From: Haloterrigena salifodinae
Lineage (GTDB): Archaea > Halobacteriota > Halobacteria > Halobacteriales > Natrialbaceae
Assembly: GCF_003977755.1 (NCBI RefSeq)
Contig: NZ_RQWN01000003.1
Location: forward strand, 124,001-188,000
Direction: 5' to 3'
Length of the DNA stretch: 64,000 nucleotides
Shown: positions 1-64,000 of the stretch, piece by piece
Numbering within the stretch: position 1 is the stretch's first letter
Layout of the letters: every line of letters starts with the position of its first letter
Made by a program: the position numbers and the translations under genes
The notes under the pieces: model-generated
Databases searched by the model: none
Told to the model about the DNA's origin: nothing
The model's input: only the letters and a program-made list of their open reading frames with translations

Positions 1-2
1 AT

Positions 3-1016
3 ACCACGAGTGATTCGACAGAACCTCCACAGGAACGACGGCGAATGACTACAGAACCAACGCGGATAACTGAATCCCAGATTACCAACTTAGGCACCAC
101 AGATCCTGAAATAGATGCGGAATCTCTTCCCTCTAGTCCAGTACTTCAGCAATGCTGGAAAAACCACGATGGTAGTACTATCGTAAGCACGAAACCGCTA
201 TCGGCGTCTCAAAATAGCATCACGCGAGCGCCGCGAGAGGAGCCACTCCGGATCGAAGTCATCTGTAACGATCCGAGTATGAACGATGAACTCGTAACCG
301 TCCACAGTACGTATCAGGATTCCGCCGTCCCGTTTGACGTTACTGTTCACCACGACCTTTCGAAACAGGAACTACGAAAAGTCTTCGCCAAAGAGAGCGG
401 TTTCCTTCACTACATCGGCCACATCGATTCGGATGGCTTCCGGTGTTCGGATGGAACGCTTGATGCGGCGGATCTCGAATCCGTCGGCACGAAGACGTTC
501 TTTCTTAACGCCTGTCGATCATACGAACAGGGACTCCATCTCATCGAGGCGGGGAGTATTGGTGGGATCGTGACGCTCGTCGAGATCACAAACCAGACCG
601 CAGTTAGTACCGGGAATACGATCGCACAGTTATTGAACAGCGGGATACCGCTCTATGCAGCACTAAAAATACTCCAGCAGACGACGGACAACGATAAGCA
701 GTATCATCTCCTCGGCGAGGAGGGACTTGCGATCTCCCAACTAGAGGCGAGTCCACCGCTCTCCGTTGAGATAATGAGGGCCGGATCGAACTACGAAGTG
801 ACCGTAATAGTGTATAAGAACTCGAGAATGAAACCCGGCTCCGTCTATACACCGTACCTCTCGGGTGTGGACTCGTATTATCTCGTTCCCGGAGAGATGT
901 CATTCCAGCACGTCTCGAGAGCGGATCTCATCGAGTTCCTCAACACAGAAGAGTTCCCCGTGTTCCTCGAGGGAGAACTCCGCTGGAGCACGCAGATCAA
1001 GACCGGCGAACTGTAG
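3..1016 (+). CDS. CHAT-domain (caspase-like) protein, 5' end outside window
   Basis: The reading frame is open to the left window edge, so the first in-frame ATG at 45 is probably not the true start; about 338 residues are visible. A His motif (FLHYIGHID) is followed about 30 residues later by FFLNACRS, which matches the His-Cys dyad arrangement of CHAT/caspase-fold peptidases. The rest (about 140 residues) has no motif I recognise. Haloarchaeal CHAT proteins are usually longer, with an N-terminal part that would lie upstream of this window. It converges with rps7. Being a caspase-like protease is inferred from the dyad; targets and partners cannot be read here. Confidence 0.7.
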   Translation, partial: TTSDSTEPPQERRRMTTEPTRITESQITNLGTTDPEIDAESLPSSPVLQQCWKNHDGSTIVSTKPLSASQNSITRAPREEPLRIEVICNDPSMNDELVTVHSTYQDSAVPFDVTVHHDLSKQELRKVFAKESGFLHYIGHIDSDGFRCSDGTLDAADLESVGTKTFFLNACRSYEQGLHLIEAGSIGGIVTLVEITNQTAVSTGNTIAQLLNSGIPLYAALKILQQTTDNDKQYHLLGEEGLAISQLEASPPLSVEIMRAGSNYEVTVIVYKNSRMKPGSVYTPYLSGVDSYYLVPGEMSFQHVSRADLIEFLNTEEFPVFLEGELRWSTQIKTGEL

Positions 1017-1082
1017 ACGGTCGTCTCGAGCCCTGCTGCTGGACGGTCGGAGAGAATCGAAAAGAGACGAGTCGGCGATCGC

Positions 1083-1691
1083 TTAGCGTGCAGCCGCTGC
1101 GACGCGCTCTTTCTCTTCTTTCTGGCTGACTGCGTAGGTCTGGACGTCGTAGTTAGCCGCGCCGACGAGCTGGTTGGCGATGGCCTCTTCGACGGGCGTG
1201 GACGTCTTGAACGAGTCGTTGTAGACGCCTTCCGCGAGGAACTTCAGGGCCTGGTCGACGCGACGCTGGGGTGCGACGTCGACGGCTTTGGGGACCGAGA
1301 TACCACCGTACTTCAGGCGGACGGTCTCCTCGCGCGGGGCCGCGTTCTCGACGGCGGTCACGAGCACCTGAATGGGGTTCTCGTCAGCGCGCTCGTCGAT
1401 GAGTTCGAACGCGTCGCGGACGTGGTTGAGCGTCTTCTGTTTCTTGCCCGTGTTCTCCTCGGTCTGCATGAGACGGTTGATGAACCGCTCGACGATGGAG
1501 ATTTGGGACTTCTTGAACTGCTTGCTGGCGTGACGACCGGCGGTGTGTGCGACCGGCGTCACCGTGATGTAGCGTTCGGTCGAAGGGTCCTCGTAGGCGA
1601 TCTCGTCGATCTCCCAGGTGCCAAACAGCTTCGCACCGACGTCGGCTCCGCCCGCGGGGGCGTCGGGGTCTGGTTGGTCTTCTGCCGCCAT
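1083..1691 (-). CDS. rps7: 30S ribosomal protein S7 (uS7)
   Basis: Full-length archaeal uS7, 202 residues, a primary 16S rRNA-binding protein of the 30S head. The conserved stretch around SKQFKKSQISIVERFINRL and the C-terminal helices (VGAANYDVQTYAVSQKEE) are clear. It starts 2 nt after the stop of rps12 and is co-transcribed with it. In most haloarchaea fusA (EF-2) follows rps7; here a convergent CHAT gene follows instead. Confidence 0.97.
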   Translation of the reverse strand: MAAEDQPDPDAPAGGADVGAKLFGTWEIDEIAYEDPSTERYITVTPVAHTAGRHASKQFKKSQISIVERFINRLMQTEENTGKKQKTLNHVRDAFELIDERADENPIQVLVTAVENAAPREETVRLKYGGISVPKAVDVAPQRRVDQALKFLAEGVYNDSFKTSTPVEEAIANQLVGAANYDVQTYAVSQKEEKERVAAAAR

Positions 1692-1693
1692 GG

Positions 1694-2122
1694 TTATCGC
1701 ACCGGTTTCTCCGCGTTTCCGCGAACGAGTTCCTTCAGTGCGACACCGTTGACCTTGTCGACCTTGTAGTTGACGCCGGAGAGGTCGCCCATCGCACGAC
1801 CCTTCGCCCCGCCGATCCCGGCGATGGTGACTTCGTCGTGTTCGTCGATGAACGAAATGGCGCCGTCACCGGGACAGAACGCGGTGACCTGTTTCCCGTT
1901 CTTGATCAGCTGCACTCGGACGCACTTTCGGATCGCCGAGTTGGGCTGTTTCGCTTCGATACCGACTTTTTCGAGGACGATACCGCGGCCCTGCGGAGCA
2001 CCCTCGAGCGGGTCGGACTTCTCGCGGAGGCCTCGTGCACGGCGCGCGTAGTCAGAGTCGGACCACCGCTGGTTCTGGCGGTCCTTCTTGAGTTTGCGCG
2101 CGGCGTATTTGCCGTTTGCCAT
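1694..2122 (-). CDS. rps12: 30S ribosomal protein S12 (uS12)
   Basis: Decoding-centre protein of the 30S subunit, 142 residues, with the conserved [19 protein letters not shown] block and CPGDGA. The frame is open farther upstream (to 2266), but the start at 2122 ([13 protein letters not shown]) fits the family N-terminus, and a minus-strand TATA-like box (GCTTAAGTGC, about 2145-2154) lies about 27 nt before it, giving a leaderless mRNA. It forms a pair with rps7. It is separated from nusA by an aldehyde dehydrogenase and a V4R-like gene, unlike the usual contiguous order. Confidence 0.96.
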
Positions 2123-2496
2123 GGGCGTCGCTATCCGACGAAGGCACTTAAGCGACCCGTTTCGAATCGGCGTTACGGCACGAGAGCCCTCAATCGGGGT
2201 CGACGAAGGACTCTGAGAGCGTTTCACCACCGCGCAATAGTTCTCGAGCCGTCCGTACCGATACAACGCGCTAGCGCTTCCAAACGAGTGTTCGAACGGC
2301 GTGGCCGGATTTGACCCAGAATCGAGTCCGTATGGAGTGTCGAATGGGCAATGAACCGACGGACAATTATAGCGAGCTCGGGTGGCGGACGGATATCGCT
2401 CGCCGACCGTTTCGGTTCGAGGGAGACGAATTACGCCCGTTGAACATTCATGAATTCCTAGTAGTTATTAGTCTGGTGGGTCATTCTGCACACGGT

Positions 2497-3150
2497 ATGA
2501 CTACAATTAATACAGTGTTCGTTACTGCTTCGTGGTTCAAGCGACTCATTGGTTCCTCTGACGAGGAAGTTCAAACAAGTGATGGAATTCCGAAAGTGGA
2601 CGATCGAATGGGGTTCGATGGGGCGCTCGAGGACTCGGAAGTGATCGGTCGAAGTCCCCTCTCGTACATCGCTGCAGGCGAGTCGGTCTCGTCGTTCGTG
2701 GGGAAACAGATCGCCAATAAACTCGCCGAGTACGGACTCGAGGACATCGAGCCCGACGAGTGGTATCCGCTCGAAATCCCACTCGCCATGCTGTACGATA
2801 TGAACGAAGAGTACGGTGACGTCAGAATGCGGAATATGGGACAGAACGTTCCCCAACACGTCGAATTCCCACCGGAGCTTTCCGAGGTCGATAACGCGCT
2901 ACGGGCGATCGATACGGCGTACCACCAGAACCACCGCGGCAGCGAAATCGGTTCCTACGAGTTCCAGCAGGACGGGGAGAGCGCGGGCGTGATGACCTGT
3001 GAGAACCCCTACCCGTGTGAATTCGATAAGGGACTCATCAGGGGCGTCGCGAAGAAGTTCGCAAACAATCCCGTCGAAGTCGAGGAAATCGGCGATCAGT
3101 GTCGGTCAGACGGCGGACAGCACTGTGAGTATCGCGTCGAGTGGCTCTGA
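2497..3150 (+). CDS. V4R-like (4-vinyl-reductase-domain-like) protein
   Basis: 217 residues from the chosen ATG. The C-terminal 50 residues (CENPYPCEFDKGLIRG ... DQCRSDGGQHCEYRVEW) have the pattern of V4R/heme-NO-binding-associated domains: a Cys-containing loop, a helix ending in a sensor strand, and a terminal GxxxCxYRV strand. Such domains bind small hydrophobic ligands or sense metabolites; no ligand can be assigned. The frame is open back to 2311, but a TATA-like AGTTATTA at 2462-2469 fits a leaderless start at 2497 (MTTINTVFVTASW). It sits alone on the plus strand between rps12 and the aldehyde dehydrogenase and interrupts a normally conserved operon neighbourhood. Confidence 0.65.
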   Translation: MTTINTVFVTASWFKRLIGSSDEEVQTSDGIPKVDDRMGFDGALEDSEVIGRSPLSYIAAGESVSSFVGKQIANKLAEYGLEDIEPDEWYPLEIPLAMLYDMNEEYGDVRMRNMGQNVPQHVEFPPELSEVDNALRAIDTAYHQNHRGSEIGSYEFQQDGESAGVMTCENPYPCEFDKGLIRGVAKKFANNPVEVEEIGDQCRSDGGQHCEYRVEWL

Positions 3151-3220
3151 GTAGAAAGCGACTATCGTGACTAGCGACACAGACCGGCAAAACGCGTTTT
3201 GAACCGGAGAACTACCCGAA

Positions 3221-4732
3221 TCAGTACGGATACTCGCGCGGCTCGCGCTGGATCGAAATCCACTTCAACGTCGTCAGGGTTTCCAGTATCCACTCATCGT
3301 TGTATCGGCCGAGTCCCGATGCGCCAACGCCACCGAACGCGATGTGCGGTTCGTCGTTCAACGGCTGGTCGTTGATATGGACCATACCCGTCTCCATCGC
3401 GTCGGCCACGTCGCGCGCCCGGGCCACGTCCGTCGAGTGAACCGATCCCGACAGACCGTACTCGGTGTCGTTGGCAATCTGGATCGCCTCCTCGTCGCTC
3501 TCGAAGGGGATGACTGGCGCGATCGGGCCGAAGTGTTCGTTACAGGCGATCGGCATATCGCCAGTGACGTCCGACAGCACCGTCGGCTCGACGAACAGGC
3601 CGTCGTGATTACCACCGGTCTCGACCGTCGCGCCGCTCGCCACCGATTCCTCGACGAACCCGACGATCTTGTCGCGCTGGCTCTCGTTGATGACCGGTCC
3701 AACGAGAGTTTCTTCCTCGAGCGGATCACCGATGGGGAGTTGTTCGGCGCAGTCAGCCAGCCCTGCCACGTACTCGTCGTACAGGGATTCGTGGACTAGA
3801 TGTCGATTGATCGAGATACACTCCTGTCCCTGGTGGGTGAACGACCCGAACGCGCCGGCGTCGATCGCACGCTCGAGGTCGGCGTCTTCAAGCACGATGT
3901 GCGCGTTGTTTCCGCCCAGTTCGAGTGCGGGCTCCGTGTACGAGCCGACGGCACGCTGGCCGACGCCGCGTCCGACTTCCGAGGAGCCGGTAAACGACAT
4001 CACCGACGGAACCGAATGTCCCGAGAAGTGGTCTCCGATCTCGTGGCCGTATCCGGGGACGACATTCAGGATCCCGTCCGGGAGGCCCGCCTCTTCGAAC
4101 GCCTTCGCGAGCACGAGTCCACCCGTCACGGGGGTGTTCTCGTCCGGCTTCAACACCACGCTGTTGCCCAGCGCGATTGCGGGTGCGACAACTCGGCTAG
4201 TGAGGTACAGCGGGAAGTTCCAGGGTGTAATAACGCCGACGACGCCGGCCGGTTCGCGCACGAGCAGGTTCTCCTTGCCGGGCGTAACCGAATCCTTGCG
4301 TCGGCCGCCGTCGCGCATCGCTAGTCCGGCACCGACGTCCATCGTGCCCTGTGCGAGTTGGATCTCGAAATCGGCCTTCAGCTGGACGCCGCCGCACTCG
4401 ACCGCGAACAGCGTCGCGAGGTCGTCGGCGTACTCACCCAGCAGTTCGCAGGCCTCGGACACGATCGCGGCTCGCTCTTGAGGCGGGCGCTCCGCCCACT
4501 CCGCCTGTGCCCCCTCTGCGATCGCGTACGCCTCATCGACGTCGTCCTCGGTCCCTGAGGGTACCCTCGTCACAGTCGTTCGAGTCGCGGGATTTTCGAC
4601 GTCGATTAGCTCCCGATCACCGGCAGGAACCCACTCCCCGTCGAGGTATAGCGCGTTCCACCCGTTTTCCGGCGCGATCTCGAGTTCGTCCACATCTCTC
4701 CCCCTAGCGGCTGAGTTGCTCGGAGCCGTCAT
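3221..4732 (-). CDS. NAD(P)-dependent aldehyde dehydrogenase family protein
   Basis: 503 residues, full length for the ALDH superfamily. It oxidises an aldehyde to the acid through a thio-hemiacetal. The general base is Glu271 in LELGGN, the catalytic nucleophile is Cys305 in HQGQECIS, the cofactor-binding Asn is in PWNFPL (about 172) and the Rossmann motif is FTGSSEVG (about 247-254). Substrate is not determinable; the set of motifs is close to benzaldehyde/vanillin-type and succinate-semialdehyde-type enzymes. Upstream is a 200-nt AT-richer leader. It is a minus-strand single gene between nusA and rps12, where haloarchaea normally have no such gene. Confidence 0.9.
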   Translation of the reverse strand: MTAPSNSAARGRDVDELEIAPENGWNALYLDGEWVPAGDRELIDVENPATRTTVTRVPSGTEDDVDEAYAIAEGAQAEWAERPPQERAAIVSEACELLGEYADDLATLFAVECGGVQLKADFEIQLAQGTMDVGAGLAMRDGGRRKDSVTPGKENLLVREPAGVVGVITPWNFPLYLTSRVVAPAIALGNSVVLKPDENTPVTGGLVLAKAFEEAGLPDGILNVVPGYGHEIGDHFSGHSVPSVMSFTGSSEVGRGVGQRAVGSYTEPALELGGNNAHIVLEDADLERAIDAGAFGSFTHQGQECISINRHLVHESLYDEYVAGLADCAEQLPIGDPLEEETLVGPVINESQRDKIVGFVEESVASGATVETGGNHDGLFVEPTVLSDVTGDMPIACNEHFGPIAPVIPFESDEEAIQIANDTEYGLSGSVHSTDVARARDVADAMETGMVHINDQPLNDEPHIAFGGVGASGLGRYNDEWILETLTTLKWISIQREPREYPY

Positions 4733-4935
4733 ACGAACCTCCCTACCGATGGGATCTTTTTATTTATTTGGATGTGACATTCTCTATTGCTAACGTTCCT
4801 TCGCCGCTCTCAGAGATCGATTGGGAATAGACGCACTCTTCTCATGGGGAGGTGCTAAAACAGTCCCTCGCCACTGAGTTCGTGTGGTGCGCGCCGCGTG
4901 TGGAGAATTGAGAAACCACGAGGCGTCGAAAGAGG

Positions 4936-5376
4936 TTAAATGAGCTGTACGTCGTCGATCCCAAAGTGACGCCGTGCGAGCGTCCGCGCGGCCTCGATCG
5001 TCTGCCCGTTCGAACCGATGGCGACGCCGCGGTCCTCGTCGGCGACCTCGACGTAGGCGACGGTGTCATCGTTTTCGCTGATCGTGACGTTGTACACCGC
5101 CGCCGGCGAGAGCGCGTTGGCGACGAACGCCTCCGGATCGTCGGCGTCTTCGACGAGTCTGACGGATTTCCCGACGCGCTCTTCGTACTGCCTGACGGTC
5201 CGCCCGCCGGGACCGATCGCCTCGCTCATCCGGCCGCTCGAGACGACGACGATCAGTCGTTCGTCGGCGTCGGCCGTCGGCCCGTCGGTGACCAGACAGT
5301 CCTGACCGCTGACGTCGGTGACGTCCTCGAAGGCGGCCAGGTACTGACGGGCGTCGTCGTCGAGGGTGACGCCCAT
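4936..5376 (-). CDS. nusA: NusA-like transcription elongation/termination factor
   Basis: 146 residues, the short archaeal form of NusA made of two KH RNA-binding domains without the bacterial N-terminal domain. The two GxxG loops are visible: AIGPGGRTV (about residues 53-61) and AIGSNGQTI (about 120-128). It lies 3 nt after the rpoA2 stop, as the last gene of the RNA polymerase operon, consistent with a role in transcript elongation. Confidence 0.95.
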   Translation of the reverse strand: MGVTLDDDARQYLAAFEDVTDVSGQDCLVTDGPTADADERLIVVVSSGRMSEAIGPGGRTVRQYEERVGKSVRLVEDADDPEAFVANALSPAAVYNVTISENDDTVAYVEVADEDRGVAIGSNGQTIEAARTLARRHFGIDDVQLI

Positions 5377-5379
5377 CGA

Positions 5380-6573
5380 TCAGTCGGCCTGACTGCCGCT
5401 GGATTTCGTCGACCCCATCCGGAGGTCGACGTCGCCGGTGCCGAGCTTGATCGGTTTCCCGACAATGACGTTCTCAGTGACGCCGTCGAGTTCGTCGGTT
5501 TCGCCGTGGATCGCGGCGTTGAGCAGGTGGTTGACAGTGACCTCGAAGGCCGCGCGGGCGAGCACGGATTCCTTCGAACCCGAGATGCCGTGGCGGCCGA
5601 TCGACTCGATCTCGCCACGATTGGTCATCATGTCCGCGACCAGCATGAGGTGCCGGACGTTCACGTCGTCGAGCCCCTGCTCGGCCAGCGTGTTGTTCGT
5701 CTCCTCGATGATCGCTTCGCGGGCCGCCTCGATGCCGAGGTTGCGGTGGATCTCGTGGATGTTGTTACACGTCGTCCGAGAGGCGTCGACGCCCTCGATC
5801 TCCAGGACGTCTCCGAAGGCCGATCCCTCGGTGTAGAGGACGAATTGCTCGCCCACGTCGAGTTCCTCGCGACGGATGACGACCCGGGAGACCTCCTCGA
5901 TCCCCTTGAACGTGATATCGCGCAGCTCTTCGACCAGCTGGAGCAGATCCCGGTAGGACGGCTCCTCGGGGCCGAACTGGATCTCGGTCCCCTGCTGAAC
6001 CGTGCTCACGCCGAGGTTGTCCTCGATGATTTCGGCGACTTCCTCGGGCGTGATCATCCGCTCGCGGAGCGTGTCCTCGTTGAGCGAGATCTGGACGCGC
6101 ATGTCCGCGACGTTGGTCGAGACGTCACCCAGCGCGAGGATCTTGGTGGCCTCGATGTTCCAGACGACCTCGTGGGCCTTCTCGCGTTCGGCGGCGTACT
6201 CGTCCTCGAGGTAGACGGTCATCATCGGTGTGTCCGGGGTCTTCCGGGCGTCGACCAGCTCGATCAGTCGCGGCAGCCCCTGGGTCACGTCGATCTCCGC
6301 GACCCCCGCGTAGTGGAACGTGTTCATCGTCAGCTGCGTCCCGGGCTCCCCGATCGACTGGGCCGATACGGTCCCGACGGGGTCGAGCGGATCGACGCGG
6401 GTGTCGAGGTAGCGGGACTCGACGGCCCTCGCGAGCTCGTCGGCGTCCTGGACGGTGGCGTCGCCGCGGTCCTCGAGAGTCTCGTAGACCTTGTCCTTGA
6501 GCCGGCGGGGGAGGTCGGTGTCCTCGACGACCGCGATCATGTCGTCGGTGACGTCGTAGTCGACGTTAGTCAT
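5380..6573 (-). CDS. rpoA2: DNA-directed RNA polymerase subunit A''
   Basis: 397 residues, the C-terminal half of the bacterial beta-prime equivalent, carrying the trigger-loop region ([19 protein letters not shown]) and the bridge/jaw segments ([18 protein letters not shown] near the C-terminus). It forms the active centre together with A'. Its start overlaps the end of rpoA1 by 8 nt, which indicates translational coupling and equal dosage. Confidence 0.98.
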
Positions 6574-9490
6574 CGGAGGTCACCTCCGAGCCCTCGACCA
6601 GGCGATTGTCCGCGTGTTCCGAGAGGTTCGTCAGCTCGGAGCTCGTGCTGAGGAACTCGTTTTTGGCCGCCTCGGACTCGAACTCGGTGTCGAGGACGCG
6701 ATCGGCGATCTGGGGGACGTCGATGTCGTTGTCGTCGCCCGAAGACACCTTCACCGGACTGGTGCCGTCCTCGCCGAACTCGAACTGGATGATGGTGTCG
6801 CTGGAGTCCCGGACGGTGCCGTCGTACTGGGTTTCCAGCTCGTGGAGGGCGTTGATCAGCCGGCGCTGCAGGTAGCCGGACTTCGAGGTTCGGACTGCGG
6901 TGTCGACCAGGCCCTCGCGGCCGCCCATCGCGTGGAAGAAGAACTCCCGTGGGGTCAGGCCGCTGGTGTAGGAGTTCTCGACGAAGCCGTGGGCCTCCGC
7001 CGAGAGGTCGTTTTGCTCGTAGTGGCTAAGGGTCCGATCCTCGTAGCCGCGGTTGATTCGTTCGCCCCGAACCGCCTGCTGGCCGACGGCGCCGGCCATC
7101 TGGGTCAGGTTGAGCATCGACCCACGCGCACCGGAGTTGGCCATGACGACGGCGGGGTTCTCGTCGTCGAAGTGCTCGTCTGCGATGTTCCCCGCGTTAT
7201 CACGCGCACGCGAGAGCGTCTGCATGATCTTCATCTCGAGGGTCTCGTCGATCGTCCGGCCGGGGAGGCTCTCGAGTTCGTTGTTCTCATACGCCTCGAT
7301 GAGCTCCTCGACGCGGTCGTTGGCGTCCTCGATGGTCTCGTCGATGCGGGACTGGGCCTCCTCCGGGATCGTTTCGTCGTCGATCCCGATCGAGAACCCG
7401 AAGTGCATGATCGCGCGCATCGCCAGCGTCGAGACCTCGTTGATGAAGATCCGGGCGCGGGTGTTGCCGTAGACCTTCGTGATCGTGTCGACGATTTCGC
7501 CGCCGAACTCGCCGACCTCGTCCTCGGCGATGGTGCCCTCGATCAGCTGGCCGTCCTCGATGACGACCGGTTCGCCGACGGTGCCCGTGAACTCGAGGTC
7601 CAGATCGTCGGGCAGCAGTTCGGAGAAGACGTCGTAGCCGGTCCAGAACGGCTCGCCCTCGTCGTCGATGCCGCTTGGTTCGGGCAGTTCGTCGATCCGG
7701 GTTGCACGCAGCAGGTCAAGTGCCTGCGTCTCGTTGAACCGGGGGTTGTCGGCGGTCAGCAGGTACATCCCGGAGATGTGGTCCTGAATGGCGCCGATGA
7801 TGTTCTCGCCGAATCGCGGCGAGAGGATCTGCTCCTGGACGCGCATGAGCACGCGAGCCTCGGCGCGGGCCTCCTCGTTCTGGAGGGCGTGCATGTTCAT
7901 CTCGTCGCCGTCGAAGTCGGCGTTGTACGGGGGACAGACGACGGTGTTCAGCCGGAAGGTCTTGTACGGCATGACCACGACCTCGTGTGCCATGATCGAC
8001 ATCCGGTGGAGCGACGGCTGGCGGTTGAAGATGACGATGTCGCCGTCGGTGAGGTGGCGGTTGACCTCCCAGCCGGCCTCGACCTTCTCCGCGAGCTGCT
8101 CGCAGTTCTTCTCGGTCACCTTCAGTCGGCGGCCGTCCGGCCTGCGGACGTAGTTCGCGCCGGGGTGGCCTTCGGGGCCGTTCGAGACGAACCGACGGGC
8201 CTCGTCTAAGTTCCGCTCGGTGACGTTCATCGTCTGGGTCATCTCCTTGGCGACCCGGTCCGGAACGCCGACCTCGTTCAGACTAAGGGTCGGGTCCGGT
8301 GAGATGACGGTACGCGCGGAGAAGTTCACGCGCTTCCCGGACAGCGAGCCGCGGAAGCGACCTTCCTTCCCCTTCAGGCGCTGGGAGAGGGTCTTGAGTG
8401 GCCGGCCGGAGCGGTGGCGGGCCGGCGGCGTGCCCGAAATCTCGTTGTCCATGAAGGTAGTGACGTGGTACTGGAGCAGCTCCCAGAGGTCCTCGATGAT
8501 CAGCTGGGGCGCGCCGGCCTCGCGGTTCTCCATGAACCGCTGGTTGATCCGAATGATGTCGACCAGCTTGTGAGTCAGGTCGTCCTCGGAACGTTGGCCG
8601 TTGTCGAGCGTGATCGACGGCCGTGCGGTGACCGGCGGGACGGGCAGCACCGTCAGGATCATCCACTCCGGTCGGGACTTCGCGGGATCGATCCCGAGTA
8701 CCTTGATGTCCTCGTCCGGGATGTTCTCGAACCAGTCCCGGATGTCCGAGGGCATCAGCTTGTTCGTGTCCTCCTCGGTGAGGTCGATGTCCAGGGCCTT
8801 CTCGATGGCCTTGCGCTGGCTCTCGCGGGGACGGAACGAGCCGGAGAGGATCTCGTTGATCCGGGTGAGGTCGATGTCGGTCTGCTCGGCGAGTTCGTCG
8901 GGCGACATCCGCTCTGCGTCCTCGCCCTCTCCCTGCATCGCAGCCGCGATCTCCTGGGAGTACTCGCTGGTCAGGACCTGCTGGACCTCGTAGTAGGTGG
9001 TCGGCTTCTCGTGGTCGATGTCGTACTGGATCTCGCCGCAGAACGGACAGCGATCCTTCTTGCGGGCCTGCCGGATCGCGGCCTTAGTCACGTCGTTTAA
9101 GTCGCGGCCGAGCTTGCGCGACTCCGTGATATCCTCGCGGAACTCGTCGCGCTCGTCCTCGGTGAGCAGGAGCTTCGAACACTCCCGACAGGTCCCTCGC
9201 AGGAGCCGTCGGATGAGCTTCGTGAAGCCGACGTGGATGACCGGGGCGGCCAGTTCGATGTGTCCGAAGTGGCCATTACACGATCCCGAGTGTTTGCCGC
9301 AGGTCTTGCACTCGAGGCCCGGGTCGATGACGCCGAGTCGGGGGTCCATCAGCCCCATGTCGATGGGGAACCCGTCATCGTCGTAGGTGTCGGCGGTGAT
9401 GATCTTCGTCGCGCTCATCTCCCGATACTCCTCGGGCTGCATGAGCCCGAAGGAGAGTTGTCCGATGTCTTTGGGTGTACTGTTTTGCAT
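6566..9490 (-). CDS. rpoA1: DNA-directed RNA polymerase subunit A'
   Basis: 974 residues, N-terminal part of the largest subunit. It has the clamp zinc site [17 protein letters not shown] (about 62-78), a second Cys pair set (CRECSKLL ... CPFCGEIQ) and the Mg-binding active-site motif [12 protein letters not shown]. Catalyses RNA synthesis in complex with B', B'' and A''. It begins 3 nt after the B' stop and overlaps A''. Confidence 0.98.
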
Positions 9491-9493
9491 TGT

Positions 9494-11323
9494 TTAGACG
9501 GCGTCTTCCAGTTCGAGTCGCGGTGCGATACCCAGCGCTTTCATCTCGTCTAGCAGGAGCTTGAACGCGTAGCTCATCTCGATCTCGTGGATATCGGTTT
9601 CCTCGTCGCAGTTCGGACAGTAGACGCGCCGTTGTTCGACGTTTTCGACCGCGCTCATTCCGCAGTTCGCACAGATGTGGATGAACTCACGGTCGGACTC
9701 GTCCAGCAGTCGTTCTTTCAGCGTCATCGCGGCCCCGTGGCCGATGAACACGTCGCGTTCCATCTCCCCGATACGGAGACCGCCCTCGCGGGCGCGCCCC
9801 TCCGTCGGCTGGCGGGTCAGCACCTGCACCGGCCCGCGCGAGCGGGCGTGCAGCTTGTTCGAGACCATGTGGTAGAGCTTCTGGTAGAAAATCACGCCGA
9901 CGAAGATCTCGGCTTCGATCTTCTCGCCGGTGACCCCGGAGTACATGGTCTCCTTGCCGGCCGAATCGAAGCCAGCGTCCTCGAGGCCGTCGCGGAGTTC
10001 GTCCTCGTCCTCGCCGAGGAACGGCGTCCCGTCGACGCGCCGGCCCTCCATCGAGCCGAGTTTGCCGCCGATCATCTCGAGGATGTGTCCGACGGTCATC
10101 CGTGACGGCAGCGCGTGGGGGTTCAACACGAGGTCGGGCACGACGCCCTCCTCGGTGAAGGGCATGTCCTCCTGGGGTGCGAGGTGGCCCACGACACCCT
10201 TCTGACCGTGCCGGCTGGCGAACTTGTCCCCGAGTTCGGGGATCCGTTCGTCGCGCACGGAGACCTTCGAGAGCTTCGAGCCGTCCTCGCCCTCCATGAG
10301 AGTGACGGTGTCGACGACGCCCGATTCACCGGAGCGCATCGTCACCGACGTCTCGCGGCGCTTCTGGGGCGAGAGACCGCCCATGTCGTCGGGTTCCTCG
10401 AGGAACCGCGGCGGGCTCGTCTTCCCGAGGAGAACGGAGTTTTCGTCGACCTCCGTCTCGGGGTTCACGAGACCGTCCTCGTCCAGGTGGTTGTACGCGT
10501 CCTCGCCGCGGGCGCCGCGGACGTCCTGGGAGGGGATCTCGAAGCGGTCCTCCTGGCCGCCGGGGTAGCGACGTTCCTCGCCCTCGTAAGTCCGGAAGAA
10601 GTGCGATCGGGCGAGCGCGCGCTCGACGCTGGCCTTGTTCATGACCAGCGCGTCCTCGATGTTGAACCCTTCGTAGCTCATCACGGCGACGACGAAGTTC
10701 TGCGCCGCGGGGCGCTCGTCGTAGCCGATCTGTTCGGTGGTCTGGGTCTTGACCATCGAGAGCTGGGGGTAGTGCAGCAGGTGCTGGCGCGTGTCCGGCC
10801 GGATCCGGTAGTTCGCGCTCGGCAGCCCCAGCGACTGCTTGATCATCCCCGCACCCATCGTAATACGCGGCGAGGCGTTGTGCTCGGGGTAGGGGATCAT
10901 CCCCGCACCGATCGAGAAGATCAGCGACGGATCGATCTCGAGGTGGGTGTGTTTCTCGGTGAGGTGCTCTTCGTCGACGGCCACGAGGATGTCCTCTTCC
11001 TCCTCAGCGTCGATGAACTCGACGTAGCCGTGCTCGACGAGATCGTCGAACTCGAGGTCGCCGTCCTGTATCGCCTCGATCTCCTGGTCGGAGATGCGCG
11101 GTTCGCCGTCCTCGACGACTAGCAGGGGTCGTCGCGCGCGGCCGGCGTCGGCGTTGACGATCACTTCGCGGGTGCGCTCTTTCACCGAGACGTTGACCAT
11201 CTCGGAAACGTCGCCGATGCGTCGCGCTTCGCGGATCTGTTCGGCTAGCTCGTGCGGATCGGGATGGGTCCCCACCAGCGACCCGTTGACGTACACTTTC
11301 GCGTCTCGTTGTTGGCTGCTCAT
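9494..11323 (-). CDS. rpoB1: DNA-directed RNA polymerase subunit B'
   Basis: 609 residues, the C-terminal part of the second-largest subunit, split from B'' as in halophiles and methanogens. It carries the hybrid-binding motif [12 protein letters not shown] and the C-terminal zinc ribbon [11 protein letters not shown] ... YCPNCDEE. The start ([14 protein letters not shown]) lies 6 nt after the B'' stop. Confidence 0.98.
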
Positions 11324-11329
11324 AATTGA

Positions 11330-12904
11330 TCAGTCGTCTGCGGTCGATCGTTCGATGCCCTCGAGGCCGGGAATCCCCTCGACGCCCATCGATGCCAGTT
11401 CACGTTTGAGTTCCTGTTCGTCCTCGACGTTCTGGGAGAGCTCCATCGACTGCGCGAAGTTCTTCACCAGCCCACAGTTCGGCCCCTCGGGCGTCTCCGA
11501 GGGTCCGATGCGACCCCACTGAGTTGCGTGTAAGTCCCGCGCTTCGAAATGCGGCTGCGAGCGCGAGAGCGGACTGCGAAGGCGGCGCAGGTGCGACAGA
11601 ACGCCCATGAAGTCGGTCCGGTCGACAAGCTGCGAGACGCCGGAGCGGCCGCCGACCCAGTTGCCCGTCGCGATCGGGTGCTCCAGGCGCTCGGTCAGGA
11701 CGTCCGAACGGACGACAGTCGAGACCGAGAGGTTCCGGTTGCGCATGTTGGCGCGCTCGAGCTGGTACTTCACGTCCCGGGCCAGCTTGTTCAGCGCGGT
11801 CCGGAACAGGTCCTTCATCAGATCGCCGCTGACCTTCAGCCGCTTATTGGCGTAGTGGTCCTTGTCGTCCGAGTCGCGCCGACCTAGCGCGAGTTCGAAG
11901 CAGGCCTCGGCCATCCGGCAGAGGTAGTGGGCCTTATTGATCCGGACGTCCTCCTCCTCGACGCCGTCCTCGTGGAGGTGGGGCAGCAGGTAGCGGTCGA
12001 TGACGTAATTCGCGCGCTTGAGCTGGTAGTTTTTCCCCTGCCCGGAGGCGACGCGCTTCCCAAGTTCCTCGATGGCCTCCTCTTCGCTCTGGACCTCGGC
12101 GGCCTCGAGGTTCTCGAGCATGTACTTGACGACCTCGGGGTCGTTCGAGACCTTGTGGACGATCTCCTCGTCGCTCTCCAGCCCCAGCGCGCGGACGAGC
12201 GTGACGAAGTTGATCGAGCCCGATACCGACGGGAACGAAACCTCGAGCAGCCCCTCGCGGTTCCGTTCGCAGAGAACGAGCGCGCGGTAGCCACGGCGCT
12301 GGGAGAAGGTCTTGGCGACCTGGATCTCGTCGCCGTACTTGGTGTCGTACTCGGCGAGGATCTTGTTAGGCGCGAGGTCCTCGCTGGTCATCAGCACCCG
12401 CTCGGAGCCGTTGACGATGAAGTAGCCGCCCGGGTCGGCGGGGTCTTCGCCGATCTCGACGAGCTCCTCGTCGGAGAAGCCGGCGATGTTACACTTGTCG
12501 GAGCCGACCATGATCGGCATCCGACCGATCTTCGTCTCGGTGGAGTCGACGACCCGCTGGTCGCCCTCCTCGCCCTTGACGATCGACATCTCCATGAAGA
12601 CCGGCGCGGAGTAGGTAATGTTACGTAGCCGGGCTTCCTGCGGATAGAGCAACTCTTCCGAGCCGTCTGCCTCCCTGACGCGGGGCGTCACGACGCGGAC
12701 GTCGCCGAGTTTGACGTGAACGGGTTCCTCCCCTTCCTTGTCGCCGATGTCCGTGTCGATCGTCTCCTTCTCGTCGACGACTTCCTGCATTCCGCGGTTG
12801 AGGAAGGCGTTGAACGACCGGTAGTGGTGTTCGGCGATCCGTTCCTTCGCGAAGTATTCGCGCGAGATCTCTCGCCGTTTCTCGCGATTGAGTTCTATTG
12901 ACAT
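11330..12904 (-). CDS. rpoB2: DNA-directed RNA polymerase subunit B''
   Basis: 524 residues, N-terminal half of the RpoB equivalent (lobe and protrusion). Typical RpoB segments are visible: GGYFIVNGSERVLMTSED, and near the C-terminus RRLRSPLSRSQPHFEARDLH followed by WGRIGPSETPEGPNCGLVKN. It abuts rpoH without spacing, in the conserved operon order H-B''-B'-A'-A''. Confidence 0.98.
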   Translation of the reverse strand: MSIELNREKRREISREYFAKERIAEHHYRSFNAFLNRGMQEVVDEKETIDTDIGDKEGEEPVHVKLGDVRVVTPRVREADGSEELLYPQEARLRNITYSAPVFMEMSIVKGEEGDQRVVDSTETKIGRMPIMVGSDKCNIAGFSDEELVEIGEDPADPGGYFIVNGSERVLMTSEDLAPNKILAEYDTKYGDEIQVAKTFSQRRGYRALVLCERNREGLLEVSFPSVSGSINFVTLVRALGLESDEEIVHKVSNDPEVVKYMLENLEAAEVQSEEEAIEELGKRVASGQGKNYQLKRANYVIDRYLLPHLHEDGVEEEDVRINKAHYLCRMAEACFELALGRRDSDDKDHYANKRLKVSGDLMKDLFRTALNKLARDVKYQLERANMRNRNLSVSTVVRSDVLTERLEHPIATGNWVGGRSGVSQLVDRTDFMGVLSHLRRLRSPLSRSQPHFEARDLHATQWGRIGPSETPEGPNCGLVKNFAQSMELSQNVEDEQELKRELASMGVEGIPGLEGIERSTADD

Positions 12905-13132
12905 TTATTCCACCACGAGTCGGTATACGACTGCCTGGTCGGCTGTCCGTGAGTTCCGAACGATCTTGATAACGTCGCCGATCTCCGCCTCGTCCGGCAG
13001 GGCGGGATCGCTGCGCTTGATTTTCGGCAGGTCTGTGCGGTCGATGTCGTACTCCTCGAGGACCTCGTCGAGCGCGTCCTCGTCGAGTACGGTGTGCTCC
13101 GGAACGAGTTCGTGTTGGCTTACGTCTACCAT
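12905..13132 (-). CDS. rpoH: DNA-directed RNA polymerase subunit H (Rpb5-like)
   Basis: 75 residues, the small archaeal Rpb5 C-terminal-type subunit ([12 protein letters not shown] ... [10 protein letters not shown] ... [10 protein letters not shown]). First gene of the RNA polymerase operon. A minus-strand TATA-like TTAAATGC lies near 13211-13218, leaving a leader of roughly 55 nt, so this operon, unlike most neighbours, may not be leaderless. Confidence 0.96.
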
Positions 13133-13408
13133 GTGTTGGGGTTGGTGTGCGTGTCGGCTATTGGGAGAGAAGCGGCTGTCACGAGATACTACAGCAGAAT
13201 ACCGCCGGGACGCATTTAACGGTTACTAACTCGAGCGGGTAGCGCAGCTACCCGACCGGAGCGGCCCTGACCGGAGGCACCGATCACGTGCGACAGTACC
13301 CCGGTATCAGTTAAATTCCTTGTGGAGCGTGAGGGAGTGTATCACAGTGGGGGCTCGAGGGGGACTCCATGATTCGATTCGCCGTACCACACGGTGATCG
13401 ATTGGAAA

Positions 13409-13649
13409 GCCTTAATACTATCTTCGGGAAAGGAAGAGTTGCGTTGGAAGCCCGGATGGTGTAGTGGCCCATCATACGACCCTGTCACGGTCGTGACGCG
13501 GGTTCAAATCCCGCTCCGGGCGTCTTCTTCCGCGAACAACAAGTCGACGAGCACTGCGTAGCGTGTGCTCGTCAATAATGAGCGGCAAGCCGGAAATCAG
13601 GGATTCGAACTACGGGACAAGCGAACCGACGTGAGCGAAGTTCAGGTGG
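13409..13649 (+). repeat. Tandem duplicated tRNA-Asp segment, copy 1
   Basis: About 240 bp, running from a CTTAATAC promoter-like box through the tRNA-Asp gene to a tail containing GACGAGCAC and AACCGACGTGAGCGA. The same order of blocks recurs at 13799-14036, about 390 bp downstream. The tRNA is identical and the flanks are slightly diverged, which indicates a local duplication rather than two independent genes. Confidence 0.8.
13450..13522 (+). tRNA. trnD: tRNA-Asp (GTC), copy 1
   Basis: 73 nt folding as a cloverleaf: acceptor GCCCGGA/TCCGGGC, anticodon stem CGACC/GGTCG around loop CTGTCAC with anticodon GTC, T-arm GCGGGTTCAAATCCCGC, discriminator G as expected for aspartate. CCA is not encoded. 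A CTTAATAC box lies about 35 nt upstream. Confidence 0.97.
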
Positions 13650-13798
13650 CCCCCATTCCGCTAGAGGTGCCTTTTCCGCAGAGAGCCCGAAGTGACCCCT
13701 GGGGAACGCGATCTCTATCGGTTGACTACTTCCAAGAGCGCCAGACGAGAGACGGTCTCCGATAATGATAAGACAACTGAATAATATCCAGAACACAA

Positions 13799-14036
13799 CC
13801 CTTAATACCGTCACCGGGAAAGGAAGAGTTGCGTTGGAAGCCCGGATGGTGTAGTGGCCCATCATACGACCCTGTCACGGTCGTGACGCGGGTTCAAATC
13901 CCGCTCCGGGCGTCTTCTTCCGAAAACAACAATCGACGAGCACCGGGTAGCGTATGCTCGTCAATAATGAGCGGCAAGACGGAAACCAGGAATTCGAACT
14001 CCGGAACGAGTGAACCGACGTGAGCGAGGTCAGGTG
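13799..14036 (+). repeat. Tandem duplicated tRNA-Asp segment, copy 2
   Basis: Second copy of the segment described for 13409-13649, with the same promoter-like box (CTTAATACCG), GGGAAAGGAAGAGTTGCG leader, tRNA and downstream tail. It ends exactly where a third, 22-nt tRNA 3' fragment begins, suggesting that a third unit once followed. Confidence 0.8.
13840..13912 (+). tRNA. trnD: tRNA-Asp (GTC), copy 2
   Basis: Identical in sequence to the copy at 13450-13522, with the same upstream promoter-like box and leader. Two identical copies raise the gene dosage of the only aspartate isoacceptor, which fits the Asp-rich halophilic proteome (inference). Confidence 0.97.
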
Positions 14037-14057
14037 GTTCAAATCCCGCTCCAGACG
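14036..14057 (+). pseudogene. 3' fragment of tRNA-Asp
   Basis: 22 nt matching the T-arm and 3' acceptor strand of tRNA-Asp (GGTTCAAATCCCGCTCC then AGACG where the genes have GGGCG), with two mismatches. It lacks everything upstream of the T-arm. It could be the remnant of a third tandem tRNA gene or an attachment-site scar left by an element that used the tRNA 3' end. Confidence 0.75.
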
Positions 14058-14301
14058 CTTTTCCAATCTTAATTTCCGAGTAACTGATTCGCCGTTCGCG
14101 AGTATTCGAGGATCAATCACCTGCAAGAAGGCATCTTGCTGATCGATACTAACAGCGCGTAGTTGGAAGTGACGTGATCGAGAGGTCGCAAAGCGTACAG
14201 CAGCCGTCGCTCGTGGAGTAATCGAAACTCGAGGCGAGGAATCGATCGTCCGACAGCGAGTCGCTCCGACGGTTATGAAGATGCCGAGCGAGAGCGCTGT
14301 T

Positions 14302-14646
14302 ATGGCACCGCGGAACACGAAACAGACCGGCGACGAAACGGAGGCGCGGATCATCGCCGCGCTGATCGAGTACGACTACTCTGTTTCGATCCCGTTCGGG
14401 GATAACGACAGATACGATCTCATCGTGGATACGGAAAGCGGGCTACGTCGCGTACAGTACAAGACTGGGTGGGTCGAAGACGAGGTCGTTCGGTTCAAAA
14501 CTGCGAGTAAAACTACCGTCGGCGGAACCGTTACGCTGACCGATTACGGCGGCGATATCGACGCTTTCGCGGTTCGGTGTAATGATACCGACGAACTGTA
14601 CTGGGTGTCACTCGAGGCCACCGGACGAAAAAACACGTATCTCTGA
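14302..14646 (+). CDS. PD-(D/E)XK-type endonuclease-like protein
   Basis: About 114 residues from MAPRNTKQTGDETEAR; an upstream in-frame ATG at 14275 is possible. The core DRYDLIVDTESGLRRVQYKTG gives an Asp (in RYDLIV) followed 12-14 residues later by QxK, the active-site pattern of PD-(D/E)XK nucleases, with GDETEARI supplying the preceding helix glutamate. It resembles the small archaeal/bacterial PD-(D/E)XK family also found next to introns and mobile DNA. It sits alone, just downstream of the duplicated tRNA-Asp genes. Substrate is unknown. Confidence 0.7.
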   Translation: MAPRNTKQTGDETEARIIAALIEYDYSVSIPFGDNDRYDLIVDTESGLRRVQYKTGWVEDEVVRFKTASKTTVGGTVTLTDYGGDIDAFAVRCNDTDELYWVSLEATGRKNTYL

Positions 14647-14829
14647 CTTGCGGAACCCGAAATCGATCATCCGAACGTCAAACGAGCCGAGAAATATCAA
14701 TTCGAGCGGTGACTCCCCTGACAGCCGCCGCGGAACTGTCCGTCGGCACTGTCGCTCGAGAACCTAATTATTTAGTGGCCACTTGAACATCCCTCAGTGG
14801 ACTGCAGCGACTTGCGCTACTGGTAACCA

Positions 14830-16932
14830 ATGACGAAACCGATCACCGTTCTCATCGTCGACAACGAACCGGGGTTCGCCGATCTGGCCGGCGAGATGCT
14901 CGAGCGCGAACGCGATGCGATCGTCGCCGAAGCGGCGACGAACGCGACGGCGGCGCTGGAGATCCTCGAGCAGCGAGAGATCGATTGCATCGTCAGCGAT
15001 TACGAGATGCCCCGGATGACGGGGTTGGAGCTGTTGGAGCGAGTTCGCGAAGACGATCCGGATCTGCCGTTCATTCTGTTTACGGGGCGGGGCTCCGAGG
15101 AGATCGCCAGCGAGGCGATCGCGGCCGGCGTGACCCAGTACCTCCAGAAGGAGTCCGGTAAGGAGCAGTACGCGCTGTTGGCGAACCAGATCACGAACGC
15201 GGTCTCCCAGTATCGGACCGAGACGGAACTGCGGGAGAGCGAGCGACGGTACGAGCGGACGCTAACGACGTTACACGAGACGACACGGGATCTGATGCGT
15301 GCGGGCACGAAACGGGAGATCTACCAGTCGGCGGTCGATACGGCGGGTGAGATCCTCGACGTGCCCGTCGCCGCGGCGTACACGTTCGAGCCGACGGACG
15401 GGATCTTAGCGCACGCGGCGTCGATGCGAGAGTCGCGGGAACTCGTCGATCCAGAGATGCAGTTCGAGCAGGGTGAGGGCCATGTCTGGGAGGTGTTCTC
15501 GGAGGGAGAGAGCGCCTACTACGAGGACGTGACACGGGACGCTGACACCAAGACGCTGAGCCGGAGCGAGCTGATCGTCCCGCTCGGGACCCACGGCGTG
15601 TTGGTCGCGGGAACCGAGGACGTCGACGGTTTCGACGAGACGATGACGGAACTGCTGCACATTCTGGCCGCCAACACCGAGGCGGCGCTCGATCGGGCCG
15701 AACGCGAGCAACTGCTCCGGGACCACGATCGGACGCTCACTCAGCAAAACGAGGAGCTGACGCGGCTCAACCACACCAACGAGATCGTTCGCGAGATCAA
15801 TCACGGCGTGGCGCAGGCCTCGACGCGAACCGAAATCGAGACGACGGTGTGCGAGCGGTTGGCCGACACCGAACGATACTGCTTTGCCTGGATCGCCTCG
15901 AGCGACGACGAGCCGTCCGAGCCGACGGCCTGGGCCGGCATCGACGCGGCCTTTATCGACCGAATTCGCGACGACGGCGAGCGCGCGCCGGAGCACTCGC
16001 TGGTCGCGGAGACCCTCGAAACCGGCCGCGTGCAGATCGTCCGAAATGTCCTCGAGACCGACGGCTGGGATCGGCGCCGAAAGGAGGCGTTGACCTACGG
16101 CTATCAGACGATACTGGCGGTCCCGCTGACCGATACCGAACGCCAGTACGGCGTCTTGCTCGTCCACGTGGCAGGGGTCGACTCGGTCGGCGACAGCGAA
16201 CTGGAGGTGCTCGGCGAACTCGGCGAGACGATCGGCCACGCGATTCGATCGGTCGAGCGGACGCGAGCCATGCTGACGGACAGCCGACTCGAACTCGAAC
16301 TCGCCGTTTACGATTCGCGACTGCTCTTGAACCGATTCACCGAGCACGTCGAGGGGGCGGTGACCATCGAGGGGATTATCGAGCGAGACGACGACGTCGT
16401 CATGTTTGTCAGCACGCCTGAGACCGCCGATATCACGCCGCTCGAGGAATGGGCGTCGCTCGAGACGATCTCGATCGTCTCGGAAGGCGACGACGAGATC
16501 CTCTTCGAGGTGACGGTCACCTCGTCGCCGATCTTGGAGATCCTACGGACCTTCGACGTCCAGTTGCGGACCGCGACCGCACAGAACGGGTCGACGACGC
16601 TCGTCCTCGAGGTCCCCCAGCGGGTCGAAACCCGATCGCTGGTCGAAGCGATCAGGGAGGGATATCCCGAGACGGAACTCGAGGCGCGACGCGAGACGAC
16701 GAGCACGCGGTCCGCCCGACAGCTCGACACGCACCTTGAGGAGCGGCTCACCGACAAGCAGTTCGAGGCGTTACAGGCGGCCCACTACAGCGGGTTCTTC
16801 GAGTGGCCGCGAGAGAGCACCGGCGAGGATCTCGCCGACGCGCTCGACGTCACGCCGCCAACGTACCATTACCACCTGCGAGCGGCCGAACGAAAGCTCG
16901 TCACGCTAGTGTTCGACGGCCAGTCTAACTAA
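14830..16932 (+). CDS. Response-regulator/GAF/bacterio-opsin-activator HTH regulator
   Basis: 700 residues. Order: receiver domain (about 1-120; phospho-acceptor Asp57 in VSDYEMP), GAF domain (about 160-290), second GAF (about 315-460), a bacterio-opsin-activator region (about 480-630) and a C-terminal HTH_10 domain (LTDKQFEALQAAHYSGFFEW, then a DLADALDVTPPTYHYHLRAAE helix-turn-helix). It is a typical haloarchaeal Bat-like sensor-transcription factor taking input through phosphorylation and small molecules. No histidine kinase gene is adjacent. A TATA-like AATTATTTAG lies about 60 nt upstream (14765-14774). The 3' flank contains operator-like palindromes described separately. Confidence 0.9.
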   Translation: MTKPITVLIVDNEPGFADLAGEMLERERDAIVAEAATNATAALEILEQREIDCIVSDYEMPRMTGLELLERVREDDPDLPFILFTGRGSEEIASEAIAAGVTQYLQKESGKEQYALLANQITNAVSQYRTETELRESERRYERTLTTLHETTRDLMRAGTKREIYQSAVDTAGEILDVPVAAAYTFEPTDGILAHAASMRESRELVDPEMQFEQGEGHVWEVFSEGESAYYEDVTRDADTKTLSRSELIVPLGTHGVLVAGTEDVDGFDETMTELLHILAANTEAALDRAEREQLLRDHDRTLTQQNEELTRLNHTNEIVREINHGVAQASTRTEIETTVCERLADTERYCFAWIASSDDEPSEPTAWAGIDAAFIDRIRDDGERAPEHSLVAETLETGRVQIVRNVLETDGWDRRRKEALTYGYQTILAVPLTDTERQYGVLLVHVAGVDSVGDSELEVLGELGETIGHAIRSVERTRAMLTDSRLELELAVYDSRLLLNRFTEHVEGAVTIEGIIERDDDVVMFVSTPETADITPLEEWASLETISIVSEGDDEILFEVTVTSSPILEILRTFDVQLRTATAQNGSTTLVLEVPQRVETRSLVEAIREGYPETELEARRETTSTRSARQLDTHLEERLTDKQFEALQAAHYSGFFEWPRESTGEDLADALDVTPPTYHYHLRAAERKLVTLVFDGQSN

Positions 16933-16954
16933 TTAGTACCCTATTCTGGAGGAC

Positions 16955-17061
16955 TCTAATAGATTAGAAGCCATACTTACCACCTCCCGGTACATACGGG
17001 TAAATGGCGATCTGCGATAGTCTATCGCCACCCCCAATCCCCCCACCCCCACTTTCCCCCC
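16955..17061 (+). repeat. Palindrome-TATA-hairpin-C-tract unit, copy 1
   Basis: A perfect palindrome TCTAATAGATTAGA (16955-16968) is followed by a TATA-like CCATACTTAC (16971-16980). About 27 nt later, 17004-17061 begins ATGGCGATCTGCGATAG, containing the stem GCGATA/TATCGC, then a C-rich tract with four runs of five or six C. The minus strand therefore has the pattern of a G-quadruplex. From 17004 an open frame reads MAICDSLSPPPIPPPP. A second, similar unit starts at 17338. I cannot tell whether it encodes a small RNA or a proline-rich micro-protein, or is a structural repeat. Confidence 0.6.
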
Positions 17062-17337
17062 TGACCTACCATCCGAGAGCCATCAGCGCAGTTCGCTGTC
17101 GGCGCTCGACCAGCGACATCGTCGATCAGTCGCCGTTGTACGCATCGATTGACTGTTCTCGTGAGCCCCGCGTTCGAATTGAGTCCAGTCGAGCGCGGAT
17201 AGTTCTCGACGCGAGGCGGACGCCGGCCGCCGTGAGCGAGAGAAATCAATCGCTACGCGCCTCGGTAGTCATCGATCGCGTCGGACTCGAGCACCGCTCC
17301 GACGGATGCATCTCGGCGACCCGCCTCCGGAATTTAA

Positions 17338-17475
17338 GTAATTAGATGAAACCACCATTATGGTTCTAATTACATAGTAAGTATATTTAATCCCCCGCGG
17401 CGCGTACGAATTGATGGCGATCTGCGATACTCTATCGCCACCCCCAATCCCCCATCCCCCCCCCACTTTTCCCCT
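17338..17475 (+). repeat. Palindrome-TATA-hairpin-C-tract unit, copy 2
   Basis: A long interrupted palindrome, GTAATTAGA (17338-17346) against TCTAATTAC (17365-17373) with inner arms AACCA/TGGTT, precedes an AT-rich box (GTATATTTAATC, 17382-17393). About 27 nt later, 17414-17475 repeats the ATGGCGATCTGCGATA hairpin and C-tract almost exactly (one base differs in the hairpin loop). The frame reads MAICDTLSPPPIP. The two palindromes share the ATTAGA/TCTAAT half-site, so a common regulator is plausible (inference). Confidence 0.6.
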
Positions 17476-17519
17476 GGAACGGCGTCGGAAGCGGCGGCTG
17501 TTCGGTCGGACCGGCGACT

Positions 17520-18269
17520 TCACTGCGAGCCGATCGATTCCTCCCACTCGATCCAGTCCTGTTCCCAGCCGCGCCGGGATTCGGCGCGGCGCACAGCGTG
17601 TTCCCGATCTTCGCGGGCCGTCCGGTTTCGTTCGACGGCACCCGACTGTTCGCCCTCGACCAACAGCGGCGCAAACGAGACGGGGTCGAACTGCGAGCGG
17701 CCGCCATCGGCGGAGACCGCCTCGAGTCGCTGCCGCTGGGTTCCCCGCGGGAACACCAGTCGGCCGTCGTCGGTCAGTTGCTCGAGCAGGGCTCGCGGCG
17801 GTTCGACGGCGGCGGCTTCGAGGAGCACGCGATCGAACGGCGCGTACTCCGGGAGGCCGTCGGCGCCGTCGCGGCGGTCGACGAGGACGCCCTCGTAGCC
17901 CGTCCGAGCGAGATTCTGGCGGGCTTCGACGACCAGCGGTCGAGAGATATCGACCGCGTGGACGTTGGTCTCGCCGACGGCTTCGGCCACGACGGCGGCC
18001 GTGTACCCGACCCCGGCGCCGACGATCAGCACCTCGTGGTCGTCCTCGAGGGCCAGCGCTTGCAGCAATCGGGCGGCCGTGCTCGGAGCGAGGACGCGCG
18101 TCCCCAACACCTCGTGTTCTCGATCGGCGTAGGCCGACCGGTCGTCCTCAAGGAATTCGTGGCGGGGAACGTCCCGCATCGCGACGGCGACGACCTCGTC
18201 GTGGAGGACGTCCTTGGCCGCGGACTCGAGGCCGTCGACCATATCCTCGCGCAGTACCGCAGGGTCCAT
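17520..18269 (-). CDS. Divergent protein-L-isoaspartate methyltransferase paralogue
   Basis: 249 residues from MDPAVLREDMVDGLESAAKD; the frame is open to 18326 but this start fits the homologous neighbour. SAM-binding motif I is VLIVGAGVGYTAAV and motif II DVHAVDISRP-like. Compared with the upstream Pcm, the ISAPHM substrate-site motif is replaced by VLAPSTAARL, so isoaspartyl repair activity is doubtful. A C-terminal extension of about 50 charged residues (GEQSGAVERNRTAREDRE) is unusual. It lies 64 nt after the pcm stop, same strand, probably an ancient duplication in one operon. Confidence 0.8.
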   Translation of the reverse strand: MDPAVLREDMVDGLESAAKDVLHDEVVAVAMRDVPRHEFLEDDRSAYADREHEVLGTRVLAPSTAARLLQALALEDDHEVLIVGAGVGYTAAVVAEAVGETNVHAVDISRPLVVEARQNLARTGYEGVLVDRRDGADGLPEYAPFDRVLLEAAAVEPPRALLEQLTDDGRLVFPRGTQRQRLEAVSADGGRSQFDPVSFAPLLVEGEQSGAVERNRTAREDREHAVRRAESRRGWEQDWIEWEESIGSQ

Positions 18270-18333
18270 ACTCGAGGTATCGCTCGGGTCGTTATCAATG
18301 GCGCGCTTGCGCCACCCGGCGGTCAACCTGCCG

Positions 18334-18999
18334 TTACCGGCCGCGCATTTCTACGAATCTGACCCCGCCGTGCTCGGTGCGCTCGAGGCCCCCGTCCTCC
18401 CGCTTCGTCGCCTCGACGAGGGTCTGGAACCCGGACCCGATCGGCGCGAGGAGCGTACCGCCGGGGCGCGCCTGATCGACAACGGGATCTGGGAACGTCG
18501 CGGCCGCACACGTGAAGTACGCGGCGTCGTAGGGCGCGTGCTCGGGCCAGCCCTCGCGACCGTCGCCCGTCCGAACGTCGACCCCGTCGTACCCGAGTTC
18601 CGCGAGTTGCTCGCGGGCTCGGTCGGCGAGTTCGGCGCTGTACTCGACGGTCGCGACCGACTCGTCGCCGACAAGCTCGGCCGTGACCGCGGCGTGGTAG
18701 CCGCAACCGGTGCCGATCTCGAGGACCTCGTCGCCGGGATCTAAGCCGAGCAGATCGGCCATCACGGCGACCATGTGGGGCGCGCTGATCGTCTGGCCGT
18801 CTCTGATCGGGAGGGGCCGGTCCACATAAGCCCGATCCCGTCGGTCCGGCGGGACGAAGGTGTGTCGGGGGACCGATTCCATGGCCTCGAGAACGCGGTC
18901 GTCGTCGACGCGAGACGCGACGGTCCGGACCATGCGCTCGCATGCGGTTTCGTAGTCGTCGGAGTCGGACTCGGCGTCGGAACCGAAGTTGCGGAACAT
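18334..18999 (-). CDS. pcm: Protein-L-isoaspartate O-methyltransferase
   Basis: 221 residues. It methylates isoaspartyl residues with SAM to repair damaged proteins. The family motifs are present: RHTFVPPDRRDRAYVD, the substrate loop TISAPHMVAVM, the SAM motif VLEIGTGCGYHAAV and post-I VEYSAELADRA. It precedes a divergent paralogue on the same strand. A stretch of acidic residues near the N-terminus (SDAESDSDDYE) is lineage-typical. Confidence 0.93.
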   Translation of the reverse strand: MFRNFGSDAESDSDDYETACERMVRTVASRVDDDRVLEAMESVPRHTFVPPDRRDRAYVDRPLPIRDGQTISAPHMVAVMADLLGLDPGDEVLEIGTGCGYHAAVTAELVGDESVATVEYSAELADRAREQLAELGYDGVDVRTGDGREGWPEHAPYDAAYFTCAAATFPDPVVDQARPGGTLLAPIGSGFQTLVEATKREDGGLERTEHGGVRFVEMRGR

Positions 19000-19109
19000 G
19001 GTCCGACGTACCGTTTCGCAAGCAATAGGCCGTGGTTAGCGAGTGCCGGCACCTCCGAGCGAGCGTCGCTTGTCGGACGAACGGCGTCCGATCGATCGGC
19101 TACCTCTAC

Positions 19110-19763
19110 CTACCAGGCCGACCAGGCGCTGGTCTGCTGGTCGTAGGCGTAGATGCGCTTTGCGTCCTTCGCGAGGATGGAGTCGCCCTCCATCTCGTAG
19201 CGATCACGGTCGTAGTCCGCGGCGTCGCTGCGGACGACGAACGCGTCGATCTCGAACTCGTCGTCGCCGAACTGTTCGACCTCGCCGACCTCGAATTCGT
19301 AGTCGCCGGGCACGTGGACCGTGATACTGCGGCTGTCGTCGCGCGAGCCGTCCTGAGGGTGGACCGTGACATTGACTGCGACGTTGTCGACCTCACGGGT
19401 CCAGACGGTTTCAATATCCTCGACGGATGCTTCCTCGCGGCGCTTCTGGCCGTCGAGTTCGACGCTCGTGACCCGAACCGTCGAGAGCACTTCCTCGGTC
19501 TCGAGGATGAACTCGTCGCCGATCTCGACGGTCTCGTTTTCGGGCGTCGTCACGTTTGCGGTGAAGGACTCGCCGCCCTGGGAGACGACCACGTCGAGGG
19601 TGACCTCTCGCTCGCGCTCGGGCTGGATCTTGTGGACGTGACTGCACTCGCTACAACGAACCGTGAGGGTGCCGGCGCCTTCCGTGAGTACCTCGTGGAC
19701 CGTCTCGAGGTCCGGCGAGCACGAAGGACAGGGCGTCGGAACCCGATCCGGGATTTCGCTCAT
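19110..19763 (-). CDS. HVO_0476-type zinc finger protein
   Basis: 217 residues with an N-terminal zinc ribbon, CPSCSPDLET ... VRCSECSHVHK (Cys pairs about residues 12-15 and 37-40), followed by beta-rich acidic repeats. It matches the conserved haloarchaeal zinc-finger family typified by HVO_0476, whose function is unknown. A single minus-strand gene; a nucleic-acid or translation role is a guess from the ribbon only. Confidence 0.85.
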   Translation of the reverse strand: MSEIPDRVPTPCPSCSPDLETVHEVLTEGAGTLTVRCSECSHVHKIQPEREREVTLDVVVSQGGESFTANVTTPENETVEIGDEFILETEEVLSTVRVTSVELDGQKRREEASVEDIETVWTREVDNVAVNVTVHPQDGSRDDSRSITVHVPGDYEFEVGEVEQFGDDEFEIDAFVVRSDAADYDRDRYEMEGDSILAKDAKRIYAYDQQTSAWSAW

Positions 19764-19879
19764 AACCGTCCTAAACGCTACGTACCTAAAAAGCGATTGA
19801 AGCCGTCGTCCCGCCGAGAACGGAAGTCGATCGAGACGACCGCGAGCTCGGTTCGGCCCGCTTCCTGTCCCGAAACGAG

Positions 19880-20464
19880 CTAGTTCCCCTGAATCGCGTC
19901 GATGACCATCGCCGCGGCGACGATGGGTTCTTTCGGGACGGAACTGGCGTCGTCGATGGTGATATCGTAGCGATCGCGCAGCGAGAAGAGTCGGCCGCTG
20001 ATCGAGCCGACGTGAGCGCCCGACGCGTCGGTGATCTCGTACTTGTGCGGGATCAGTTCGCCGAACGGAACGATGTTCCGGGCAAGCATCACTATCGCAC
20101 CGCGCGAATTGATCTCGGCCAGTTTCTCCTCGGTGGTCGCGTCACGGATCGTCCACGTATCCTGTAGCAGCGAGTAGTCGTTGTCCAGCACGACGAGGTT
20201 CTCGCCGGTCTGGGCGTCCGAGAGCACGTAGTTACCCGCGACGTCGATGATCCCCCCGGCTTTCACGGTGAACACCTCGTTGCCCTCGCCATCGGTGAAG
20301 GGGAACTCGTCTTTCATCTTGAACATCTTCTGTTTCCCCTTGAGGACGGTGTTGCCGCCAGCGTCGAGCGCCTTGTACTTGTTCCGAACGAACCCCTGTT
20401 CGACCGTATACCGGTCGTCGACGAGCTCGATCCCCTGAATATCGTACTCCCGAGTGTTACCCAT
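19880..20464 (-). CDS. LURP-one-related (phospholipid-scramblase-like) protein
   Basis: 194 residues with the beta-barrel signature of the LURP-one/YxjI family: repeated short strands (GGNTVLKGKQKMFKMKDEF, NYVLSDAQTGENLVVLDND) and a C-terminal hydrophobic helix (EPIVAAAMVIDAIQ) that would fill the barrel. Function in archaea is unknown. It is preceded by a 130-nt gap and flanked by the aminopeptidase gene on the same strand. Confidence 0.85.
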   Translation of the reverse strand: MGNTREYDIQGIELVDDRYTVEQGFVRNKYKALDAGGNTVLKGKQKMFKMKDEFPFTDGEGNEVFTVKAGGIIDVAGNYVLSDAQTGENLVVLDNDYSLLQDTWTIRDATTEEKLAEINSRGAIVMLARNIVPFGELIPHKYEITDASGAHVGSISGRLFSLRDRYDITIDDASSVPKEPIVAAAMVIDAIQGN

Positions 20465-20593
20465 CGGTCCGAACTATTCCCGGCCTCACTTGAAACCACT
20501 AGGTACACACATGTATTCGGAATATTTTACCGGTAGTATGGCGGTATTTCGGGGGTAGTATAGAAGACTCGGCTCGCTCGAGTCGCGCCGCGA

Positions 20594-21550
20594 TCAGGCG
20601 TCGGTCGCGGTCGGAAGGTCGATCGACTCGCCGTCGGCGTACACTGTCGGTTCCCGCAGGATTCCGTCCAGGTGGATCGGTGCCTCCGTCTCGCCGCCGA
20701 TCCCCGCGTTGTCGCCGATCGCGATATGAATGGTGCCGCCGGCTTTTTCATCCAACAGGACGGAGCCGACGAGGTCGGTGACCGCGACGTTCGTGCCAAT
20801 CCCCAGTTCCGCGAGGTTGTAGGCGGCGTCGCCGACCTCCTCGGCGGCACCCTCGACAGTCTTGCGGATCTCGTCGTCGGAGATGTGCGTGACCAGGCCG
20901 TTCTCGACCTCGAAGGTGAGTTCCTGACCGTCCTCGAGCAGGCCGTGGGGCCGCATCGTCCCGTCGACGACGAACGTCCCGTCGGCGGTTTCGGGGCTGA
21001 CGAACACCTCGCCGGCGGGCAGATTCGACATCTGACCGGCTTCGTGGACGATCCCGGTGTCCGAGAGCCACTCGCGGTCGCCGATCCCGAACGCGATGTC
21101 GGTGCCGGCGGGGGTCGTCACGCGAATCTCGTCGGCGTCGGCCACCTGCGCTCTGACGTCCTCGCAGCGGGCGGCGATCGACTCGTAGTCGGCGTCCAGC
21201 CCCGTCGTGAAGACCTCCTCGGTGATCCCCGGTAGCGTCGCGACGCGGGCGCCGGCCTCGTTGGCTTCGGTTCGGGCCCGCGTGTGGCTCAGACTCTTCG
21301 TCGTCGGCGCGAGGACGACGTCCGCCCCGGCCATCGCCGCGGCGACGGGTTCGGGCGGTTCGCTCCCGTGAGTCTCACCGGGCGGGTAGCGGACGATGAC
21401 CGCGTCGTCGGTGATCTCGCTGGCGACCTCGTAGAGGGCCTCCCCGATCGGTTCGCGCTTGTCGTCGGTGACGATCGCACACGATTCCTCGCTCTCGAGG
21501 GCGAGACACTGCCGGACGGCCGTCTCGGCAGCACCGCGTAGTTCGGACAT
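20594..21550 (-). CDS. M29-type aminopeptidase family protein
   Basis: 318 residues, resembling the thermophilic metallo-aminopeptidase (M29/leucyl aminopeptidase-like) group in haloarchaea: N-terminal AAETAVRQCLAL, central TTPAGTDIAFGIGDREW and NLPAGEVFVSPETADGTFVVDG, then C-terminal LAELGIGTN, GTIHIAIGDNAGIGG and PIHLDGILREPTV. His and Glu ligands in the last third are those expected for the metal site. Probably cytoplasmic peptide turnover; no operon partner. Confidence 0.85.
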   Translation of the reverse strand: MSELRGAAETAVRQCLALESEESCAIVTDDKREPIGEALYEVASEITDDAVIVRYPPGETHGSEPPEPVAAAMAGADVVLAPTTKSLSHTRARTEANEAGARVATLPGITEEVFTTGLDADYESIAARCEDVRAQVADADEIRVTTPAGTDIAFGIGDREWLSDTGIVHEAGQMSNLPAGEVFVSPETADGTFVVDGTMRPHGLLEDGQELTFEVENGLVTHISDDEIRKTVEGAAEEVGDAAYNLAELGIGTNVAVTDLVGSVLLDEKAGGTIHIAIGDNAGIGGETEAPIHLDGILREPTVYADGESIDLPTATDA

Positions 21551-21889
21551 ACGCGTCTATTGTCTCAGGGGGTCGAAAGCTATTGCCCTTGGCGTCCCGC
21601 GGGCTCGCGTTTCGGAGCCGCTGGCAGTGAACGCATCCGCTGGGACTGTGATCACCGTCTCGAGCGAGACGAGAGTGGGTCGTCAGCCCGCCGCCTGCGA
21701 CGTCGCTTCCGGCGGTTCGTCCGCGTCCGTCTCTGACTATCGGCTCATCCACATTCGACGGCGACACCTCGAGCTTCGGCGTCAGCTACCTACTGAAACG
21801 ATGGCTCGGCGGCGAGACCGACGATGCTGACGAGGTCGACGAACAGTAGCCGGAATCGTCCACTATCGGGACGCGCCGTCACCCGGCGA
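21551..21889. other. Intergenic region, possible coding remnant
   Basis: No complete gene found. The last part of the plus strand (about 21740-21849) reads in one frame as GSSTFDGDTSSFGVSYLLKR then WLGGETDDADEVDEQ and stops at 21847-21849. It has no suitable start codon, and the composition is that of a haloarchaeal protein tail. It may be the end of a decayed gene; I do not call it. Confidence 0.3.
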
Positions 21890-22438
21890 TCAACGCGCTG
21901 TGTCTTCGCCGTCGCTCGAGGCCGACACCGCGAGTTCGAACGACTCGACGAGTGTTCCGTCCGGTTCTCGGATCTCACCCTCGAGACCGTCTCCGTCCGC
22001 TCGCTCCTCGAGGACGGCGAACCCGGGTCGGTTTCCGCGCGGATCGGCGTGACTGCCGGGGTTCAACAGGAGGGTCTCCTCGGTTTCGACGACAGTCGGC
22101 CGGTGGCTGTGGCCGAAGACGACGACGTCGGCGTCCCGCGAGCGGCCGAACATCGCCAGTCCCGTCTCGCCGCCGTCGCGGCGATGGGTGACGGCGAAGC
22201 GGACCCCGCCAGCCTCGACCGTGCGGGCCGTCGGCAGGCGCTCCCGTACGGCCGCGCTGTCGGCATTGCCGTGGACGGCGTAGAGCAGGTCGCACTCCGA
22301 CTGAACGGCCTCGAGGGCCGCCTCGCTCGTGAAGTCGCCGGCGTGGATTACGGTGTCGGCTTCGCGGACCGCGGTCAGGGCCTCGCCCTCGAGTTCGTGG
22401 CCGTCGCCGCTGTGCGTGTCCGAGAAAATCGCGATCAT
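21890..22438 (-). CDS. YfcE/MJ0936-type metallophosphoesterase
   Basis: 182 residues, small calcineurin-like phosphodiesterase. Metal-binding motifs in order: FSDTHSGDGHE (about 5-15), HAGDFTSE (about 32-39), VHGNADS (about 55-61), VTHRRDGG (about 82-89) and GHSHRPTV (about 106-113). These give the two-metal centre. It is divergent from the CDF transporter gene with a 97-nt shared promoter region. Physiological substrate unknown. Confidence 0.9.
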   Translation of the reverse strand: MIAIFSDTHSGDGHELEGEALTAVREADTVIHAGDFTSEAALEAVQSECDLLYAVHGNADSAAVRERLPTARTVEAGGVRFAVTHRRDGGETGLAMFGRSRDADVVVFGHSHRPTVVETEETLLLNPGSHADPRGNRPGFAVLEERADGDGLEGEIREPDGTLVESFELAVSASSDGEDTAR

Positions 22439-22535
22439 GGTCGCCCTTCGGGCGGCGCCGACAGGTTCCTTTCGAAGTCGAACACTGTCGTCGCGCGGTC
22501 GACACTTTTAACGAATCCGCTCGAAGGGGACGACG

Positions 22536-23480
22536 ATGGCCAGTAGCACCTCCGTCGTCCTCGCCGCACTGTTCGCGAACGGCGCGATCGCGATCCTAAA
22601 GTTCGCCGGCTTCACGTTGACCGGGAGTCCCGCGATGCTGTCGGAGACGTACCACTCGATCTCGGACACCGGCAACCAGATCTTCCTACTGATCGGCATC
22701 AAGTACGGCGCACAGGAGGCAAACCGGAGCCACCCCTTCGGCCACGGGAAGGCGCAGTTCTTCTACAGCCTCCTCGTCAGCGTCATGCTGTTCGGCATCG
22801 CCGGCTGGGAAAGCGCCCGCCACGGCTACAACGCGCTGACCCACGGCGGCGTCCACCGCGCCAGCGGAGACGTCATGCTGCTGGGGCGGTCGTTCGATCC
22901 GATCTTCGTCAACTACGCGGTGTTGCTCGGAGCGATCGCGTTCGAGTCCTACGCGCTCTGGAAGGCCTACCAGGGAATTAGCCGCCAGATGGACGAGCAC
23001 GGGTGGACGAGCCTCCGCGAGGCGTTTCGGAAGACCAGCGACGTGACGACCCTGACCGCGCTCACCGAAGACTCCATCGCCCTCTCGGGTGCGGGAATCG
23101 CCCTCTTCGGGATATACCTCACTCGGACCACCGGAAACCCGATGTACGACGCCGGCGCCGCCCTCATTATCGGGATTATGCTCATGGGCTTCGCCGTCGC
23201 GCTCGCCTGGGAGAACAAGCGACTCATCCTCGGCGAGAGCCTGCCGAAAGCGGACGAGGACGAACTCAGACGAATCGTCGCCGACTGGGACGGCGTCACC
23301 GAACTCGTCGACCTCCGAACCGTCTACTTCGGGGCCGAGGAACTGCTGCTCACGGCCGACGTCGCGTTCGATCCGGACCTCGACGCCGACGAAATCGACG
23401 AGCGCATTACGGCGCTGGAACGCGCGCTGATGGATCACGACGACCAAGTGCAGAAGGTCTACATCGAGCCGGAAACCTAA
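22536..23480 (+). CDS. Cation diffusion facilitator (CDF) metal transporter
   Basis: 314 residues with six predicted membrane helices in the first 220 residues and a cytoplasmic C-terminal domain. The first metal-site motif HSISD (His40, Asp44) is intact; the second reads TEDSIALSG, with Glu/Asp in place of the usual HxxxD, as in some iron/manganese subgroups. The loop HPFGHGKAQFF is typical. A TATA-like CTTTTAACG (22504-22512) lies about 28 nt before the ATG, so the mRNA is leaderless. It exports divalent metal ions by H+ or K+ exchange (family knowledge). Confidence 0.92.
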   Translation: MASSTSVVLAALFANGAIAILKFAGFTLTGSPAMLSETYHSISDTGNQIFLLIGIKYGAQEANRSHPFGHGKAQFFYSLLVSVMLFGIAGWESARHGYNALTHGGVHRASGDVMLLGRSFDPIFVNYAVLLGAIAFESYALWKAYQGISRQMDEHGWTSLREAFRKTSDVTTLTALTEDSIALSGAGIALFGIYLTRTTGNPMYDAGAALIIGIMLMGFAVALAWENKRLILGESLPKADEDELRRIVADWDGVTELVDLRTVYFGAEELLLTADVAFDPDLDADEIDERITALERALMDHDDQVQKVYIEPET

Positions 23481-23492
23481 GCGTCGGTCACG

Positions 23493-23912
23493 TTACGCGT
23501 CTATCCCCTCGGACTCGTCGTCTCGGTCGTCGTAGCCCGCGACGACCGTCGACCCCGGCGGGAGATCGTTGAGTAGCGCCGTTACCGTCGTCTCCTCGAG
23601 GTCGACCGTCGACTCGAGCGGTTCCCACCCTTCGTCAGTGTCGACGGCGACCGCGACGTCCGTCGGACTTGCGCCCGGCGGGAGCCGCGACGGATCGTAA
23701 ACGAGCGTGATCTCGACGGCCTCGACGGCTTTCAGGTCGTCGACGGCCTGCAGTTCGACGGGATCGCTGAGGGCGTCGACCGGGCCCTCGTCCCCGCTCT
23801 TCTCGAGTCCGAACGCGTCGGGGACGACGCCCGCGACGACGGCGACGCGGGCGCCGACCTGCTCGAGTGTGTACTCCGCGACGTTGCTCGAATCGTACCC
23901 CGGGATGGCCAT
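23493..23912 (-). CDS. Hypothetical acidic protein
   Basis: 139 residues, not assigned. The second half (VEITLVYDPSRLPPGASPTD ... EGWEPLESTVDLEETTVTAL) resembles the beta-sandwich segments that occur in haloarchaeal surface proteins, where a predicted bend is followed by a short domain ending in a variable hydrophobic strand. No signal peptide or membrane segment is present, so it may be a cytoplasmic relative or a truncated copy. It converges with the CDF gene with only 12 nt between stops. Confidence 0.6.
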   Translation of the reverse strand: MAIPGYDSSNVAEYTLEQVGARVAVVAGVVPDAFGLEKSGDEGPVDALSDPVELQAVDDLKAVEAVEITLVYDPSRLPPGASPTDVAVAVDTDEGWEPLESTVDLEETTVTALLNDLPPGSTVVAGYDDRDDESEGIDA

Positions 23913-23991
23913 GTTCGAGGCGATGGACTCGAGACGTTTGTCGCTGTACCCCGCGATAGCCGGCCGGCGGAGACCGCAGGGCGCCGTCGGG

Positions 23992-24612
23992 TCACGGTGA
24001 TCGCTCCGGATCGCCGGCCACTCGGGTGGCTTCGGTCGTTCCGACGCGCGCCAGTGTCCGGATCCAGTTTTCCTCGGTCTCGACGCGCACCGGCTCGAAC
24101 GCCGCCCTCTCGAGGAGCGCGCGGATCTCGTCCGGACGATAGTACTCGAAGTGCCTGTCGCGTGACTCGTCGGGCGTCGTCGGGGTGCGCTTGACCAGAC
24201 AGAAGACGACGCTGTCGGGACGGAGCACGCGACGGAACTCCCGCAACGTCACGGTCGCGTCGGATCTGGGCACGTGCAGAAAGGACGCGGAACTCCAGAC
24301 GCCGTCGAAGGCGCCGTCCTCGAACGGCAGGTCGCGCATGTCGCCCCGGACGAACGGCGCGGTCGGGTTGCGGTCGCGGGCCGCTCGCAGGAACGAAGCC
24401 GTCAGGTCGAGTCCGACCGCGTCGTAGCCGGCGGCGTCGAACGTCGAGACGTCCGACCCGGGACCGCAACCGACGTCCAGCAGTCGATCGCCGGCGAGGA
24501 CGTCGAAAAAGAGGTCGCCGTACAGGGCGGCGACGGACTCGGCGCAGTACTTCCGAACGTAGGCGTCAGCGTCGGACTCGTATTCCTCGAGCGTGCGTGA
24601 GAGCTCGCTCAT
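23992..24612 (-). CDS. Class I SAM-dependent methyltransferase
   Basis: 206 residues from MSELSRTLEEYESDADAY. An open frame continues upstream to 25053 but would run into the helicase gene, so the internal ATG is chosen. SAM motifs: LLDVGCGPGSDVSTF (about 43-57), AVGLDLTASFL, GDMRDLPFEDGAFDGVWSSAS and the post-motif LREFRRVLRP. Substrate unknown; small-molecule methylation is likely. Divergent from the helicase. Confidence 0.9.
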   Translation of the reverse strand: MSELSRTLEEYESDADAYVRKYCAESVAALYGDLFFDVLAGDRLLDVGCGPGSDVSTFDAAGYDAVGLDLTASFLRAARDRNPTAPFVRGDMRDLPFEDGAFDGVWSSASFLHVPRSDATVTLREFRRVLRPDSVVFCLVKRTPTTPDESRDRHFEYYRPDEIRALLERAAFEPVRVETEENWIRTLARVGTTEATRVAGDPERSP

Positions 24613-24703
24613 AGTCGCGCGTTCGACCGGTTCCGACGGCCCCATATAGTTGCTCCGATGACATAACGGGCGCCGACGCGGAGTCGGGCGGCGAATCGAG
24701 ACG

Positions 24704-24716
24704 AACGCTTTTATCG
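24704..24716 (+). promoter_or_regulatory. Promoter of the XPD/Rad3-like helicase gene
   Basis: The TATA-like CTTTTATC (24708-24715) is centred about 27 nt before the GTG at 24739. This spacing predicts a transcript starting on or next to the GTG and supports GTG rather than the downstream ATG (24760) as start. Confidence 0.6.
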
Positions 24717-24738
24717 GATCGGGAACTGATCGTCTAGC

Positions 24739-26910
24739 GTGTCCGAGACAACCGGGTACATGCGCTTTTTCCCGTACGACCAGCCGTACGAGAACCAGCG
24801 CGAGGCGATGGACCGCATCCACAATTCGCTGACCCGCGGCCAGGACGTCCTCTTCGAGGGAGCCTGTGGGACCGGGAAGACCCTCTCGTCGCTGGTCCCT
24901 GCCCTCGAGGTGGCCCGCGAGCAGGACAAGACGGTCGTCATCACGACCAACGTCCACCAGCAGATGCGCCAGTTCGTCGCCGAAGCCCGCGCGATCACCC
25001 GCGAGGAGGACATTCGGGCGATCGTCTTCAAGGGGAAATCCTCCATGTGTCACATCGACGTCGGCTACGAAGAGTGCCAGGCCCTGCGGGACAACACCCG
25101 CGCCGTCGTCGACGCCGAACGCGACAAGCGACAGCTCGAGCGCCGCCAGCGCGAACTACTGGAGGAGAGCCAGGACGGCGACGGCGGCGCAGCCGACGCC
25201 CGCTCGGCGGTGATGGACGAACTCGAGGACATCGAGGAGCGACTCGAGGACTTAGCAGAGCAGAACGTCTGCGACTACTACCGGAATAATCTCACCCGGG
25301 ATACGGACGACTTCTTCGCGTGGCTCTTCGAGGACGTCCGGACGCCGGAGGAGATCTACGAGTACGCCGAGCGGGAGGGCTTTTGCGGCTACGAACTGCT
25401 GAAGGAGGGGATCGAGGGCGTCGACCTGGTCGTCTGTAACTACCACCACCTGCTGGACTCGATGATCCGCGAGCAGTTCTTCCGGTGGCTCGGCCGGGAT
25501 CCGGAGGACGTCATCGCCGTCTTCGACGAGGCCCACAACGTCGAGGACGCGGCCCGCGAACACGCCACCCGGACCTGCTCCGAGCGGACCTTCGACTCCG
25601 CGCTCGACGAGTTGGCTGACGCCGACGACCCGCGCTCTGAGGACGCCGCCAACGTCCTCTCGGCCTTTCATCGCGCGCTCGTCGAGACCTACGAGGACTC
25701 CTTCGGCTTCGGCGAGCGCGAGCGGCTCGATGAGAACTGGGAGGACGTCCCCATCGCCAACGAGGACCGGAAGGACGACCTCACGCTCGAGTTCCTCCAA
25801 CGCTACTCAGGCCAAGGGATCGAGGACGACTTGGAGGCCGCGATGAAGCTCGGCCAGGAGTTAGACGAGCAGTACGAGGAGGCCTACCGGGAAGGCGAGA
25901 CCGCCACGCGGACCGAGTGTCAGACCCTGCAGGCCGCTGCGTTCGTCAGCGCCTGGATGAACGAGGGGAGCAAGGAGGGGCTCTACCCCGTCGTCTCCGT
26001 CACTCGAGACGCAGGTACCGACGAGATCTACGGCCGCGCGGAACTGTATACCTGTCTCCCCCGCCAAGTTACGGGCCAACTGTTCGAGGAGGTGTACGGG
26101 ACGATCCTGATGAGCGCGACGCTGCAGCCCTTCGACGTCACCGAGGACGTGCTCGGCCTCGAGGACCCCGTCACCATGGCCTACGGGCTCCAGTTCCCCG
26201 AGGAGCATCGGCGCACCTACGCCGTCGAGACGCCGCCGCTGTTCTCGTCGGACCGGGACGATCCCGCGGTCCAGACGGCGGTGACCGACACGATCCACGA
26301 CGCCGTCCGGATGACGCCGGGGAACACGCTCGCCTTCTTCCCCAATTACAGCGAGGCGAGTCGCTACGCCGAGCGACTCAAGGGGCGAACCGAAAAGACG
26401 GTCTATCTGGACGAGCCCGGAACCGCCGTCGAGGAGTTACGCCAGCAGTTCGTCGCGGAGGACGGCGCCGTGCTCTGTACCTCGTTGTGGGGAACGCTGG
26501 CGGAGGGCGTCAGTTTCGACGGCGACGACGCCCACACGGTGCTGGTCGTCGGCGTTCCGTACCCCCACCTCGACGACCGCGCCGAGGCGGTTCAGGAGGC
26601 CTACGACGCGGCGTTCGACGGGACCGAGACGGGCTGGCGCTACGCCGTCGAGATCCCGACGGTTCGCAAGACCAGACAGGCGCTCGGTCGGGTCATCCGC
26701 TCGCCGGAGGACGTCGGCGTCCGGGCCCTGCTCGATCGGCGCTACTCGCGGTCGGCGAAGTCGGACCTGGGTCGGTACAGCGTCAACGGCACCTTCCCCC
26801 ACGAGGAGCGCGAGGAACTGATCGACATTGACCCCGAGAAGCTGAAGTTTTCGATGCTGAACTTCTACGGCGACCACGACGCTTACGACGGCGAGACGCC
26901 GGCGCCCTAG
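24739..26910 (+). CDS. XPD/Rad3-like (DinG-type) ATP-dependent DNA helicase
   Basis: 723 residues, GTG start. Superfamily 2 helicase of the iron-sulfur group. Walker A GACGTGKT (about residues 39-46), the Fe-S candidate cysteines in SSMCHIDVGYEECQAL, NVCDYYRNN and GFCGYELL, DEAH box FDEAHNVEDAA, and the C-terminal motifs LMSATL and QALGRVIRSPEDVG. The four-Cys pattern between motifs Ia and II is that of XPD. Expected to unwind DNA 5' to 3' in repair (family knowledge). It stands alone. Confidence 0.94.
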   Translation: MSETTGYMRFFPYDQPYENQREAMDRIHNSLTRGQDVLFEGACGTGKTLSSLVPALEVAREQDKTVVITTNVHQQMRQFVAEARAITREEDIRAIVFKGKSSMCHIDVGYEECQALRDNTRAVVDAERDKRQLERRQRELLEESQDGDGGAADARSAVMDELEDIEERLEDLAEQNVCDYYRNNLTRDTDDFFAWLFEDVRTPEEIYEYAEREGFCGYELLKEGIEGVDLVVCNYHHLLDSMIREQFFRWLGRDPEDVIAVFDEAHNVEDAAREHATRTCSERTFDSALDELADADDPRSEDAANVLSAFHRALVETYEDSFGFGERERLDENWEDVPIANEDRKDDLTLEFLQRYSGQGIEDDLEAAMKLGQELDEQYEEAYREGETATRTECQTLQAAAFVSAWMNEGSKEGLYPVVSVTRDAGTDEIYGRAELYTCLPRQVTGQLFEEVYGTILMSATLQPFDVTEDVLGLEDPVTMAYGLQFPEEHRRTYAVETPPLFSSDRDDPAVQTAVTDTIHDAVRMTPGNTLAFFPNYSEASRYAERLKGRTEKTVYLDEPGTAVEELRQQFVAEDGAVLCTSLWGTLAEGVSFDGDDAHTVLVVGVPYPHLDDRAEAVQEAYDAAFDGTETGWRYAVEIPTVRKTRQALGRVIRSPEDVGVRALLDRRYSRSAKSDLGRYSVNGTFPHEEREELIDIDPEKLKFSMLNFYGDHDAYDGETPAP

Positions 26911-27245
26911 ACGATACTCATCGAGTTACGCAGTAGAGGGGCGTATTGTGTGGGGGGTTGAAGAGATGAGTTGTCGAAGCCGGGAGTTCTGCTATCGTGG
27001 CAACAGGGAACTGCCACGTCCTCCCCAGCCGATTTCTGCTCACGGGTGCTTCGCACCCGTTCGCATGGTTCGCGGAACGAAGGTTCCGCGCTAACGCTCG
27101 CTCGCGCTTCACTCATCCCTCGCACACTGTCGATGACGTACCTTCGCAGTGCTCAGGCACGTCGTCAGCGCGCGCCACCGTAGACCAGATAGTCGGGTTA
27201 GAGTGACAGATAACCTGGATTTCCTGATCTGACGATAATCGCCCG
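26911..27245. other. Intergenic region with two perfect palindromes
   Basis: No gene found. Two hairpins lie close together: ACGGGTGC/GCACCCGT with a 3-nt loop (27042-27060) and CGCGGAAC/GTTCCGCG with a 4-nt loop (27071-27090), followed by CTAACGCTCGCTCGCGC. The second palindrome has the same arms as one inside argH (32501-32519). These look like small dispersed palindromic elements. Confidence 0.6.
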
Positions 27246-27617
27246 TTACTCGCTCGGTTCGACCGTGACGTCGGCGGCGCCGTTCGTGACGATGACGATG
27301 TGCGCGCCGCCGGTTTCGATCGTCACGTCGAACGCGGTCGGTTCCGAGATCGACTCCGTCATGACCGGGCCCTCCTCGGCGTGGTCGAGCCGAAAGCTGA
27401 TCGCGTCCGGCTGAACGGTCGACTCGTTGTCGGCTTCGGCGACGTCGATATTCTCGACCGTGACGGTCAGTTCTTCGCCGGCTTCGGCGTCGAACCCTGC
27501 CGTCTGTTCGTCCCGTACCGTCTGGTCGACGTACCCCTCACTCATCAGACTCGTTACCTCACTACAGCCCGCAACCAGTATCGTCGTCGAACTCGCGAGT
27601 AACGCGCGGCGGTGCAT
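27246..27617 (-). CDS. Putative lipoprotein, hypothetical
   Basis: 123 residues. The N-terminus MHRRALLASSTTILVAGCSE has twin arginines, a short hydrophobic stretch and a lipobox (VAGC), so it is probably Tat-exported and lipid-anchored at Cys18. The mature part is an acidic beta-rich domain without recognisable motifs (ELTVTVENIDVAEAD). Function unknown. Confidence 0.75.
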   Translation of the reverse strand: MHRRALLASSTTILVAGCSEVTSLMSEGYVDQTVRDEQTAGFDAEAGEELTVTVENIDVAEADNESTVQPDAISFRLDHAEEGPVMTESISEPTAFDVTIETGGAHIVIVTNGAADVTVEPSE

Positions 27618-27681
27618 GACCGGAGGTTCTGAGAGTGTCGAGTAATAGCTACCGGGCGACTCACCGTTCGATTCGAACCGT

Positions 27682-28182
27682 TTACGCGGGCAGCGAGACG
27701 CGGCTCACTGGAAGCTTGTAGGTGCCGTCCCAGAACTCGAGTTCGCTGACCGTCCACTGAATCGGCTCGATCTCGCGGTCGGCCACGCGCTTTGCGGCCT
27801 CGAGGTCGCCGCCGCGGGCCAGCGTGACGTGGGGGACGTAATCGCCGCCCTCGAGCCCCTCGACGGTCTCGAAGGCGTCGGTCAGATCGGCGTGGATCGA
27901 CTCGAGGCCGGGGCTCTCGACGGCGAGGTAGACGACGGGGGCGGTCCCGAGCGGCGGGTCCTCGAAGTAGTCGATGCCCGTAATCTGAGCCTCGACGGCG
28001 GGCGCGCCCTCGAGCGCGCGGTGGGCGCGGTGTTGCAACTGGGCGACGTGGTCGGCCTCGCCGAGGCGTTTGAGCAGACACGAGTGGTCCTCGCGGACGC
28101 TGTCGAAGCCGACGAGTTCGGGGTAGAGCTCGTCGGCGAGCCGGCGGACGCGTCCGGGAACCGGAACGTTGACGCTGTACAC
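27682..28182 (-). CDS. 2H phosphoesterase (LigT / 2'-5' RNA ligase-like)
   Basis: 166 residues. Two His-containing tetrads of the 2H family: HSCLLKR (about residue 33) and HVTLARG (about residue 129); the first is a variant of HxT/S. The family makes or breaks 2'-5' or cyclic phosphodiester bonds in RNA. Haloarchaeal homologues are of unknown substrate. Minus strand, followed by a small membrane protein gene in the same direction upstream. Confidence 0.85.
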   Translation of the reverse strand: MYSVNVPVPGRVRRLADELYPELVGFDSVREDHSCLLKRLGEADHVAQLQHRAHRALEGAPAVEAQITGIDYFEDPPLGTAPVVYLAVESPGLESIHADLTDAFETVEGLEGGDYVPHVTLARGGDLEAAKRVADREIEPIQWTVSELEFWDGTYKLPVSRVSLPA

Positions 28183-28235
28183 TTCGGTCGAGGTAGGGCG
28201 CGTTCGCGTATCAGTGTGATGGTCGCCGGGCCCGT

Positions 28236-28430
28236 TCAGATTCGCTCGAGGAGCCAGAGGACGATGACGACGGCGACGCCCAACTGGACGAGGACGAAGA
28301 ACGGGCCGAGCAGGCTCGCGATACTGCCGATAGCCATCTGCAGGATCTGAAACGCCAGAAAGACGGCGAGTAGTGCGAGGACGATCTTTAGGAGGGTCTC
28401 GACCTCGAGTTCGCCGCGCGAGTCGTGCAT
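28236..28430 (-). CDS. Small two-helix membrane protein
   Basis: 64 residues from MHDSRGELEVETLLKIVLAL. Two adjacent hydrophobic helices (about 13-34 and 40-61) with a short connection. The frame is open to 28697, but the upstream part is not plausible coding sequence and would overlap the divergent gene at 28516. It resembles conserved haloarchaeal DUF7554-type micro-proteins (from memory). Function unknown. Confidence 0.7.
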   Translation of the reverse strand: MHDSRGELEVETLLKIVLALLAVFLAFQILQMAIGSIASLLGPFFVLVQLGVAVVIVLWLLERI

Positions 28431-28515
28431 ACAGTCACGATCGACTGACTGTGTGAAAAATTCACCGTTGCTCGCTCGGAAAGACCTATCTGGGCGGCTA
28501 TGGGATGTATCTACA

Positions 28516-29652
28516 ATGGACCTGAGAGAGCAGGGGCGCTGGGCCCTGTTCTGGGTGCTCGTGGGAATCGGGTGCATGCTCGTGGCGACCGTTGCGGTTC
28601 CGATCGGTGCGGCCGCCGACGCTGGAGCACAGGGGGCAGCCCTGCAGGACGAGGCCAGCGCGAGCGACCGCCTCGACGCGGCCGACGAGATACACATCGA
28701 CGTCTTCGTTCACGAAAACGGGTCGGCGACGTTCGTCGTCGACTACCGGTTCGAGAACCAGAGCGACGGGGAGTGGGGAGAACTCAGTAGCGACGTCCAG
28801 TCGAATCAGGAGGTGTACGCCGACAGCCAGGAAGCTCGATGGAACGAGATCCTTCGCGAAGGGGAGAACGCGACCGACCGGGACATGGCGATCGAGAACG
28901 TCACCGTCTCGACGGACAACAGTTCCGTACCGCGGGAGATGGGCCACGTCGTGGTGACCTTCGAGTGGGACTCGTTTGCCTACCCGCAACTGACTCAAAT
29001 CGAGGCGGGTTCGGCGCTCGCCGACCTCTCCCTGCCCAGCGGAACCTGGTTGCAGGTGTACGCGCCCGAAGGGTATACCATCGACGAGGTGAGCCCCGAA
29101 CCCGAAGGGAGCGACGGATCGGTAACCGGCGGCACCGAGGACAGCGAACGGGAGTCGGTTCGATGGGGCGACTCCGGCGATCCGTTCTCGTCGACGCCGC
29201 CGACCATCGTGATGATCGAGGAGAGCAACGAGACCGACCCGGCGTCCGAAACCGATCCCGGAACCGACGGGCCGGCGCCGTGGTTGCTCGTGCTCGGCGC
29301 CCTCGCCCTGCTCGCGACCGTCGGCGCGGCCGGCTGGTGGCTCAGGGGCGATCAAACCGGTGACCGGACCGCTAGCGCGACGAATGGCGGGTCGACGACG
29401 AACGAGAACGCAGCCGTACCCGAGGCGGAGACACCGCCCCCAGAACTGCTCAGCAACGAGGAACGGGTCCTGCAGTTGCTCGAGGAGCGGGGCGGCCGGA
29501 TCAAACAGCAGGAAGTCGTCTCGGAACTGGACTGGACCGAGGCGAAGACGAGTCAGGTCGTCAGCGGATTGCGCGAGGACGGGGAGATCGAAGTCTTCCG
29601 GATCGGTCGGGAGAACGTTCTGGCGTTGCCCGACGGGGAAGACGAAGAGTAG
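28516..29652 (+). CDS. Membrane-anchored winged-helix regulator
   Basis: 378 residues from MDLREQGRWALFWVLVGIGC; an in-frame ATG at 28453 is less likely. It has a signal-anchor (about 8-32), an extracytoplasmic acidic domain of about 220 residues (ATFVVDYRFENQSDGEW), a second membrane helix (APWLLVLGALALLATVGAAG, about 255-276), a disordered linker, and a C-terminal cytoplasmic winged helix (LLSNEERVLQLLEERGG ... TSQVVSGLREDGEIEVFRIG). This is a one-component membrane-tethered transcription regulator design; its signal and targets are unknown. Confidence 0.8.
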   Translation: MDLREQGRWALFWVLVGIGCMLVATVAVPIGAAADAGAQGAALQDEASASDRLDAADEIHIDVFVHENGSATFVVDYRFENQSDGEWGELSSDVQSNQEVYADSQEARWNEILREGENATDRDMAIENVTVSTDNSSVPREMGHVVVTFEWDSFAYPQLTQIEAGSALADLSLPSGTWLQVYAPEGYTIDEVSPEPEGSDGSVTGGTEDSERESVRWGDSGDPFSSTPPTIVMIEESNETDPASETDPGTDGPAPWLLVLGALALLATVGAAGWWLRGDQTGDRTASATNGGSTTNENAAVPEAETPPPELLSNEERVLQLLEERGGRIKQQEVVSELDWTEAKTSQVVSGLREDGEIEVFRIGRENVLALPDGEDEE

Positions 29653-29758
29653 CCACCGGCGCCGGTCCCAACGCGTTCGCACTATTCTCCCCTATGTGAT
29701 GTGGCACCACCGCACAGCCGCCTCGCGGCCTGATACCCGCGATATTTGCGAGGTAGCA

Positions 29759-29767
29759 GGATTTAAT
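29759..29767 (+). promoter_or_regulatory. TATA-like box of the argG leader ORF
   Basis: Sequence GGATTTAATACC; the TTTAATA core (about 29762-29768) lies about 28 nt before the ATG at 29793, the standard spacing for leaderless haloarchaeal genes. It implies transcription begins at or just before the leader ORF rather than at argG. Confidence 0.55.
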
Positions 29768-29792
29768 ACCGATGCTGCTCATAGCACCACCA

Positions 29793-29885
29793 ATGAGTCA
29801 TACCGTCGGCGCCACGACCGCCGCACCCGGTACCGACGGGGCTGTTTCTCCGCGGCGACCGCGACGACGACGGCCGGGCCGTTGA
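29793..29885 (+). CDS. Arginine-rich putative leader peptide upstream of argG
   Basis: 30-codon ORF, ATG to TGA, ending RRPRRRRPGR: seven Arg codons in its last ten positions, four of them CGA. It begins about 28 nt after a TATA-like box and ends 148 nt before argG. An Arg-codon cluster directly before an arginine biosynthesis gene is the hallmark of attenuation leader peptides in bacteria, where stalling at the amino acid codons controls the downstream gene. Here this is inference. Two small hairpins (29935-29962) lie between it and argG, and argG also has its own TATA-like boxes, so an independent micro-protein cannot be excluded. Confidence 0.5.
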   Translation: MSHTVGATTAAPGTDGAVSPRRPRRRRPGR

Positions 29886-29934
29886 GCCCGATTACTACCT
29901 ACCTCCCCTCGAACCGGTTCGTTCCAACGATCCA

Positions 29935-29962
29935 GAAAATGCAGAATTTTCGGCTAGCAGCC
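29935..29962 (+). promoter_or_regulatory. Tandem small hairpins between leader ORF and argG
   Basis: GAAAAT/ATTTTC with loop GCAGA (29935-29951) directly abuts GGCT/AGCC with loop AGC (29952-29962). A perfect GAACCGGTTC palindrome sits just upstream (29911-29920). Together they could form alternative structures in the argG leader RNA; no U-tract terminator is evident. Confidence 0.4.
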
Positions 29963-30033
29963 GCTCTACCGCTAATTTACACGACTTAAACCAATGAGCT
30001 TAAGTCCCTCCTTCCGCTTTCCTCGCATACGAC

Positions 30034-31278
30034 ATGACCCGCGTGGCACTTGCGTTCTCGGGCGGCCTGGACACGACTGTCTGTGTCCCGTTGCTCGAGG
30101 AAGAGTACGGATACGACGACGTTATCGGCGTCACGGTTGACGTCGGCCAGCCGGCTTCCGAGTTCGAGGAAGCCGAAGAAACCGCCGACGCGCTCGGCTT
30201 AGAGCACTACGTCGTCGACGCGAAAGAAGAGTTCGCCGACCTCTGTCTCGAGGGCGTTCGCGCGAACGCGACCTACCAGGGCTACCCGCTGGGGACGGCC
30301 CTGGCTCGCCCGGTGATCGCCGAAGCGATCCTCGAGGTCGCCGAAGAACAAGACTGTACCGGCATCGCCCACGGCTGTACCGGCAAGGGTAACGACCAGC
30401 TCCGCTTCGAAGCGGTCTGGCGCGACTCCGACCTCGAGGTCATCGCCCCCGTGCGCGAGCTCGGCCTGACCCGCGAGTGGGAACAGGAGTACGCCGCGGA
30501 GAAGGACCTGCCCGTCGAGGGCGGCAGCGGCGGCGACTGGTCGATCGACACCAACCTCTGGAGCCGCTCCGTCGAGGGTGACGAGCTCGAGGATCCCAAC
30601 TACGTCCCGCCGGAGGACATCTACGCCTGGACCCAGGCGCCGACGGGCGAGACCCAGGAGATCGAGATCGAGTTCGAGGAGGGCTACCCCGTCGCCGTCG
30701 ACGGCGTCGAGTACGATCCCGTCGACCTCATCGAGCACTTAAACGGCGTGGCCGGGGCCTACGGCGTCGGCCGCACAGACACGATGGAAGACCGCATGCT
30801 CGGCCTGAAGGTTCGCGAGAACTACGAGCACCCGGCGGCGACGACGCTGCTCAACGCCCACGAGGCGCTGGAAGGACTCGTGCTCACCCAGGAGGAGCGC
30901 CAGTTCAAGCAGCAGATCGACCAGCAGTGGGCCCAGAAGGGCTACGAGGGCCTGATCGACGCGCCGCTCGTAGACGCGCTTGAAGGCTTCATCGCGGAGT
31001 CCCAGAAGCGCGTCACCGGAACCGTCACGATCCGCTTCGAGGGCGGCCAGGCCCGCGCGGTCGCACGCGACAGCAAGTTCGCGGCCTACTCCGCCGAGCA
31101 CGCTTCCTTCGACACCGAGACCGTCGGCAAGATCAAGCAGGAGGACGCCACCGGCGTCGCGAAGTACCACGGCTTCCAGCGCCGCCTCGCCAACGAGGCG
31201 ATCGCGGCCAACGCCGAGGACGTCGAGAAGCCGGAACTCGCAACCGACGGCAGCGGCAGTGACGAGGACGAGGAATAA
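30034..31278 (+). CDS. argG: Argininosuccinate synthase
   Basis: 414 residues. It joins citrulline and aspartate with ATP to argininosuccinate. The ATP pyrophosphatase loop FSGGLDTTVC (about 8-17), HGCTGKGNDQ (substrate binding) and SIDTNLWSRSVEG are present. First enzyme gene of the arginine cluster; argH starts 2 nt after its stop. TATA-like boxes at about 29984-29991 and 29998-30004 may give it an additional promoter besides the leader promoter. A C-terminal acidic tail (SGSDEDEE) is halophile-typical. Confidence 0.97.
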   Translation: MTRVALAFSGGLDTTVCVPLLEEEYGYDDVIGVTVDVGQPASEFEEAEETADALGLEHYVVDAKEEFADLCLEGVRANATYQGYPLGTALARPVIAEAILEVAEEQDCTGIAHGCTGKGNDQLRFEAVWRDSDLEVIAPVRELGLTREWEQEYAAEKDLPVEGGSGGDWSIDTNLWSRSVEGDELEDPNYVPPEDIYAWTQAPTGETQEIEIEFEEGYPVAVDGVEYDPVDLIEHLNGVAGAYGVGRTDTMEDRMLGLKVRENYEHPAATTLLNAHEALEGLVLTQEERQFKQQIDQQWAQKGYEGLIDAPLVDALEGFIAESQKRVTGTVTIRFEGGQARAVARDSKFAAYSAEHASFDTETVGKIKQEDATGVAKYHGFQRRLANEAIAANAEDVEKPELATDGSGSDEDEE

Positions 31279-31280
31279 CG

Positions 31281-32828
31281 ATGCCTGAGGAGAGCGCTCG
31301 CGACGGCGAGTTTGCGGCCGACGGAGGATCCAGCCGCGACGACGAGGGCGTCGTCCGACGAGATCGCTTCAGCGGCGGCCCCGCCCGGAGCTTCCTCTCC
31401 TCGCTCGCAGCCGACGAACGGATCTTCGAGGCCGACCTCGAGGTCGACCGCGCGCACACGGTGATGCTCGCCGAACAGGGGATCGTCGAGGACGACGTGG
31501 CCGGGCAGATTCTGACCGCGCTGGACGCCATCGAGGTCGACGGCCACGGCTCCCTGCCCGACGGCGAGGACGTCCACGAGGCCATCGAAACGGCCGTCAT
31601 CGAGCGCATCGGCGCCGAGGGCGGCAAGATGCACACCGCGCGCTCGCGAAACGACGAGGTCGCGGCCTGCATCCGGTATCGCCTGCGCGAGGACGTCCTC
31701 GAGGCCGTCGAGACGACGCTGGCGCTGCGCGAGTCGCTGGTCGCGGTCGCCGAGGCCTACGCGGAGACGATCATGCCCGGCTACACCCACCTCCAACCCG
31801 CCCAGCCGACCACCGTTGCCCACTGGGCGCTGGCCTACGAGGGCGCGGTGGGTCGCGACACGGCGCGGCTCCTCGAGGCCTACGATCGGATCAACGAGTC
31901 GCCGCTGGGCGGCGCCGCGTTCGCGGGAACGACGTTCGATATCGACCGCGAGCGCACCGCGGAACTGCTCGGTTTCGACGGCGTGGTAGAGAACTCGATG
32001 GACGCCTCCTCGAGCCGGGACTTCCTGCTCGAGGTGACGCAGGCGCTGTCGACGCACGCGACGACGCTGTCGGGGCTCGCCGAAGACATCGTCATCTTCG
32101 CGAACCGCGGCTTCGTCGACCTCTCGGACGACTACTCCTCGACGTCGTCGATCATGCCCCAGAAGAAGAATCCCGACACGCTGGAACTCATCCGCGCGGT
32201 CGCGGGCGACGCGGCCGGCGGGGTGCAGGGGCTGACGACGACGCTCAAGGGACTGCCGCGCGCGTACAACCGCGACCTCCAGCGGGCGACGACCTACGCC
32301 TGGGAGACCGTCGACGCCGTGACGGAGGCCAGCGAGGTCGCCGCCGGCGCGGTCGCGACCGCCGACTGGAACGAGGAGACGCTGGCCGCCGAGGCCGGCG
32401 AGGGGTTCTCGACGGCGACCGGCGTCGCCGACCTCCTGGCCGCGAACGGCCTCCCGTTCCGGACGGCCCACGAGATGGTGGCCCACGCGGCGGAGAATAG
32501 CGCGGAACGCAGTTCCGCGGACAGTCACGCGGCGAAGCCGCGCGACAACGGGGCCGATTACGACGCCCTCGAGGCCGCCGCCCGGGAGGTCCTGGGCGAA
32601 CCCCTCGAGTCGCTGGTCGACCCCGACGCCGTCGAGGAGGCCCTCGATCCCGCCGCGAGCGTCGCGAGCCGCGACTCGCAGGGCGGCCCCGCCCCCGAGG
32701 CGGTCGCCGACCAACTCGAACTCGCTCGCGAGTCGCAGTCGGACAACCGCGCAGCCCTCGAGGAACTGGACGCGGCGCTCGAGGCGGCCCACGAGACACT
32801 CCGCGAGGAGGTGAACGGCTATGTCTGA
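31281..32828 (+). CDS. argH: Argininosuccinate lyase
   Basis: 515 residues, longer than the usual 460-490 of archaeal ArgH. It splits argininosuccinate into arginine and fumarate. Signature loop STSSIMPQKKNPDTLELIR, catalytic TAHEMV region and HTARSRNDEV are intact. Between HAAE and GADYDA lies an extra segment of about 18 residues (NSAERSSADSHAAKPRDN) encoded by two palindromes (32497-32551), not expected in the family. Co-directional with argG (2 nt gap). The last codons overlap a 44-codon proline/arginine-rich ORF. Confidence 0.96.
   Translation: MPEESARDGEFAADGGSSRDDEGVVRRDRFSGGPARSFLSSLAADERIFEADLEVDRAHTVMLAEQGIVEDDVAGQILTALDAIEVDGHGSLPDGEDVHEAIETAVIERIGAEGGKMHTARSRNDEVAACIRYRLREDVLEAVETTLALRESLVAVAEAYAETIMPGYTHLQPAQPTTVAHWALAYEGAVGRDTARLLEAYDRINESPLGGAAFAGTTFDIDRERTAELLGFDGVVENSMDASSSRDFLLEVTQALSTHATTLSGLAEDIVIFANRGFVDLSDDYSSTSSIMPQKKNPDTLELIRAVAGDAAGGVQGLTTTLKGLPRAYNRDLQRATTYAWETVDAVTEASEVAAGAVATADWNEETLAAEAGEGFSTATGVADLLAANGLPFRTAHEMVAHAAENSAERSSADSHAAKPRDNGADYDALEAAAREVLGEPLESLVDPDAVEEALDPAASVASRDSQGGPAPEAVADQLELARESQSDNRAALEELDAALEAAHETLREEVNGYV
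32497..32551 (+). repeat. In-frame palindromic insertion within argH
   Basis: Two adjacent hairpins inside coding sequence: CGCGGAAC/GTTCCGCG (32501-32508 and 32512-32519) and CGCGGC/GCCGCG (32528-32533 and 32537-32542). The first has the same 8-bp arms as the intergenic palindrome at 27071-27090. The segment translates in frame into a polar stretch, so the enzyme stays open-reading. It has the character of a palindromic element inserted in a gene without breaking the frame. Confidence 0.55.
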
Positions 32829-32955
32829 GGCCGTTCCCGCCGTCGCTCCGCGCCGTCCGCGACCGCCGCGACTGCCGCCGTCCGTAGGTGAGGGACGAAC
32901 CTTCGGGCGAGCGGGAGCACCGCTTCCGCCGCCGTCCCCGCGAGGGGACAAATAA
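32821..32955 (+). CDS. Possible proline/arginine-rich micro-protein between argH and lysW
   Basis: 44 codons, ATG overlapping the argH stop by 8 nt, sequence starting MSEAVPAVAPRRPRPPRLPP. There is no homology that I recognise. Its low-complexity Pro/Arg content is what random high-GC DNA can give, but the start coupled to argH and the second Arg-rich stretch in this arginine cluster make it worth recording. Could equally be non-coding spacer. Confidence 0.25.
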   Translation: MSEAVPAVAPRRPRPPRLPPSVGEGRTFGRAGAPLPPPSPRGDK

Positions 32956-33021
32956 CCTACCAGATGATATGTCAAATTAAAATTGCGGTGTGCTGGCGTC
33001 AGCGGCCCGTTAGCGGACAGT

Positions 33022-33063
33022 GCAGTTAATGTAATTTTGCTGTTAATTTCGAAGGCTTTAAGG
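33022..33063 (+). promoter_or_regulatory. lysW-argF operon promoter with operator-like direct repeat
   Basis: TATA-like CTTTAAGG (33056-33063) is centred about 30 nt before the lysW ATG (33090), so the mRNA would be leaderless. Directly upstream is a direct repeat GCAGTTAAT (33022-33030) / GCTGTTAAT (33039-33047), spaced 17 nt, with another AT-rich element AAATTAAAATTGC at 32974-32986. This is a plausible binding site for an amino-acid-responsive regulator (inference). Confidence 0.5.
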
Positions 33064-33089
33064 GATACCGGCCCCCAGTTGCAGGTACA

Positions 33090-33254
33090 ATGACCGAATG
33101 CGTCGAGTGTGGGGCTGAGGTGTCCCTGCACGACGATCTGGAGGTTGGAGAGATCGTTGACTGTACCACGTGCGGAGCAGAGCTGGAAGTCGTCGACACC
33201 GAGCCGCCAGTCCTCGAGCGAGCCCCGGAGCTCGAAGAGGACTGGGGTGAGTGA
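33090..33254 (+). CDS. lysW: LysW-type amino-group carrier protein
   Basis: 54 residues. Carrier that is attached through its C-terminal glutamate to the amino group of glutamate (and/or aminoadipate), protecting it through the pathway. Two CxxC pairs (CVECGAE and CTTCGAE) form the zinc ribbon, and the C-terminus EEDWGE carries the conserved acceptor Glu. The stop codon region overlaps the argX GTG start (GTGA). It is so short that it is easily missed. Confidence 0.93.
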   Translation: MTECVECGAEVSLHDDLEVGEIVDCTTCGAELEVVDTEPPVLERAPELEEDWGE

Positions 33255-34135
33255 CCTTGCAAGTAGGAATACTCTATTCCCGGATCCGCAAGGACGAGAA
33301 GCTCCTCCTGAACGAGCTTCGCGAACGTGACCACGAAATCGAGAAGATCGACGTCCGCAAGCAGACCTTCGACATCAGCGAGGCGCCCGAGGAGTTCGCG
33401 GACCTCGACATCGTCGTCGACCGCTGTCTCGCCACGAGCCGGAGCCTGTACGCCACGCAGTTCTTCGAGGCGTACGGTATCCCCGTGATTAACAGCCACG
33501 AGACCGCGGACATCTGCGCCGATAAGGTGAAAAACAGCCTCGCGCTCGAGAAGGCGGGCGTGCCCACGCCCGCGACGAAGGTCGCGTTCACCAAGGAGAC
33601 CGCGATGGAGGCTATCGAGGAGTTCGGTTACCCCTGCGTCCTCAAACCCGTCGTGGGCTCGTGGGGACGCCTGATGGCCAAGATCGACTCGAAGGACGCC
33701 GCGGAAGCGATCTTAGAGCACAAGGCGACGCTGGGCCACTACGAGCACAAGGTGTTCTACGTCCAGGAGTTCGTCGAGAAACCCGGACGGGACATCCGCG
33801 TGCTCGCGACCGACGGCGAACCCATCGCCGGCATGGTCCGATCCTCCGACCACTGGATCACCAACGCCGCGAAGGGCGCCGAAACGGACGTCTTCGAGCC
33901 CGACGAGGAGGCGAAAGAACTCGTCCGGAAGGCCAGCGACGCCGTCGGCGGCGGCCTGCTGGGCATCGACCTGATGGAGACCGAGGACGGCTACACCGTC
34001 CACGAGGTCAACCACACGGTCGAGTTCAAGGCCCTCGACGGCGCCGTCGAGACCGACGTCGCCGGCACCGTCGTCGACTGGCTCGAGGAGAAGGCGGAAA
34101 CTGAGACCGAGGACGAACTCGAGGTGAGCGCCTGA
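33251..34135 (+). CDS. argX: Glutamate--LysW ligase ArgX (RimK/ATP-grasp)
   Basis: 294 residues, GTG start overlapping lysW by 4 nt. ATP-grasp enzyme ligating glutamate to the LysW C-terminus. Motifs: VLKPVVGSWGRLMAKI (ATP-grasp loop, about 119-134), VYVQEFVEKPGRDIRV-like segment, and the metal/substrate site EVNHTVEFK near residue 258. The NHTVEFK form and the neighbouring arg genes favour ArgX (glutamate) over LysX (aminoadipate); a bifunctional enzyme is possible. Confidence 0.92.
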   Translation: MTLQVGILYSRIRKDEKLLLNELRERDHEIEKIDVRKQTFDISEAPEEFADLDIVVDRCLATSRSLYATQFFEAYGIPVINSHETADICADKVKNSLALEKAGVPTPATKVAFTKETAMEAIEEFGYPCVLKPVVGSWGRLMAKIDSKDAAEAILEHKATLGHYEHKVFYVQEFVEKPGRDIRVLATDGEPIAGMVRSSDHWITNAAKGAETDVFEPDEEAKELVRKASDAVGGGLLGIDLMETEDGYTVHEVNHTVEFKALDGAVETDVAGTVVDWLEEKAETETEDELEVSA

Positions 34136-35211
34136 TGGCGGTCGGCACCGAGGCCGGCGCCGACGCGAACGCTGAGACCGTCACCGCGACGGTCATCGGC
34201 GGCTCCGGCTTCACGGGCGGCGAACTGCTTCGCCTGCTCGCGGGCCACCCGAACTTCGAACTCACGGAGGTCACCAGCCGCTCGAAGGCCGGCAAGAGCG
34301 TCGGCTCCGTCCACCCGCCGCTTCGCGGGACGGACCTACGTTTCACCGAACCCGACGATCTCGAGAGCGTCGACGTCCTGTTCGCGGCGACGCCCCACGG
34401 CGTCTCCATGGGTCAGATCGACGAGTTCTTCGAGATCGCCGACACCGTCGTCGACCTCTCGGCGGACTTCCGCCTCGAGAGCGAGGAACAGTACGACGAG
34501 TGGTACGACGGCCACGAGGCACCCGAATACTTAGAGAAGGCCGAGTACGCGCTCCCGGAGATCAACCGCGAGAACCTCAAGGGCGCGGGCCTGATCGCCG
34601 GCGGCGGCTGTAACGCCACTGCCACCATTCTAGGACTGTATCCGCTCTTCGAGCACGACATCCTCGAGGGCGGCGAGCAGATCGTCGTCGACGTCAAAGT
34701 CGGCTCCTCGGAAGGGGGCGCCGGCGGCGGCGAGGCATCCTCGCATCCCGAGCGCTCGGGTGTCGTCCGTCCCTACGCGCCGACGGGCCACCGCCACGAG
34801 GCCGAGATCGAGCAGTTCCTCGACACGAGCGTCTCCTTTACCTGCCACGCCGTGGACATGATCCGCGGAGCCAGCGCGACCAACCACGTCTTCCCCTCGG
34901 GACCCGTCTCGAAGGGCGACCTCTGGCAGGCCTACCGCGCGTGTTACGAGGACGAGCCGTTCGTCCGGATGGCCGCCGGCGGCTCCGGCGTGTATCGGTA
35001 TCCGGAGCCCAAATCGGTCGCCGGAACGAATCTCGCCGAGGTCGGCTTCGAACTCGACCCCTCGAACAAGCGCATCGTCGTCTTCTCGGCGATCGACAAC
35101 ATGATGAAGGGATCCGCGGGACAGGCGGTCCACGCGGCCAACATCGCGCTCGGTCTCGAGGAGACGGCCGGACTCGAGTTTACGGGGATGCACCCCGTGG
35201 GGGCGCCGTAA
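34135..35211 (+). CDS. argC: LysW-gamma-glutamyl-phosphate reductase
   Basis: 358 residues; start shares one nucleotide with the argX stop. NADPH-dependent reduction of the LysW-bound glutamyl phosphate to the semialdehyde. Rossmann motif VIGGSGFTGGELLRLLAG at the N-terminus, catalytic Cys in GGGCNATATILGLYPL (about residue 160), and the C-terminal VFSAIDNMMKGSAGQAVH motif typical of ArgC/LysY. Confidence 0.95.
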   Translation: MAVGTEAGADANAETVTATVIGGSGFTGGELLRLLAGHPNFELTEVTSRSKAGKSVGSVHPPLRGTDLRFTEPDDLESVDVLFAATPHGVSMGQIDEFFEIADTVVDLSADFRLESEEQYDEWYDGHEAPEYLEKAEYALPEINRENLKGAGLIAGGGCNATATILGLYPLFEHDILEGGEQIVVDVKVGSSEGGAGGGEASSHPERSGVVRPYAPTGHRHEAEIEQFLDTSVSFTCHAVDMIRGASATNHVFPSGPVSKGDLWQAYRACYEDEPFVRMAAGGSGVYRYPEPKSVAGTNLAEVGFELDPSNKRIVVFSAIDNMMKGSAGQAVHAANIALGLEETAGLEFTGMHPVGAP

Positions 35212-36080
35212 TGACTGTCGTCGTCAAGATCGGCGGCGCACGCGCTGTCGACCCCGAAGGGGCGCTCGCCGACGTGGCGAGCCTCGTCGAGGACGGCGAG
35301 GACGTCGTCCTCACGCACGGCGGTTCGACTGCCGTCGACGAGACCCTCGAGGACCTCGGCAAGGAGCCCACCTACGTCGAGACTCCCGGCGGCGTCGTCG
35401 GGCGCTTTACCGACGAGGAGACGATGGACGTCTTCAAGATGGTCATGCCCGGCAAGCTCAACACCGATCTGGTCGAGAGCTTGCACAACGAGGGCGTCGA
35501 CGCCGTCGGTCTCTCGGGCACGGACGGCAAGCTGCTCTGCGGCAAGCGCAAGTCCGCCGTCCGCGTCAAGGAGGACGGCAAGAAGAAGATCAAGCGCGGC
35601 GATCACTCCGGCAAGATCGAGTCGGTCAACGCCGACCTGCTCGAGACGACTCTCGCGGGCGGCTACACGCCCGTCGTCTCCGTCCCCATGCTGGGCAAGG
35701 AGAAGTCCGGCGGTTACACGGCAGTCAACGCCGACGCCGACCGCGCGGCCGCAGCGATCGCGGGCGCGCTCGAGGCCGACCTCGTCGTGCTGACCGACGT
35801 CTCGGGGATCTACGAGGATCCCGACGACGAGTCGACGAAGATCGACTCCGCGTCGACGCCCGACGAGTTCGAGGCCGTCAAAGAGGCCGCTGAAGGCTTC
35901 ATGACGAAGAAGGTCATGGCCGCTGAAGAAGCTCTCGAGGGCGGCGCCGCGAGCGTCACCGTCGCGACCGCCAACGCCGACGCACCGATCACGAGCGCGC
36001 TCGAGGGCGAGGGCACGACGCTCGAGCCCGGCGTGCTCGCCGACGAAGCGGACGAAACCGCACAGGAGGCCGCAGAATGA
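35211..36080 (+). CDS. argB: LysW-gamma-glutamate kinase
   Basis: 289 residues from the ATG that overlaps the argC stop (TAATG). Amino-acid kinase fold; phosphorylates the gamma-carboxyl of LysW-bound glutamate. Motifs KIGGARAVDP at the N-terminus, LTHGGSTAVD, and VLTDVSGIYEDPDDEST near residue 200. ArgB/LysZ-type enzymes may act on both glutamate and aminoadipate derivatives. Confidence 0.95.
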   Translation: MTVVVKIGGARAVDPEGALADVASLVEDGEDVVLTHGGSTAVDETLEDLGKEPTYVETPGGVVGRFTDEETMDVFKMVMPGKLNTDLVESLHNEGVDAVGLSGTDGKLLCGKRKSAVRVKEDGKKKIKRGDHSGKIESVNADLLETTLAGGYTPVVSVPMLGKEKSGGYTAVNADADRAAAAIAGALEADLVVLTDVSGIYEDPDDESTKIDSASTPDEFEAVKEAAEGFMTKKVMAAEEALEGGAASVTVATANADAPITSALEGEGTTLEPGVLADEADETAQEAAE

Positions 36081-37231
36081 GCGACCTTGACTTCGTCTCC
36101 GGAAGCAAGCCGATCGGCATCGAGCGCGGCGAGGGGGCGTTCCTCTACACCGCCGACGGCACGGAGTACATCGACGCCGGCGCGAGTTTCGCGTGTACGC
36201 CGCTGGGCCACTCTCATCCCGCGGTCGTCGAGGCTGTCCAGGAGCAGGTCGGCGACCTGACGTTCGTCGACTCCTCGTACCCCGTCGAGGCCCGTGAGAA
36301 CGCCTACGCCTCGTTCGTCGCGTCGACGCCGGACGGACTCGAGGGCGCCTGGTTCTGTAACTCCGGGACCGAGGCCAACGAGGCCGCCCTGAAGTTCGCC
36401 CGGTCGGCGACCGGCGAGTCGAAGATCGTCGCGGCGACCCGCTCGTTCCACGGCCGGACGATGGGCGCGCTCGCGGCCACCTGGAAGGACAAGTACAAGA
36501 AGCCCTACGAGCCGCTGGCCGGCGACATGGAGTTCGTCCCCTACGGCGACGGCGAGGAGCTCGCTGACGCCGTCGACGACGAGACCGCGGCCGTGATCCT
36601 CGAGCCGATTCAGGGCGAAGGTGGCATCAACGTCCCGCCGACGGGCTACCTCGAGACGGCTCGCGAACTCACCGACGAGGCCGGTGCGGCGCTCGTCTTG
36701 GACGAGGTCCAGACCGGCATGGGCCGGACGGGATCGATGTGGGCCTGCCAGAACGCTGGCGTCACGCCCGATATCCTCACGACGGCGAAGGGCCTGGGCA
36801 ACGGCCTGCCCGTCGGCGCGGTCGCGGTGCGAGACTGGATCGCCGACGGCGCGGCCTCGCACAACGCTACGTTCAGCGGCGGCCCCGTCGTCGCCGCGGC
36901 GGTCCACGCGACCGTCTCGACGCTGGTCGAGGAGGAGTACCCCGCCCACGCCGCCGAGATGGGTGACTACCTCACGACCGAACTCGAGTCCGCGCTGGGC
37001 GATTCGGTCCGCGAGGTCCGCGGCGAGGGCCTACTCATCGGCCTCGAATTGAAACGCGGCGCGAACCGCGCCGCCCGCGACTTGGCGATGAACCACCAAG
37101 TACTGGCGCTTCCCGCGGGACGGACCGTCCTGCGCCTGCTGCCGCCGCTCGTGATCGACAAGGCGGAGGCAGACCGGCTCGTGGACGCGCTGACCGCAGT
37201 CATCGCACCCGAAGCCGAGGCAGAATCATGA
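36077..37231 (+). CDS. argD: LysW-gamma-semialdehyde aminotransferase
   Basis: 384 residues, ATGA overlap with argB. PLP-dependent class III aminotransferase. CNSGTEANEAALKFAR (phosphate binding), FHGRTMGAL, VILEPIQGEGG, LVLDEVQTGMGRTG and the PLP lysine in TTAKGLGNGLP are all present. Converts the semialdehyde to LysW-ornithine (or LysW-lysine). Confidence 0.95.
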   Translation: MSDLDFVSGSKPIGIERGEGAFLYTADGTEYIDAGASFACTPLGHSHPAVVEAVQEQVGDLTFVDSSYPVEARENAYASFVASTPDGLEGAWFCNSGTEANEAALKFARSATGESKIVAATRSFHGRTMGALAATWKDKYKKPYEPLAGDMEFVPYGDGEELADAVDDETAAVILEPIQGEGGINVPPTGYLETARELTDEAGAALVLDEVQTGMGRTGSMWACQNAGVTPDILTTAKGLGNGLPVGAVAVRDWIADGAASHNATFSGGPVVAAAVHATVSTLVEEEYPAHAAEMGDYLTTELESALGDSVREVRGEGLLIGLELKRGANRAARDLAMNHQVLALPAGRTVLRLLPPLVIDKAEADRLVDALTAVIAPEAEAES

Positions 37232-38337
37232 GCGCGAGCGTGACCGAACCGGCCAACGTGTCGCTCGACGAAGCGCGGCAGCTACTGACCGACCTCGTTT
37301 CGATCCCGTCGCCGACCGGCGAGGAACGGAAGGCCGCCGAGCGGCTGGTGGCCTTCTTCGAACTCCACGACCGAGAGACCTGGATCGACGAGGTCGGCAA
37401 CGTCCGCGCGCCCGCGGACGACTCGGTCCTGCTCACGTCCCACGTCGATACCGTCCCCGGCGAGATTCCGGTCGAAGTGCGGACGGCCGACGAGGACGAC
37501 GTCGAGGCGGAGGTCGCGTCGGAAACCGGCGAGGACGTGCTCTGGGGCCGCGGCAGCGTCGACGCCACGGGCCCGCTGGCCGCGATGGCCGTCGCTGCCG
37601 TCCGCACCGGCGTCTCCTTCGTCGGCGTCGTCGGCGAGGAGACGAACTCCCGCGGCGCCCGCCACCTCGTCGCCGAGCGCGAGAAGCCCGACGCGGTCGT
37701 CAACGGCGAACCCAGCGGCGCGACGGGAATCACGCTGGGCTACCGCGGCTTTCTCGCGGGCACCTACGTCGCCACCAGCGAGTCCGGCCACACCTCGCGC
37801 CCCGAACCCAACGCCATCCAGCACGCGACCGAGTGGTGGACCAGCGTCGAGGGCGCCTTCGAGAACGACGAGTACCAGGCCGTCTTCGAGCGCGTGACCG
37901 CAAAGCCCGTCGACATGGACGGCGGCATCAGCGACGACGGCCTCTCCGTCGAAGCGACCCTCGACGTCCAATTGCGAATTCCACCGTCGCTGGACGCCGA
38001 ATCGGTCCGCGAGACCGCCGAGGCCGAACTCGAGATCGGTACCGTCTCCTGGGCCGAGCCGATCCCGCCGGTGATGGAGAGCCCGCGGACCGAGGCCGCC
38101 CGCGCGTTCCGCGCGGCGATCCGGAAGGAAGGGGCCGATCCCCGACTCCTTCGCAAGACCGGCACCAGTGACATGAACCTCTACGCCGGCGCGTGGGACT
38201 GCCCGATGGTTACCTACGGCCCCGGGAATTCGGATCTCGACCACGCACCCGACGAGCGACTCTCGCTGTCGGAGTACGACCAGTCGGTGAAGATCTTAGA
38301 GCGCGTCGCGACGACGCTCGCCGGAGGTGAGGAGTGA
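37228..38337 (+). CDS. argE: LysW-ornithine/lysine hydrolase (ArgE/LysK, M20)
   Basis: 369 residues, ATGA overlap with argD. M20 metallopeptidase releasing free ornithine from LysW. Metal motifs TSHVDTVPGEI (His about 72), WGRGSVDATGPLAAM (bridging Asp), VVGEETNSRGARHLV (catalytic Glu pair) and the C-terminal TSDMN / FGPGNSDLDHAPDE-like block (GPGNSDLDHAPDE). Confidence 0.94.
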   Translation: MSASVTEPANVSLDEARQLLTDLVSIPSPTGEERKAAERLVAFFELHDRETWIDEVGNVRAPADDSVLLTSHVDTVPGEIPVEVRTADEDDVEAEVASETGEDVLWGRGSVDATGPLAAMAVAAVRTGVSFVGVVGEETNSRGARHLVAEREKPDAVVNGEPSGATGITLGYRGFLAGTYVATSESGHTSRPEPNAIQHATEWWTSVEGAFENDEYQAVFERVTAKPVDMDGGISDDGLSVEATLDVQLRIPPSLDAESVRETAEAELEIGTVSWAEPIPPVMESPRTEAARAFRAAIRKEGADPRLLRKTGTSDMNLYAGAWDCPMVTYGPGNSDLDHAPDERLSLSEYDQSVKILERVATTLAGGEE

Positions 38338-39251
38338 TGACCGACGAACCCCGTCACTTCCTCGACGTCGACGACGTCTCGCCGACCGAACTCGAGACCA
38401 TCCTCGAGCGCGCGGAAGCGTACAAACGCGCCCAGCACGCCGGCGAGGACCACGAGGACCTCGATGGCCAGACGCTAGGCATGATCTTCCAGAAGCCGAG
38501 CACCCGTACTCGCGTCTCCTTCGAGACGGGAATGACCCAGCTGGGCGGCCACGCAGTCTTCCTCGGCGAGGACGACATCCAGCTGGGACGAGGCGAGCCG
38601 CTGAAGGACACCTCGCGGACGCTCTCTCGGTACGTCGATGCGGTGATGGCCCGGGTGTTCAAACACGGAAACATGGAGGTGTTAGCGGAGTACTCCTCCG
38701 TGCCGGTCGTCAACGGCCTCACCGACGACGCCCACCCCTGCCAGACGCTCGCCGATCTGCTGACCATCCGCGAGCAGGAGGGCGGCTTCGAGGACGTCTC
38801 CGCGGCCTGGATCGGCGACGGCAACAACGTCGCCCAGTCGTTCGCGATCGGCGCCGCGCTGACCGATATCGATCTGACGGTCGCGACGCCCGAGGGGTAC
38901 GGTATCGACGACGCAGTGCTCGAGCGCGCCCGCGACCTCGGCGGCGATCCGACGACGACCCACGACCCCGTTGAGGCCGCCACGGACGCCGACATCATCT
39001 ATACGGACGTCTGGATCAGCATGGGTCAAGAGGACGAACGCGACGTCCGGATGAACGACTTCGAGGGATTCCAGATCAGCGCGGACCTCCTCGAGCACAC
39101 CGCCGACGCCTCGGTGATGCACTGTCTGCCCGCCCACCGCGGCGAGGAGATCACCGACGACGTCATCGAGAGCGACCGCTCGGTCGTCTTCGATCAGGCG
39201 GAGAACCGGCTCCACGCTCAGAAGGCGTTGCTGAGTTGGCTGCTCGAGTGA
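38334..39251 (+). CDS. argF: Ornithine carbamoyltransferase
   Basis: 305 residues, ATGA overlap with argE. Transfers a carbamoyl group to ornithine giving citrulline, which argG uses, closing the pathway. Carbamoyl-phosphate loop KPSTRTRVSFE (about 52-62), the DDAHPCQTLADL segment for ornithine binding, and HCLPAHRGEEI with catalytic Cys. Last gene of the cluster. Confidence 0.96.
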   Translation: MMTDEPRHFLDVDDVSPTELETILERAEAYKRAQHAGEDHEDLDGQTLGMIFQKPSTRTRVSFETGMTQLGGHAVFLGEDDIQLGRGEPLKDTSRTLSRYVDAVMARVFKHGNMEVLAEYSSVPVVNGLTDDAHPCQTLADLLTIREQEGGFEDVSAAWIGDGNNVAQSFAIGAALTDIDLTVATPEGYGIDDAVLERARDLGGDPTTTHDPVEAATDADIIYTDVWISMGQEDERDVRMNDFEGFQISADLLEHTADASVMHCLPAHRGEEITDDVIESDRSVVFDQAENRLHAQKALLSWLLE

Positions 39252-39561
39252 TCCGACTGCGACCGCGGTCACCGGACCGCGCCGCTTCGTTTCGCCACTA
39301 ATCGAGAAATCATCTCGGTCATTACTTCGTTAATCTCCAGACAGTCTCGTCTGCAACCGTAAGCGATCGATCGAGGGTATATGCTAGTGACCTGCCGATT
39401 CGGGCAAGTAAACATCGTTCAGACTACTGCTCTCAGTACTCATCATGCTCTTGAGGTCGGCTGCCCTCATCGCGCTACACCTGCTGTGAGCGAGTACGGA
39501 GAACGGGGTACGGAAAACGAACGATTGTGGTCGGCGCCGCGTTCGAACCCGCCCGCTCGCG
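39252..39561. other. Intergenic region, nothing recognised
   Basis: Follows the argF stop and precedes the stop of a convergent membrane protein gene. I see only a short inverted repeat (CGAGA ... TCTCG, about 39303-39316), which could help termination; no gene or repeat is supported. Confidence 0.5.
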
Positions 39562-40032
39562 TTACCGCGCGAGCAGCGAGTACGTGACGCCGAGGACGAG
39601 GCCGTACGCGGCGTGACCGACGAGGCTCTCGACGGCGACGTTAGGGACGGCCGGCGCCATTCCGAATCCGACCGCCGAGAGCCAGATCGGCATGATGACG
39701 ACGGCGAGGACCGCCCAAACCGCGATGCCGTAGACCAAACCGGCGACGAGGGTCGAACCCGCGCCGAGATGGGATCGGCCCGCCGCAACCAGCAGCGCCG
39801 CGAAGACGACGCCGAGGACGGCCCCGTGGGAAACGTGGAGTATCGTCCCCGCGAGCCCGCCCTCGAGGCCGTACATGGCCGGAATCGCGGCCTCGAGGAC
39901 GGCGGGCGTCTGCATCGCCATCATCACCCCGAAGACGATGGCACCGAGGATACCGCCGACGGTTCCCGCTTGCCACGGAGCGAGTGCGGTCGTCGTCCGT
40001 TCGTCGGTTCGAGTCGCCATTTCTTGACTCAT
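39562..40032 (-). CDS. Multi-pass membrane protein, hypothetical
   Basis: 156 residues with four hydrophobic helices (about 22-42, 58-82, 88-118, 132-154). After a polar N-terminus (MSQEMATRTDERTTTALAPW) come Gly-rich helices (AGTVGGILGAIVFGVMMAMQ). No catalytic motif. It matches a common haloarchaeal integral membrane family of unknown function; internal repetition of a two-helix unit is likely. Confidence 0.75.
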   Translation of the reverse strand: MSQEMATRTDERTTTALAPWQAGTVGGILGAIVFGVMMAMQTPAVLEAAIPAMYGLEGGLAGTILHVSHGAVLGVVFAALLVAAGRSHLGAGSTLVAGLVYGIAVWAVLAVVIMPIWLSAVGFGMAPAVPNVAVESLVGHAAYGLVLGVTYSLLAR

Positions 40033-40155
40033 GTCCGATCGTAGGGCATGGGTGTGTGTATCAGTATCTCGGTCGTGTATCGGCCACGCATACCCGAGAT
40101 CGCATCACTGACGGCGGGAAAAGGCTCTTTGAAGTGGTCCGCGCAGTGGCGGACG

Positions 40156-40401
40156 ATGCCCGATCCGCTGCGGATCGACGCCGGGGAGTGCACGGCCGAC
40201 GAGATCATAACCGCGATTCGGGACGGCCGGCGAGTCGTGGTGACGACGACGATTCTCGACGCTGAACACGAGGTGACGTTGCGGTACGACGGCTTGGTGT
40301 TCTACTGCGACACGCCGACGCGGCTGCACCGACACGAGAGCGAACGCGAGATGCGAGCCTGTATTCGGAAGATGGGATACGGAGCGGTCGGAGACGCGTG
40401 A
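40156..40401 (+). CDS. Small haloarchaeal protein, hypothetical
   Basis: 81 residues from MPDPLRIDAGECTADEIITA; the frame is open to 40048 but that part is atypical. It has a compact alpha/beta pattern (AIRDGRRVVVTTTILDAEHE) and a Cys/His-bearing end (FYCDTPTRLHRHESE). Similar small proteins are common in haloarchaea next to HTH regulators. Function unknown. A MarR/TrmB-type regulator follows 46 nt later. Confidence 0.65.
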   Translation: MPDPLRIDAGECTADEIITAIRDGRRVVVTTTILDAEHEVTLRYDGLVFYCDTPTRLHRHESEREMRACIRKMGYGAVGDA

Positions 40402-40447
40402 ACGCTGTCCAGCGACTATTTTCACCTCGTCGGTCGTACGGACCGAT

Positions 40448-40831
40448 ATGACCGACCGTTCCCAGCACCGCCTCGGGGAGTTGATGGAGCAGTCCGACCC
40501 GCCGTTCGAGGAAGTGATGAGCTGCGTATTCGGAATCGAGAACCACGAGACGCGAACGTATCTCGTCCTCCGTCAACGGCCGGGTAGCACGATCGACGAA
40601 CTGGCCGACGCGCTCGAGCGCGACCGGAGCACGGTCACTCGATCGTTGTCGACGTTGCGCGATCGCGGGCTCGTTCGACGCGACAGACGATTGCTCGACG
40701 GCGGCGGCTACGTCTACCAGTTTACCGCGGTCCCCGTTCCCGAGACGAAGGCGATGCTCCACGAGGCGTTGGACGCGTGGGCGGCGACGGTACACGAGGT
40801 GATCGACGAGTTCGACGGCGCGCCGCCGTGA
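40448..40831 (+). CDS. MarR/TrmB-type winged-helix transcription regulator
   Basis: 127 residues. A winged helix occupies about residues 30-95: RTYLVLRQRPGSTIDELADA, recognition helix DRSTVTRSLSTLRDRGLV and wing RRDRRLLDGGGYVYQF. The C-terminal helix (ETKAMLHEALDAWAATVHEV) is for dimerisation. The Cys in VMSCVFGI could be redox sensitive (speculative). It precedes thrC by 53 nt in the same direction and may regulate neighbours or itself. Confidence 0.85.
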   Translation: MTDRSQHRLGELMEQSDPPFEEVMSCVFGIENHETRTYLVLRQRPGSTIDELADALERDRSTVTRSLSTLRDRGLVRRDRRLLDGGGYVYQFTAVPVPETKAMLHEALDAWAATVHEVIDEFDGAPP

Positions 40832-40884
40832 ATCGGCTGCCGAATCCACTTACTTTTTCCCCGTCGCCTCCCTCTCGAGGCACA

Positions 40885-42144
40885 ATGAGTCTCAGCCTCT
40901 CCGCTGATCAGCCGGCCGTCCCGGACGATGCCGACGACGGCGTCTGGCTCGAGTGTATCGAGTGCGGCGAGACGTTCGCGCCCTTCGACGACGTCCGCTA
41001 CACCTGCGACGACTGCGACAGCCTGCTCGAGGTCCGCTACGCCGACCTCCCGACGTTCGACGACTTCGAGGGCCAGGGTGTCTGGCGCTACGCCGACGCC
41101 CTGCCCTTCGAGTCGGGCGTCTCGATCCAGGAAGGTGCGACGCCGTTGTACGAGGCGCCGCGACTCGAGGAGTCGATCGGCGTCGAGGCCCTGCGAATCA
41201 AACACGAGGGAATGAATCCGACTGGCTCGTTCAAGGACCGCGGCATGACCGTCGGCGTCAGGGTCGCCGAAGAACTCGGCGTCGGCCGCCTCGCCTGTGC
41301 GTCGACGGGCAACACGAGCGCCGCGCTGGCCGCCTACGGCTCCCGCGGCGGGATGGAAACGCTCGTGCTCCTCCCCGCGGGGAAGGTCGCGGCGGGCAAG
41401 ATCGCCCAGGCCAGCCTCCACGGCGCCCGCATTCTCGAGGTCGACGGCAACTTCGACGCCTGTCTCGATATCGTCCAGGAGCTCGCGGGACAGGGCGAGG
41501 CCTACCTGCTGAACTCGCTGAACCCCTTCCGGCTGGAGGGCCAGAAGACGATCGGCCTCGAGATCCTCGAGGGCTTCCTCGCGGACTACGACACCGTGCC
41601 GGACCGAATCGTCCTGCCGGTCGGCAACGCCGGCAACACCTCGGCGCTGTACAAGGCCTTCCGGGAACTCGTCCAGGCAGGCGAACTCGAGGAAGACGAC
41701 GTCCCCAAGCTGACCGGCGTCCAGGCCGAGGGCGCGGCACCGATGGTCGAAGCCGTCGAGAACGGCGCCGACGAGGTCCGGCGCTGGGAGGACGTCGAGA
41801 CGCGAGCGACCGCGATCCGGATCGGCAACCCCGTCAACGCTCCGAAGGCCCTCCCCGGCATCCGCGAGACGGGCGGCACCGCCGTCGCGGTCTCCGACGA
41901 GGAGATCACCGAAGCCCAACGCGACATCGCGGCCGAGGGGATCGGCGTCGAACCCGCGTCCGCCGCCTCCGTCGCCGGGCTCCGAAAGCTCCGCGCGGAA
42001 GGGATCGTCGACGACGACGAGCGCGTCGCCTGTCTCACGACCGGCCACCTGCTCAAGGACCCCGACGCCGCCGCCGCGGCGGGGAGCGACCCCGAACCCG
42101 TGCCGGCCGACACGCAGGGAGTGCTCGAGCACCTGCAGGACTGA
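40885..42144 (+). CDS. thrC: Threonine synthase
   Basis: 419 residues from MSLSLSADQPAVPDD; the frame is open to 40777 but overlaps the regulator gene. PLP enzyme making threonine from O-phosphohomoserine. N-terminal zinc-ribbon-like CIECGETFAPFDDVRYTCDDCDS (split: CIECGETF, TCDDC), PLP lysine in MNPTGSFKDRGM (about residue 117), the phosphate loop VGNAGNTSALYKAF and C-terminal substrate loop. Archaeal ThrC with N-terminal ribbon is usual. Confidence 0.95.
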   Translation: MSLSLSADQPAVPDDADDGVWLECIECGETFAPFDDVRYTCDDCDSLLEVRYADLPTFDDFEGQGVWRYADALPFESGVSIQEGATPLYEAPRLEESIGVEALRIKHEGMNPTGSFKDRGMTVGVRVAEELGVGRLACASTGNTSAALAAYGSRGGMETLVLLPAGKVAAGKIAQASLHGARILEVDGNFDACLDIVQELAGQGEAYLLNSLNPFRLEGQKTIGLEILEGFLADYDTVPDRIVLPVGNAGNTSALYKAFRELVQAGELEEDDVPKLTGVQAEGAAPMVEAVENGADEVRRWEDVETRATAIRIGNPVNAPKALPGIRETGGTAVAVSDEEITEAQRDIAAEGIGVEPASAASVAGLRKLRAEGIVDDDERVACLTTGHLLKDPDAAAAAGSDPEPVPADTQGVLEHLQD

Positions 42145-42244
42145 GACGACCGCGGGTCGGACGGTCGGACGACTCGCGTCGGACGCGTCTGATGGCCGAC
42201 TGACTGAGCTTTTTCCGAGTCCGACTCGAACCGAACGGCGATTC

Positions 42245-42583
42245 ATGTCCGTCGACCACCTGGGTGACGACCCCACGCCCGCTCGCGTCGACCCGAGCGA
42301 CCAGCGGCCTGCCGTTCCGCTTTCCGCTCGCATCGAACGGACGCAATTCGAGTTGCGGGTCGCAGCCCTCGAGGAGCGTGCGGCGTCCGACGGGACCTCG
42401 CGGCGGACGACTTCCCGCACTGGTGGCGCAATCCCGCGACTCGTAGCAGTATCCATCGACCGAACGTCGCGGCGATCGGCCGAACGCGAACTAAGCGTTT
42501 CTTGGCAGGCGGAGCGATGCGCTATTAATTACCTTCGAAATTCCAGTATTTTAAGTACCATGAACAGTCTACCAATCATGTAG
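42245..42583 (+). CDS. Doubtful small ORF, possibly decayed
   Basis: 112 codons. The first 60 have haloarchaeal codon bias and a helical segment (ERTQFELRVAALEERAAS); the last 50 look non-coding, running through AT-rich promoter sequence of tfb. It may be a short real gene whose stop was lost, or chance. No homology recognised. The 452-nt region between thrC and tfb has no other gene. Confidence 0.25.
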   Translation: MSVDHLGDDPTPARVDPSDQRPAVPLSARIERTQFELRVAALEERAASDGTSRRTTSRTGGAIPRLVAVSIDRTSRRSAERELSVSWQAERCAINYLRNSSILSTMNSLPIM

Positions 42584-42596
42584 GAGGAAATTGCCA

Positions 42597-43496
42597 ATGG
42601 TGAATACGGACTTAGCACCCGTCTGTCCGGAATGTGACGGGAGGTTGCGGACTCGAGGTACCGAAACGATCTGTGAGGAGTGCGGTCTCGTCTCTTCGGA
42701 AGATGCGATCGATCGCGGCCCCGAATGGCGCTCGTTCGACGGCGAGGAGACCGACCGCCGGCGGACGGGCGCGCCGCTGACCCGCTCGCGACACGATCGC
42801 GGGCTCTCCACGAAAATCGGCTACGGCTCCGGCTCGAGCGGCGAGTACAACTCGCGGTTGACCGGGCGAAAGCGCCGGCAAATCGCCCGCCTTCGGCGCG
42901 AGCACAATCGAGCGCGGATCTCCTCGAAAGCCGACCGGAATCAGGTCTACGGCTTCACCGAGATTCGGCGGATCAACACCCATCTCTCGCTCTCGGAATC
43001 GGCCAGAGAACAGTCGTGCGCGCTCTTCGAGTCGGCCCAATCCGCGGGACTTCTTCAGGGACGATCGCTCGAGGGGTTTGCCGCTGCCGCAGTGTACGCG
43101 ACCTGCCGAACGCGCTCGAACGCCCGGACGATTGACGAGATTACCGACGTCGCCCGCGCCGACGAGGACGAACTCACCGTCGCCTACGACGCGCTCAATC
43201 GCGAACTCGGGCTTCCGACGGGGCCGATCGATCCGACCCAGTACCTGCCGCGATACGCCTCGCAACTCGACCTCGAGACGGCGATCGAGAACCGGGCCCG
43301 CGAGTGCATCGCCGCGCTCCTCGAAGAGGGACTGATCGGCGGCCGCAACCCGAGCGGGGTCGCCGCGGCGTGTCTCTACAAGGCCGCCGGCGAACGCGAG
43401 GCGTGGCCGACGATCACGCAGGCCGACGCGGCCGCCGTCGCCGACGTCGCACCGGTGACGATCCGCACGACGGTGATGAATCTCAGAGAACTCTGA
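42597..43496 (+). CDS. tfb: Transcription initiation factor TFB
   Basis: 299 residues from MVNTDLAPVCPECDG. A TTG 6 nt upstream is possible, but a GGAGG Shine-Dalgarno (42583-42587) lies 9 nt before this ATG. TFIIB homologue bridging TBP-DNA and RNA polymerase. Zinc ribbon CPECDGRLRTRG ... CEECG (about 10-31), B-finger/linker, and two cyclin repeats (about 100-185 and 195-295). An SD-led start is unusual here because most neighbours are leaderless. One of several TFBs expected in a haloarchaeon. Confidence 0.95.
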   Translation: MVNTDLAPVCPECDGRLRTRGTETICEECGLVSSEDAIDRGPEWRSFDGEETDRRRTGAPLTRSRHDRGLSTKIGYGSGSSGEYNSRLTGRKRRQIARLRREHNRARISSKADRNQVYGFTEIRRINTHLSLSESAREQSCALFESAQSAGLLQGRSLEGFAAAAVYATCRTRSNARTIDEITDVARADEDELTVAYDALNRELGLPTGPIDPTQYLPRYASQLDLETAIENRARECIAALLEEGLIGGRNPSGVAAACLYKAAGEREAWPTITQADAAAVADVAPVTIRTTVMNLREL

Positions 43497-43559
43497 AGTG
43501 GCGATTGTTGGCGTCTCGAACTCGATTCGACGGCGGATTGCAGACGTCGATCGGCGCAG

Positions 43560-46500
43560 CTACGTCGTTCGGAGGGTATCCGTGCTCGGCTCGTAGACCT
43601 CGCCTTTCTGCTTGAGTTTCTCGATCTCGTGTTCGGCCTTGGACTGGTCCATGCCGACCTCCTCGGCCCGTTCCATGACGATGTCGACGGGCGCGCCGTC
43701 GTCATACTCCTCCTCAATGTCGCTGATCAGCTGTTTCAAGTTCTTGATCCGGTCGCGCTGGGACTTCGAGGTCCCTGCTTCGACGATGTCTGCGTCGAAC
43801 TCGCCGGTTTCCGGATCGACGCCGATGTCCTGTAGGCACGAGCGGACGATCTCGACGGAGCGCTCGGCGTCGCGCTGCTCGACCGTGTCCGACAACCGAA
43901 CGCGGGCGCTCGCCTCCGCCAGTCGGACCAGCGCCTCGAGTTTCCGCGCCGTAACGGGTACGGCGGCGTCCTCGTCGGTCCCCCGCGAGCGGAGGTCGAC
44001 GTAGAAATCCCGAATCGTCTCCTGGGCTTCCTCGGTCATCCGCGGGTGGCAGTTCTGCTTGGCGAACGCGATGTACTTGCGCAGGAGTTCGGCGTCGATC
44101 GCCGGATCGACCTGTTCGGTCATCTCGTCGATCTCCTCGCTCGAGATGTCGAGCGAGTTCATCTCCTCGCGCTGGGTGGTTAGCTCGCCGGCGTAGTTCG
44201 TGGTGATGATGTGCTCCGCGAGGTTACGGTCCTTCTCCTCGTCGGGTTGGTCGGTGACCGTAAAGATCAGGTCGAACCGGGAGATGAGCGCCGGCTCGAG
44301 GTCGATCTGCTCGCCGATCGGCTCGTACTGGTCGAACCGGCCGTACTTGGGGTTGGCCGCACCGAGCAGCGAGCAGCGGGACTTCAGCGTCGCGTTGATA
44401 CCGGCCTTGGAGACCGAGATCTTCTGCTGCTCGAGGGCCTCGTGCATGGCACTGCGGTCTTCGCTTCGCATCTTGTCGAGCTCGTCGACCGCGGCGATCC
44501 CCTGGTCGGCGAGGACGAGCGCGCCGGCCTCGAGGGTCCACTGCTGACCGTCGCCGAAGTCGTCGCGAACGGCGGCGGCCGTGAGACCGGCCGATGATGA
44601 CCCCTTCCCAGAGGTGTAGACGGATCGGGGCGCGATGTTCTGGATGTACCCTAGCATCTGGGAGTTGTGTGAGATGACGCCCTCCGAGACGTAGTTGTGC
44701 GTTCCCTCGATCTCGAGGTCGTAGACCCAATCGTAGTCGGGTTTGACTCTGTCGATAGATTCAATCCGTTCCCAATAGACGTCACCGTCTACGAACTGCT
44801 CGAGAGCAGCGATACTCGCTTCTACGGATCCACCGTCAGCTATGGCGCTATCCTCGCCTTGGTTAGCCTTTGCTGGTAGCGCATCTTTAAACGCTGAGAC
44901 GATCTCTCGGAGACTCTGTCGACTCGGATTTCTCGATCCGCGTTCGTAGTGCTGATACGTCGATCGAGGTAGCCCACACTCTGCCTGTGTTAGCGATAAG
45001 GATTCGCGAATCTGCCGCAGGTCTGAACCCAGTCCCGGGACGATATCGAGATTCGTATTTCCGGTTGTGTCCGCGTACGCTAATGCCGCCTCCTGTTTTC
45101 GCTCAGTTACGAATCCGATTCGAGAGACGTACTTCTCGAAGTCGCCTCCGCTTATCCTGAGTCGATAGCTGCCATTCTGTCGCTCGTGAGTCTGCGAGCG
45201 GATTCCGATCGAGAGGAGCAACGTTCGGACGTTTTCGAGTAACTCGCGGCTCATCGAAGCGACCGAAATCTCTCGCTGAGACTCCGAAACATGCCCTTCC
45301 CCTTCGATAAAGGCCTTGAGGAATTCTGACTTCGTCGATTCAGAGGCCTTGAAGATTGCATCTGGGACGCATTGTTCGTCGGACGACTGAAGAATACATG
45401 GTTCGAGTGCTTCGAGGAAGCTCGCGAACTCTCCTGCCGAACACAGCAGTTCGCGAGCATCCTTCGATTCGTGTGGACCTCGTTCCGTCGTGTTGAGGTC
45501 CAACTTCTCAAGCGCCTCCGCTGCGTCGTCCAATACTGCTCTATCGTTGTTCGTAATCGAGACAAATCCGGTATTATCGTCCCGCTGTTCGACGTATCCT
45601 TCCGCAACGATATACCCGACGAGTCGGGCTAACGATGGAGTCCATTCGGACGGGAGCTCGAGTTGTACCGCATTACGCGACTGAGATCGGCGGAAATCAA
45701 TATCGATGGAGTTGTCTCCCTTCGTTGGTAGGGATCGCGGCGCAGCAATAAACTGTCCGTCAGTGAGTTCCTCGGCGACGACCGGCTTGAACTGACCGTC
45801 ACGCTGTACGAACAGCGGATGCGACGGCGTCACCTCGAGTTCTCGTCCGCTCGAGGTCTGAATCCGATACATCTGTTCGGGCGCTTCGCGTTTCCAGACC
45901 GTTGTCGCCCGCTGTAGGGCGACCGATCCGTCGTCCTGTAAGGAGGGAACCTCGAGATCGATCTTGTCGTACCAGCCGTCGTCGATCGGCTTCGGATCAT
46001 CGAGATTCGATTCGACGAGATCACGGATCGGAACGTCCTGTCCGTCCGCGAGTGTGACCTTCGTATCTCCGCGGACACACTTACCGGTACCGGGGTCCCC
46101 GATAAGCAGCATGTGCAGGTCGCCGCGAATCCGCGAGCCGTCGGGCAACTGTTTCGTAACACCGGAGAACAACTGGAGGATCATCGCGAGCTTCTCCTGT
46201 TCGTAGCCGTAGATGGAGGGCGCGATGGAGGCGATCATCTCGTCGTAGACGTCGTCCTGATTGGAGATCTCGTAGATCTCCTTCTTGTCCTCGTCGGTGA
46301 TGTCCATGTCCTCGAACTGCTCCTCGTCGATGTCGACGGACATCCCCTCCATATAGAAGTCGAAGACCGGCGACTTCTCCTGCTGGTCGCCCTGCTGCTC
46401 GAGGCGGAGGACGCCGGTCGCGGAGACGTGGTCGCCGGGGGTCACTTCGCCGGTGATGTCGTCCTCGACGTGGACGTCCAGCGACTGGGGCGTCTCGCCG

Positions 46501-47078
46501 CCGCGCAGGCCCTCGGGGCTCTCCTGAATGCGGAGCTTCTGGGAGTCGACGAACTCCGACTGGTCGAAGTTCACGCGGAAGGGGCCCTGTCGCTCACAGC
46601 CCTGACACTCGTGGGGTTCCTGGAAGTCGCCGCTCGATTGCGGGACGCGGGTGAGGGTGCCACAGAGCTGGCACTCGAAGGCGGCCTCCTCGATCTTCGG
46701 GCGGACGTCGGTGGCTTTCCGGACGATGCCTCGAACCTGCACGAGCGAGTTCATGTCCCGGGCGCGGATCTCCCGGATTTCGGGGGATTCGGTCTCCTGG
46801 AGGTTCCGAATCCGGACGTGAGCCTGGCCGAGGCTGACGTCGATCGGGAGGTCGTACAGTCGCAGCGCCTCCTCGGCGTAACGCTGGAGCTGTTCGGGCT
46901 GGGCGAGGAAGTCGTCCGCGAGGTCGGGATCGTAGCGATAGAGATCCTGCCAGTCGACGTGAAGCGAGCGCTGCTCGTTGGGGTACTGCTGCGCAAGCTG
47001 CTTGATCTCGTTGTCGTAGTAGTTGCGGAAGAACTGCTCGAACGAGTCGACGAGTTCAGAATTGCCCGCTTGCGCCAT
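43560..47078 (-). CDS. mcm: Replicative DNA helicase MCM with an intein
   Basis: 1172 codons, of which 472 are an intein (residues 334-805), leaving a 700-residue mature MCM. N-terminal OB/zinc domain (CQLCGTLTRV ... CQGCERQG), AAA+ Walker A split by the intein (LIGDPGTGK then SQML), Walker B AAVDELDKM, arginine finger SRFDLIFTV, C-terminal winged helix (VMERAEEVGMDQSKAEHEIEKL). Replicative 3'-5' hexameric helicase. TATA-like box on the minus strand at 47103-47110 about 27 nt before ATG (leaderless). Conserved and essential, hence a typical intein host. Confidence 0.97.
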   Translation of the reverse strand: MAQAGNSELVDSFEQFFRNYYDNEIKQLAQQYPNEQRSLHVDWQDLYRYDPDLADDFLAQPEQLQRYAEEALRLYDLPIDVSLGQAHVRIRNLQETESPEIREIRARDMNSLVQVRGIVRKATDVRPKIEEAAFECQLCGTLTRVPQSSGDFQEPHECQGCERQGPFRVNFDQSEFVDSQKLRIQESPEGLRGGETPQSLDVHVEDDITGEVTPGDHVSATGVLRLEQQGDQQEKSPVFDFYMEGMSVDIDEEQFEDMDITDEDKKEIYEISNQDDVYDEMIASIAPSIYGYEQEKLAMILQLFSGVTKQLPDGSRIRGDLHMLLIGDPGTGKCVRGDTKVTLADGQDVPIRDLVESNLDDPKPIDDGWYDKIDLEVPSLQDDGSVALQRATTVWKREAPEQMYRIQTSSGRELEVTPSHPLFVQRDGQFKPVVAEELTDGQFIAAPRSLPTKGDNSIDIDFRRSQSRNAVQLELPSEWTPSLARLVGYIVAEGYVEQRDDNTGFVSITNNDRAVLDDAAEALEKLDLNTTERGPHESKDARELLCSAGEFASFLEALEPCILQSSDEQCVPDAIFKASESTKSEFLKAFIEGEGHVSESQREISVASMSRELLENVRTLLLSIGIRSQTHERQNGSYRLRISGGDFEKYVSRIGFVTERKQEAALAYADTTGNTNLDIVPGLGSDLRQIRESLSLTQAECGLPRSTYQHYERGSRNPSRQSLREIVSAFKDALPAKANQGEDSAIADGGSVEASIAALEQFVDGDVYWERIESIDRVKPDYDWVYDLEIEGTHNYVSEGVISHNSQMLGYIQNIAPRSVYTSGKGSSSAGLTAAAVRDDFGDGQQWTLEAGALVLADQGIAAVDELDKMRSEDRSAMHEALEQQKISVSKAGINATLKSRCSLLGAANPKYGRFDQYEPIGEQIDLEPALISRFDLIFTVTDQPDEEKDRNLAEHIITTNYAGELTTQREEMNSLDISSEEIDEMTEQVDPAIDAELLRKYIAFAKQNCHPRMTEEAQETIRDFYVDLRSRGTDEDAAVPVTARKLEALVRLAEASARVRLSDTVEQRDAERSVEIVRSCLQDIGVDPETGEFDADIVEAGTSKSQRDRIKNLKQLISDIEEEYDDGAPVDIVMERAEEVGMDQSKAEHEIEKLKQKGEVYEPSTDTLRTT
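44664..46079 (-). mobile_element. Intein in MCM Walker A with LAGLIDADG nuclease and an HTH insert
   Basis: 472 residues between GDPGTGK and SQML. Splice residues all present: Cys1 (CVRGDTKV), TxxH block B (LEVTPSHPLF), block F (YDLEIEGTHNYV), terminal VISHN and +1 Ser. The two dodecapeptide LAGLIDADG-type motifs are ARLVGYIVAEGYV and LKAFIEGEGHV, with acidic residues at both catalytic positions, so it may be a working homing endonuclease. Residues about 350-395 (LRQIRESLSLTQAECGLP, YQHYERGSRNPSRQ) form an XRE-like helix-turn-helix. Base use looks less GC-biased than in the host gene, pointing to horizontal arrival. Confidence 0.93.
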
Positions 47079-47102
47079 TGCACTCTCGTAGGGGCGCCAT
47101 CC

Positions 47103-47110
47103 GGTATAAA
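47103..47110 (-). promoter_or_regulatory. Promoter (TATA box) of mcm
   Basis: Minus-strand TTTATACC, centred about 27 nt before the mcm ATG at 47078, as in leaderless haloarchaeal genes. The remaining 310 nt up to the DUF502 gene hold no recognisable gene. Confidence 0.7.
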
Positions 47111-47420
47111 TGGTGGCAAAGCGGGGCGAAACTGAACCGCGGCCGTTCCGTGACAGTCGGGTCGCCGGTCACAGAACGGTGCCAGCGCTCGACTCGAGAT
47201 TACAGTCGTCAAAACCGGACGGATCGATGCCGGGCCACGACAAACCGTCCGTTCGCCGCTCTCGTCGCCGGCGACCGCCGGCAACGCACACGCCGTATCC
47301 TGATACCCAGTCAGGTCACGTGGCCACACGGGGTATGGGGTCCACTCGAGTATGTGTATGCGGCCAATCTGTTTTGGTCAGTATCGGGGACCGTTCGGAA
47401 CGCGAGACCCTCGGCGACGC

Positions 47421-48071
47421 TCAGGTGTCGTCACCGAGCTCGTCAGAGGCGACGCCCAGCGTCGCGATCACGCGGAACGCCTCCTCGACGGTGACGTCGA
47501 CGTCGTAGATGTGTTCGGCGGGCATGTGCATGACGAACCCGTTCGTTGTCGGATTCGGACCCAGCGGGACCATGATCGTCACCATCGGTCCGTTCCCGAC
47601 CTGGGCCTCGATTTCCGGGGGCGTCTGGGCCGTCAGAAAGCCGAGCATGTAGGCGTCTCGATGGGGGAACTCGACGAGTTTGACGTCCTGAAACTGATCC
47701 GTGTCGTCGTCGACCAGCAGTTTGCTGGCCCGCCGGACGCTCTCGTAGATCGTACTCACGCCCGGGATGGTCTCCATGGTCGCGTGGACGCGCTGGGAGA
47801 TCGCCTTGCCGGGCGTGTACTCGGCTGTGATCCCGACCAGCAGAAAGAAGGTCAACAGCGACCCCATCGTGACGAACTGGACGACCGCCTCCGGCGGCTC
47901 GTTGGGCCAGACGAACATCACGCCGCGGACGACCGGCGAGAGCACGCCCAGAACGAAATCCACGACGAGGATTAACGCCAGTATCGTGATCACCAGCGGA
48001 ATCGTCAGTGCGACCCCGTTGATGAGCCAGCGTTTGAAACGGGCCGTAACGCTATTACCCGATTTCGACAT
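47421..48071 (-). CDS. DUF502-family membrane protein
   Basis: 216 residues from MSKSGNSVTARFKRWLINGV; open upstream to 48290 but that part is not haloarchaeal-like. Two membrane helices (about 18-48 and 65-85), then PGKAISQRVHATMETIPGVSTIYESVR and a C-terminal soluble domain, GNGPMVTIMVPLGPNPTT. Matches the DUF502 family, present in bacteria, archaea and plants (COV-like). Function is unknown; a role in membrane trafficking or stress is only proposed. Confidence 0.9.
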   Translation of the reverse strand: MSKSGNSVTARFKRWLINGVALTIPLVITILALILVVDFVLGVLSPVVRGVMFVWPNEPPEAVVQFVTMGSLLTFFLLVGITAEYTPGKAISQRVHATMETIPGVSTIYESVRRASKLLVDDDTDQFQDVKLVEFPHRDAYMLGFLTAQTPPEIEAQVGNGPMVTIMVPLGPNPTTNGFVMHMPAEHIYDVDVTVEEAFRVIATLGVASDELGDDT

Positions 48072-48324
48072 TGATCTCGAGTGATGCGACCTGCCGGGGA
48101 AGCCGTTCGGCTTGCATGGACAGTCGCGGTAACTGACGGGTCGATGCGTCGAGAACGCGATCGAACGCGACGGGAAGAGACGCCAGACATGCCGTACGGC
48201 GATCACTCGCCGGTACGAAGTCCGTCGGCGACGGACGCGAAACCAGAGATAAACGTTTCGAGGCGACTCGAGCGGTGCGGCCTCGAGCAACCGTTATCCG
48301 TCGGGTAGACGTGCGTGGTGTCGT

Positions 48325-48768
48325 ATGTCCGGAACCGAACAACCGACGCGACGGGCGGTGCTCGCGGTCGTCGGAACGGGCGCCGCGACGACCGGCGTCG
48401 TCGGGGGCGACGGCGCGCCGCGGGTGACCGACGGCGGCTACGAGTTAGACTCGGATCGGATTCGCATCCGGATTCGCGACTGTTACACTGCGACGGTTCG
48501 GACGCAGAATCCGGACGCCGAGGTAGTAACCGCCGGGCTGTACTTCCGCGAAACCGATCGCTACGACTTCCACCAGACGCGGGCCGAGTTCCCGTACGAA
48601 CTCGACCTCCGGGAGTTCGACTGGGCGCGCGAGCAGGGCGCAGTGCTCACGGACATTACGGTCGAGGACATCGACTTCACCGCGCTCGCCGAGGCGTCCG
48701 TTCCCGACGTGTGGGGCTGCGAAGCGGGCAACGTCGAGTCCGACCGAGACGGTTCTGACGACGCCTGA
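48325..48768 (+). CDS. Predicted Tat-exported acidic protein
   Basis: 147 residues. TRRAVLAVVGTGAATTGVVG is a twin-arginine signal without a lipobox. The mature part is acidic, beta-rich, with two Cys (RDCYTATV and WGCEAG) about 80 residues apart that could form a disulfide. Function unknown. It stands between a divergent DUF502 gene and a convergent small gene. Confidence 0.65.
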   Translation: MSGTEQPTRRAVLAVVGTGAATTGVVGGDGAPRVTDGGYELDSDRIRIRIRDCYTATVRTQNPDAEVVTAGLYFRETDRYDFHQTRAEFPYELDLREFDWAREQGAVLTDITVEDIDFTALAEASVPDVWGCEAGNVESDRDGSDDA

Positions 48769-48816
48769 ACGGGCCGTCCGCGAGTCAAACTGAGACGGCG
48801 CTGCTCATCCCGGTCT

Positions 48817-49260
48817 TCATCGCGGATCAACGATGTGCGGGCCGCGCGGGTCGGAGTCGGGACGCGTCGCCCACCACTGTCGAAGCCGCCGCCGCAGGCG
48901 CTCGAGGCGCGATTCGCGACGGTAGCTGACGGACATCGACCGGACGCTGCGCGTTCCCGTCTCGTCGGTGACGTCCAGGATATCCGCGTCCACGAACGCG
49001 TCGACGTCTACTCGGAACTCGCTTCGCCGACCGTCGTCGGTCTCGACGGTCCGACCGGGCATTTGACTCACCTCCGGCCACGCGCTCTCCTCGTCGGTGG
49101 TGATGACGGTCAACAGTCGAACGTCCGGATCGGTACGAACGACCGCTACGGTCGCGTCGTCAGGCGCCGGCGGCAGCGTAACGAACGATTCGGTGTCCGA
49201 GAGTAGTCGGACAATTTGCTCGTCGTCGGATTCGGATTCGCGAATCGATTCGGACTTCAT
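48817..49260 (-). CDS. Hypothetical protein
   Basis: 147 residues from MKSESIRESESDDEQIVRLL. An acidic N-terminal half with an LPPAPDDATVAVVRTDPDVR stretch, then a basic C-terminus (RRESRLERLRRRLRQWWATR). No motifs recognised. The charge split suggests nucleic-acid or membrane-surface contact by the tail; that is speculative. A 255-nt gap upstream contains nothing visible. Confidence 0.55.
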   Translation of the reverse strand: MKSESIRESESDDEQIVRLLSDTESFVTLPPAPDDATVAVVRTDPDVRLLTVITTDEESAWPEVSQMPGRTVETDDGRRSEFRVDVDAFVDADILDVTDETGTRSVRSMSVSYRRESRLERLRRRLRQWWATRPDSDPRGPHIVDPR

Positions 49261-49515
49261 GTGAGTATTGCCAACAAACGGCACCAAATACTCACTGCCC
49301 AGCTGTCGATTCGCGCCCGTCGGCAGCTAGTGGAGGGCCGAAGAGTAGTCCGCTCGGACACCATGGGTGTCCGTCGTGCAACCGATCGAGACGAACGTTG
49401 GATGGATGGTATTGTTGAGATGGTTCTCTTCACCCAGAAATAGATCGTTCGTCCGTTTAGCGTCGCGTTTCGCTCAACGGATCTAAGCGTCGAAGACGAC
49501 GGTCCTTCGGTCTTC

Positions 49516-50397
49516 TCAGGAAGCGTCTTCGGGGCACTCTTCGATGACTTGCTCGTCATCGGAATCGTCCGATGTGTCACCGGCCGAGTCATCGGTCGTT
49601 GTCTCAGGTTCGAACAGTCCCGCTTCGGTCAGGTTCGTCACTAACCGTGTGTGCCAGTCAATGCGCGTCTCGAGGTCGGGACCGCGCGAGAAGGTTTCGA
49701 TGAGAAACGACTGCGCGTTCAGGTCTCGAGCGGCCTTGTGGACGAGCAATCCGCTCGGTTCGTTTTCCGGCCTGGAAAAGGTATCAGTCTCAAACTCGAG
49801 TCCCTGCTCGTCGACATGGTTTCGGTTCACGGCGTCGGCAGCCCGCTCGGCATCGGTGGCGGTCTCGGTACCGTCCGAGTGGAAGATCGCCTGGCCGACG
49901 CCGTCGACGGGACCGCCGGCGTAGATGCCGATCGACTCGTGGAGGTCGATAACCACGTCGGGATCGGAGCGGTCAACGACGGTCCAGAGCGCTCGAGCGA
50001 GGTCCGTCGTTGGCTCCTCGCCTTCGGGGAACTGACGGTTGAGATCGACGCCGTCGTCGCCCGTGCGCGTCCGCTGCTCGACAGCATCGGCGTTCGCGTG
50101 GGGGATCGTTACGAGCGTACCGGCATCGATTTCCCACTCGGCAATGGCGCTCGCCGCCTCGTACCCTGCAACCTCGTTGCCGTGCATTCCGCCAACGACC
50201 AGTACGGTCGGTCCGTCGGCGTCTGCAACCGTCTGGTACACCGTCGTTTCGTGATCAGTACCTTCGAGAATTTGTTGTGAGTCTCTCGAGAGGTCGCTGC
50301 TGGATTCGGCGCTCGAATTAGCACCAGCGATGCCGGCGAGTGCACAACTGGCTGCGGCTGTCAACAACGTTCGTCGAGATGTCTGTAATGACCCCAT
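49516..50397 (-). CDS. Secreted succinylglutamate desuccinylase/aspartoacylase-like (M14-like) hydrolase
   Basis: 293 residues from MGSLQTSRRTLLTAAASCAL; Tat signal SRRTLLTAA, no lipobox. M14/AstE-AspA zinc carboxypeptidase fold: GGMHGNEVAGYEAA (HxxE zinc ligands), VDLNRQFPEG, DLHES (third His ligand) and a later Glu in FLIETFSRG. C-terminal acidic tail (EPETTTDDSAGDTSDDSDD). Hydrolyses an amide or peptide outside the cell; substrate unknown. A minus-strand TATA-like TATAATAATGG near 50420-50430 supports a leaderless start. Confidence 0.85.
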   Translation of the reverse strand: MGSLQTSRRTLLTAAASCALAGIAGANSSAESSSDLSRDSQQILEGTDHETTVYQTVADADGPTVLVVGGMHGNEVAGYEAASAIAEWEIDAGTLVTIPHANADAVEQRTRTGDDGVDLNRQFPEGEEPTTDLARALWTVVDRSDPDVVIDLHESIGIYAGGPVDGVGQAIFHSDGTETATDAERAADAVNRNHVDEQGLEFETDTFSRPENEPSGLLVHKAARDLNAQSFLIETFSRGPDLETRIDWHTRLVTNLTEAGLFEPETTTDDSAGDTSDDSDDEQVIEECPEDAS

Positions 50398-50824
50398 GTA
50401 ATCGTTACCTCGGAGAAACAGACCATTATTATAGTTCTGATAGCGCGTTGCACGCCGTTCGGTCGGTGGTAGCGACCTTCTCTCCCGGCTAAGTGAACGT
50501 ACACCCGACAGGTCGGAAGATACGGGATTTCGAATCGGCGTTTCGCTGCTCGAAATGTCACCGGCGTATATGGAGAGAGTGAAACTGTCCTGCAATCATC
50601 GCTAACTCGATTGTAAGTATAACCGTGTGAGTCCAAGGGAGGCGATAGCCAACGGATCCAGAACAGGAGGGAGAATCCCCTCGCAGATTCGAACCGACCG
50701 CAGTAGCGAAACGGAGACGGCGTCGACTCAGGCAAAGTAGCCGCGGAACGAGACTGGTCACCGCTGGTACTGTAGACGGCGCCGGCGATTGATGGAAGAT
50801 CTGCTCAGACACCACCCAAAACAC
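50398..50824. other. Intergenic region between divergent secreted-protein genes
   Basis: Holds the presumed promoter of the minus-strand hydrolase (about 50420-50430). No gene, repeat or RNA is recognised in the rest. Confidence 0.5.
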
Positions 50825-51616
50825 ATGACATTCGAAACAACTCGAGAAACCCGATGGACCGTACTCGCCGCAGTGATGATCGCGTCGATGGTCGCTCTGT
50901 CGACAGTCGCTGCGGGCGCAGCAACCGCGGCCGCTGCAGACGCCGACGAAAGTGCTGATACAAACCTCGAGGTGACGGTCAATGCACCGGACTCGGTCGC
51001 AACGACCGAATCGAGCACGTTCGACGTGACCGTAACCACATCCGATGGCGAGCCAACGACGACTGACGTCGTCTTCGAGATCAACGGAGAGGAGATCCAG
51101 GAGGAAGTGACTGCCAGCACCGACGACACGGGGTCTGTCACCTTCACCGCTGCAGGGATTGCCCTCCCCGAAGGTGACTACGAGTGGACGGTCACCGCCG
51201 GTGACGAGGAACGTTCGGGAACACTCACTGTTACCGATACCGCAGACGACGGTGCTACCGACGGTACCACCGCTGACGGCGACACCGAGACCGCCGACAA
51301 CGACACTACCGTTTCGGAGAACGAGGCTGCCGCTGACGAGACTGCTAACAACACTACTACTGACGACGGCGAGGTCGCTGAGAACGACACTGCCGTTTCG
51401 GAGAACGGCACTGCTGTTAACGATACTACTGCTGACAACGACAGCGAAGCCGCTGACAACGACACTACCGTTTCGGAGAACGAGACTGGTACTAACGATA
51501 CCGCTGACAACGACAGCGAAACCGAGGATGAGGAATCAGTTCCCGGCTTCGGCGTCGGCGGTGCGCTCTCCGCCGTGGTCGCAGGAACGGTGCTGTTAGC
51601 CCGTCGGCGTAGCTAA
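50825..51616 (+). CDS. PGF-CTERM-anchored surface protein with NDTTVSENE repeats
   Basis: 263 residues. Signal peptide (TVLAAVMIASMVALSTVAAG, cleavage after an Ala-rich stretch), a beta-sandwich domain (DSVATTESSTFDVTVTTSDG), a Thr/Asp/Asn-rich linker of about 90 residues built of imperfect repeats around NDTTVSENE, and a C-terminal VPGFGVGGALSAVVAGTVLL followed by RRRS. The PGF motif, hydrophobic helix and basic tail are the sorting signal cut by archaeosortase A. The linker has several N-x-S/T sites, likely glycosylated. Cell-surface, function unknown. Confidence 0.85.
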   Translation: MTFETTRETRWTVLAAVMIASMVALSTVAAGAATAAAADADESADTNLEVTVNAPDSVATTESSTFDVTVTTSDGEPTTTDVVFEINGEEIQEEVTASTDDTGSVTFTAAGIALPEGDYEWTVTAGDEERSGTLTVTDTADDGATDGTTADGDTETADNDTTVSENEAAADETANNTTTDDGEVAENDTAVSENGTAVNDTTADNDSEAADNDTTVSENETGTNDTADNDSETEDEESVPGFGVGGALSAVVAGTVLLARRRS

Positions 51617-51839
51617 GCACCCAGCGACCGGAATTCGGCACTTTTTGTCGACGCGTGATTTCTTCGCGGCGTGACTGGTAGGTTGCTGACCCTCACGAAA
51701 GTCGTCGAGTAGTTGATACCGGGGCTTTGAACGGCTGCGCCGTCGATCGACCCGGAAAACTTCACTCGAGTCTCGACTCTCAGTTCCGACTGTTCACTAT
51801 CATGGCCACGGCTGACACGTCCGTCCTCGAGCGGAGTAG

Positions 51840-52165
51840 CGGCTGGCCGAGGCGATCACGTCATACGACCGGCAGCACGACTCGACGACCTCCTGCTCGA
51901 CCTGTACGGGACTGTCGCAGTCAGAGTCAGCGTGATATGCTACCTATCTGTGGGAGTATCTGGTGCTTTCTGTGGAGGATTGGCTGGTGATCTGTGCGAG
52001 TTTGTTGATAACAACTCCTGTGAAGAAGGACTCAATCGTGCGGTCTGCAAAATTATCGGATTTTGCCCCACTAATGGTGGGTCAGACCCTGTAGTCAATT
52101 CCCTCGTGGTGTCGACTCTCCATACTGCGACGCCTAGACATAGGAGTACAAATACTACTTCATAA
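51840..52165 (+). pseudogene. Frameshifted halocin C8-like bacteriocin remnant
   Basis: In one frame, 51840-51932 reads RLAEAITSYDRQHDSTTSC then STCTGLSQSESA and stops. In the next frame (51932-52165) it continues VICYLSVGVSGAFCGGLAG, DLCEFVDNNSCEEGLNRAVC, KIIGFC. The cysteine spacing at the end (C-x7-C-x8-C-x5-C) closely follows that of the C-terminus of halocin C8 (C-x8-C-x8-C-x5-C), and SCSTC resembles its N-terminal GCSAC. Family membership is from memory. The frame change and missing start mark it as decayed. Confidence 0.45.
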
Positions 52166-52213
52166 GCATTTAAATATGAAGGGCATTTATCTTAAATAAG
52201 AATCGAGTAGTGT

Positions 52214-52546
52214 ATGAGTTCCTCTTATAATCTACGCGAACAAATCCATCCTCTTTCAATTCTAATCATCCTGTCATTAATTGGAATTGCTACTTACTTT
52301 GAATTTGTCCACTACTCACCAACGGATATATATATATATATGGTAGTAGTTTGGATAATCGTGGTTCCGTTGCTACTCTTGGCAACAATTGACGATATCC
52401 GGAGCCATCCGAAATTTCGTTTATTTTCCTATTTTTCGTTCATTATAGTAGGCGTATTACAATATATTGGTGGAGGAAGATTATATATTACTGTTTCATT
52501 TGTAGTAATCGGATCTGTCGGTATTTTCTATGTGGTCTTGGATTAA
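52214..52546 (+). CDS. AT-rich four-helix membrane protein
   Basis: 110 residues with four hydrophobic segments (about 13-31, 39-60, 70-88, 92-110). The coding sequence is markedly AT-rich, unlike most of the window, which indicates horizontal arrival. A TATA-like ATTTATCTTAAA lies about 27 nt before the ATG. It follows the halocin-like remnant by 48 nt on the same strand; an immunity or export role is conceivable but unsupported. Confidence 0.6.
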   Translation: MSSSYNLREQIHPLSILIILSLIGIATYFEFVHYSPTDIYIYMVVVWIIVVPLLLLATIDDIRSHPKFRLFSYFSFIIVGVLQYIGGGRLYITVSFVVIGSVGIFYVVLD

Positions 52547-52679
52547 AGAGATCTCTGCGGCAGGATAAGCACGTACTCGTGAGTCATTTCCTAAAGCCGT
52601 TCCGCGTGGGACTCACCGGCTCACAAACCTCGTTACTCTATGCAAGGAATGTCATAGTGTAATCCCGAAAGTATAGCGG

Positions 52680-52844
52680 TTATACGTGCCTGTTTTCGCC
52701 CTCGGAGACAAAGTGCTCATAGCTGCCGTTTCTGACCGTGAGGTCAGAACGGCAGCGAGGACAGGTAACACCGTCACGCCAGCGAACCTGTTGGAGCAGG
52801 TCCGCTGCGACCGATTCCGACCCAAACACATCTAGCGGAATCAT
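52680..52844 (-). pseudogene. IS1595-family transposase, N-terminal fragment
   Basis: 54 codons reading MIPLDVFGSESVAADLLQQV, WRDGVTCPRCRSDLTVRNGS, YEHF, then diverging (VSEGENRHV) to a stop. The start MIPLDVF and the CPRC zinc pair are the N-terminus of IS1595-type transposases. The catalytic domain is missing. Just upstream (minus strand) is a perfect hairpin GGGCACCGC/GCGGTGCCC (52855-52876), probably part of the IS end. It is a truncated relic. Confidence 0.65.
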
Positions 52845-52907
52845 CCGTGTCGGGCACCGCTAACGCGGTGCCCTTGTCCTCTTCAACTTTGCAGCGACAG
52901 CTCAGCA

Positions 52908-53300
52908 GTATCAACAATCACCTACGGAAGAGCGTTGTAGGATAATCACGATAACCGCTGCTCACACTCTTCAAGTTTTAGTCGAGAGTGATCGGCTCGT
53001 GAGATACCGGAGGTTATTTTAAAACTATCAACTGGTAATCTAAAAATAAAATCTTTAATAGTGTTCAAAATGGGAACCATGATATGGACTGGATAAAGAT
53101 AGTCCCGCTTCTTGCGAGTATTGTAATATTCTTGTCAATATATGTGTTAGTGAGCGAAGCTGGAAGCGAGTATTTCCTGACCATCGCTCTATTATCAATA
53201 TCCGGGGTGTTATGTATCATATCGACTATTACACAGTTTCACAATAAGGGGGATAGCACATAGATAGCACTAACGCTCTTCCGTAGGTGATTGTTGATAC
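52908..53300. repeat. 393-bp element with perfect 29-bp terminal inverted repeats
   Basis: GTATCAACAATCACCTACGG... at 52908-52936 is exactly inverted at 53272-53300. The ends have the look of insertion-element or MITE termini. No target-site duplication is visible (flanks CAGCTCAGCA and GGTTCGGTTC differ). It contains a 59-codon membrane micro-protein gene with its own TATA-like box. Confidence 0.75.
53084..53263 (+). CDS. Two-helix membrane micro-protein inside inverted-repeat element
   Basis: 59 residues (MDWIKIVPLLASIVIFLSIY...). Two hydrophobic helices (about 4-23 and 31-50) and a polar end. It is AT-rich, with a TATA-like ATCTTTAATA (53051-53060) about 28 nt before the ATG. The gene fills the space between the 29-bp inverted repeats. 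No homology recognised. Confidence 0.5.
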   Translation: MDWIKIVPLLASIVIFLSIYVLVSEAGSEYFLTIALLSISGVLCIISTITQFHNKGDST

Positions 53301-53410
53301 GGTTCGGTTCCTCACTTGCTGAACCAAGATAGAGGGATAGAGTGGTTCGTAACCCATAACTCAGCTCGGAGCACTCAGCGGAAAATTTCAAAACTTCACT
53401 CCATCAACAA

Positions 53411-53452
53411 TGTGCTACACAAGAGCGTTCAGCGGCGCTCTTGCGTAGCACA
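53411..53452 (+). repeat. 17-bp-stem hairpin just upstream of micro-gene cassette
   Basis: TGTGCTACACAAGAGCG (53411-53427) pairs with CGCTCTTGCGTAGCACA (53436-53452) with one non-complementary position and an 8-nt loop (TTCAGCGG). It ends 12 nt before the ATG of the first micro-gene (53465). It could be a 5'-UTR structure, a replication-associated palindrome, or a terminator without a U-tract. Confidence 0.6.
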
Positions 53453-53464
53453 TGCACCTTTGCG

Positions 53465-53572
53465 ATGAACTACATTCGAACGACTGATGTTTACGTCACT
53501 GTTGACGGGCGCCCAATCGATCCGACCGCGCAACTCGAGACCACCGGCGATAACGAGGTGAGTGGGCGATGA
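53465..53572 (+). CDS. Micro-protein 1 of overlapping cassette
   Basis: 35 residues, MNYIRTTDVYVTVDGRPIDP then an acidic tail. It overlaps the next ATG by 4 nt (ATGA). Small strand-rich proteins of this kind are common beside replication genes of haloarchaeal plasmids and proviruses (from memory). Function unknown. Confidence 0.5.
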   Translation: MNYIRTTDVYVTVDGRPIDPTAQLETTGDNEVSGR

Positions 53573-53814
53573 GCGGGACCGAAGGCGAAACTGTCCCTGT
53601 CACGGTCCAAGTCGAGCCCGAGGCGCTCGTCGCAATCGCTGCGAGAGCTGGCGAAGAATACCGCGACTGCGGCGAACTCACGGTCGCCGACGTCGACCAA
53701 CACGTTACCGAGCACTTTGAGTTACGCCCCGTGTTCCAAGTGGAAGGTGTCGAGCAACCGATTGGTGAGTGGCTTACTGAAAATACACACATCGAACTCG
53801 AGGGAAGCCAATGA
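53569..53814 (+). CDS. Micro-protein 2 of overlapping cassette
   Basis: 81 residues, acidic (MSGTEGETVPVTVQVEPEAL ... ADVDQHVTEHFELRP). A helix (LVAIAARAGEEYRDCGE) is followed by strands. Overlaps both neighbours by 4 nt, so the three are translated as one unit. No family recognised. Confidence 0.6.
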   Translation: MSGTEGETVPVTVQVEPEALVAIAARAGEEYRDCGELTVADVDQHVTEHFELRPVFQVEGVEQPIGEWLTENTHIELEGSQ

Positions 53815-53951
53815 GCAGCGAAACCACCAACAGCGCCGTGTGCTACTATACCGGGCGGCCGGTCGAAACGCCGAACGATGTCGACGTCTCGATCTCGAGG
53901 GGGGCCGTCCTTGAGAAGATTTCGGACGGCGAGACGAGACTCGCTGAGTAG
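53811..53951 (+). CDS. Micro-protein 3 of overlapping cassette
   Basis: 46 residues with VCYYTGRPVETPNDVDVSIS, then RGAVLEKISDGETRLAE. It starts with a 4-nt overlap and is followed by a 270-nt stretch without a gene. The compact beta fold is typical of mobile-element accessory proteins. Function unknown. Confidence 0.5.
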   Translation: MSSETTNSAVCYYTGRPVETPNDVDVSISRGAVLEKISDGETRLAE

Positions 53952-54219
53952 CCGAAGAGCGGTTTGTTAGACCTCTTTTCCGTTGCTTTTCCCTTGGGCT
54001 TGAGCCCGGAGACCCGGCTTCCGCGATCGAGATGTCCTACGGTTCGGGAGTAGATTCTTAATCTCAACTGAGCACACTTGATTTCTCCACTAATTCGGAG
54101 TGTTCCTACTCGAGACGCGCCTCTCTTTATATACCCGAAGTAAAATACAGACTATACAGGGATGGTTTTAGAGAACCTACCATATCGCCAGAGAGGTTTA
54201 GACGGTCCTCGAGCAACGC

Positions 54220-54384
54220 CTATGAGAGGTCCATCGAGAGATTTCGTTGGGCAACTCCTGTCTGTCCCGATCGGAGACGGTTCCGTTCGACAGCGTGACT
54301 GATGTGCCCATTGACTGACCGGACATCATCAATATCACCCTTCACAAGGACTTTCCACAGACAGGTATCGTAATCGCTAGACAT
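54220..54384 (-). CDS. Doubtful small ORF downstream of 54377-54706
   Basis: 54 codons from MSSDYDTCLWKVLVKGDIDD, overlapping the end of the upstream gene by 8 nt on the same strand. It could be translationally coupled. Composition is not strongly biased and no homology is known; the region 53952-54219 before it has no gene. Confidence 0.3.
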   Translation of the reverse strand: MSSDYDTCLWKVLVKGDIDDVRSVNGHISHAVERNRLRSGQTGVAQRNLSMDLS

Positions 54385-54706
54385 TGACTGAAATCTGCCT
54401 CTGCTCGAAATACTTCTCAATGCCGTTTGGATCAACCTGCTCCGGTTCGTCGATTAGAACGGTGAGAGTAAGGTGATCATCCGACCAACTAAGGACTCTA
54501 TCTGAACACTTGACTTTCGCCCAGCGTTCAAGAGTACCGAGCGTCGACGTGGTGCAATCTGGCTCGAGGAATTGGTGAGTATATGTACATGCGCTGTTCT
54601 CAAGCCGCCGAGGGGGATTCGAAAGCGGTCGACCAAGATAGGTCCAAGCAAGACTAGCGCCGCTCTTGAGTGCGTCGTAAATGACGTTCTGTACCATCGC
54701 CGCCAT
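54377..54706 (-). CDS. Hypothetical accessory protein
   Basis: 109 residues from MAAMVQNVIYDALKSGASLA; an ATG at 54727 also exists, but a minus-strand TATA-like GATATATTAC (about 54731-54741) is placed for a leaderless start near 54706. An N-terminal amphipathic/hydrophobic stretch (ALKSGASLAWTYLGRPL) is followed by an alpha/beta region (SWSDDHLTLTVLIDEPEQVD). No family recognised. Codon use is less GC-biased than core genes. Confidence 0.5.
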   Translation of the reverse strand: MAAMVQNVIYDALKSGASLAWTYLGRPLSNPPRRLENSACTYTHQFLEPDCTTSTLGTLERWAKVKCSDRVLSWSDDHLTLTVLIDEPEQVDPNGIEKYFEQRQISVNV

Positions 54707-54727
54707 GATCCCTGTGGTGGGTATCAT

Positions 54728-55130
54728 GTGTGTAATATATCTTTAGTGCCCTAAATCTCATTGGACAAAACAATCTTCGGGTCCACATTAGGGGCTCTAG
54801 ACCGAGATTCCGCAGGTTGCGTCATCAGCAACACCTACACCGCTGCCGCTGACAATGGTGGCGATTACGATGAAAATGTCTAAGCCGCCCGAAATCGGGT
54901 GATTTGGGTTTTTGCCCAATGATATTAACACTTCAGTTGATTTCTGTCGTACTACTCGCAACCCACTTTTTGATCGAACTCCGGAAGGGTGGTGAAAAGG
55001 AATAGAGAATCCGCTCGGCGTTTAAGTGGTTCTGGCCACAAGGTGGAGATATAGCAGGGAGTCGTTCTGCCCCAATTCTCAAACCTGATAGTCACAACCT
55101 GGTCCTCGAGGGTCCGGGTTAGAATCTCCC
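54728..55130. other. Intergenic region with possible gene remnant and hairpin
   Basis: Plus-strand 54755-54883 is open without a start codon and reads as a haloarchaeal-style protein end (SAGCVISNTYTAAADNGGDY DENV then TAA at 54881-54883), perhaps the tail of a decayed secreted protein. A CCCGAAATCGGG palindrome (54888-54899) follows. The rest shows nothing. Confidence 0.35.
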
Positions 55131-55700
55131 CTATAGATCCTCAAGCCGGGACTCGATCTCTTCAGCTGCCTTCATACTGTTATTGTGGTTTGGGCTGAGA
55201 CTGAAACCTTGGATTGTAGCTGCCATCGTAAGCACAAGTGCATTTGAGAGACTGTAACAGATTAGACCCGTCTTCTGGAACTCGCCTCGAACAGCATAGT
55301 TACCGATATCAGGCTCTTCGGCGCCAACCATATTTGCCTCGCCGAAGTTCTTTGCTTCCTCTTCCGCCTTGTCTCCATCTTCTAAGATAGTGACTGAGCA
55401 GACTACTATCTCAGAGTCATCGCTTGACGAGAAGGTAGCCTCTTTCGATGGAACTTCTTCAGGGTCAAACCCCCATTCATACTCACTCTCTGAGCTATTC
55501 TCATCATCTGACTCTTCTTCAGGGTCCTCACTCCAATCATCTCCGAAGAAAGAGGCTTCAAGCATCACATCCTGCTCATCCCCCTCTTCAAATTTCGGCC
55601 CACCAGTTGCCTTATCCACAGTATCTGAGCATCCTGCGAGTGCTGCCGTTGCTGCTACGGCGATACTCCCCATCATCGCTCTCCGATTCATGTCAGTCAT
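55131..55700 (-). CDS. Lipoprotein, hypothetical
   Basis: 189 residues from MTDMNRRAMMGSIAVAATAA. Twin-Arg signal and lipobox LAGC, so exported and lipid-anchored. The mature part begins with a very acidic stretch (WSEDPEEESDDENSSESEYE) followed by a domain with SEIVVCSVTILEDGD. Base use is more AT-rich than core genes, typical of accessory DNA. A minus-strand ATATGTAG near 55726 fits a leaderless start. Function unknown. Confidence 0.65.
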   Translation of the reverse strand: MTDMNRRAMMGSIAVAATAALAGCSDTVDKATGGPKFEEGDEQDVMLEASFFGDDWSEDPEEESDDENSSESEYEWGFDPEEVPSKEATFSSSDDSEIVVCSVTILEDGDKAEEEAKNFGEANMVGAEEPDIGNYAVRGEFQKTGLICYSLSNALVLTMAATIQGFSLSPNHNNSMKAAEEIESRLEDL

Positions 55701-55778
55701 TTCTGAATCCCACATCCGCCTACATATTGCAGACACTTGAGACACTTGTTATAGCGAGCTGAATTTCGCTATAACTCC

Positions 55779-55997
55779 CTATTGTTCAGACCGCGGGAGT
55801 CCATCGGGAGTACCGTAGGCTCGGAGTTTCCGCATTAACTTCCGCTGTTTCTTACTGATCCGTAGGTCGGCCTCGAGTGCCGGGTTCGGTGCTAGAAATG
55901 TGACGGTCTGGCCGTCGATCTCTTTCTCACGTTCAACGCCCCACCCCCGCTCGAATACGTCACACGCAGCCCCGTCCCACTGTTGTGCTTGTGACAA
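55779..55997 (-). CDS. Small basic protein of the replication operon (TTG start)
   Basis: 72 residues, QTVTFLAPNPALEADLRISK then KQRKLMRKLRAYGTPDG. It overlaps the 3' part of the preceding gene (55892-56143) by 106 nt in another frame, more than expected for neighbours. Either the two are one gene broken by a frameshift near 55990, or this is the true downstream gene and the overlapping tail of the other is spurious. Function unknown. Confidence 0.45.
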   Translation of the reverse strand: MSQAQQWDGAACDVFERGWGVEREKEIDGQTVTFLAPNPALEADLRISKKQRKLMRKLRAYGTPDGLPRSEQ

Positions 55998-56143
55998 ACG
56001 CCCAATGCGGGTATGGCAGGGTTCTTACACTCACTACCGTCGAACGTGTCCGACACCCCACACCGCGGGTCACTGTCGCTAATGCCGCCTCGAGCGGGGC
56101 GTTCCTGGCGGTCGAACTCGTCTAATCCGGTTTGTGTGCTCAT
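55892..56143 (-). CDS. Small Cys/His protein of the replication operon
   Basis: 83 codons from MSTQTGLDEFDRQERPARGG. Contains RCGVSDTFDGSECKNP and GVCHKHNSG, four metal ligand candidates (C, C, C, H/H) of a zinc finger. The last 35 residues look out of frame with the protein-like sequence found in the next frame (55779-55997). Starts with a 4-nt overlap to the winged-helix gene. Confidence 0.45.
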   Translation of the reverse strand: MSTQTGLDEFDRQERPARGGISDSDPRCGVSDTFDGSECKNPAIPALGVCHKHNSGTGLRVTYSSGGGALNVRKRSTARPSHF

Positions 56144-56358
56144 AGCTGGATACGATAGACTGTTGCGTTCGTTGATTCGTTCCAGACGGCCAGCGTGCCT
56201 CCACGAACCATGTCCTGCATGATCGGCGTGATTCGTTGCGAGTTTTGGTCTAGCGCCTTGGCGACGTGGGGTGTCTTGATATGGCTATTCCCCCGCTCGT
56301 AGTGCTCGCGGACGTAGTCGCGTACCTCTTGCTCGAGCGGGCGGCTCTGTGTGCTCAT
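56140..56358 (-). CDS. Small winged-helix protein
   Basis: 72 residues from MSTQSRPLEQEVRDYVREHY. A helix-turn-helix core (HIKTPHVAKALDQNSQRITP) is followed by a wing (GTLAVWNESTNATVYRIQL). The open frame extends to 56478 but this start overlaps the primase stop by ATGA and matches an operon arrangement. Probably regulates the element (inference). Confidence 0.7.
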   Translation of the reverse strand: MSTQSRPLEQEVRDYVREHYERGNSHIKTPHVAKALDQNSQRITPIMQDMVRGGTLAVWNESTNATVYRIQL

Positions 56359-59300
56359 GTCTCTCCACCTCCGGGTGGTCCCGCCAACCCATCTGAGGTT
56401 GGACCCTCTTTCATTGGCTCTGCCGTTGTAGCAGGCTCTATTGTACTCACTAGCGTGTCGTGTAGGGCGATCTCCCACGTACTGGTGGCATCCTCGAAGT
56501 CCTCAAGCCGAAGGTCAGCCTCGCCGTTCTCAGGCATGTCTCCGGCGTGGTAGAGGTCCGCGCCGTACTTGCCCGCACCTTCGTCGCGGGTGGCCCCTTC
56601 GAGGGACCGGAGCGTTTTCAAAACGTGACGCTTCGAGCAGTCGAGTTCGTCGGCGATCTTCTTCGCGGGCGCGCCGTCGGTGCTCGAGCGAAGTTCTTCA
56701 ACTATCTCTCGCTGGGTCTCGGTGTAGACCCACTCAACGCCCGGCGCTTCGATGTCCACGAGTTCGGGCGGGATAGCATCGGTTCGGACAAGCACAACTG
56801 CGCTGTTATCGGGGTTATCGGCGTCTCGGGCGTATCGACCGGCAGCCTGTGCAACGTGGTTCTCCCGAACGCTCGCGAGCAGCTCCGAAGCGGCATCGGC
56901 ATCCGGCCCGGAAAACGTCCGACCTTTCTCGCGTTTGATCTCTCCGTCCTCGGTTTCGACTGTTGCGGGTTCGGCTTCAAGGCCACACTCAGCAAGCAGG
57001 TTCAGTACGTAGTCGTCTCCCGGGTCAATGCACCCGTTGACAAGGCCAACTGATTCATCACCGAAGTCGTTGCGGCTCTTTTCCTCGCCGTAGTGCATCG
57101 TCTCTGGATCGGAGATACCGGCTTTCTCCATGAGCCGTTTTGTCCGACCTTCGACACTCGAGGCGGTAATGCAAGTGCTGAAATCCGGCCCGTAATGGGC
57201 GTTCAAGTGTTCTAAGACGGTCCGCGTGCCGTCCTCGTCGAAGTATTCGCCGGACGTGAACGGGCGGGTTGCGTCGCCGACTTGGACGACAGTAAGACCG
57301 CGCTCGAAGCGTCGCCACAATTGGCGCTCCGTTGGCTCGAGCAGTGGTTCTCTGCCAATCTCCGGCACCGTGTTCCGTTGCCAGAGGTTCATACTCGGAT
57401 GGGCGTCTAAGCCAACGACGGACCGCGCAGCGTCGAACCACGGCCTCACACGGACAGTCTGAATGGTATAGTCGTCGTCAATAACGACCGTCACTCGATC
57501 GGCCAGATAGTCCTCGCCGTAGTCGTCAAACCGCGGCGGTTCATGCAGCGCCGTTGCACTTCGGCGACCGTTACAGTCCGGCTCACTCTCTCGAAGTGCC
57601 TCCCATACTGCCTGAGCCAATGCTGGGGCAAGCGCATGGGCATCGGAGTTTTTGAGATACCACATCATTCCCGGTTCCTCCTCGAGCGCTTCGTCCATTT
57701 CTCGCCGTTTCTCGCCGACTGCTTCGAGGTCGTAGAAGCCTTCTTCAAACGGGGTAGCCAAATCAACGAACTCCTCGAACGTCGTCTTGGGGACGTTCAC
57801 AGCCTTCAGATATGCCGTTATCGACCGTCGGATTTCGTCTTGGGTAAGGTCGGCACCGAAGTCCGGTTGTTCGTCAAGGATGACGTTGCACCCCTCAATC
57901 AGCGACGGAACGCGGGCGAAGGCATGCGTCGCGTGGATAACATCAACCGATGCATAGCCGTCGTCATTACGCGGGATCCCGTCCCACTGGGTCATAGCCT
58001 GGCACTCGGTATCGTCGTGCTCGCACGGCAGCGTAGCGCCTTGGTCGTTGTTCTCTGCGAGGTACTGGTGCGCGACCGAGAACGGGATCCCCTTCCCTTC
58101 ACACACCGCGTCCAACCATTCACGGGCGGGCGTTCCGTCCATCGTGATAACGATCTCCGGGTCCTCGCCGTCCGGGTTCGGGTCATGATCCCCCGCTGCG
58201 GCCGGACAACGCTCTTTTTGACCCTTCAACACCCGATATGAGACGTTCGCCTCGCTCGAGTCGGCCGCTGCAGAGTCTCGCGCTTCCCGTGTCTTATGGA
58301 GGTGGACAACAGGCTGCTCGCCCGTCGTACCAGCGTGGTTCAGCCACGGCGTTGTGGCCGTCGTGTATGACTTTCCGACCGAGGTTGGGGCGTCGATCAC
58401 CGTGCTCGAGCGGGATCGGACTGTGGTCAGGATTTCATCCTTGAGCCGATCGCGCACCTTCGACGTACTCGGCCAATCGAAGCCATGCGAACGGGCGTAG
58501 CGTTTCCATTCCTCCGCATCTAAGGCATCGAGGCGGGCGAGTGGGAGCGTTGAGGCGGGTTCTGCACTCTCTCCCGTGTCGAACTCAGGAATTGGCGCAC
58601 CGGCTTCTCGAGCGGCTTCTACGGCTTCCCACCAATCCGAACCGGACAGTCGGTCCCACGGATTGCTGATGATGCCTTGCTCGGCAGCATAGAGACTCAA
58701 TACGCCGAAGGCTTCCCCCTCTCGGAAGTCATGGAAGGCACCTTCGCCGTTGTAGTGGAGGCTCTTGCCACTGTCAGAGCGTCGGTAACTCGGGTCCCAC
58801 GTCGTCCACCCGGTCGAATCCGCGCCCGTCTGTGTGGTCGAGAGCGGCACGTCACGGGGTTCTAATCGTTCAACGGCGGTTAGGACATCCCGAACGTCAG
58901 AGGCTTCATCATCGGCGTGTGTCGCCTCTGGGTTGTAGTTCTCGAGTTCGGGGGTATCTCGGTCTGTGTCGTGCTCGATTTCGGGTTCATCCTCGTAGCC
59001 ATTGGCCTTGAGGATGGTTTCCAGCACATCGTCGTCCCACTCGTTGGCTTCGAGCGGCGAGCCAGGAACGTGTTTGCCCGTGGCGAGACAAACGTGCTTG
59101 TTCGCATAAATCTCGATAACAGGCACGTCGTCGTTTGCCCCCCACGGCTCGGTGCCGATCTCGAAGCTGACTTGCCCCTTACCTTCAATCGGTATCTCTC
59201 CGATATACTGTGCGTGAGAACCACTGTCCGACGTTGAAATGTCGGTGTAGGTGAGTCCAAGATGGGCAAGAAAGGCCTTGAACGCTGGATGAACCGCGCC

Positions 59301-59555
59301 TGTTTCGGGGCAAACAACGTCGTCGCCGTCTACGAACGCATATCGGTCGTCCTCTTGCTGGATGAACGTCCGGCCGGTAATCTCGTCGCGGTACTTCGGA
59401 TCCTCGACGAACATATCCAACTGCTTGCCCGTGATGTAGTTGTCTTCAATCCCCCACTTCCAACGGGCGTCTTCGTGAGCATTGGCGTCGGGGTGGTCGC
59501 GGTCCCCCAAGGCACGAAAGGCTGCTTTCCGGTTTTGCCGGCGCTCCCCATCCAC
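56355..59555 (-). CDS. Provirus/plasmid-type primase-helicase, main part
   Basis: 1066 codons from a GTG. Haloarchaeal mobile-element replication protein: N-terminal primase-like segment (DARWKWGIEDNYITGKQLDM, FIQQEDDRYAFVDGDDVVCP), SF1/2-type ATPase with Walker A VIDAPTSVGKSYTT and Walker B VILDEQPDFG, and a C-terminal helix-turn-helix (KKIADELDCSKRHVLKTLRS). The true N-terminus probably lies in another frame (59509-59791): there EEQWMG and PFVPWG precede what should continue as DRDHPDAN. A one-base loss in the G run at 59504-59508 would explain it. Overlaps the winged-helix gene by ATGA. Confidence 0.75.
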   Translation of the reverse strand: MDGERRQNRKAAFRALGDRDHPDANAHEDARWKWGIEDNYITGKQLDMFVEDPKYRDEITGRTFIQQEDDRYAFVDGDDVVCPETGAVHPAFKAFLAHLGLTYTDISTSDSGSHAQYIGEIPIEGKGQVSFEIGTEPWGANDDVPVIEIYANKHVCLATGKHVPGSPLEANEWDDDVLETILKANGYEDEPEIEHDTDRDTPELENYNPEATHADDEASDVRDVLTAVERLEPRDVPLSTTQTGADSTGWTTWDPSYRRSDSGKSLHYNGEGAFHDFREGEAFGVLSLYAAEQGIISNPWDRLSGSDWWEAVEAAREAGAPIPEFDTGESAEPASTLPLARLDALDAEEWKRYARSHGFDWPSTSKVRDRLKDEILTTVRSRSSTVIDAPTSVGKSYTTATTPWLNHAGTTGEQPVVHLHKTREARDSAAADSSEANVSYRVLKGQKERCPAAAGDHDPNPDGEDPEIVITMDGTPAREWLDAVCEGKGIPFSVAHQYLAENNDQGATLPCEHDDTECQAMTQWDGIPRNDDGYASVDVIHATHAFARVPSLIEGCNVILDEQPDFGADLTQDEIRRSITAYLKAVNVPKTTFEEFVDLATPFEEGFYDLEAVGEKRREMDEALEEEPGMMWYLKNSDAHALAPALAQAVWEALRESEPDCNGRRSATALHEPPRFDDYGEDYLADRVTVVIDDDYTIQTVRVRPWFDAARSVVGLDAHPSMNLWQRNTVPEIGREPLLEPTERQLWRRFERGLTVVQVGDATRPFTSGEYFDEDGTRTVLEHLNAHYGPDFSTCITASSVEGRTKRLMEKAGISDPETMHYGEEKSRNDFGDESVGLVNGCIDPGDDYVLNLLAECGLEAEPATVETEDGEIKREKGRTFSGPDADAASELLASVRENHVAQAAGRYARDADNPDNSAVVLVRTDAIPPELVDIEAPGVEWVYTETQREIVEELRSSTDGAPAKKIADELDCSKRHVLKTLRSLEGATRDEGAGKYGADLYHAGDMPENGEADLRLEDFEDATSTWEIALHDTLVSTIEPATTAEPMKEGPTSDGLAGPPGGGET

Positions 59556-59791
59556 TGCTCTTCATCGTAGGTCGTTGTGCAGTAGACGCCGGTCTTCGGG
59601 TTCTGGAAGTCCACCTCGGCAAGCGGACCACTGAACTCCACTCGAGTAGCCGTTTGTGGTTCTGACTCGCCCCCGTCGGTGTCTTCGCCGGTTGCAGCGG
59701 CTAGGTGGTCCTCGCAGAGCGGGATCGTAGCAGTCGGTTCGACCGCTTCGGCAGTGCACATCGTACACTGCCGACCACGCGGCACTGTCAC
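59509..59791 (-). pseudogene. 5' part of primase-helicase, in another frame
   Basis: GTG start overlapping the upstream micro-gene stop (GTGA), with GGGAGG 8 nt before it. It reads a zinc-finger-like CTMCTAEA ... PLCEDH, then VEFSGPLAEVDFQNPKTGVY and EEQWMGSAGKTGKQPFVPWG. The order DEEQWMG ... FxPWG-DRDHPDA is what I remember from haloarchaeal primases, and the continuation lies one frame away after a five-G run. So the gene is broken or has a sequencing/assembly error. The remaining frame (to 59330) is meaningless. Confidence 0.55.
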
Positions 59792-59898
59792 GGCTGACAC
59801 CTCCCTTCATTAAGTGCGGGGCAAGGCTGGTCGTCACCGAGAATATAGCACCCACAGAACTCGCAGACTGGAGGCTCGAGTTCGACGGTGCGGCTCAC
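59788..59898 (-). CDS. Zinc-ribbon micro-protein, first gene of replication operon
   Basis: 36 residues, GTG start, MSRTVELEPPVCEFCGCYIL, then GDDQPCPALNEGRCQP. Five Cys, including CEFCGC, suggest a metal-binding knuckle. The stop overlaps the start of the primase gene (GTGA). A TATA-like TAGGGTATAG (minus, about 59922-59931) lies about 28 nt before it. Very small but well placed. Confidence 0.5.
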   Translation of the reverse strand: MSRTVELEPPVCEFCGCYILGDDQPCPALNEGRCQP

Positions 59899-59973
59899 CG
59901 CGACCACCCCCAGTTGGTTGGACTATACCCTATTGGATACGCGGCTAATTTGCCGAAAACCCATATAAGAGGA

Positions 59974-60046
59974 TGGGATCGCCCGGATTTGAACCGGGGT
60001 CACGGGCACCCAAGGCCCGAAGTATACCAAGCTAACCCACGATCCC
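59974..60046 (-). tRNA. trnP: tRNA-Pro (TGG)
   Basis: 73 nt cloverleaf on the minus strand: acceptor GGGATCG/CGATCCC, anticodon stem CGGGC/GCCCG around CTTGGGT with anticodon TGG, T-arm CCCCGGTTCAAATCCGGG, discriminator A. Its 3' end faces the accessory region to the left, a favoured integration target for tyrosine recombinases. Confidence 0.96.
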
Positions 60047-60131
60047 GTACTCCCCCCTAAAAGGTGCACATCATAAAGGGTTTCGTTACCGGCCGAACGG
60101 TTTTGGCGGTCGACGTGATATCGCCGCGTAC

Positions 60132-60386
60132 ATGACAGGTCTCGAGATCCTCGTCCTGATTGCAGTCCTCGTGGGCGTGCTGGTCGCCGCAGTTCTCGTC
60201 CGCGCGCTCGCTCCCTTCATCGTTAACGCGGTCGCGGGGCTCCTCGTATTGTTCCTCAGCCACGTCGTCTTCGGCCTCTCGATCGCCGTCACGCCCGTAG
60301 TGCTCGTGATCGTCGGCCTCGGCGGGATCCTCGGCGCGGCCGTCGTACTCCTGTTCGCGCTGTTCGGTGTCGCCTTCGTTCCGTAG
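60132..60386 (+). CDS. BofA-like small membrane protein
   Basis: 84 residues, almost entirely hydrophobic helices (about 4-26, 30-52, 54-80) with the LVLFLSHVVFGLSIAVTPVV pattern of the pro-sigmaK-inhibitor BofA-type family. Archaea have no sporulation, so the cellular role is unknown. Upstream is tRNA-Pro on the opposite strand. Confidence 0.7.
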   Translation: MTGLEILVLIAVLVGVLVAAVLVRALAPFIVNAVAGLLVLFLSHVVFGLSIAVTPVVLVIVGLGGILGAAVVLLFALFGVAFVP

Positions 60387-60442
60387 TCGCTATCACCACC
60401 CCTGGCGGCCCCCCGGTCGCCAACCCTGGTCCCGACCGACCG

Positions 60443-61147
60443 TCACTTCCCCAGCAGCCGCGCGATATCCTCGTCGGTCGCTTCGGTCGACGGCTCGACG
60501 GCGAACTCGAACTCGCCGTCGGGTTCGTCGGCCCCGTCGGTCCACGCCGCCAGCAGATCAGCGACCTCCTCGTCGGTCGCTTCCGGCAGCGATTCCTCGC
60601 TGCCCTCCTCGGCGACGACCGCGTCGAAAATCTCCCCGAACGTCGAGACGACGCGATCCTCGTGGCGCGTCGGATCGAAGTGAAAGTGCGCGTACGCGTC
60701 GACGCTCGAGAGCCGATTGGTCAACACGTGCGCGAACTGGAAGACGTCCTTCGGCGGCGTCGAGCGGAGCAAGGCGTCCAGCGAATCGAAACAGACCGTG
60801 AGTTGTTCGTCGGACCAGTATTTACAGAAGCGACTGACGGCGACACCGATGGTGGAGAGGTCGGTCGGATCGCGAACCGTGTCGACGACGACGCGCTCCT
60901 CGAAGTCGCGGGCCGACTCGGCGGTGTCCTCGATCAGGACGTCTCCGACCGTCAGGAGGCCAACCTTCCCGGTCACCGCGTCCGGATCCGGTCGATCCGG
61001 CCGGTTATCCGCGAACGAAACCCTGAGATCTGCCGTCGCGCCGGTGTCGTGGCAGAGATCCGGACAGACGGCTGGCTCGCACTGTTTCTCGTGAACGAGC
61101 AAGACGTTCGCCGGCGGATCGATCGCGGAAGGGGTTGCTGGCTCCAT
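60443..61147 (-). CDS. DUF7504-like signalling/regulatory protein
   Basis: 234 residues from MEPATPSAIDPPANVLLVHE. An N-terminal RecA-like core without a clear Walker A, two Cys in EPAVCPDLCHDTG, a central stretch TVCFDSLDALLRSTPPKDVF, and an acidic C-terminal pair of short repeats (EEVADLLAAWTDG, DEDIARLLGK). Such KaiC-like degenerate proteins (DUF7504) are abundant in haloarchaea with unknown function. The C-terminal motif probably binds a partner. The frame open to 62188 is shadow sequence of the helicase. Confidence 0.75.
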   Translation of the reverse strand: MEPATPSAIDPPANVLLVHEKQCEPAVCPDLCHDTGATADLRVSFADNRPDRPDPDAVTGKVGLLTVGDVLIEDTAESARDFEERVVVDTVRDPTDLSTIGVAVSRFCKYWSDEQLTVCFDSLDALLRSTPPKDVFQFAHVLTNRLSSVDAYAHFHFDPTRHEDRVVSTFGEIFDAVVAEEGSEESLPEATDEEVADLLAAWTDGADEPDGEFEFAVEPSTEATDEDIARLLGK

Positions 61148-61284
61148 TGGTCTCTCCGGGCTGGTCCCCGGCGCTATTCGTATCTCGGACGACGCACTCT
61201 TTACCGTTCCGGCCGCTGATAGGTTCGGCAAAAGCGTTCCGGCCGATACGTGTGGAGTTGAAGTACGGACTGACTCGAGGGCGA

Positions 61285-63396
61285 CTACAGGTCGTCCTCG
61301 CGCAACTCGAGGTCGGCGATCAGTTCGTAGGGGTGGGCGTCCTTCCGGATGCCGTCCAGCAGGGCGAAGGCCTCGCCGGGATCGAGGAAGTGCTGGGTGA
61401 CCACCTGCCCCAGCGGCGTGGGTTCGAAGCCGTCGATGAAGTCGTACTCGAGGAGTTTGCCGATGGCGTGTTTGGTAGGGACGTCGCCGAGCATGCGGTC
61501 GTTGAGCGACTTGGCGGCCTTGCCGCCGACGGTAACGTTCGCCAACGTCTCCTCGACGGCCGCGGCCTCGTCGTAGTGGGTCATCACCGACTCCATATCG
61601 CCCTTGAGGAGCTTGAACGCGACCTCGTCCTCGGTCATCTCCATCGAGTTGTGATAGGAGCAGTCGGGTTCGACCAGCACGTACACCGTCCCCTTGTCGT
61701 GGTAGTCGGGTCGACCGGCACGGCCGAGCATCTGGTGGAACTCTTGGACGGAGAGCCACTCGATCCCCATCGCCAGCGAGTCGAAGACCACCTGCGAGGC
61801 CGGGAAGTCGACCCCCGCTGCGAGCGCGGCAGTTGTCACAACCGCCGATAGCTCCTGCTCGCCGAACTGGCGTTCGACCTTCTTCCGTCGCTTGTAGTCC
61901 AGCCCGGCGTGGTAGGGGGCGGCCGAGTAGTCCAGTTTCCGGCTGATCTCGTGACACCGCCGGCGGGAGTTCGTGAAGATGATCGTCTGCCCCCGATACC
62001 CCTTCGAGGACTCCGTGTCGAACTCCCGTTTGACCAGCTTGTTCTCGATGCGGACTTTCTCTTGGCCGTCGGCGAAGGTGACGTGGCGCTCGATGGGCAC
62101 CGGGCGCTCCTCGAACTCGATGAGCTTCGACTCGAGGGCCGTCGCGAGCTGTTCGGGGTTGCCGACGGTCGCCGAGAGGTAGACCCACTGGGCACCGCCG
62201 TAGTCGTCCCGCCGCTTCGCGCGCTGCTCACAGGTGTACTTGAGCCGCGAGATCAGACCGTCCAGACGGTGGCCCCGTTCCTCCTCCTTTAAGGTGTGAA
62301 CCTCGTCGATGACGACGGTCCCGATGTCGCCCATGTCCTTGCCCGTCCGCAGGGCGTGGTCGATCCCCTCGTAGGTGCCGACGATGACGTCGGCGTTCGG
62401 GTCGAACTGGTTGCCGTTGTCCGAAATGCGGCTCGCGCCGACCCGGATGGAGACGTCGACGAGGTGGCCGTACTCGTCCTGGAAGTCCTCGTACTTCTGG
62501 TTCGCGAGCGCGACGAGGGGCACGAGAAAGAGCATCTTCCCCTTGCCGTTCAGAACGCGGTCGATCCCGGTCATCTCGCCGACCAGCGTCTTCCCGGTCG
62601 CTGTCGCCGAGACGACCATCTGGTCGTCGCCGTCGAACAGGCCGTGGTCGACGGCGAGGCTCTGGACCGGCAACAGCGTCTCGAACCGGTCCTCGAGCAG
62701 GTTCTGCAGCCCCGGATGCAGGTTCAGCGAGTCCACCCGGACGGGGTCGACCTCGTCGGTCGTCGCCGAGATGGTATCGAACTTCGTCAGATCAGGATCT
62801 AGCTGTCCCTGCAGCAGGTTGACGATCCGCTCTAGATCCTGGACCTCGAGCATGAGGTCCTCGAGGCGCTCCTTCGCGGCGCCCGTCACCTCGCCGCTGC
62901 CCGAGTAGGTGAGCTGGCGCTCGAGTTCCTGGCGGGCGCAGTCGCGACAGATCCAATCGTTGTCATCCTTGACCGCGGTCTCCGTCGTGATCGGCGAGTA
63001 GCGCCCCGCGGAGGCGCAGTAGCGGCAGGTCCGGACGGCCTTGGTCTTGTCCTCGAGCTGGTAGCCCTCGAGCATCTCCCGCAGTTCGCGGCGCTTCTCG
63101 GGGGCGGTCTGCTCGGAGATGCGGATCCGCCCGGCGCGGCGGGCGAGTTCGACGAACTCGTCGGGCTGGCGGGGCTCCTCGCTCGAGCCCTGCTTCAGCC
63201 GGAACTTCGCGGGTCGGGGGCCCGCAGACGTCTCGGAGAGTCCGAGCTTCGCTCGGAACAGCCGCTGTCCGTCGCGCTCGACGACGACGAGGTAATCGTC
63301 ACCGGTCGCGTGACAAAAGATCGTTTCGACCTCCTGAACCTGCTTCGACACGAGTAGCCGTATGGCGGGACGGTATTTCAGCGGTTCGGACTGCAC
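61285..63396 (-). CDS. SF2 helicase with N-terminal Cys domain (DUF5814-type)
   Basis: 703 residues. About 180 residues of N-terminal domain with CRYCASAGR ... ICRDCARQE (zinc site), then a DEAD/H helicase: Walker A SATATGKT, DEVH box VVIDEVHTLKEEERG, SATVGNPEQL, and motif VI MLGRAGRPDYHDKGT. It is close to Hel308/Ski2-like helicases and to proteins annotated DUF5814 plus helicase in haloarchaea. RNA or DNA substrate unknown. Full length. Confidence 0.9.
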   Translation of the reverse strand: MQSEPLKYRPAIRLLVSKQVQEVETIFCHATGDDYLVVVERDGQRLFRAKLGLSETSAGPRPAKFRLKQGSSEEPRQPDEFVELARRAGRIRISEQTAPEKRRELREMLEGYQLEDKTKAVRTCRYCASAGRYSPITTETAVKDDNDWICRDCARQELERQLTYSGSGEVTGAAKERLEDLMLEVQDLERIVNLLQGQLDPDLTKFDTISATTDEVDPVRVDSLNLHPGLQNLLEDRFETLLPVQSLAVDHGLFDGDDQMVVSATATGKTLVGEMTGIDRVLNGKGKMLFLVPLVALANQKYEDFQDEYGHLVDVSIRVGASRISDNGNQFDPNADVIVGTYEGIDHALRTGKDMGDIGTVVIDEVHTLKEEERGHRLDGLISRLKYTCEQRAKRRDDYGGAQWVYLSATVGNPEQLATALESKLIEFEERPVPIERHVTFADGQEKVRIENKLVKREFDTESSKGYRGQTIIFTNSRRRCHEISRKLDYSAAPYHAGLDYKRRKKVERQFGEQELSAVVTTAALAAGVDFPASQVVFDSLAMGIEWLSVQEFHQMLGRAGRPDYHDKGTVYVLVEPDCSYHNSMEMTEDEVAFKLLKGDMESVMTHYDEAAAVEETLANVTVGGKAAKSLNDRMLGDVPTKHAIGKLLEYDFIDGFEPTPLGQVVTQHFLDPGEAFALLDGIRKDAHPYELIADLELREDDL

Positions 63397-63556
63397 CGAA
63401 CTCGAGCGCGAGCCGCGGAAGCGATCACTGCTGTCGGTTTCAGTGCGCCCCAGCGGACGGCGACGACGTATTCGTTCGTACCGCCGACGAGCGGACTATA
63501 GCCGTACATATCAATAATAGTGAATTACACATAGGAGAGATTGAATTCCCAATTCG

Positions 63557-64000
63557 ATGGATTTGAATCCGTTACGGGGAGTTCCGGGCGCTCGAAGCAG
63601 CTACGCACTCCGGTTCGGTGCCGCGCTCTTCGTGGTGTTGCTCGTCGTGGGAGTGTTCGGCGGCGTCATCTACGCACACACAGGCTCCGAACTCGAGGAC
63701 GACGTCGAGTCGCTGTTTCGAGCGGCGATCGCCGACGAAGTTAACGAACTCTCGACGACCGAGGAGATTGCCGCGACCTCCTCGCAGGTGGCCACGCTCG
63801 CGGAACGGACCGCCGCCACGAGCACGGACGCCCGCGAATCGGCTCGCCGGGCGATCGACGGGATGAACGCCATCGAAGCGGAGGCCAACGAGGCCGTCGC
63901 GGAGGTCGGCCGACTCGAGGACGAACTCGAGACGATCGACGATCTGCTGGCGTTCATCGGCGACGTGACCCGGGAGACGAACATGCTCGCGCTCAACGCC
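63557..64000 (+). CDS. Methyl-accepting chemotaxis-type transducer, 3' end outside window
   Basis: 148 codons visible, open at the right edge. One membrane helix (about 19-41, FGAALFVVLLVVGVFGGVIY), then only a short linker before the coiled-coil signalling region (EEIAATSSQVATLAERTAAT ... GDVTRETNMLALNA). No sensory or HAMP domain is visible between helix and signalling part, which is unusual. An SD-like AGGAGA (63533-63538) lies about 18 nt upstream. Probably a halobacterial transducer. Confidence 0.75.
   Translation, partial: MDLNPLRGVPGARSSYALRFGAALFVVLLVVGVFGGVIYAHTGSELEDDVESLFRAAIADEVNELSTTEEIAATSSQVATLAERTAATSTDARESARRAIDGMNAIEAEANEAVAEVGRLEDELETIDDLLAFIGDVTRETNMLALNA

Follow-up and report, generated by a model that had tools for sequence, protein, structure and literature searches.

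Some bacterial response regulators work through small RNAs that carry a repeated short motif, as exemplified by GacA with RsmY and RsmZ (and by CsrB). CsrB and RsmZ titrate the protein CsrA, and the repeated motif is GGA. To our knowledge, the regulator or mode of action is known for few archaeal small RNAs. The GacAS system acts exclusively via RsmY and RsmZ (PMC4132741), and CsrA has been reported in only one archaeon (PMC6104027). In the LisRK-LhrC system of Listeria, the small RNA is multicopy, every copy depends on the response regulator, and the RNAs share repeated C-rich, single-stranded motifs (PMC4132741). Among haloarchaea, Haloferax rancRNA s194 is an intergenic, non-coding RNA of 97 nt with its own TATA box 28 nt 5' and with stretches of 4 to 6 C in its reads (PMC6104027), while sRNA132 and s479, also from Haloferax, are trans-acting small RNAs for which mRNA pairing has been predicted or shown (PMC6560208, PMC8155600). 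Lastly, Bat of Halobacterium, a protein with a GAF domain and a C-terminal helix-turn-helix (HTH), has been tied to an upstream activator sequence (UAS) at bop (PMC1447603).

We analyzed a window of 64,000 nt from Haloterrigena salifodinae (contig NZ_RQWN01000003.1, positions 124,001 to 188,000), in which a preliminary description had noted two paralogous units directly following a Bat-like regulator gene. Both units are where it placed them, as tandem copies at 16925-17061 and 17334-17475, some 410 bp apart (Table 1). Each is built to one plan: a pair of CTAANNNNTTAG palindromes spaced about 31 bp apart, then a TATA box, then a hairpin of 7 bp, and finally a tail of C-runs that lacks G and ends in CTTT(T)C in both copies. 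Their adjacency to a Bat-like regulator was borne out by Pfam, which finds a receiver-GAF-BAT-HTH_10 gene directly 5'; we take such a Bat-like regulator to be a light/oxygen-type gene switch. Two pcm-type genes (Pfam) lie 3' of the units in the window, on the opposite strand. On the evidence of sequence, we consider it probable that each unit is the gene of a small non-coding RNA under the control of the adjacent regulator. Farther 5', two tRNA-Asp (GTC) genes precede the regulator gene (13450-13522 and 13840-13912, ~390 bp apart), and a duplicated tRNA pair is also found near the locus in two relatives (L045 and L052).

Table 1. Predicted features of the two units and the neighboring regulator gene, in window coordinates
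Feature	Positions	Strand	Basis or remark
Palindrome CTAATTATTTAG, putative autoregulatory operator, 5' of regulator gene	14764..14775	.	genome scan
Bat-like response regulator, 700 aa, receiver (Asp57)-GAF-BAT-HTH_10	14830..16932	+	Pfam
Copy 1 operator site 1, CTAACTAATTAG	16925..16936	.	overlaps regulator stop codon
Copy 1 operator site 2, CTAATAGATTAG	16956..16967	.	4 bp 5' of TATA box
Copy 1 TATA-like box, CATACTTAC	16972..16980	+	promoter alignment of homologs
Copy 1 5' hairpin, TGGCGAT...ATCGCCA	17005..17030	+	folding and conservation
Copy 1 G-free C-run tail, end CTTTCCCCCC	17031..17061	+	
Copy 2 operator site 1, TTAAGTAATTAG	17334..17345	.	
Copy 2 operator site 2, CTAATTACATAG	17366..17377	.	
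Copy 2 TATA box, TATATTTAA	17382..17390	+	
Copy 2 5' hairpin, TGGCGAT...ATCGCCA	17415..17440	+	folding and conservation
Copy 2 G-free C-run tail, end CTTTTCCCCT	17441..17475	+	

The distribution of the unit is well beyond chance. There are exactly two occurrences of the 16-mer ATGGCGATCTGCGATA in the window, at 17004 and 17414, and a fuller pattern has two matches in the whole 4.96-Mb genome (none for a reversed-pattern control). When up to three mismatches were allowed, the pattern was found in 46 of 125 Natrialbaceae genomes, again with a control of 0, and a covariance model built on 48 homologs extended the matches to 105 of the 125, mostly with one or two copies each. The unit is thus kept family-wide and is clearly neither unique to this locus nor without conservation in relatives. 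In the rest of the class outside Natrialbaceae, there were weak matches or unrelated stems; among 391 genomes drawn across the class, only 13 non-Natrialbaceae genomes matched, all weakly (E values of 2e-6 to 0.01). Exact-pattern scans of named-genome contigs and of viral contigs found the unit in one named genome, that of Haloterrigena salina, whose DNA is 94.4% identical to the window across 6.1 kb around the locus, and in no virus. No Rfam 15 family reached its gathering score across the RNA, in the window or in relatives, and a search of the open-access literature found this RNA described nowhere, an absence not thereby proven.

Several other matches deserve mention. Those at four loci (L108, L113, L179, and L180) were rejected as spurious hits to the RNA model or to the C-run/G-run patterns; they are G-run inverted repeats of type GAAACGAAGGGGTGGGGG, which we take to resemble haloarchaeal replication-origin boxes. 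A genus of another family (g52; L114, L115, and L192-L195) has look-alikes of the same layout, possibly but not necessarily homologous with the Natrialbaceae RNA, with a perfect stem GGCACC/GGTGCC followed by ACCCCC. One of them (L114) has an HTH_10 gene ~0.7 kb 5' and an isocitrate-lyase-type gene 3'.

The hairpin is nearly uniform within the family. In 48 distinct homologs, six of the seven stem pairs are invariant, and the seventh is U-G or U-A in all but one. RNAalifold, run on 57 homologs, picked the helix TGGCGAT/ATCGCCA unprompted, and single folds concur, so the stem is longer than the GCGATA/TATCGC that had been read from the two copies. An alternative inner stem, GCGAT/ATCGC, seems less likely: RNAalifold favors the outer stem, and the inner-stem C is A in many homologs. 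Because all stem positions are near-invariant, there is no covariation within the family to argue for or against the helix, and support for it therefore comes from conservation, from folding, and from the differing stems of the remote look-alikes. Remoter relatives, in genera g2 and g10, keep GGCG/CGCC with different loops.

The tail that follows is the other hallmark of the RNA, whose core measures ~57-62 nt. Across 65 copies, it runs for a median of 28 nt without G, compared with 11 nt at the 99.9th percentile of control runs. It consists mostly of three or four C-runs outside the predicted stem, and TTT stands close to its end in 56 of the 65 copies. The C-runs thus form a repeated short motif in predicted single-stranded RNA, as in small RNAs of the LhrC/RsmZ type. 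Run lengths and spacers vary among homologs, with CCAATCC, CATACTCC, CTTTCC, or unbroken C. G-runs on the opposite strand, which had suggested a G-quadruplex pattern, are real, in that the two tails account, as complements, for 4 of about two dozen distinct GGGGG-N1-3-GGGGG places genome-wide, and the pattern may be no more than a consequence of the C-runs. Past the tail, at a distance of 8-24 nt, a GAG[AC]G motif shows mild enrichment (the best 5-mer was present in 22 of 58, against a maximum of 19 in shuffles); in copy 1 it lies at 17070-17086, and it possibly belongs to a longer RNA. Elsewhere in the same genome (C6:199096-199147; L185, L187), an intergenic CCGCCACCCCCCACCCCCACC stretch faces a G-run stretch 30 bp further on.

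The preliminary description had also proposed that the units might encode leaderless, proline-rich micro-proteins (MAICD-SLSPPPIP). Such frames do exist in both window copies, each open and with its ATG at the position expected of a leaderless transcript; as protein, they are not conserved in the homologs. In many of these, reading from the ATG yields MAI-stop; codon 4 is a stop in 18 of 65 (TGA in 16, TAA in 2). Also, the first codon is ATG in 40, GTG in 12, CTG in 7, and TTG in 6 of the 65, and tail lengths fall into all three frames, so that the reading frame is lost across the tail. Codon-4 stops, CTG first codons, and frame-shifting tails together therefore indicate that the conserved product is not a protein, and we regard a micro-protein as almost certainly the wrong reading.

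Upstream of the hairpin, the putative promoter is equally constrained. With positions numbered from the base preceding TGGCGA, A at -31, TTA at -27 to -25, and TA at -9/-8 are invariant in 65 homologs. The center of the TATA box lies ~28 nt 5' of the hairpin, as expected of a haloarchaeal small RNA with its own promoter. Published haloarchaeal promoter elements comprise the TATA box, the BRE, and a WW -10 element (PMC4983044). Given these known elements, the RNA start site should fall within ~2 bases of the hairpin. In 63 of 65 copies, palindrome 2 begins at -48; in 60 of 65, palindrome 1 is found 31 or 32 bp 5' of it. A palindrome had been noted earlier in each copy, and both are present; the one in copy 1, however, is the second of a pair.

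Within its own genome, the tandem palindrome pair occurs only at this locus. A genome-wide scan for a palindrome plus TATA box found, besides both copies, a site before the regulator gene (14764-14775), and a perfect palindrome stands 5' of the regulator gene at 20 of 28 loci, compared with 0.16% in shuffles. The rigid palindromes of the RNA promoter are shared with the regulator gene's own upstream region and are candidate binding sites. A scan of the genome for a wider regulon (single operator plus TATA box) gave 23 further matches, compared with 67 in the reversed control.

Linkage between the RNA and the regulator extends across the family. At an ortholog threshold of E ≤ 1e-100, the regulator is present in 99 of 125 genomes, all 99 of which also have the RNA; another 20 lack both, and 6 have the RNA only (Fisher p 3e-18, with genomes treated as independent of ancestry). 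The phospho-acceptor Asp57 is retained by 25 of 25 orthologs, whose HTH_10 end, PTYHYHLRAAERKL, hardly varies. In two genomes in which the regulator was not found, the RNA has decayed (G058) or has kept its hairpin and lost its palindromes (G084). Family-wide conservation, the unit's own promoter, its invariant hairpin, rigid operators, and this co-occurrence strongly support, at the level of sequence, a regulated small RNA, which the preliminary description had offered as one possibility. The same data support the promoter-hairpin-tail unit, its non-coding nature, and the geometry and sharing of the operators.

The order regulator, RNA (same strand), and pcm (opposite strand) recurs in nearly all neighborhoods read. 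This arrangement invites two other explanations. An antisense RNA to the 3' end of pcm would fit the convergence seen in most genomes, including the window, where the unit ends ~45 nt from the pcm stop codon. Nevertheless, pcm is ~1.6 kb off in G048 and G049, where the RNA is still there, and no pcm was found inside the 7-kb loci of genus g2, where the RNA persists; this explanation is thus very improbable. Alternatively, the units might be DNA or cis elements with a functionless RNA product, such as a terminator, a G-quadruplex or roadblock, or a control site for the regulator gene or pcm. Their place between convergent genes and a template strand rich in G-runs would suit such a role, although it sits poorly with a unit that has its own TATA box and operators and whose stem bases are invariant while the flanking DNA has diverged. 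Moreover, the pcm strand bears nothing terminator-like, and copies are duplicated not only in tandem but also, in genus g2 (L091, L093, L095, and L096), at a second, unlinked place without pcm, where both palindromes are kept. We therefore consider a cis element improbable, if less so than an antisense RNA. The unlinked g2 copy adjoins a gene for a 4HBT thioesterase and a further HTH_10 gene.

Returning to the regulated small RNA, we propose that a signal would reach the Bat-like regulator via its receiver or GAF domain, and that the regulator would bind the paired CTAANNNNTTAG palindromes just 5' of the TATA box, most likely activating transcription of the RNA. Activation, rather than repression, is suggested because the site adjoins the TATA box and because of the known role of Bat. 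Binding to the same palindrome at its own gene would give self-control. This regulator is the most likely binder. Counting against the link are the 6 genomes with the RNA in which no ortholog was detected, and the promoter could instead be read by another HTH_10 protein. Once presumably transcribed, the RNA may have its 5' end shielded by the stem, while the C-run tail and short U-run, predicted to be single-stranded, would act in trans. The C-runs would then either seed pairing with G-rich mRNA stretches or bind and titrate a C-binding protein. Since the C-richness of the tail survives free changes in run length and spacer, we favor several short sites over a single long complement. For the whole chain of RNA, regulator control, and trans action via C-runs, our confidence falls a little short of even.

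The second of these modes, in which the tail is a sponge for a C-binding RNA-binding protein rather than a partner of mRNAs, merits separate consideration. A C-rich, G-free tail with freely changing runs and spacers fits multivalent short sites better, and G-runs with which two C-runs could pair are uncommon in the organism's own genome; a target search via such G-run pairs gave ~20 places there, with no pattern. However, no C-binding partner was found, and seeds of 5-8 nt to G-rich mRNA stretches would evolve alike. We judge the sponge unlikely, while giving it greater weight than any of the other alternatives.

If the small RNA acts as proposed, its significance lies in the circuit to which it would belong. 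From sequence alone, one response regulator can be linked to an RNA family that most genomes of a large haloarchaeal family retain, and this putative circuit offers a precise operator along with losses and duplications that have occurred naturally. It also supplies a likely binding site, by prediction, for one HTH_10 regulator; HTH_10 proteins are a large archaeal group for which we know of few mapped binding sites. Questions raised by the circuit include which signal the receiver perceives, what role the RNA has, and whether any archaeal protein or mRNA network is addressed via C-runs. By analogy, and tentatively, since we doubt it somewhat more than we credit it, the locus might be an archaeal counterpart of GacA-RsmZ or LisR-LhrC, in which a dedicated, autoregulated Bat-type response regulator has a C-run RNA as its main output and that RNA reprograms many mRNAs or titrates an archaeal C-binding protein.

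Comparison with known systems places this RNA among them without equating it to any. Likeness of the regulator to Bat is at the level of domains, namely the GAF domain and the C-terminal HTH; the present protein also has a receiver domain, and its putative targets are its own gene and the RNA. Although sRNA132 has a pyrimidine-rich linker, it is found only in Haloferax, and s479 arises by processing of a precursor that contains a CRISPR-like repeat (PMC6560208, PMC8155600); neither combines a 5' hairpin, a C-run tail, and a cognate regulator. Compared by description rather than by sequence, s194 differs in being restricted to Haloferax species and in having no paired regulator or operators described (PMC6104027). 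RsmY and RsmZ carry GGA repeats for CsrA, whereas the present RNA carries C-runs. LhrC is bacterial, and its UCCC motif, for which pairing with Shine-Dalgarno regions has been proposed, is located in loops and in a linker (PMC4132741), whereas the haloarchaeal RNA has longer C-runs in a tail, an archaeal promoter, an adjoining regulator gene, and a shared operator. LisR-LhrC and GacA-RsmZ are nevertheless the nearest working analogies, and s194 is the nearest haloarchaeal RNA.

Follow-up and report, generated by a model that had tools for sequence, protein, structure and literature searches.

Organization of the argG upstream region

The window, a 64,000-nt stretch of the Haloterrigena salifodinae genome, carries argG preceded by a short ORF rich in arginine codons (Table 1). 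The ArgG encoded here shares 100% sequence identity with the protein from Haloterrigena salina JCM 13891 (L002). The ORFs following argG are putatively argH and other arg genes. Haloarchaeal arg genes are listed in PMC10433800.

The leader ORF has 30 codons on the + strand, from the ATG at 29793 to the TGA at 29883–29885. Its C-terminal tail, RRPRRRRPGR before the stop, has Arg at seven of ten residues, and 148 nt separate the stop from the argG ATG (30034). All of this had been described in a first-pass annotation of the window, and the sequence matches that description exactly. A TATA-like box before the ORF had also been proposed, at a distance of about 28 nt. The box is there, with its first T 31 nt from the ATG. 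A TATA-to-ATG spacing of ~31 nt is the one expected for a leaderless haloarchaeal transcript, and the sequence thus predicts that the leader mRNA is leaderless. Because this spacing fits the ATG at 29793, we preferred it as the leader start over a second in-frame ATG upstream, at 29772.

Over the whole set of leaders described below, length had a median of 29 codons (range 18–50). Between −34 and −22 relative to the start ATG, 100 of 129 leaders had an all-A/T hexamer, vs 7% of 970 control ATGs, the leader count being biased upward by the choice of starts among in-frame ATGs by a TATA-type score.

Table 1 Features of the argG leader region, with positions in the window.
Feature	Position	Strand	Evidence
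TATA box TTTAATA of the leader promoter	29762..29768	+	first T 31 nt before leader ATG
Leader ORF, peptide MSHTVGATTAAPGTDGAVSPRRPRRRRPGR, then stop	29793..29885	+	strict test positive at 134/156 loci; distinct indels in frame 13/17
Arginine codon run CGG CGA CCG CGA CGA CGA CGG CCG GGC CGT	29853..29882	+	CGA bias in leaders vs argG
Hairpin HP1 CGGGC-cgttga-GCCCG, stop TGA (29883–29885) in loop	29875..29890	+	covariation
G-free C/U/A tract ATTACTACCTACCTCCCCTC, directly 3' of HP1	29891..29910	+	20 nt without G
TATA-like box CTTAAG, argG-proximal second promoter	29999..30004	+	conserved in the window's family
argG (argininosuccinate synthase), then further ORFs	30034..31278	+	ORF list, comparison of argG loci

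Conservation of the leader across argG loci

We compared 156 haloarchaeal argG loci, 67 from one genome scan plus 30 and 59 of the same order. The latter two sets, 89 loci together, were hand-chosen for genus spread among 252 argG-bearing genomes (253 searched). A strict detector required a short ORF with at least three Arg in its last 12 codons, and a stem of at least four G-C pairs whose loop contains the stop codon. It was positive at 134 of the 156 loci, a count of loci and not of independent events, in which Natrialbaceae are over-represented. Of the 12 labelled haloarchaeal families that were sampled, 10 had the leader (f1–f6, f9 and f11–f13), and it was not found in f8 and f10, represented by one genome each. 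Lack of conservation of the ORF, named in the first-pass annotation as evidence against its reading, was not seen. At most loci the upstream short ORF ended, before its stop, in sequences such as RRPRPGR, RRRRPGL or RRRPGSF. The leader ends were distinct in 129 of the 134 cases; identical ends were shared by L012/L014, L026/L062, L048/L164 and L049/L052/L160. At one locus, L087, the detector took the wrong stop; this locus was retained in the counts.

The signal exceeds chance. Among the 96 loci of at least 4 kb, 87 were positive at the true place, vs one to six at each of six control places. Applied to 94 regions upstream of hisG, trpC, trpS and pheS in the same order, the strict detector was positive at 3, and the corresponding test was positive at 0 of 24 argG loci outside the group. 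This outgroup consisted of loci from 22 of the 52 genomes outside the order (60 searched in the phylum), plus the divergent L111 and L112.

The 22 loci that failed the strict test were grouped by eye. There was no leader at L056, the second argG copy of its species, and at L111 and L112, which have a distant argG. A degenerate leader element was seen at L139 and L163. L133, L134 and L169 had a hairpin with a stop, and failed because Arg codons were too scarce or a suitable start was missing. The remaining 14 loci (L003, L004, L006, L019, L053, L092, L119, L125, L127, L128, L135, L137, L152 and L168) had kept the hairpin and the Arg run, the in-loop stop being lost, displaced or out of frame. 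The position of the stop is thus not essential everywhere, and the role of the hairpin goes beyond carrying the stop.

A hairpin around the leader stop and a G-free tract

HP1, the hairpin with the leader stop in its loop, had been overlooked in the first-pass annotation, and is more conserved than the repeats named there. These were the palindrome GAACCGGTTC (29911–29920) and two small inverted repeats near 29936–29963, described as tandem hairpins. Both exist in the window; judged by eye in the Natrialbaceae alignment they are not conserved, and we rejected them as conserved parts of the region. Relatives have retained the ORF, the Arg run and the TATA box.

The most frequent stem types were GGGCC/GGCCC (59 loci), CGGGC/GCCCG (27), GGGTC/GACCC (14), GGGC/GCCC (9) and GGCCC/GGGCC (8), with rarer others. 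The stems vary among groups with pairing retained, that is, they covary. The detector by design makes pairs 1–4 canonical, and a fair test has to use leaders picked by Arg content alone, or swapped arms. A hairpin around the stop was found in 110 of 117 Arg-picked leaders; shuffling the 3' side gave a mean of 14.5 and a maximum of 23. For 28 distinct arm pairs, 97.1% of the positions were canonical, vs 66.7% (maximum 77.9%) after swapping arms. The in-loop stop was TAG in 83 loci, TGA in 49 and TAA in two. It keeps to the 3' side of a loop of 3 to 9 nt, and by eye the reading frame relative to the 5' arm differs among loci.

In the window, the folding energy of the HP1 region was not better than that of shuffles (z 0.55); at three other loci z was −0.46 (L048), −1.32 (L050) and −0.84 (L055). 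As the window HP1 is no stabler than shuffles, the claim of a hairpin rests on covariation. RNAalifold found no consensus structure in 40 class II sequences (see below) taken together. Consensus folding of the interval between leader and argG recovered HP1 in seven of eight groups, and gave no common second (alternative) structure across the eight; a conserved antiterminator was not found. A known Rfam RNA family (riboswitch, T-box etc.) was considered and rejected for the window stretch and eight loci: the search with the former gave one chance hit, far below the cut-off and on the opposite strand, and the latter gave no matches at gathering score.

Directly after the hairpin, a 15-nt stretch without any G was found at 118 of the 134 loci, where ~2% would be expected from a background G of 0.23. 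This tract is C-rich, plus T and A. The T-stretch typical of a haloarchaeal intrinsic terminator was not found in most tracts. T-runs of at least four occurred in 2% of class I and 10% of class II loci, and TTTT follows the hairpin at only a handful of loci (L055, L095, L050), A+T-rich ones among them. In Haloferax volcanii, a T-stretch gave 95% termination, and a hairpin element 59% in the same study (PMC7237163).

Reading frame, peptide constraint and codon choice

In the Natrialbaceae alignment, 13 of 17 distinct indels inside the ORF had a length divisible by three, vs 2 of 26 downstream. In 32 close pairs, the substitution rates at codon positions 1/2/3 were 0.117/0.112/0.144 for the N-terminal part and 0.049/0.076/0.121 for the Arg part. 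Differing codons over the whole ORF were nonsynonymous in 155 cases and synonymous in 76. The peptide sequences differ widely among families, with only an Arg/Pro-rich tail in common. Judged by these alignments, the ORF is kept open and its Arg run is kept, the remaining peptide being largely free, and such a pattern of constraint suits a leader and not a protein. Free drift of the Arg codons among relatives, which the first-pass annotation had named as evidence against its reading, was not seen: the Arg run is the conserved part, and the rest drifts.

These results bear on two other readings of the ORF. It could be an independent gene that encodes an Arg-rich microprotein and has a promoter and a terminator to itself, argG being expressed from a separate promoter and the neighbourhood being incidental. 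Such an alternative was raised for the uORFs of Haloferax (PMC4983044). The ORF and argG each have their own conserved TATA box in class I loci, and HP1 could end a small transcript. We nevertheless consider this reading very unlikely, for the amino-acid constraint along the ORF expected of a conserved microprotein was not found, the N-terminal codon positions being near-equal and only the Arg run kept, and the peptides differ widely between families. In addition, a TATA-like box before argG is nearly absent in class II (1/51). In the own genome, hairpin DNA patterns, which cover two stem types only and whose backward-read controls are commoner (64 places), matched 21 places, and the argG place was the only one with an ORF and a TATA box.

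The second reading takes HP1 as a dyad in the DNA to which an arginine-responsive repressor or activator binds, the Arg-rich ORF being a by-product of a CGA-rich site. Operators can be inverted repeats, and the covariation of a palindrome keeps DNA dyads too; the unremarkable RNA folding energy of the window HP1 and the loci that retain the hairpin without an in-loop stop agree with it as well. It leaves unexplained why indels preserve the frame in the ORF only, why the stop holds the same side of the loop though loop length and, by eye, arm-relative frame vary, and why a TATA box lies about 31 nt before the ATG. A stem sequence that differs among families would also be unusual for a conserved operator. 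We therefore give this reading little credence.

Arg was found at codons −4, −5, −6 and −7 in 105, 84, 95 and 101 of the 134 leaders, respectively (63–78% each). The final 14 codons of the leaders together included 660 Arg codons, of which CGA accounted for 61.5% and CGC for 6.5%; the shares among the 1591 Arg codons of argG in the long loci were 3.5% CGA and 67.6% CGC. CGA made up 15.7% in 18 long genes of the window. Removal of duplicates left the CGA share of the leaders at 61.4%, and each labelled family with leaders had 50–83%, some with few codons. CGA is read by a separate tRNA-Arg (UCG), and the theory of selective tRNA charging predicts rare-isoacceptor codons in leaders. A constraint at the DNA or RNA level could be an alternative cause of this preference.

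Two classes of argG loci

The loci were assigned to two classes according to whether a TATA motif was present between −46 and −24 of argG. Class I comprised f4, f6, f9, f12, 50 of the 52 f1 loci and half of f13, and class II comprised f3, f5, f11 and the other half of f13. Among the leader-bearing loci, an all-A/T hexamer at −46 to −20 of argG was found in 66 of 83 class I vs 1 of 51 class II loci, and anywhere between leader and argG in 83 of 83 vs 1 of 51; this contrast is partly built in by the TATA-based split, which nonetheless follows families. The median interval from leader stop to argG was 145 nt in class I and 96 nt in class II.

TATA-like boxes of argG itself had been noted in the first-pass annotation as an objection to control by the leader. 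Such a box is conserved in the window's family, for which two promoters must therefore be assumed, and is nearly missing from class II (the single locus of 51 given above). Since the leader promoter is the only one visible in class II, argG should share the leader transcript there.

The class II Arg segment showed an excess of pairing with the stretch preceding argG: z averaged −1.34, and 44 of 48 values did not exceed the median of the shuffles. The corresponding figures for class I were −0.23 and 46 of 82. A second run on class II gave z −1.30 for the Arg segment and −0.77 for the N-terminal segment, each with 40 of 48 negative, and −0.28 for pairing against the argG coding sequence. Because the N-terminal segment also scores, the pairing of the Arg segment in class II is suggestive only. 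Class II loci also had a G-poor stretch before the argG ATG, with 10% G at −25 to −1.

Leaders before other amino-acid genes

Upstream of pheS, a short ORF ending in GFGFFF-type runs was found in 17 of 30 genomes with a strict motif (none in 13 of 30). A slightly different rule that included a TATA-like box gave 18 of 30, with the box 26–30 nt before the ATG, and similar ORFs were also present in L195, L213 and L214. By eye, the pheS leader had no GGGC hairpin at its stop. No comparable leader was recognized before the other genes. Among 30 trpC loci, 27 with a usable start, there were four short upstream ORFs with at least two Trp, none alike and none with a Trp run at the end. An upstream ORF with at least two Trp plus a TATA-like box was found at 0 of 30 trpS loci, and hisG had no His-rich leader in the 19 orientable of 24 loci.

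A putative ribosome-sensing attenuator

Several properties of leader-peptide attenuation are found in the argG region. Control codons are present as the Arg run, with its CGA share of 61.5% vs 3.5%. At 134 of 156 loci the leader immediately precedes the biosynthetic operon to which it corresponds, and a hairpin adjoins the control codons in 110 of 117 Arg-picked leaders. From these sequence patterns, we think it likely that the region is a ribosome-sensing attenuator of the arginine operon. The first-pass annotation had proposed that translation of the Arg-rich leader controls argG; the conservation of the ORF and of its Arg codons favours this, and the objection of a separate argG promoter stands in the window's family.

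We infer a mechanism in which the leaderless transcript would begin at the leader ATG and be translated at once. With ample charged tRNA-Arg for CGA, the ribosome would pass the Arg run, reach the in-loop stop and leave. HP1 would then form and, together with the G-free tract, would stop or uncouple RNA polymerase upstream of argG. Under arginine shortage, the ribosome would be held in the Arg run, HP1 could not form in time, and argG would be transcribed. The footprint of a ribosome reaches about 12 nt ahead of the A site, and the last codons of the Arg run lie within about 12 nt of the HP1 5' arm. A ribosome held at codons −4 to −6 would cover this arm wholly or partly, and one held at −7 or earlier would not. 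In families without an argG TATA box, the leader route is predicted to be the sole way to express argG; in the window's family, the attenuator would add to a separate argG promoter.

Termination at HP1 is the weakest step, as the T-stretch is mostly absent and the window copy is not unusually stable. Since HP1 would be blocked just as well by a ribosome at the in-loop stop, the sign of the response depends on timing. In the version we favour, HP1 would be prevented by a held ribosome and would form once leader translation has terminated normally. Alternatively, the sign may be reversed, or the output may be translational or, in class I, consist of interference with the promoter of argG.

The latter two share the ribosome sensing of the attenuator, and differ in that the output would be the translation or stability of the argG mRNA, or promoter interference in class I, and not termination at HP1. 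Such an output would fit a hairpin mostly without T-stretch. The excess pairing of the class II Arg segment with the region before argG and the G-poor stretch just before the class II argG ATG point in the same direction, and leader transcripts of class I would cross the argG promoter. Against this, the G-free tract adjoins HP1 and not argG, and the leader stop in class II lies 70–184 nt from argG, beyond the distance at which coupling is lost (30–40 nt in E. coli and Haloferax gene pairs; review PMC12548453). Overall, we regard an output other than termination as rather unlikely, and retain transcription attenuation at HP1 as the preferred reading.

Comparison with known systems

Bacterial amino-acid operons with ribosome-mediated transcription attenuation include those with the trpL, hisL and ilv/leu leaders. 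The argG region resembles them in having a 5' short ORF whose final part holds codons for the amino acid produced, an adjacent hairpin and a biosynthetic gene downstream. Unlike these, it is archaeal, has a predicted leaderless start and a stop inside the hairpin loop, mostly lacks a T-tract and a clear antiterminator, and has a second argG promoter in class I. In control of the pyrBI/tna type, a ribosome near or on a hairpin or stop decides termination. The region is similar to these systems in its single hairpin covered by the ribosome, in place of three alternative helices, whereas the proposed signal is Arg-tRNA, read via CGA codons, and theirs is UTP or free tryptophan.

The fungal arginine attenuator peptide, encoded by a uORF of arg-2/CPA1, acts by its own conserved sequence. 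It is likewise an arginine-linked short ORF upstream of an arginine gene; in contrast to it, the haloarchaeal peptide is unconstrained outside the Arg run. We rejected a fungal-type arginine arrest peptide, as no conserved peptide was found in the leaders beyond the shared Arg/Pro-rich tail.

Short upstream ORFs are known in haloarchaea. A study of transcription start sites in Haloferax volcanii reported 16 uORFs in long 5' UTRs, 7 of the 16 with a further start site for the main gene; their peptides were described as having a low pI, and the uORF table has one before pheS and none before argG (PMC4983044). Unlike for the argG leader, amino-acid sensing is not proposed for them in the uORF section of that study (PMC4983044). 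According to a 2021 paper, archaea have no known case of transcription attenuation or antitermination (PMC8448881). No paper on a haloarchaeal arginine leader was found in the literature searched, which covered few subscription papers. This kind of device is known from bacteria; as far as we have seen, its occurrence in an archaeon, the stop in the loop and the choice of CGA are new. On balance, the sequences incline us to the view that haloarchaea use attenuation via the charging of the CGA-reading tRNA-Arg, with a leaderless ORF and a stop in the covarying hairpin, to gate transcription of the arginine operon. This would be the first such case in Archaea, would extend over most of the sampled haloarchaeal families, and would have the independent Phe-rich leader of pheS as a second member of this mode of control.

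The region offers a case that ordinary genetic methods can test. It is relevant to the control of arginine synthesis in haloarchaea, and to the coupling of ribosome and RNA polymerase in archaea, namely whether it is tight enough to let a stalled ribosome decide transcription. The choice of CGA would show selection for a tRNA isoacceptor as the sensor, and the split between class I and class II would show a switch that coexists with a second promoter or dispenses with it.

Variation in the argG leader

Four argG loci, three from Natronorubrum (L003, L004 and L006) and L019, retain the hairpin that in the window holds the leader stop codon in its loop. The Arg run and the in-loop stop lie in different frames, or in L019 the stop itself is gone; the ORF therefore extends far past the hairpin. 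Judged by eye, these loci are natural variants in which hairpin and stop are separated. Natronolimnohabitans innermongolicus has two argG copies: L034 carries a leader, and the second copy (L056, contig 59; 71% identity to the query) is without one.

Elements between leader and argG

The argG-proximal TATA box is preceded, at a distance of some 30–45 nt, by a conserved TTAGC/TTAGAG ... CTCTA element. This element forms a nearly clean dyad in some species (L010, L016, L028 and L033; TTAGAGTGCACTCTAA in L033), and is possibly a transcription factor site of this second promoter. Several class II loci, which have no TATA motif at −46 to −24 of argG, carry a second inverted repeat, rich in G+C (CCGCCC...GGGCGG type), after the G-free tract and ahead of argG; an A/C-rich, G-poor stretch then leads up to the argG ATG. 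Consensus folding of nine loci contained this repeat.

Location of the additional features
Feature	Window position	Other loci	Basis
TTAGC/TTAGAG ... CTCTA element	about 29954-29969	matching places in Natrialbaceae loci	alignment
Second G+C-rich inverted repeat, between leader and argG		class II L090, L101, L105, L048, L051, L155	
Phe-rich ORF before pheS		pheS loci L194, L198, L204, L206, L208, L212, L215, L216, others	

A Phe-rich ORF upstream of pheS

In 17 of 30 haloarchaeal genomes pheS was preceded by a short, conserved ORF ending in a Phe-rich segment (peptide pattern M(A/P)SEP...PGFGFFFA*). Under a slightly different rule, the ORF with a TATA-like box 26–30 nt upstream of its ATG was found in 18 of the 30. 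Many pheS loci share GTGGACTC ... GACGAAACCG downstream. A uORF before HVO_2948 pheS is tabulated in PMC4983044, and the Phe-rich ORF may be the one entered there.
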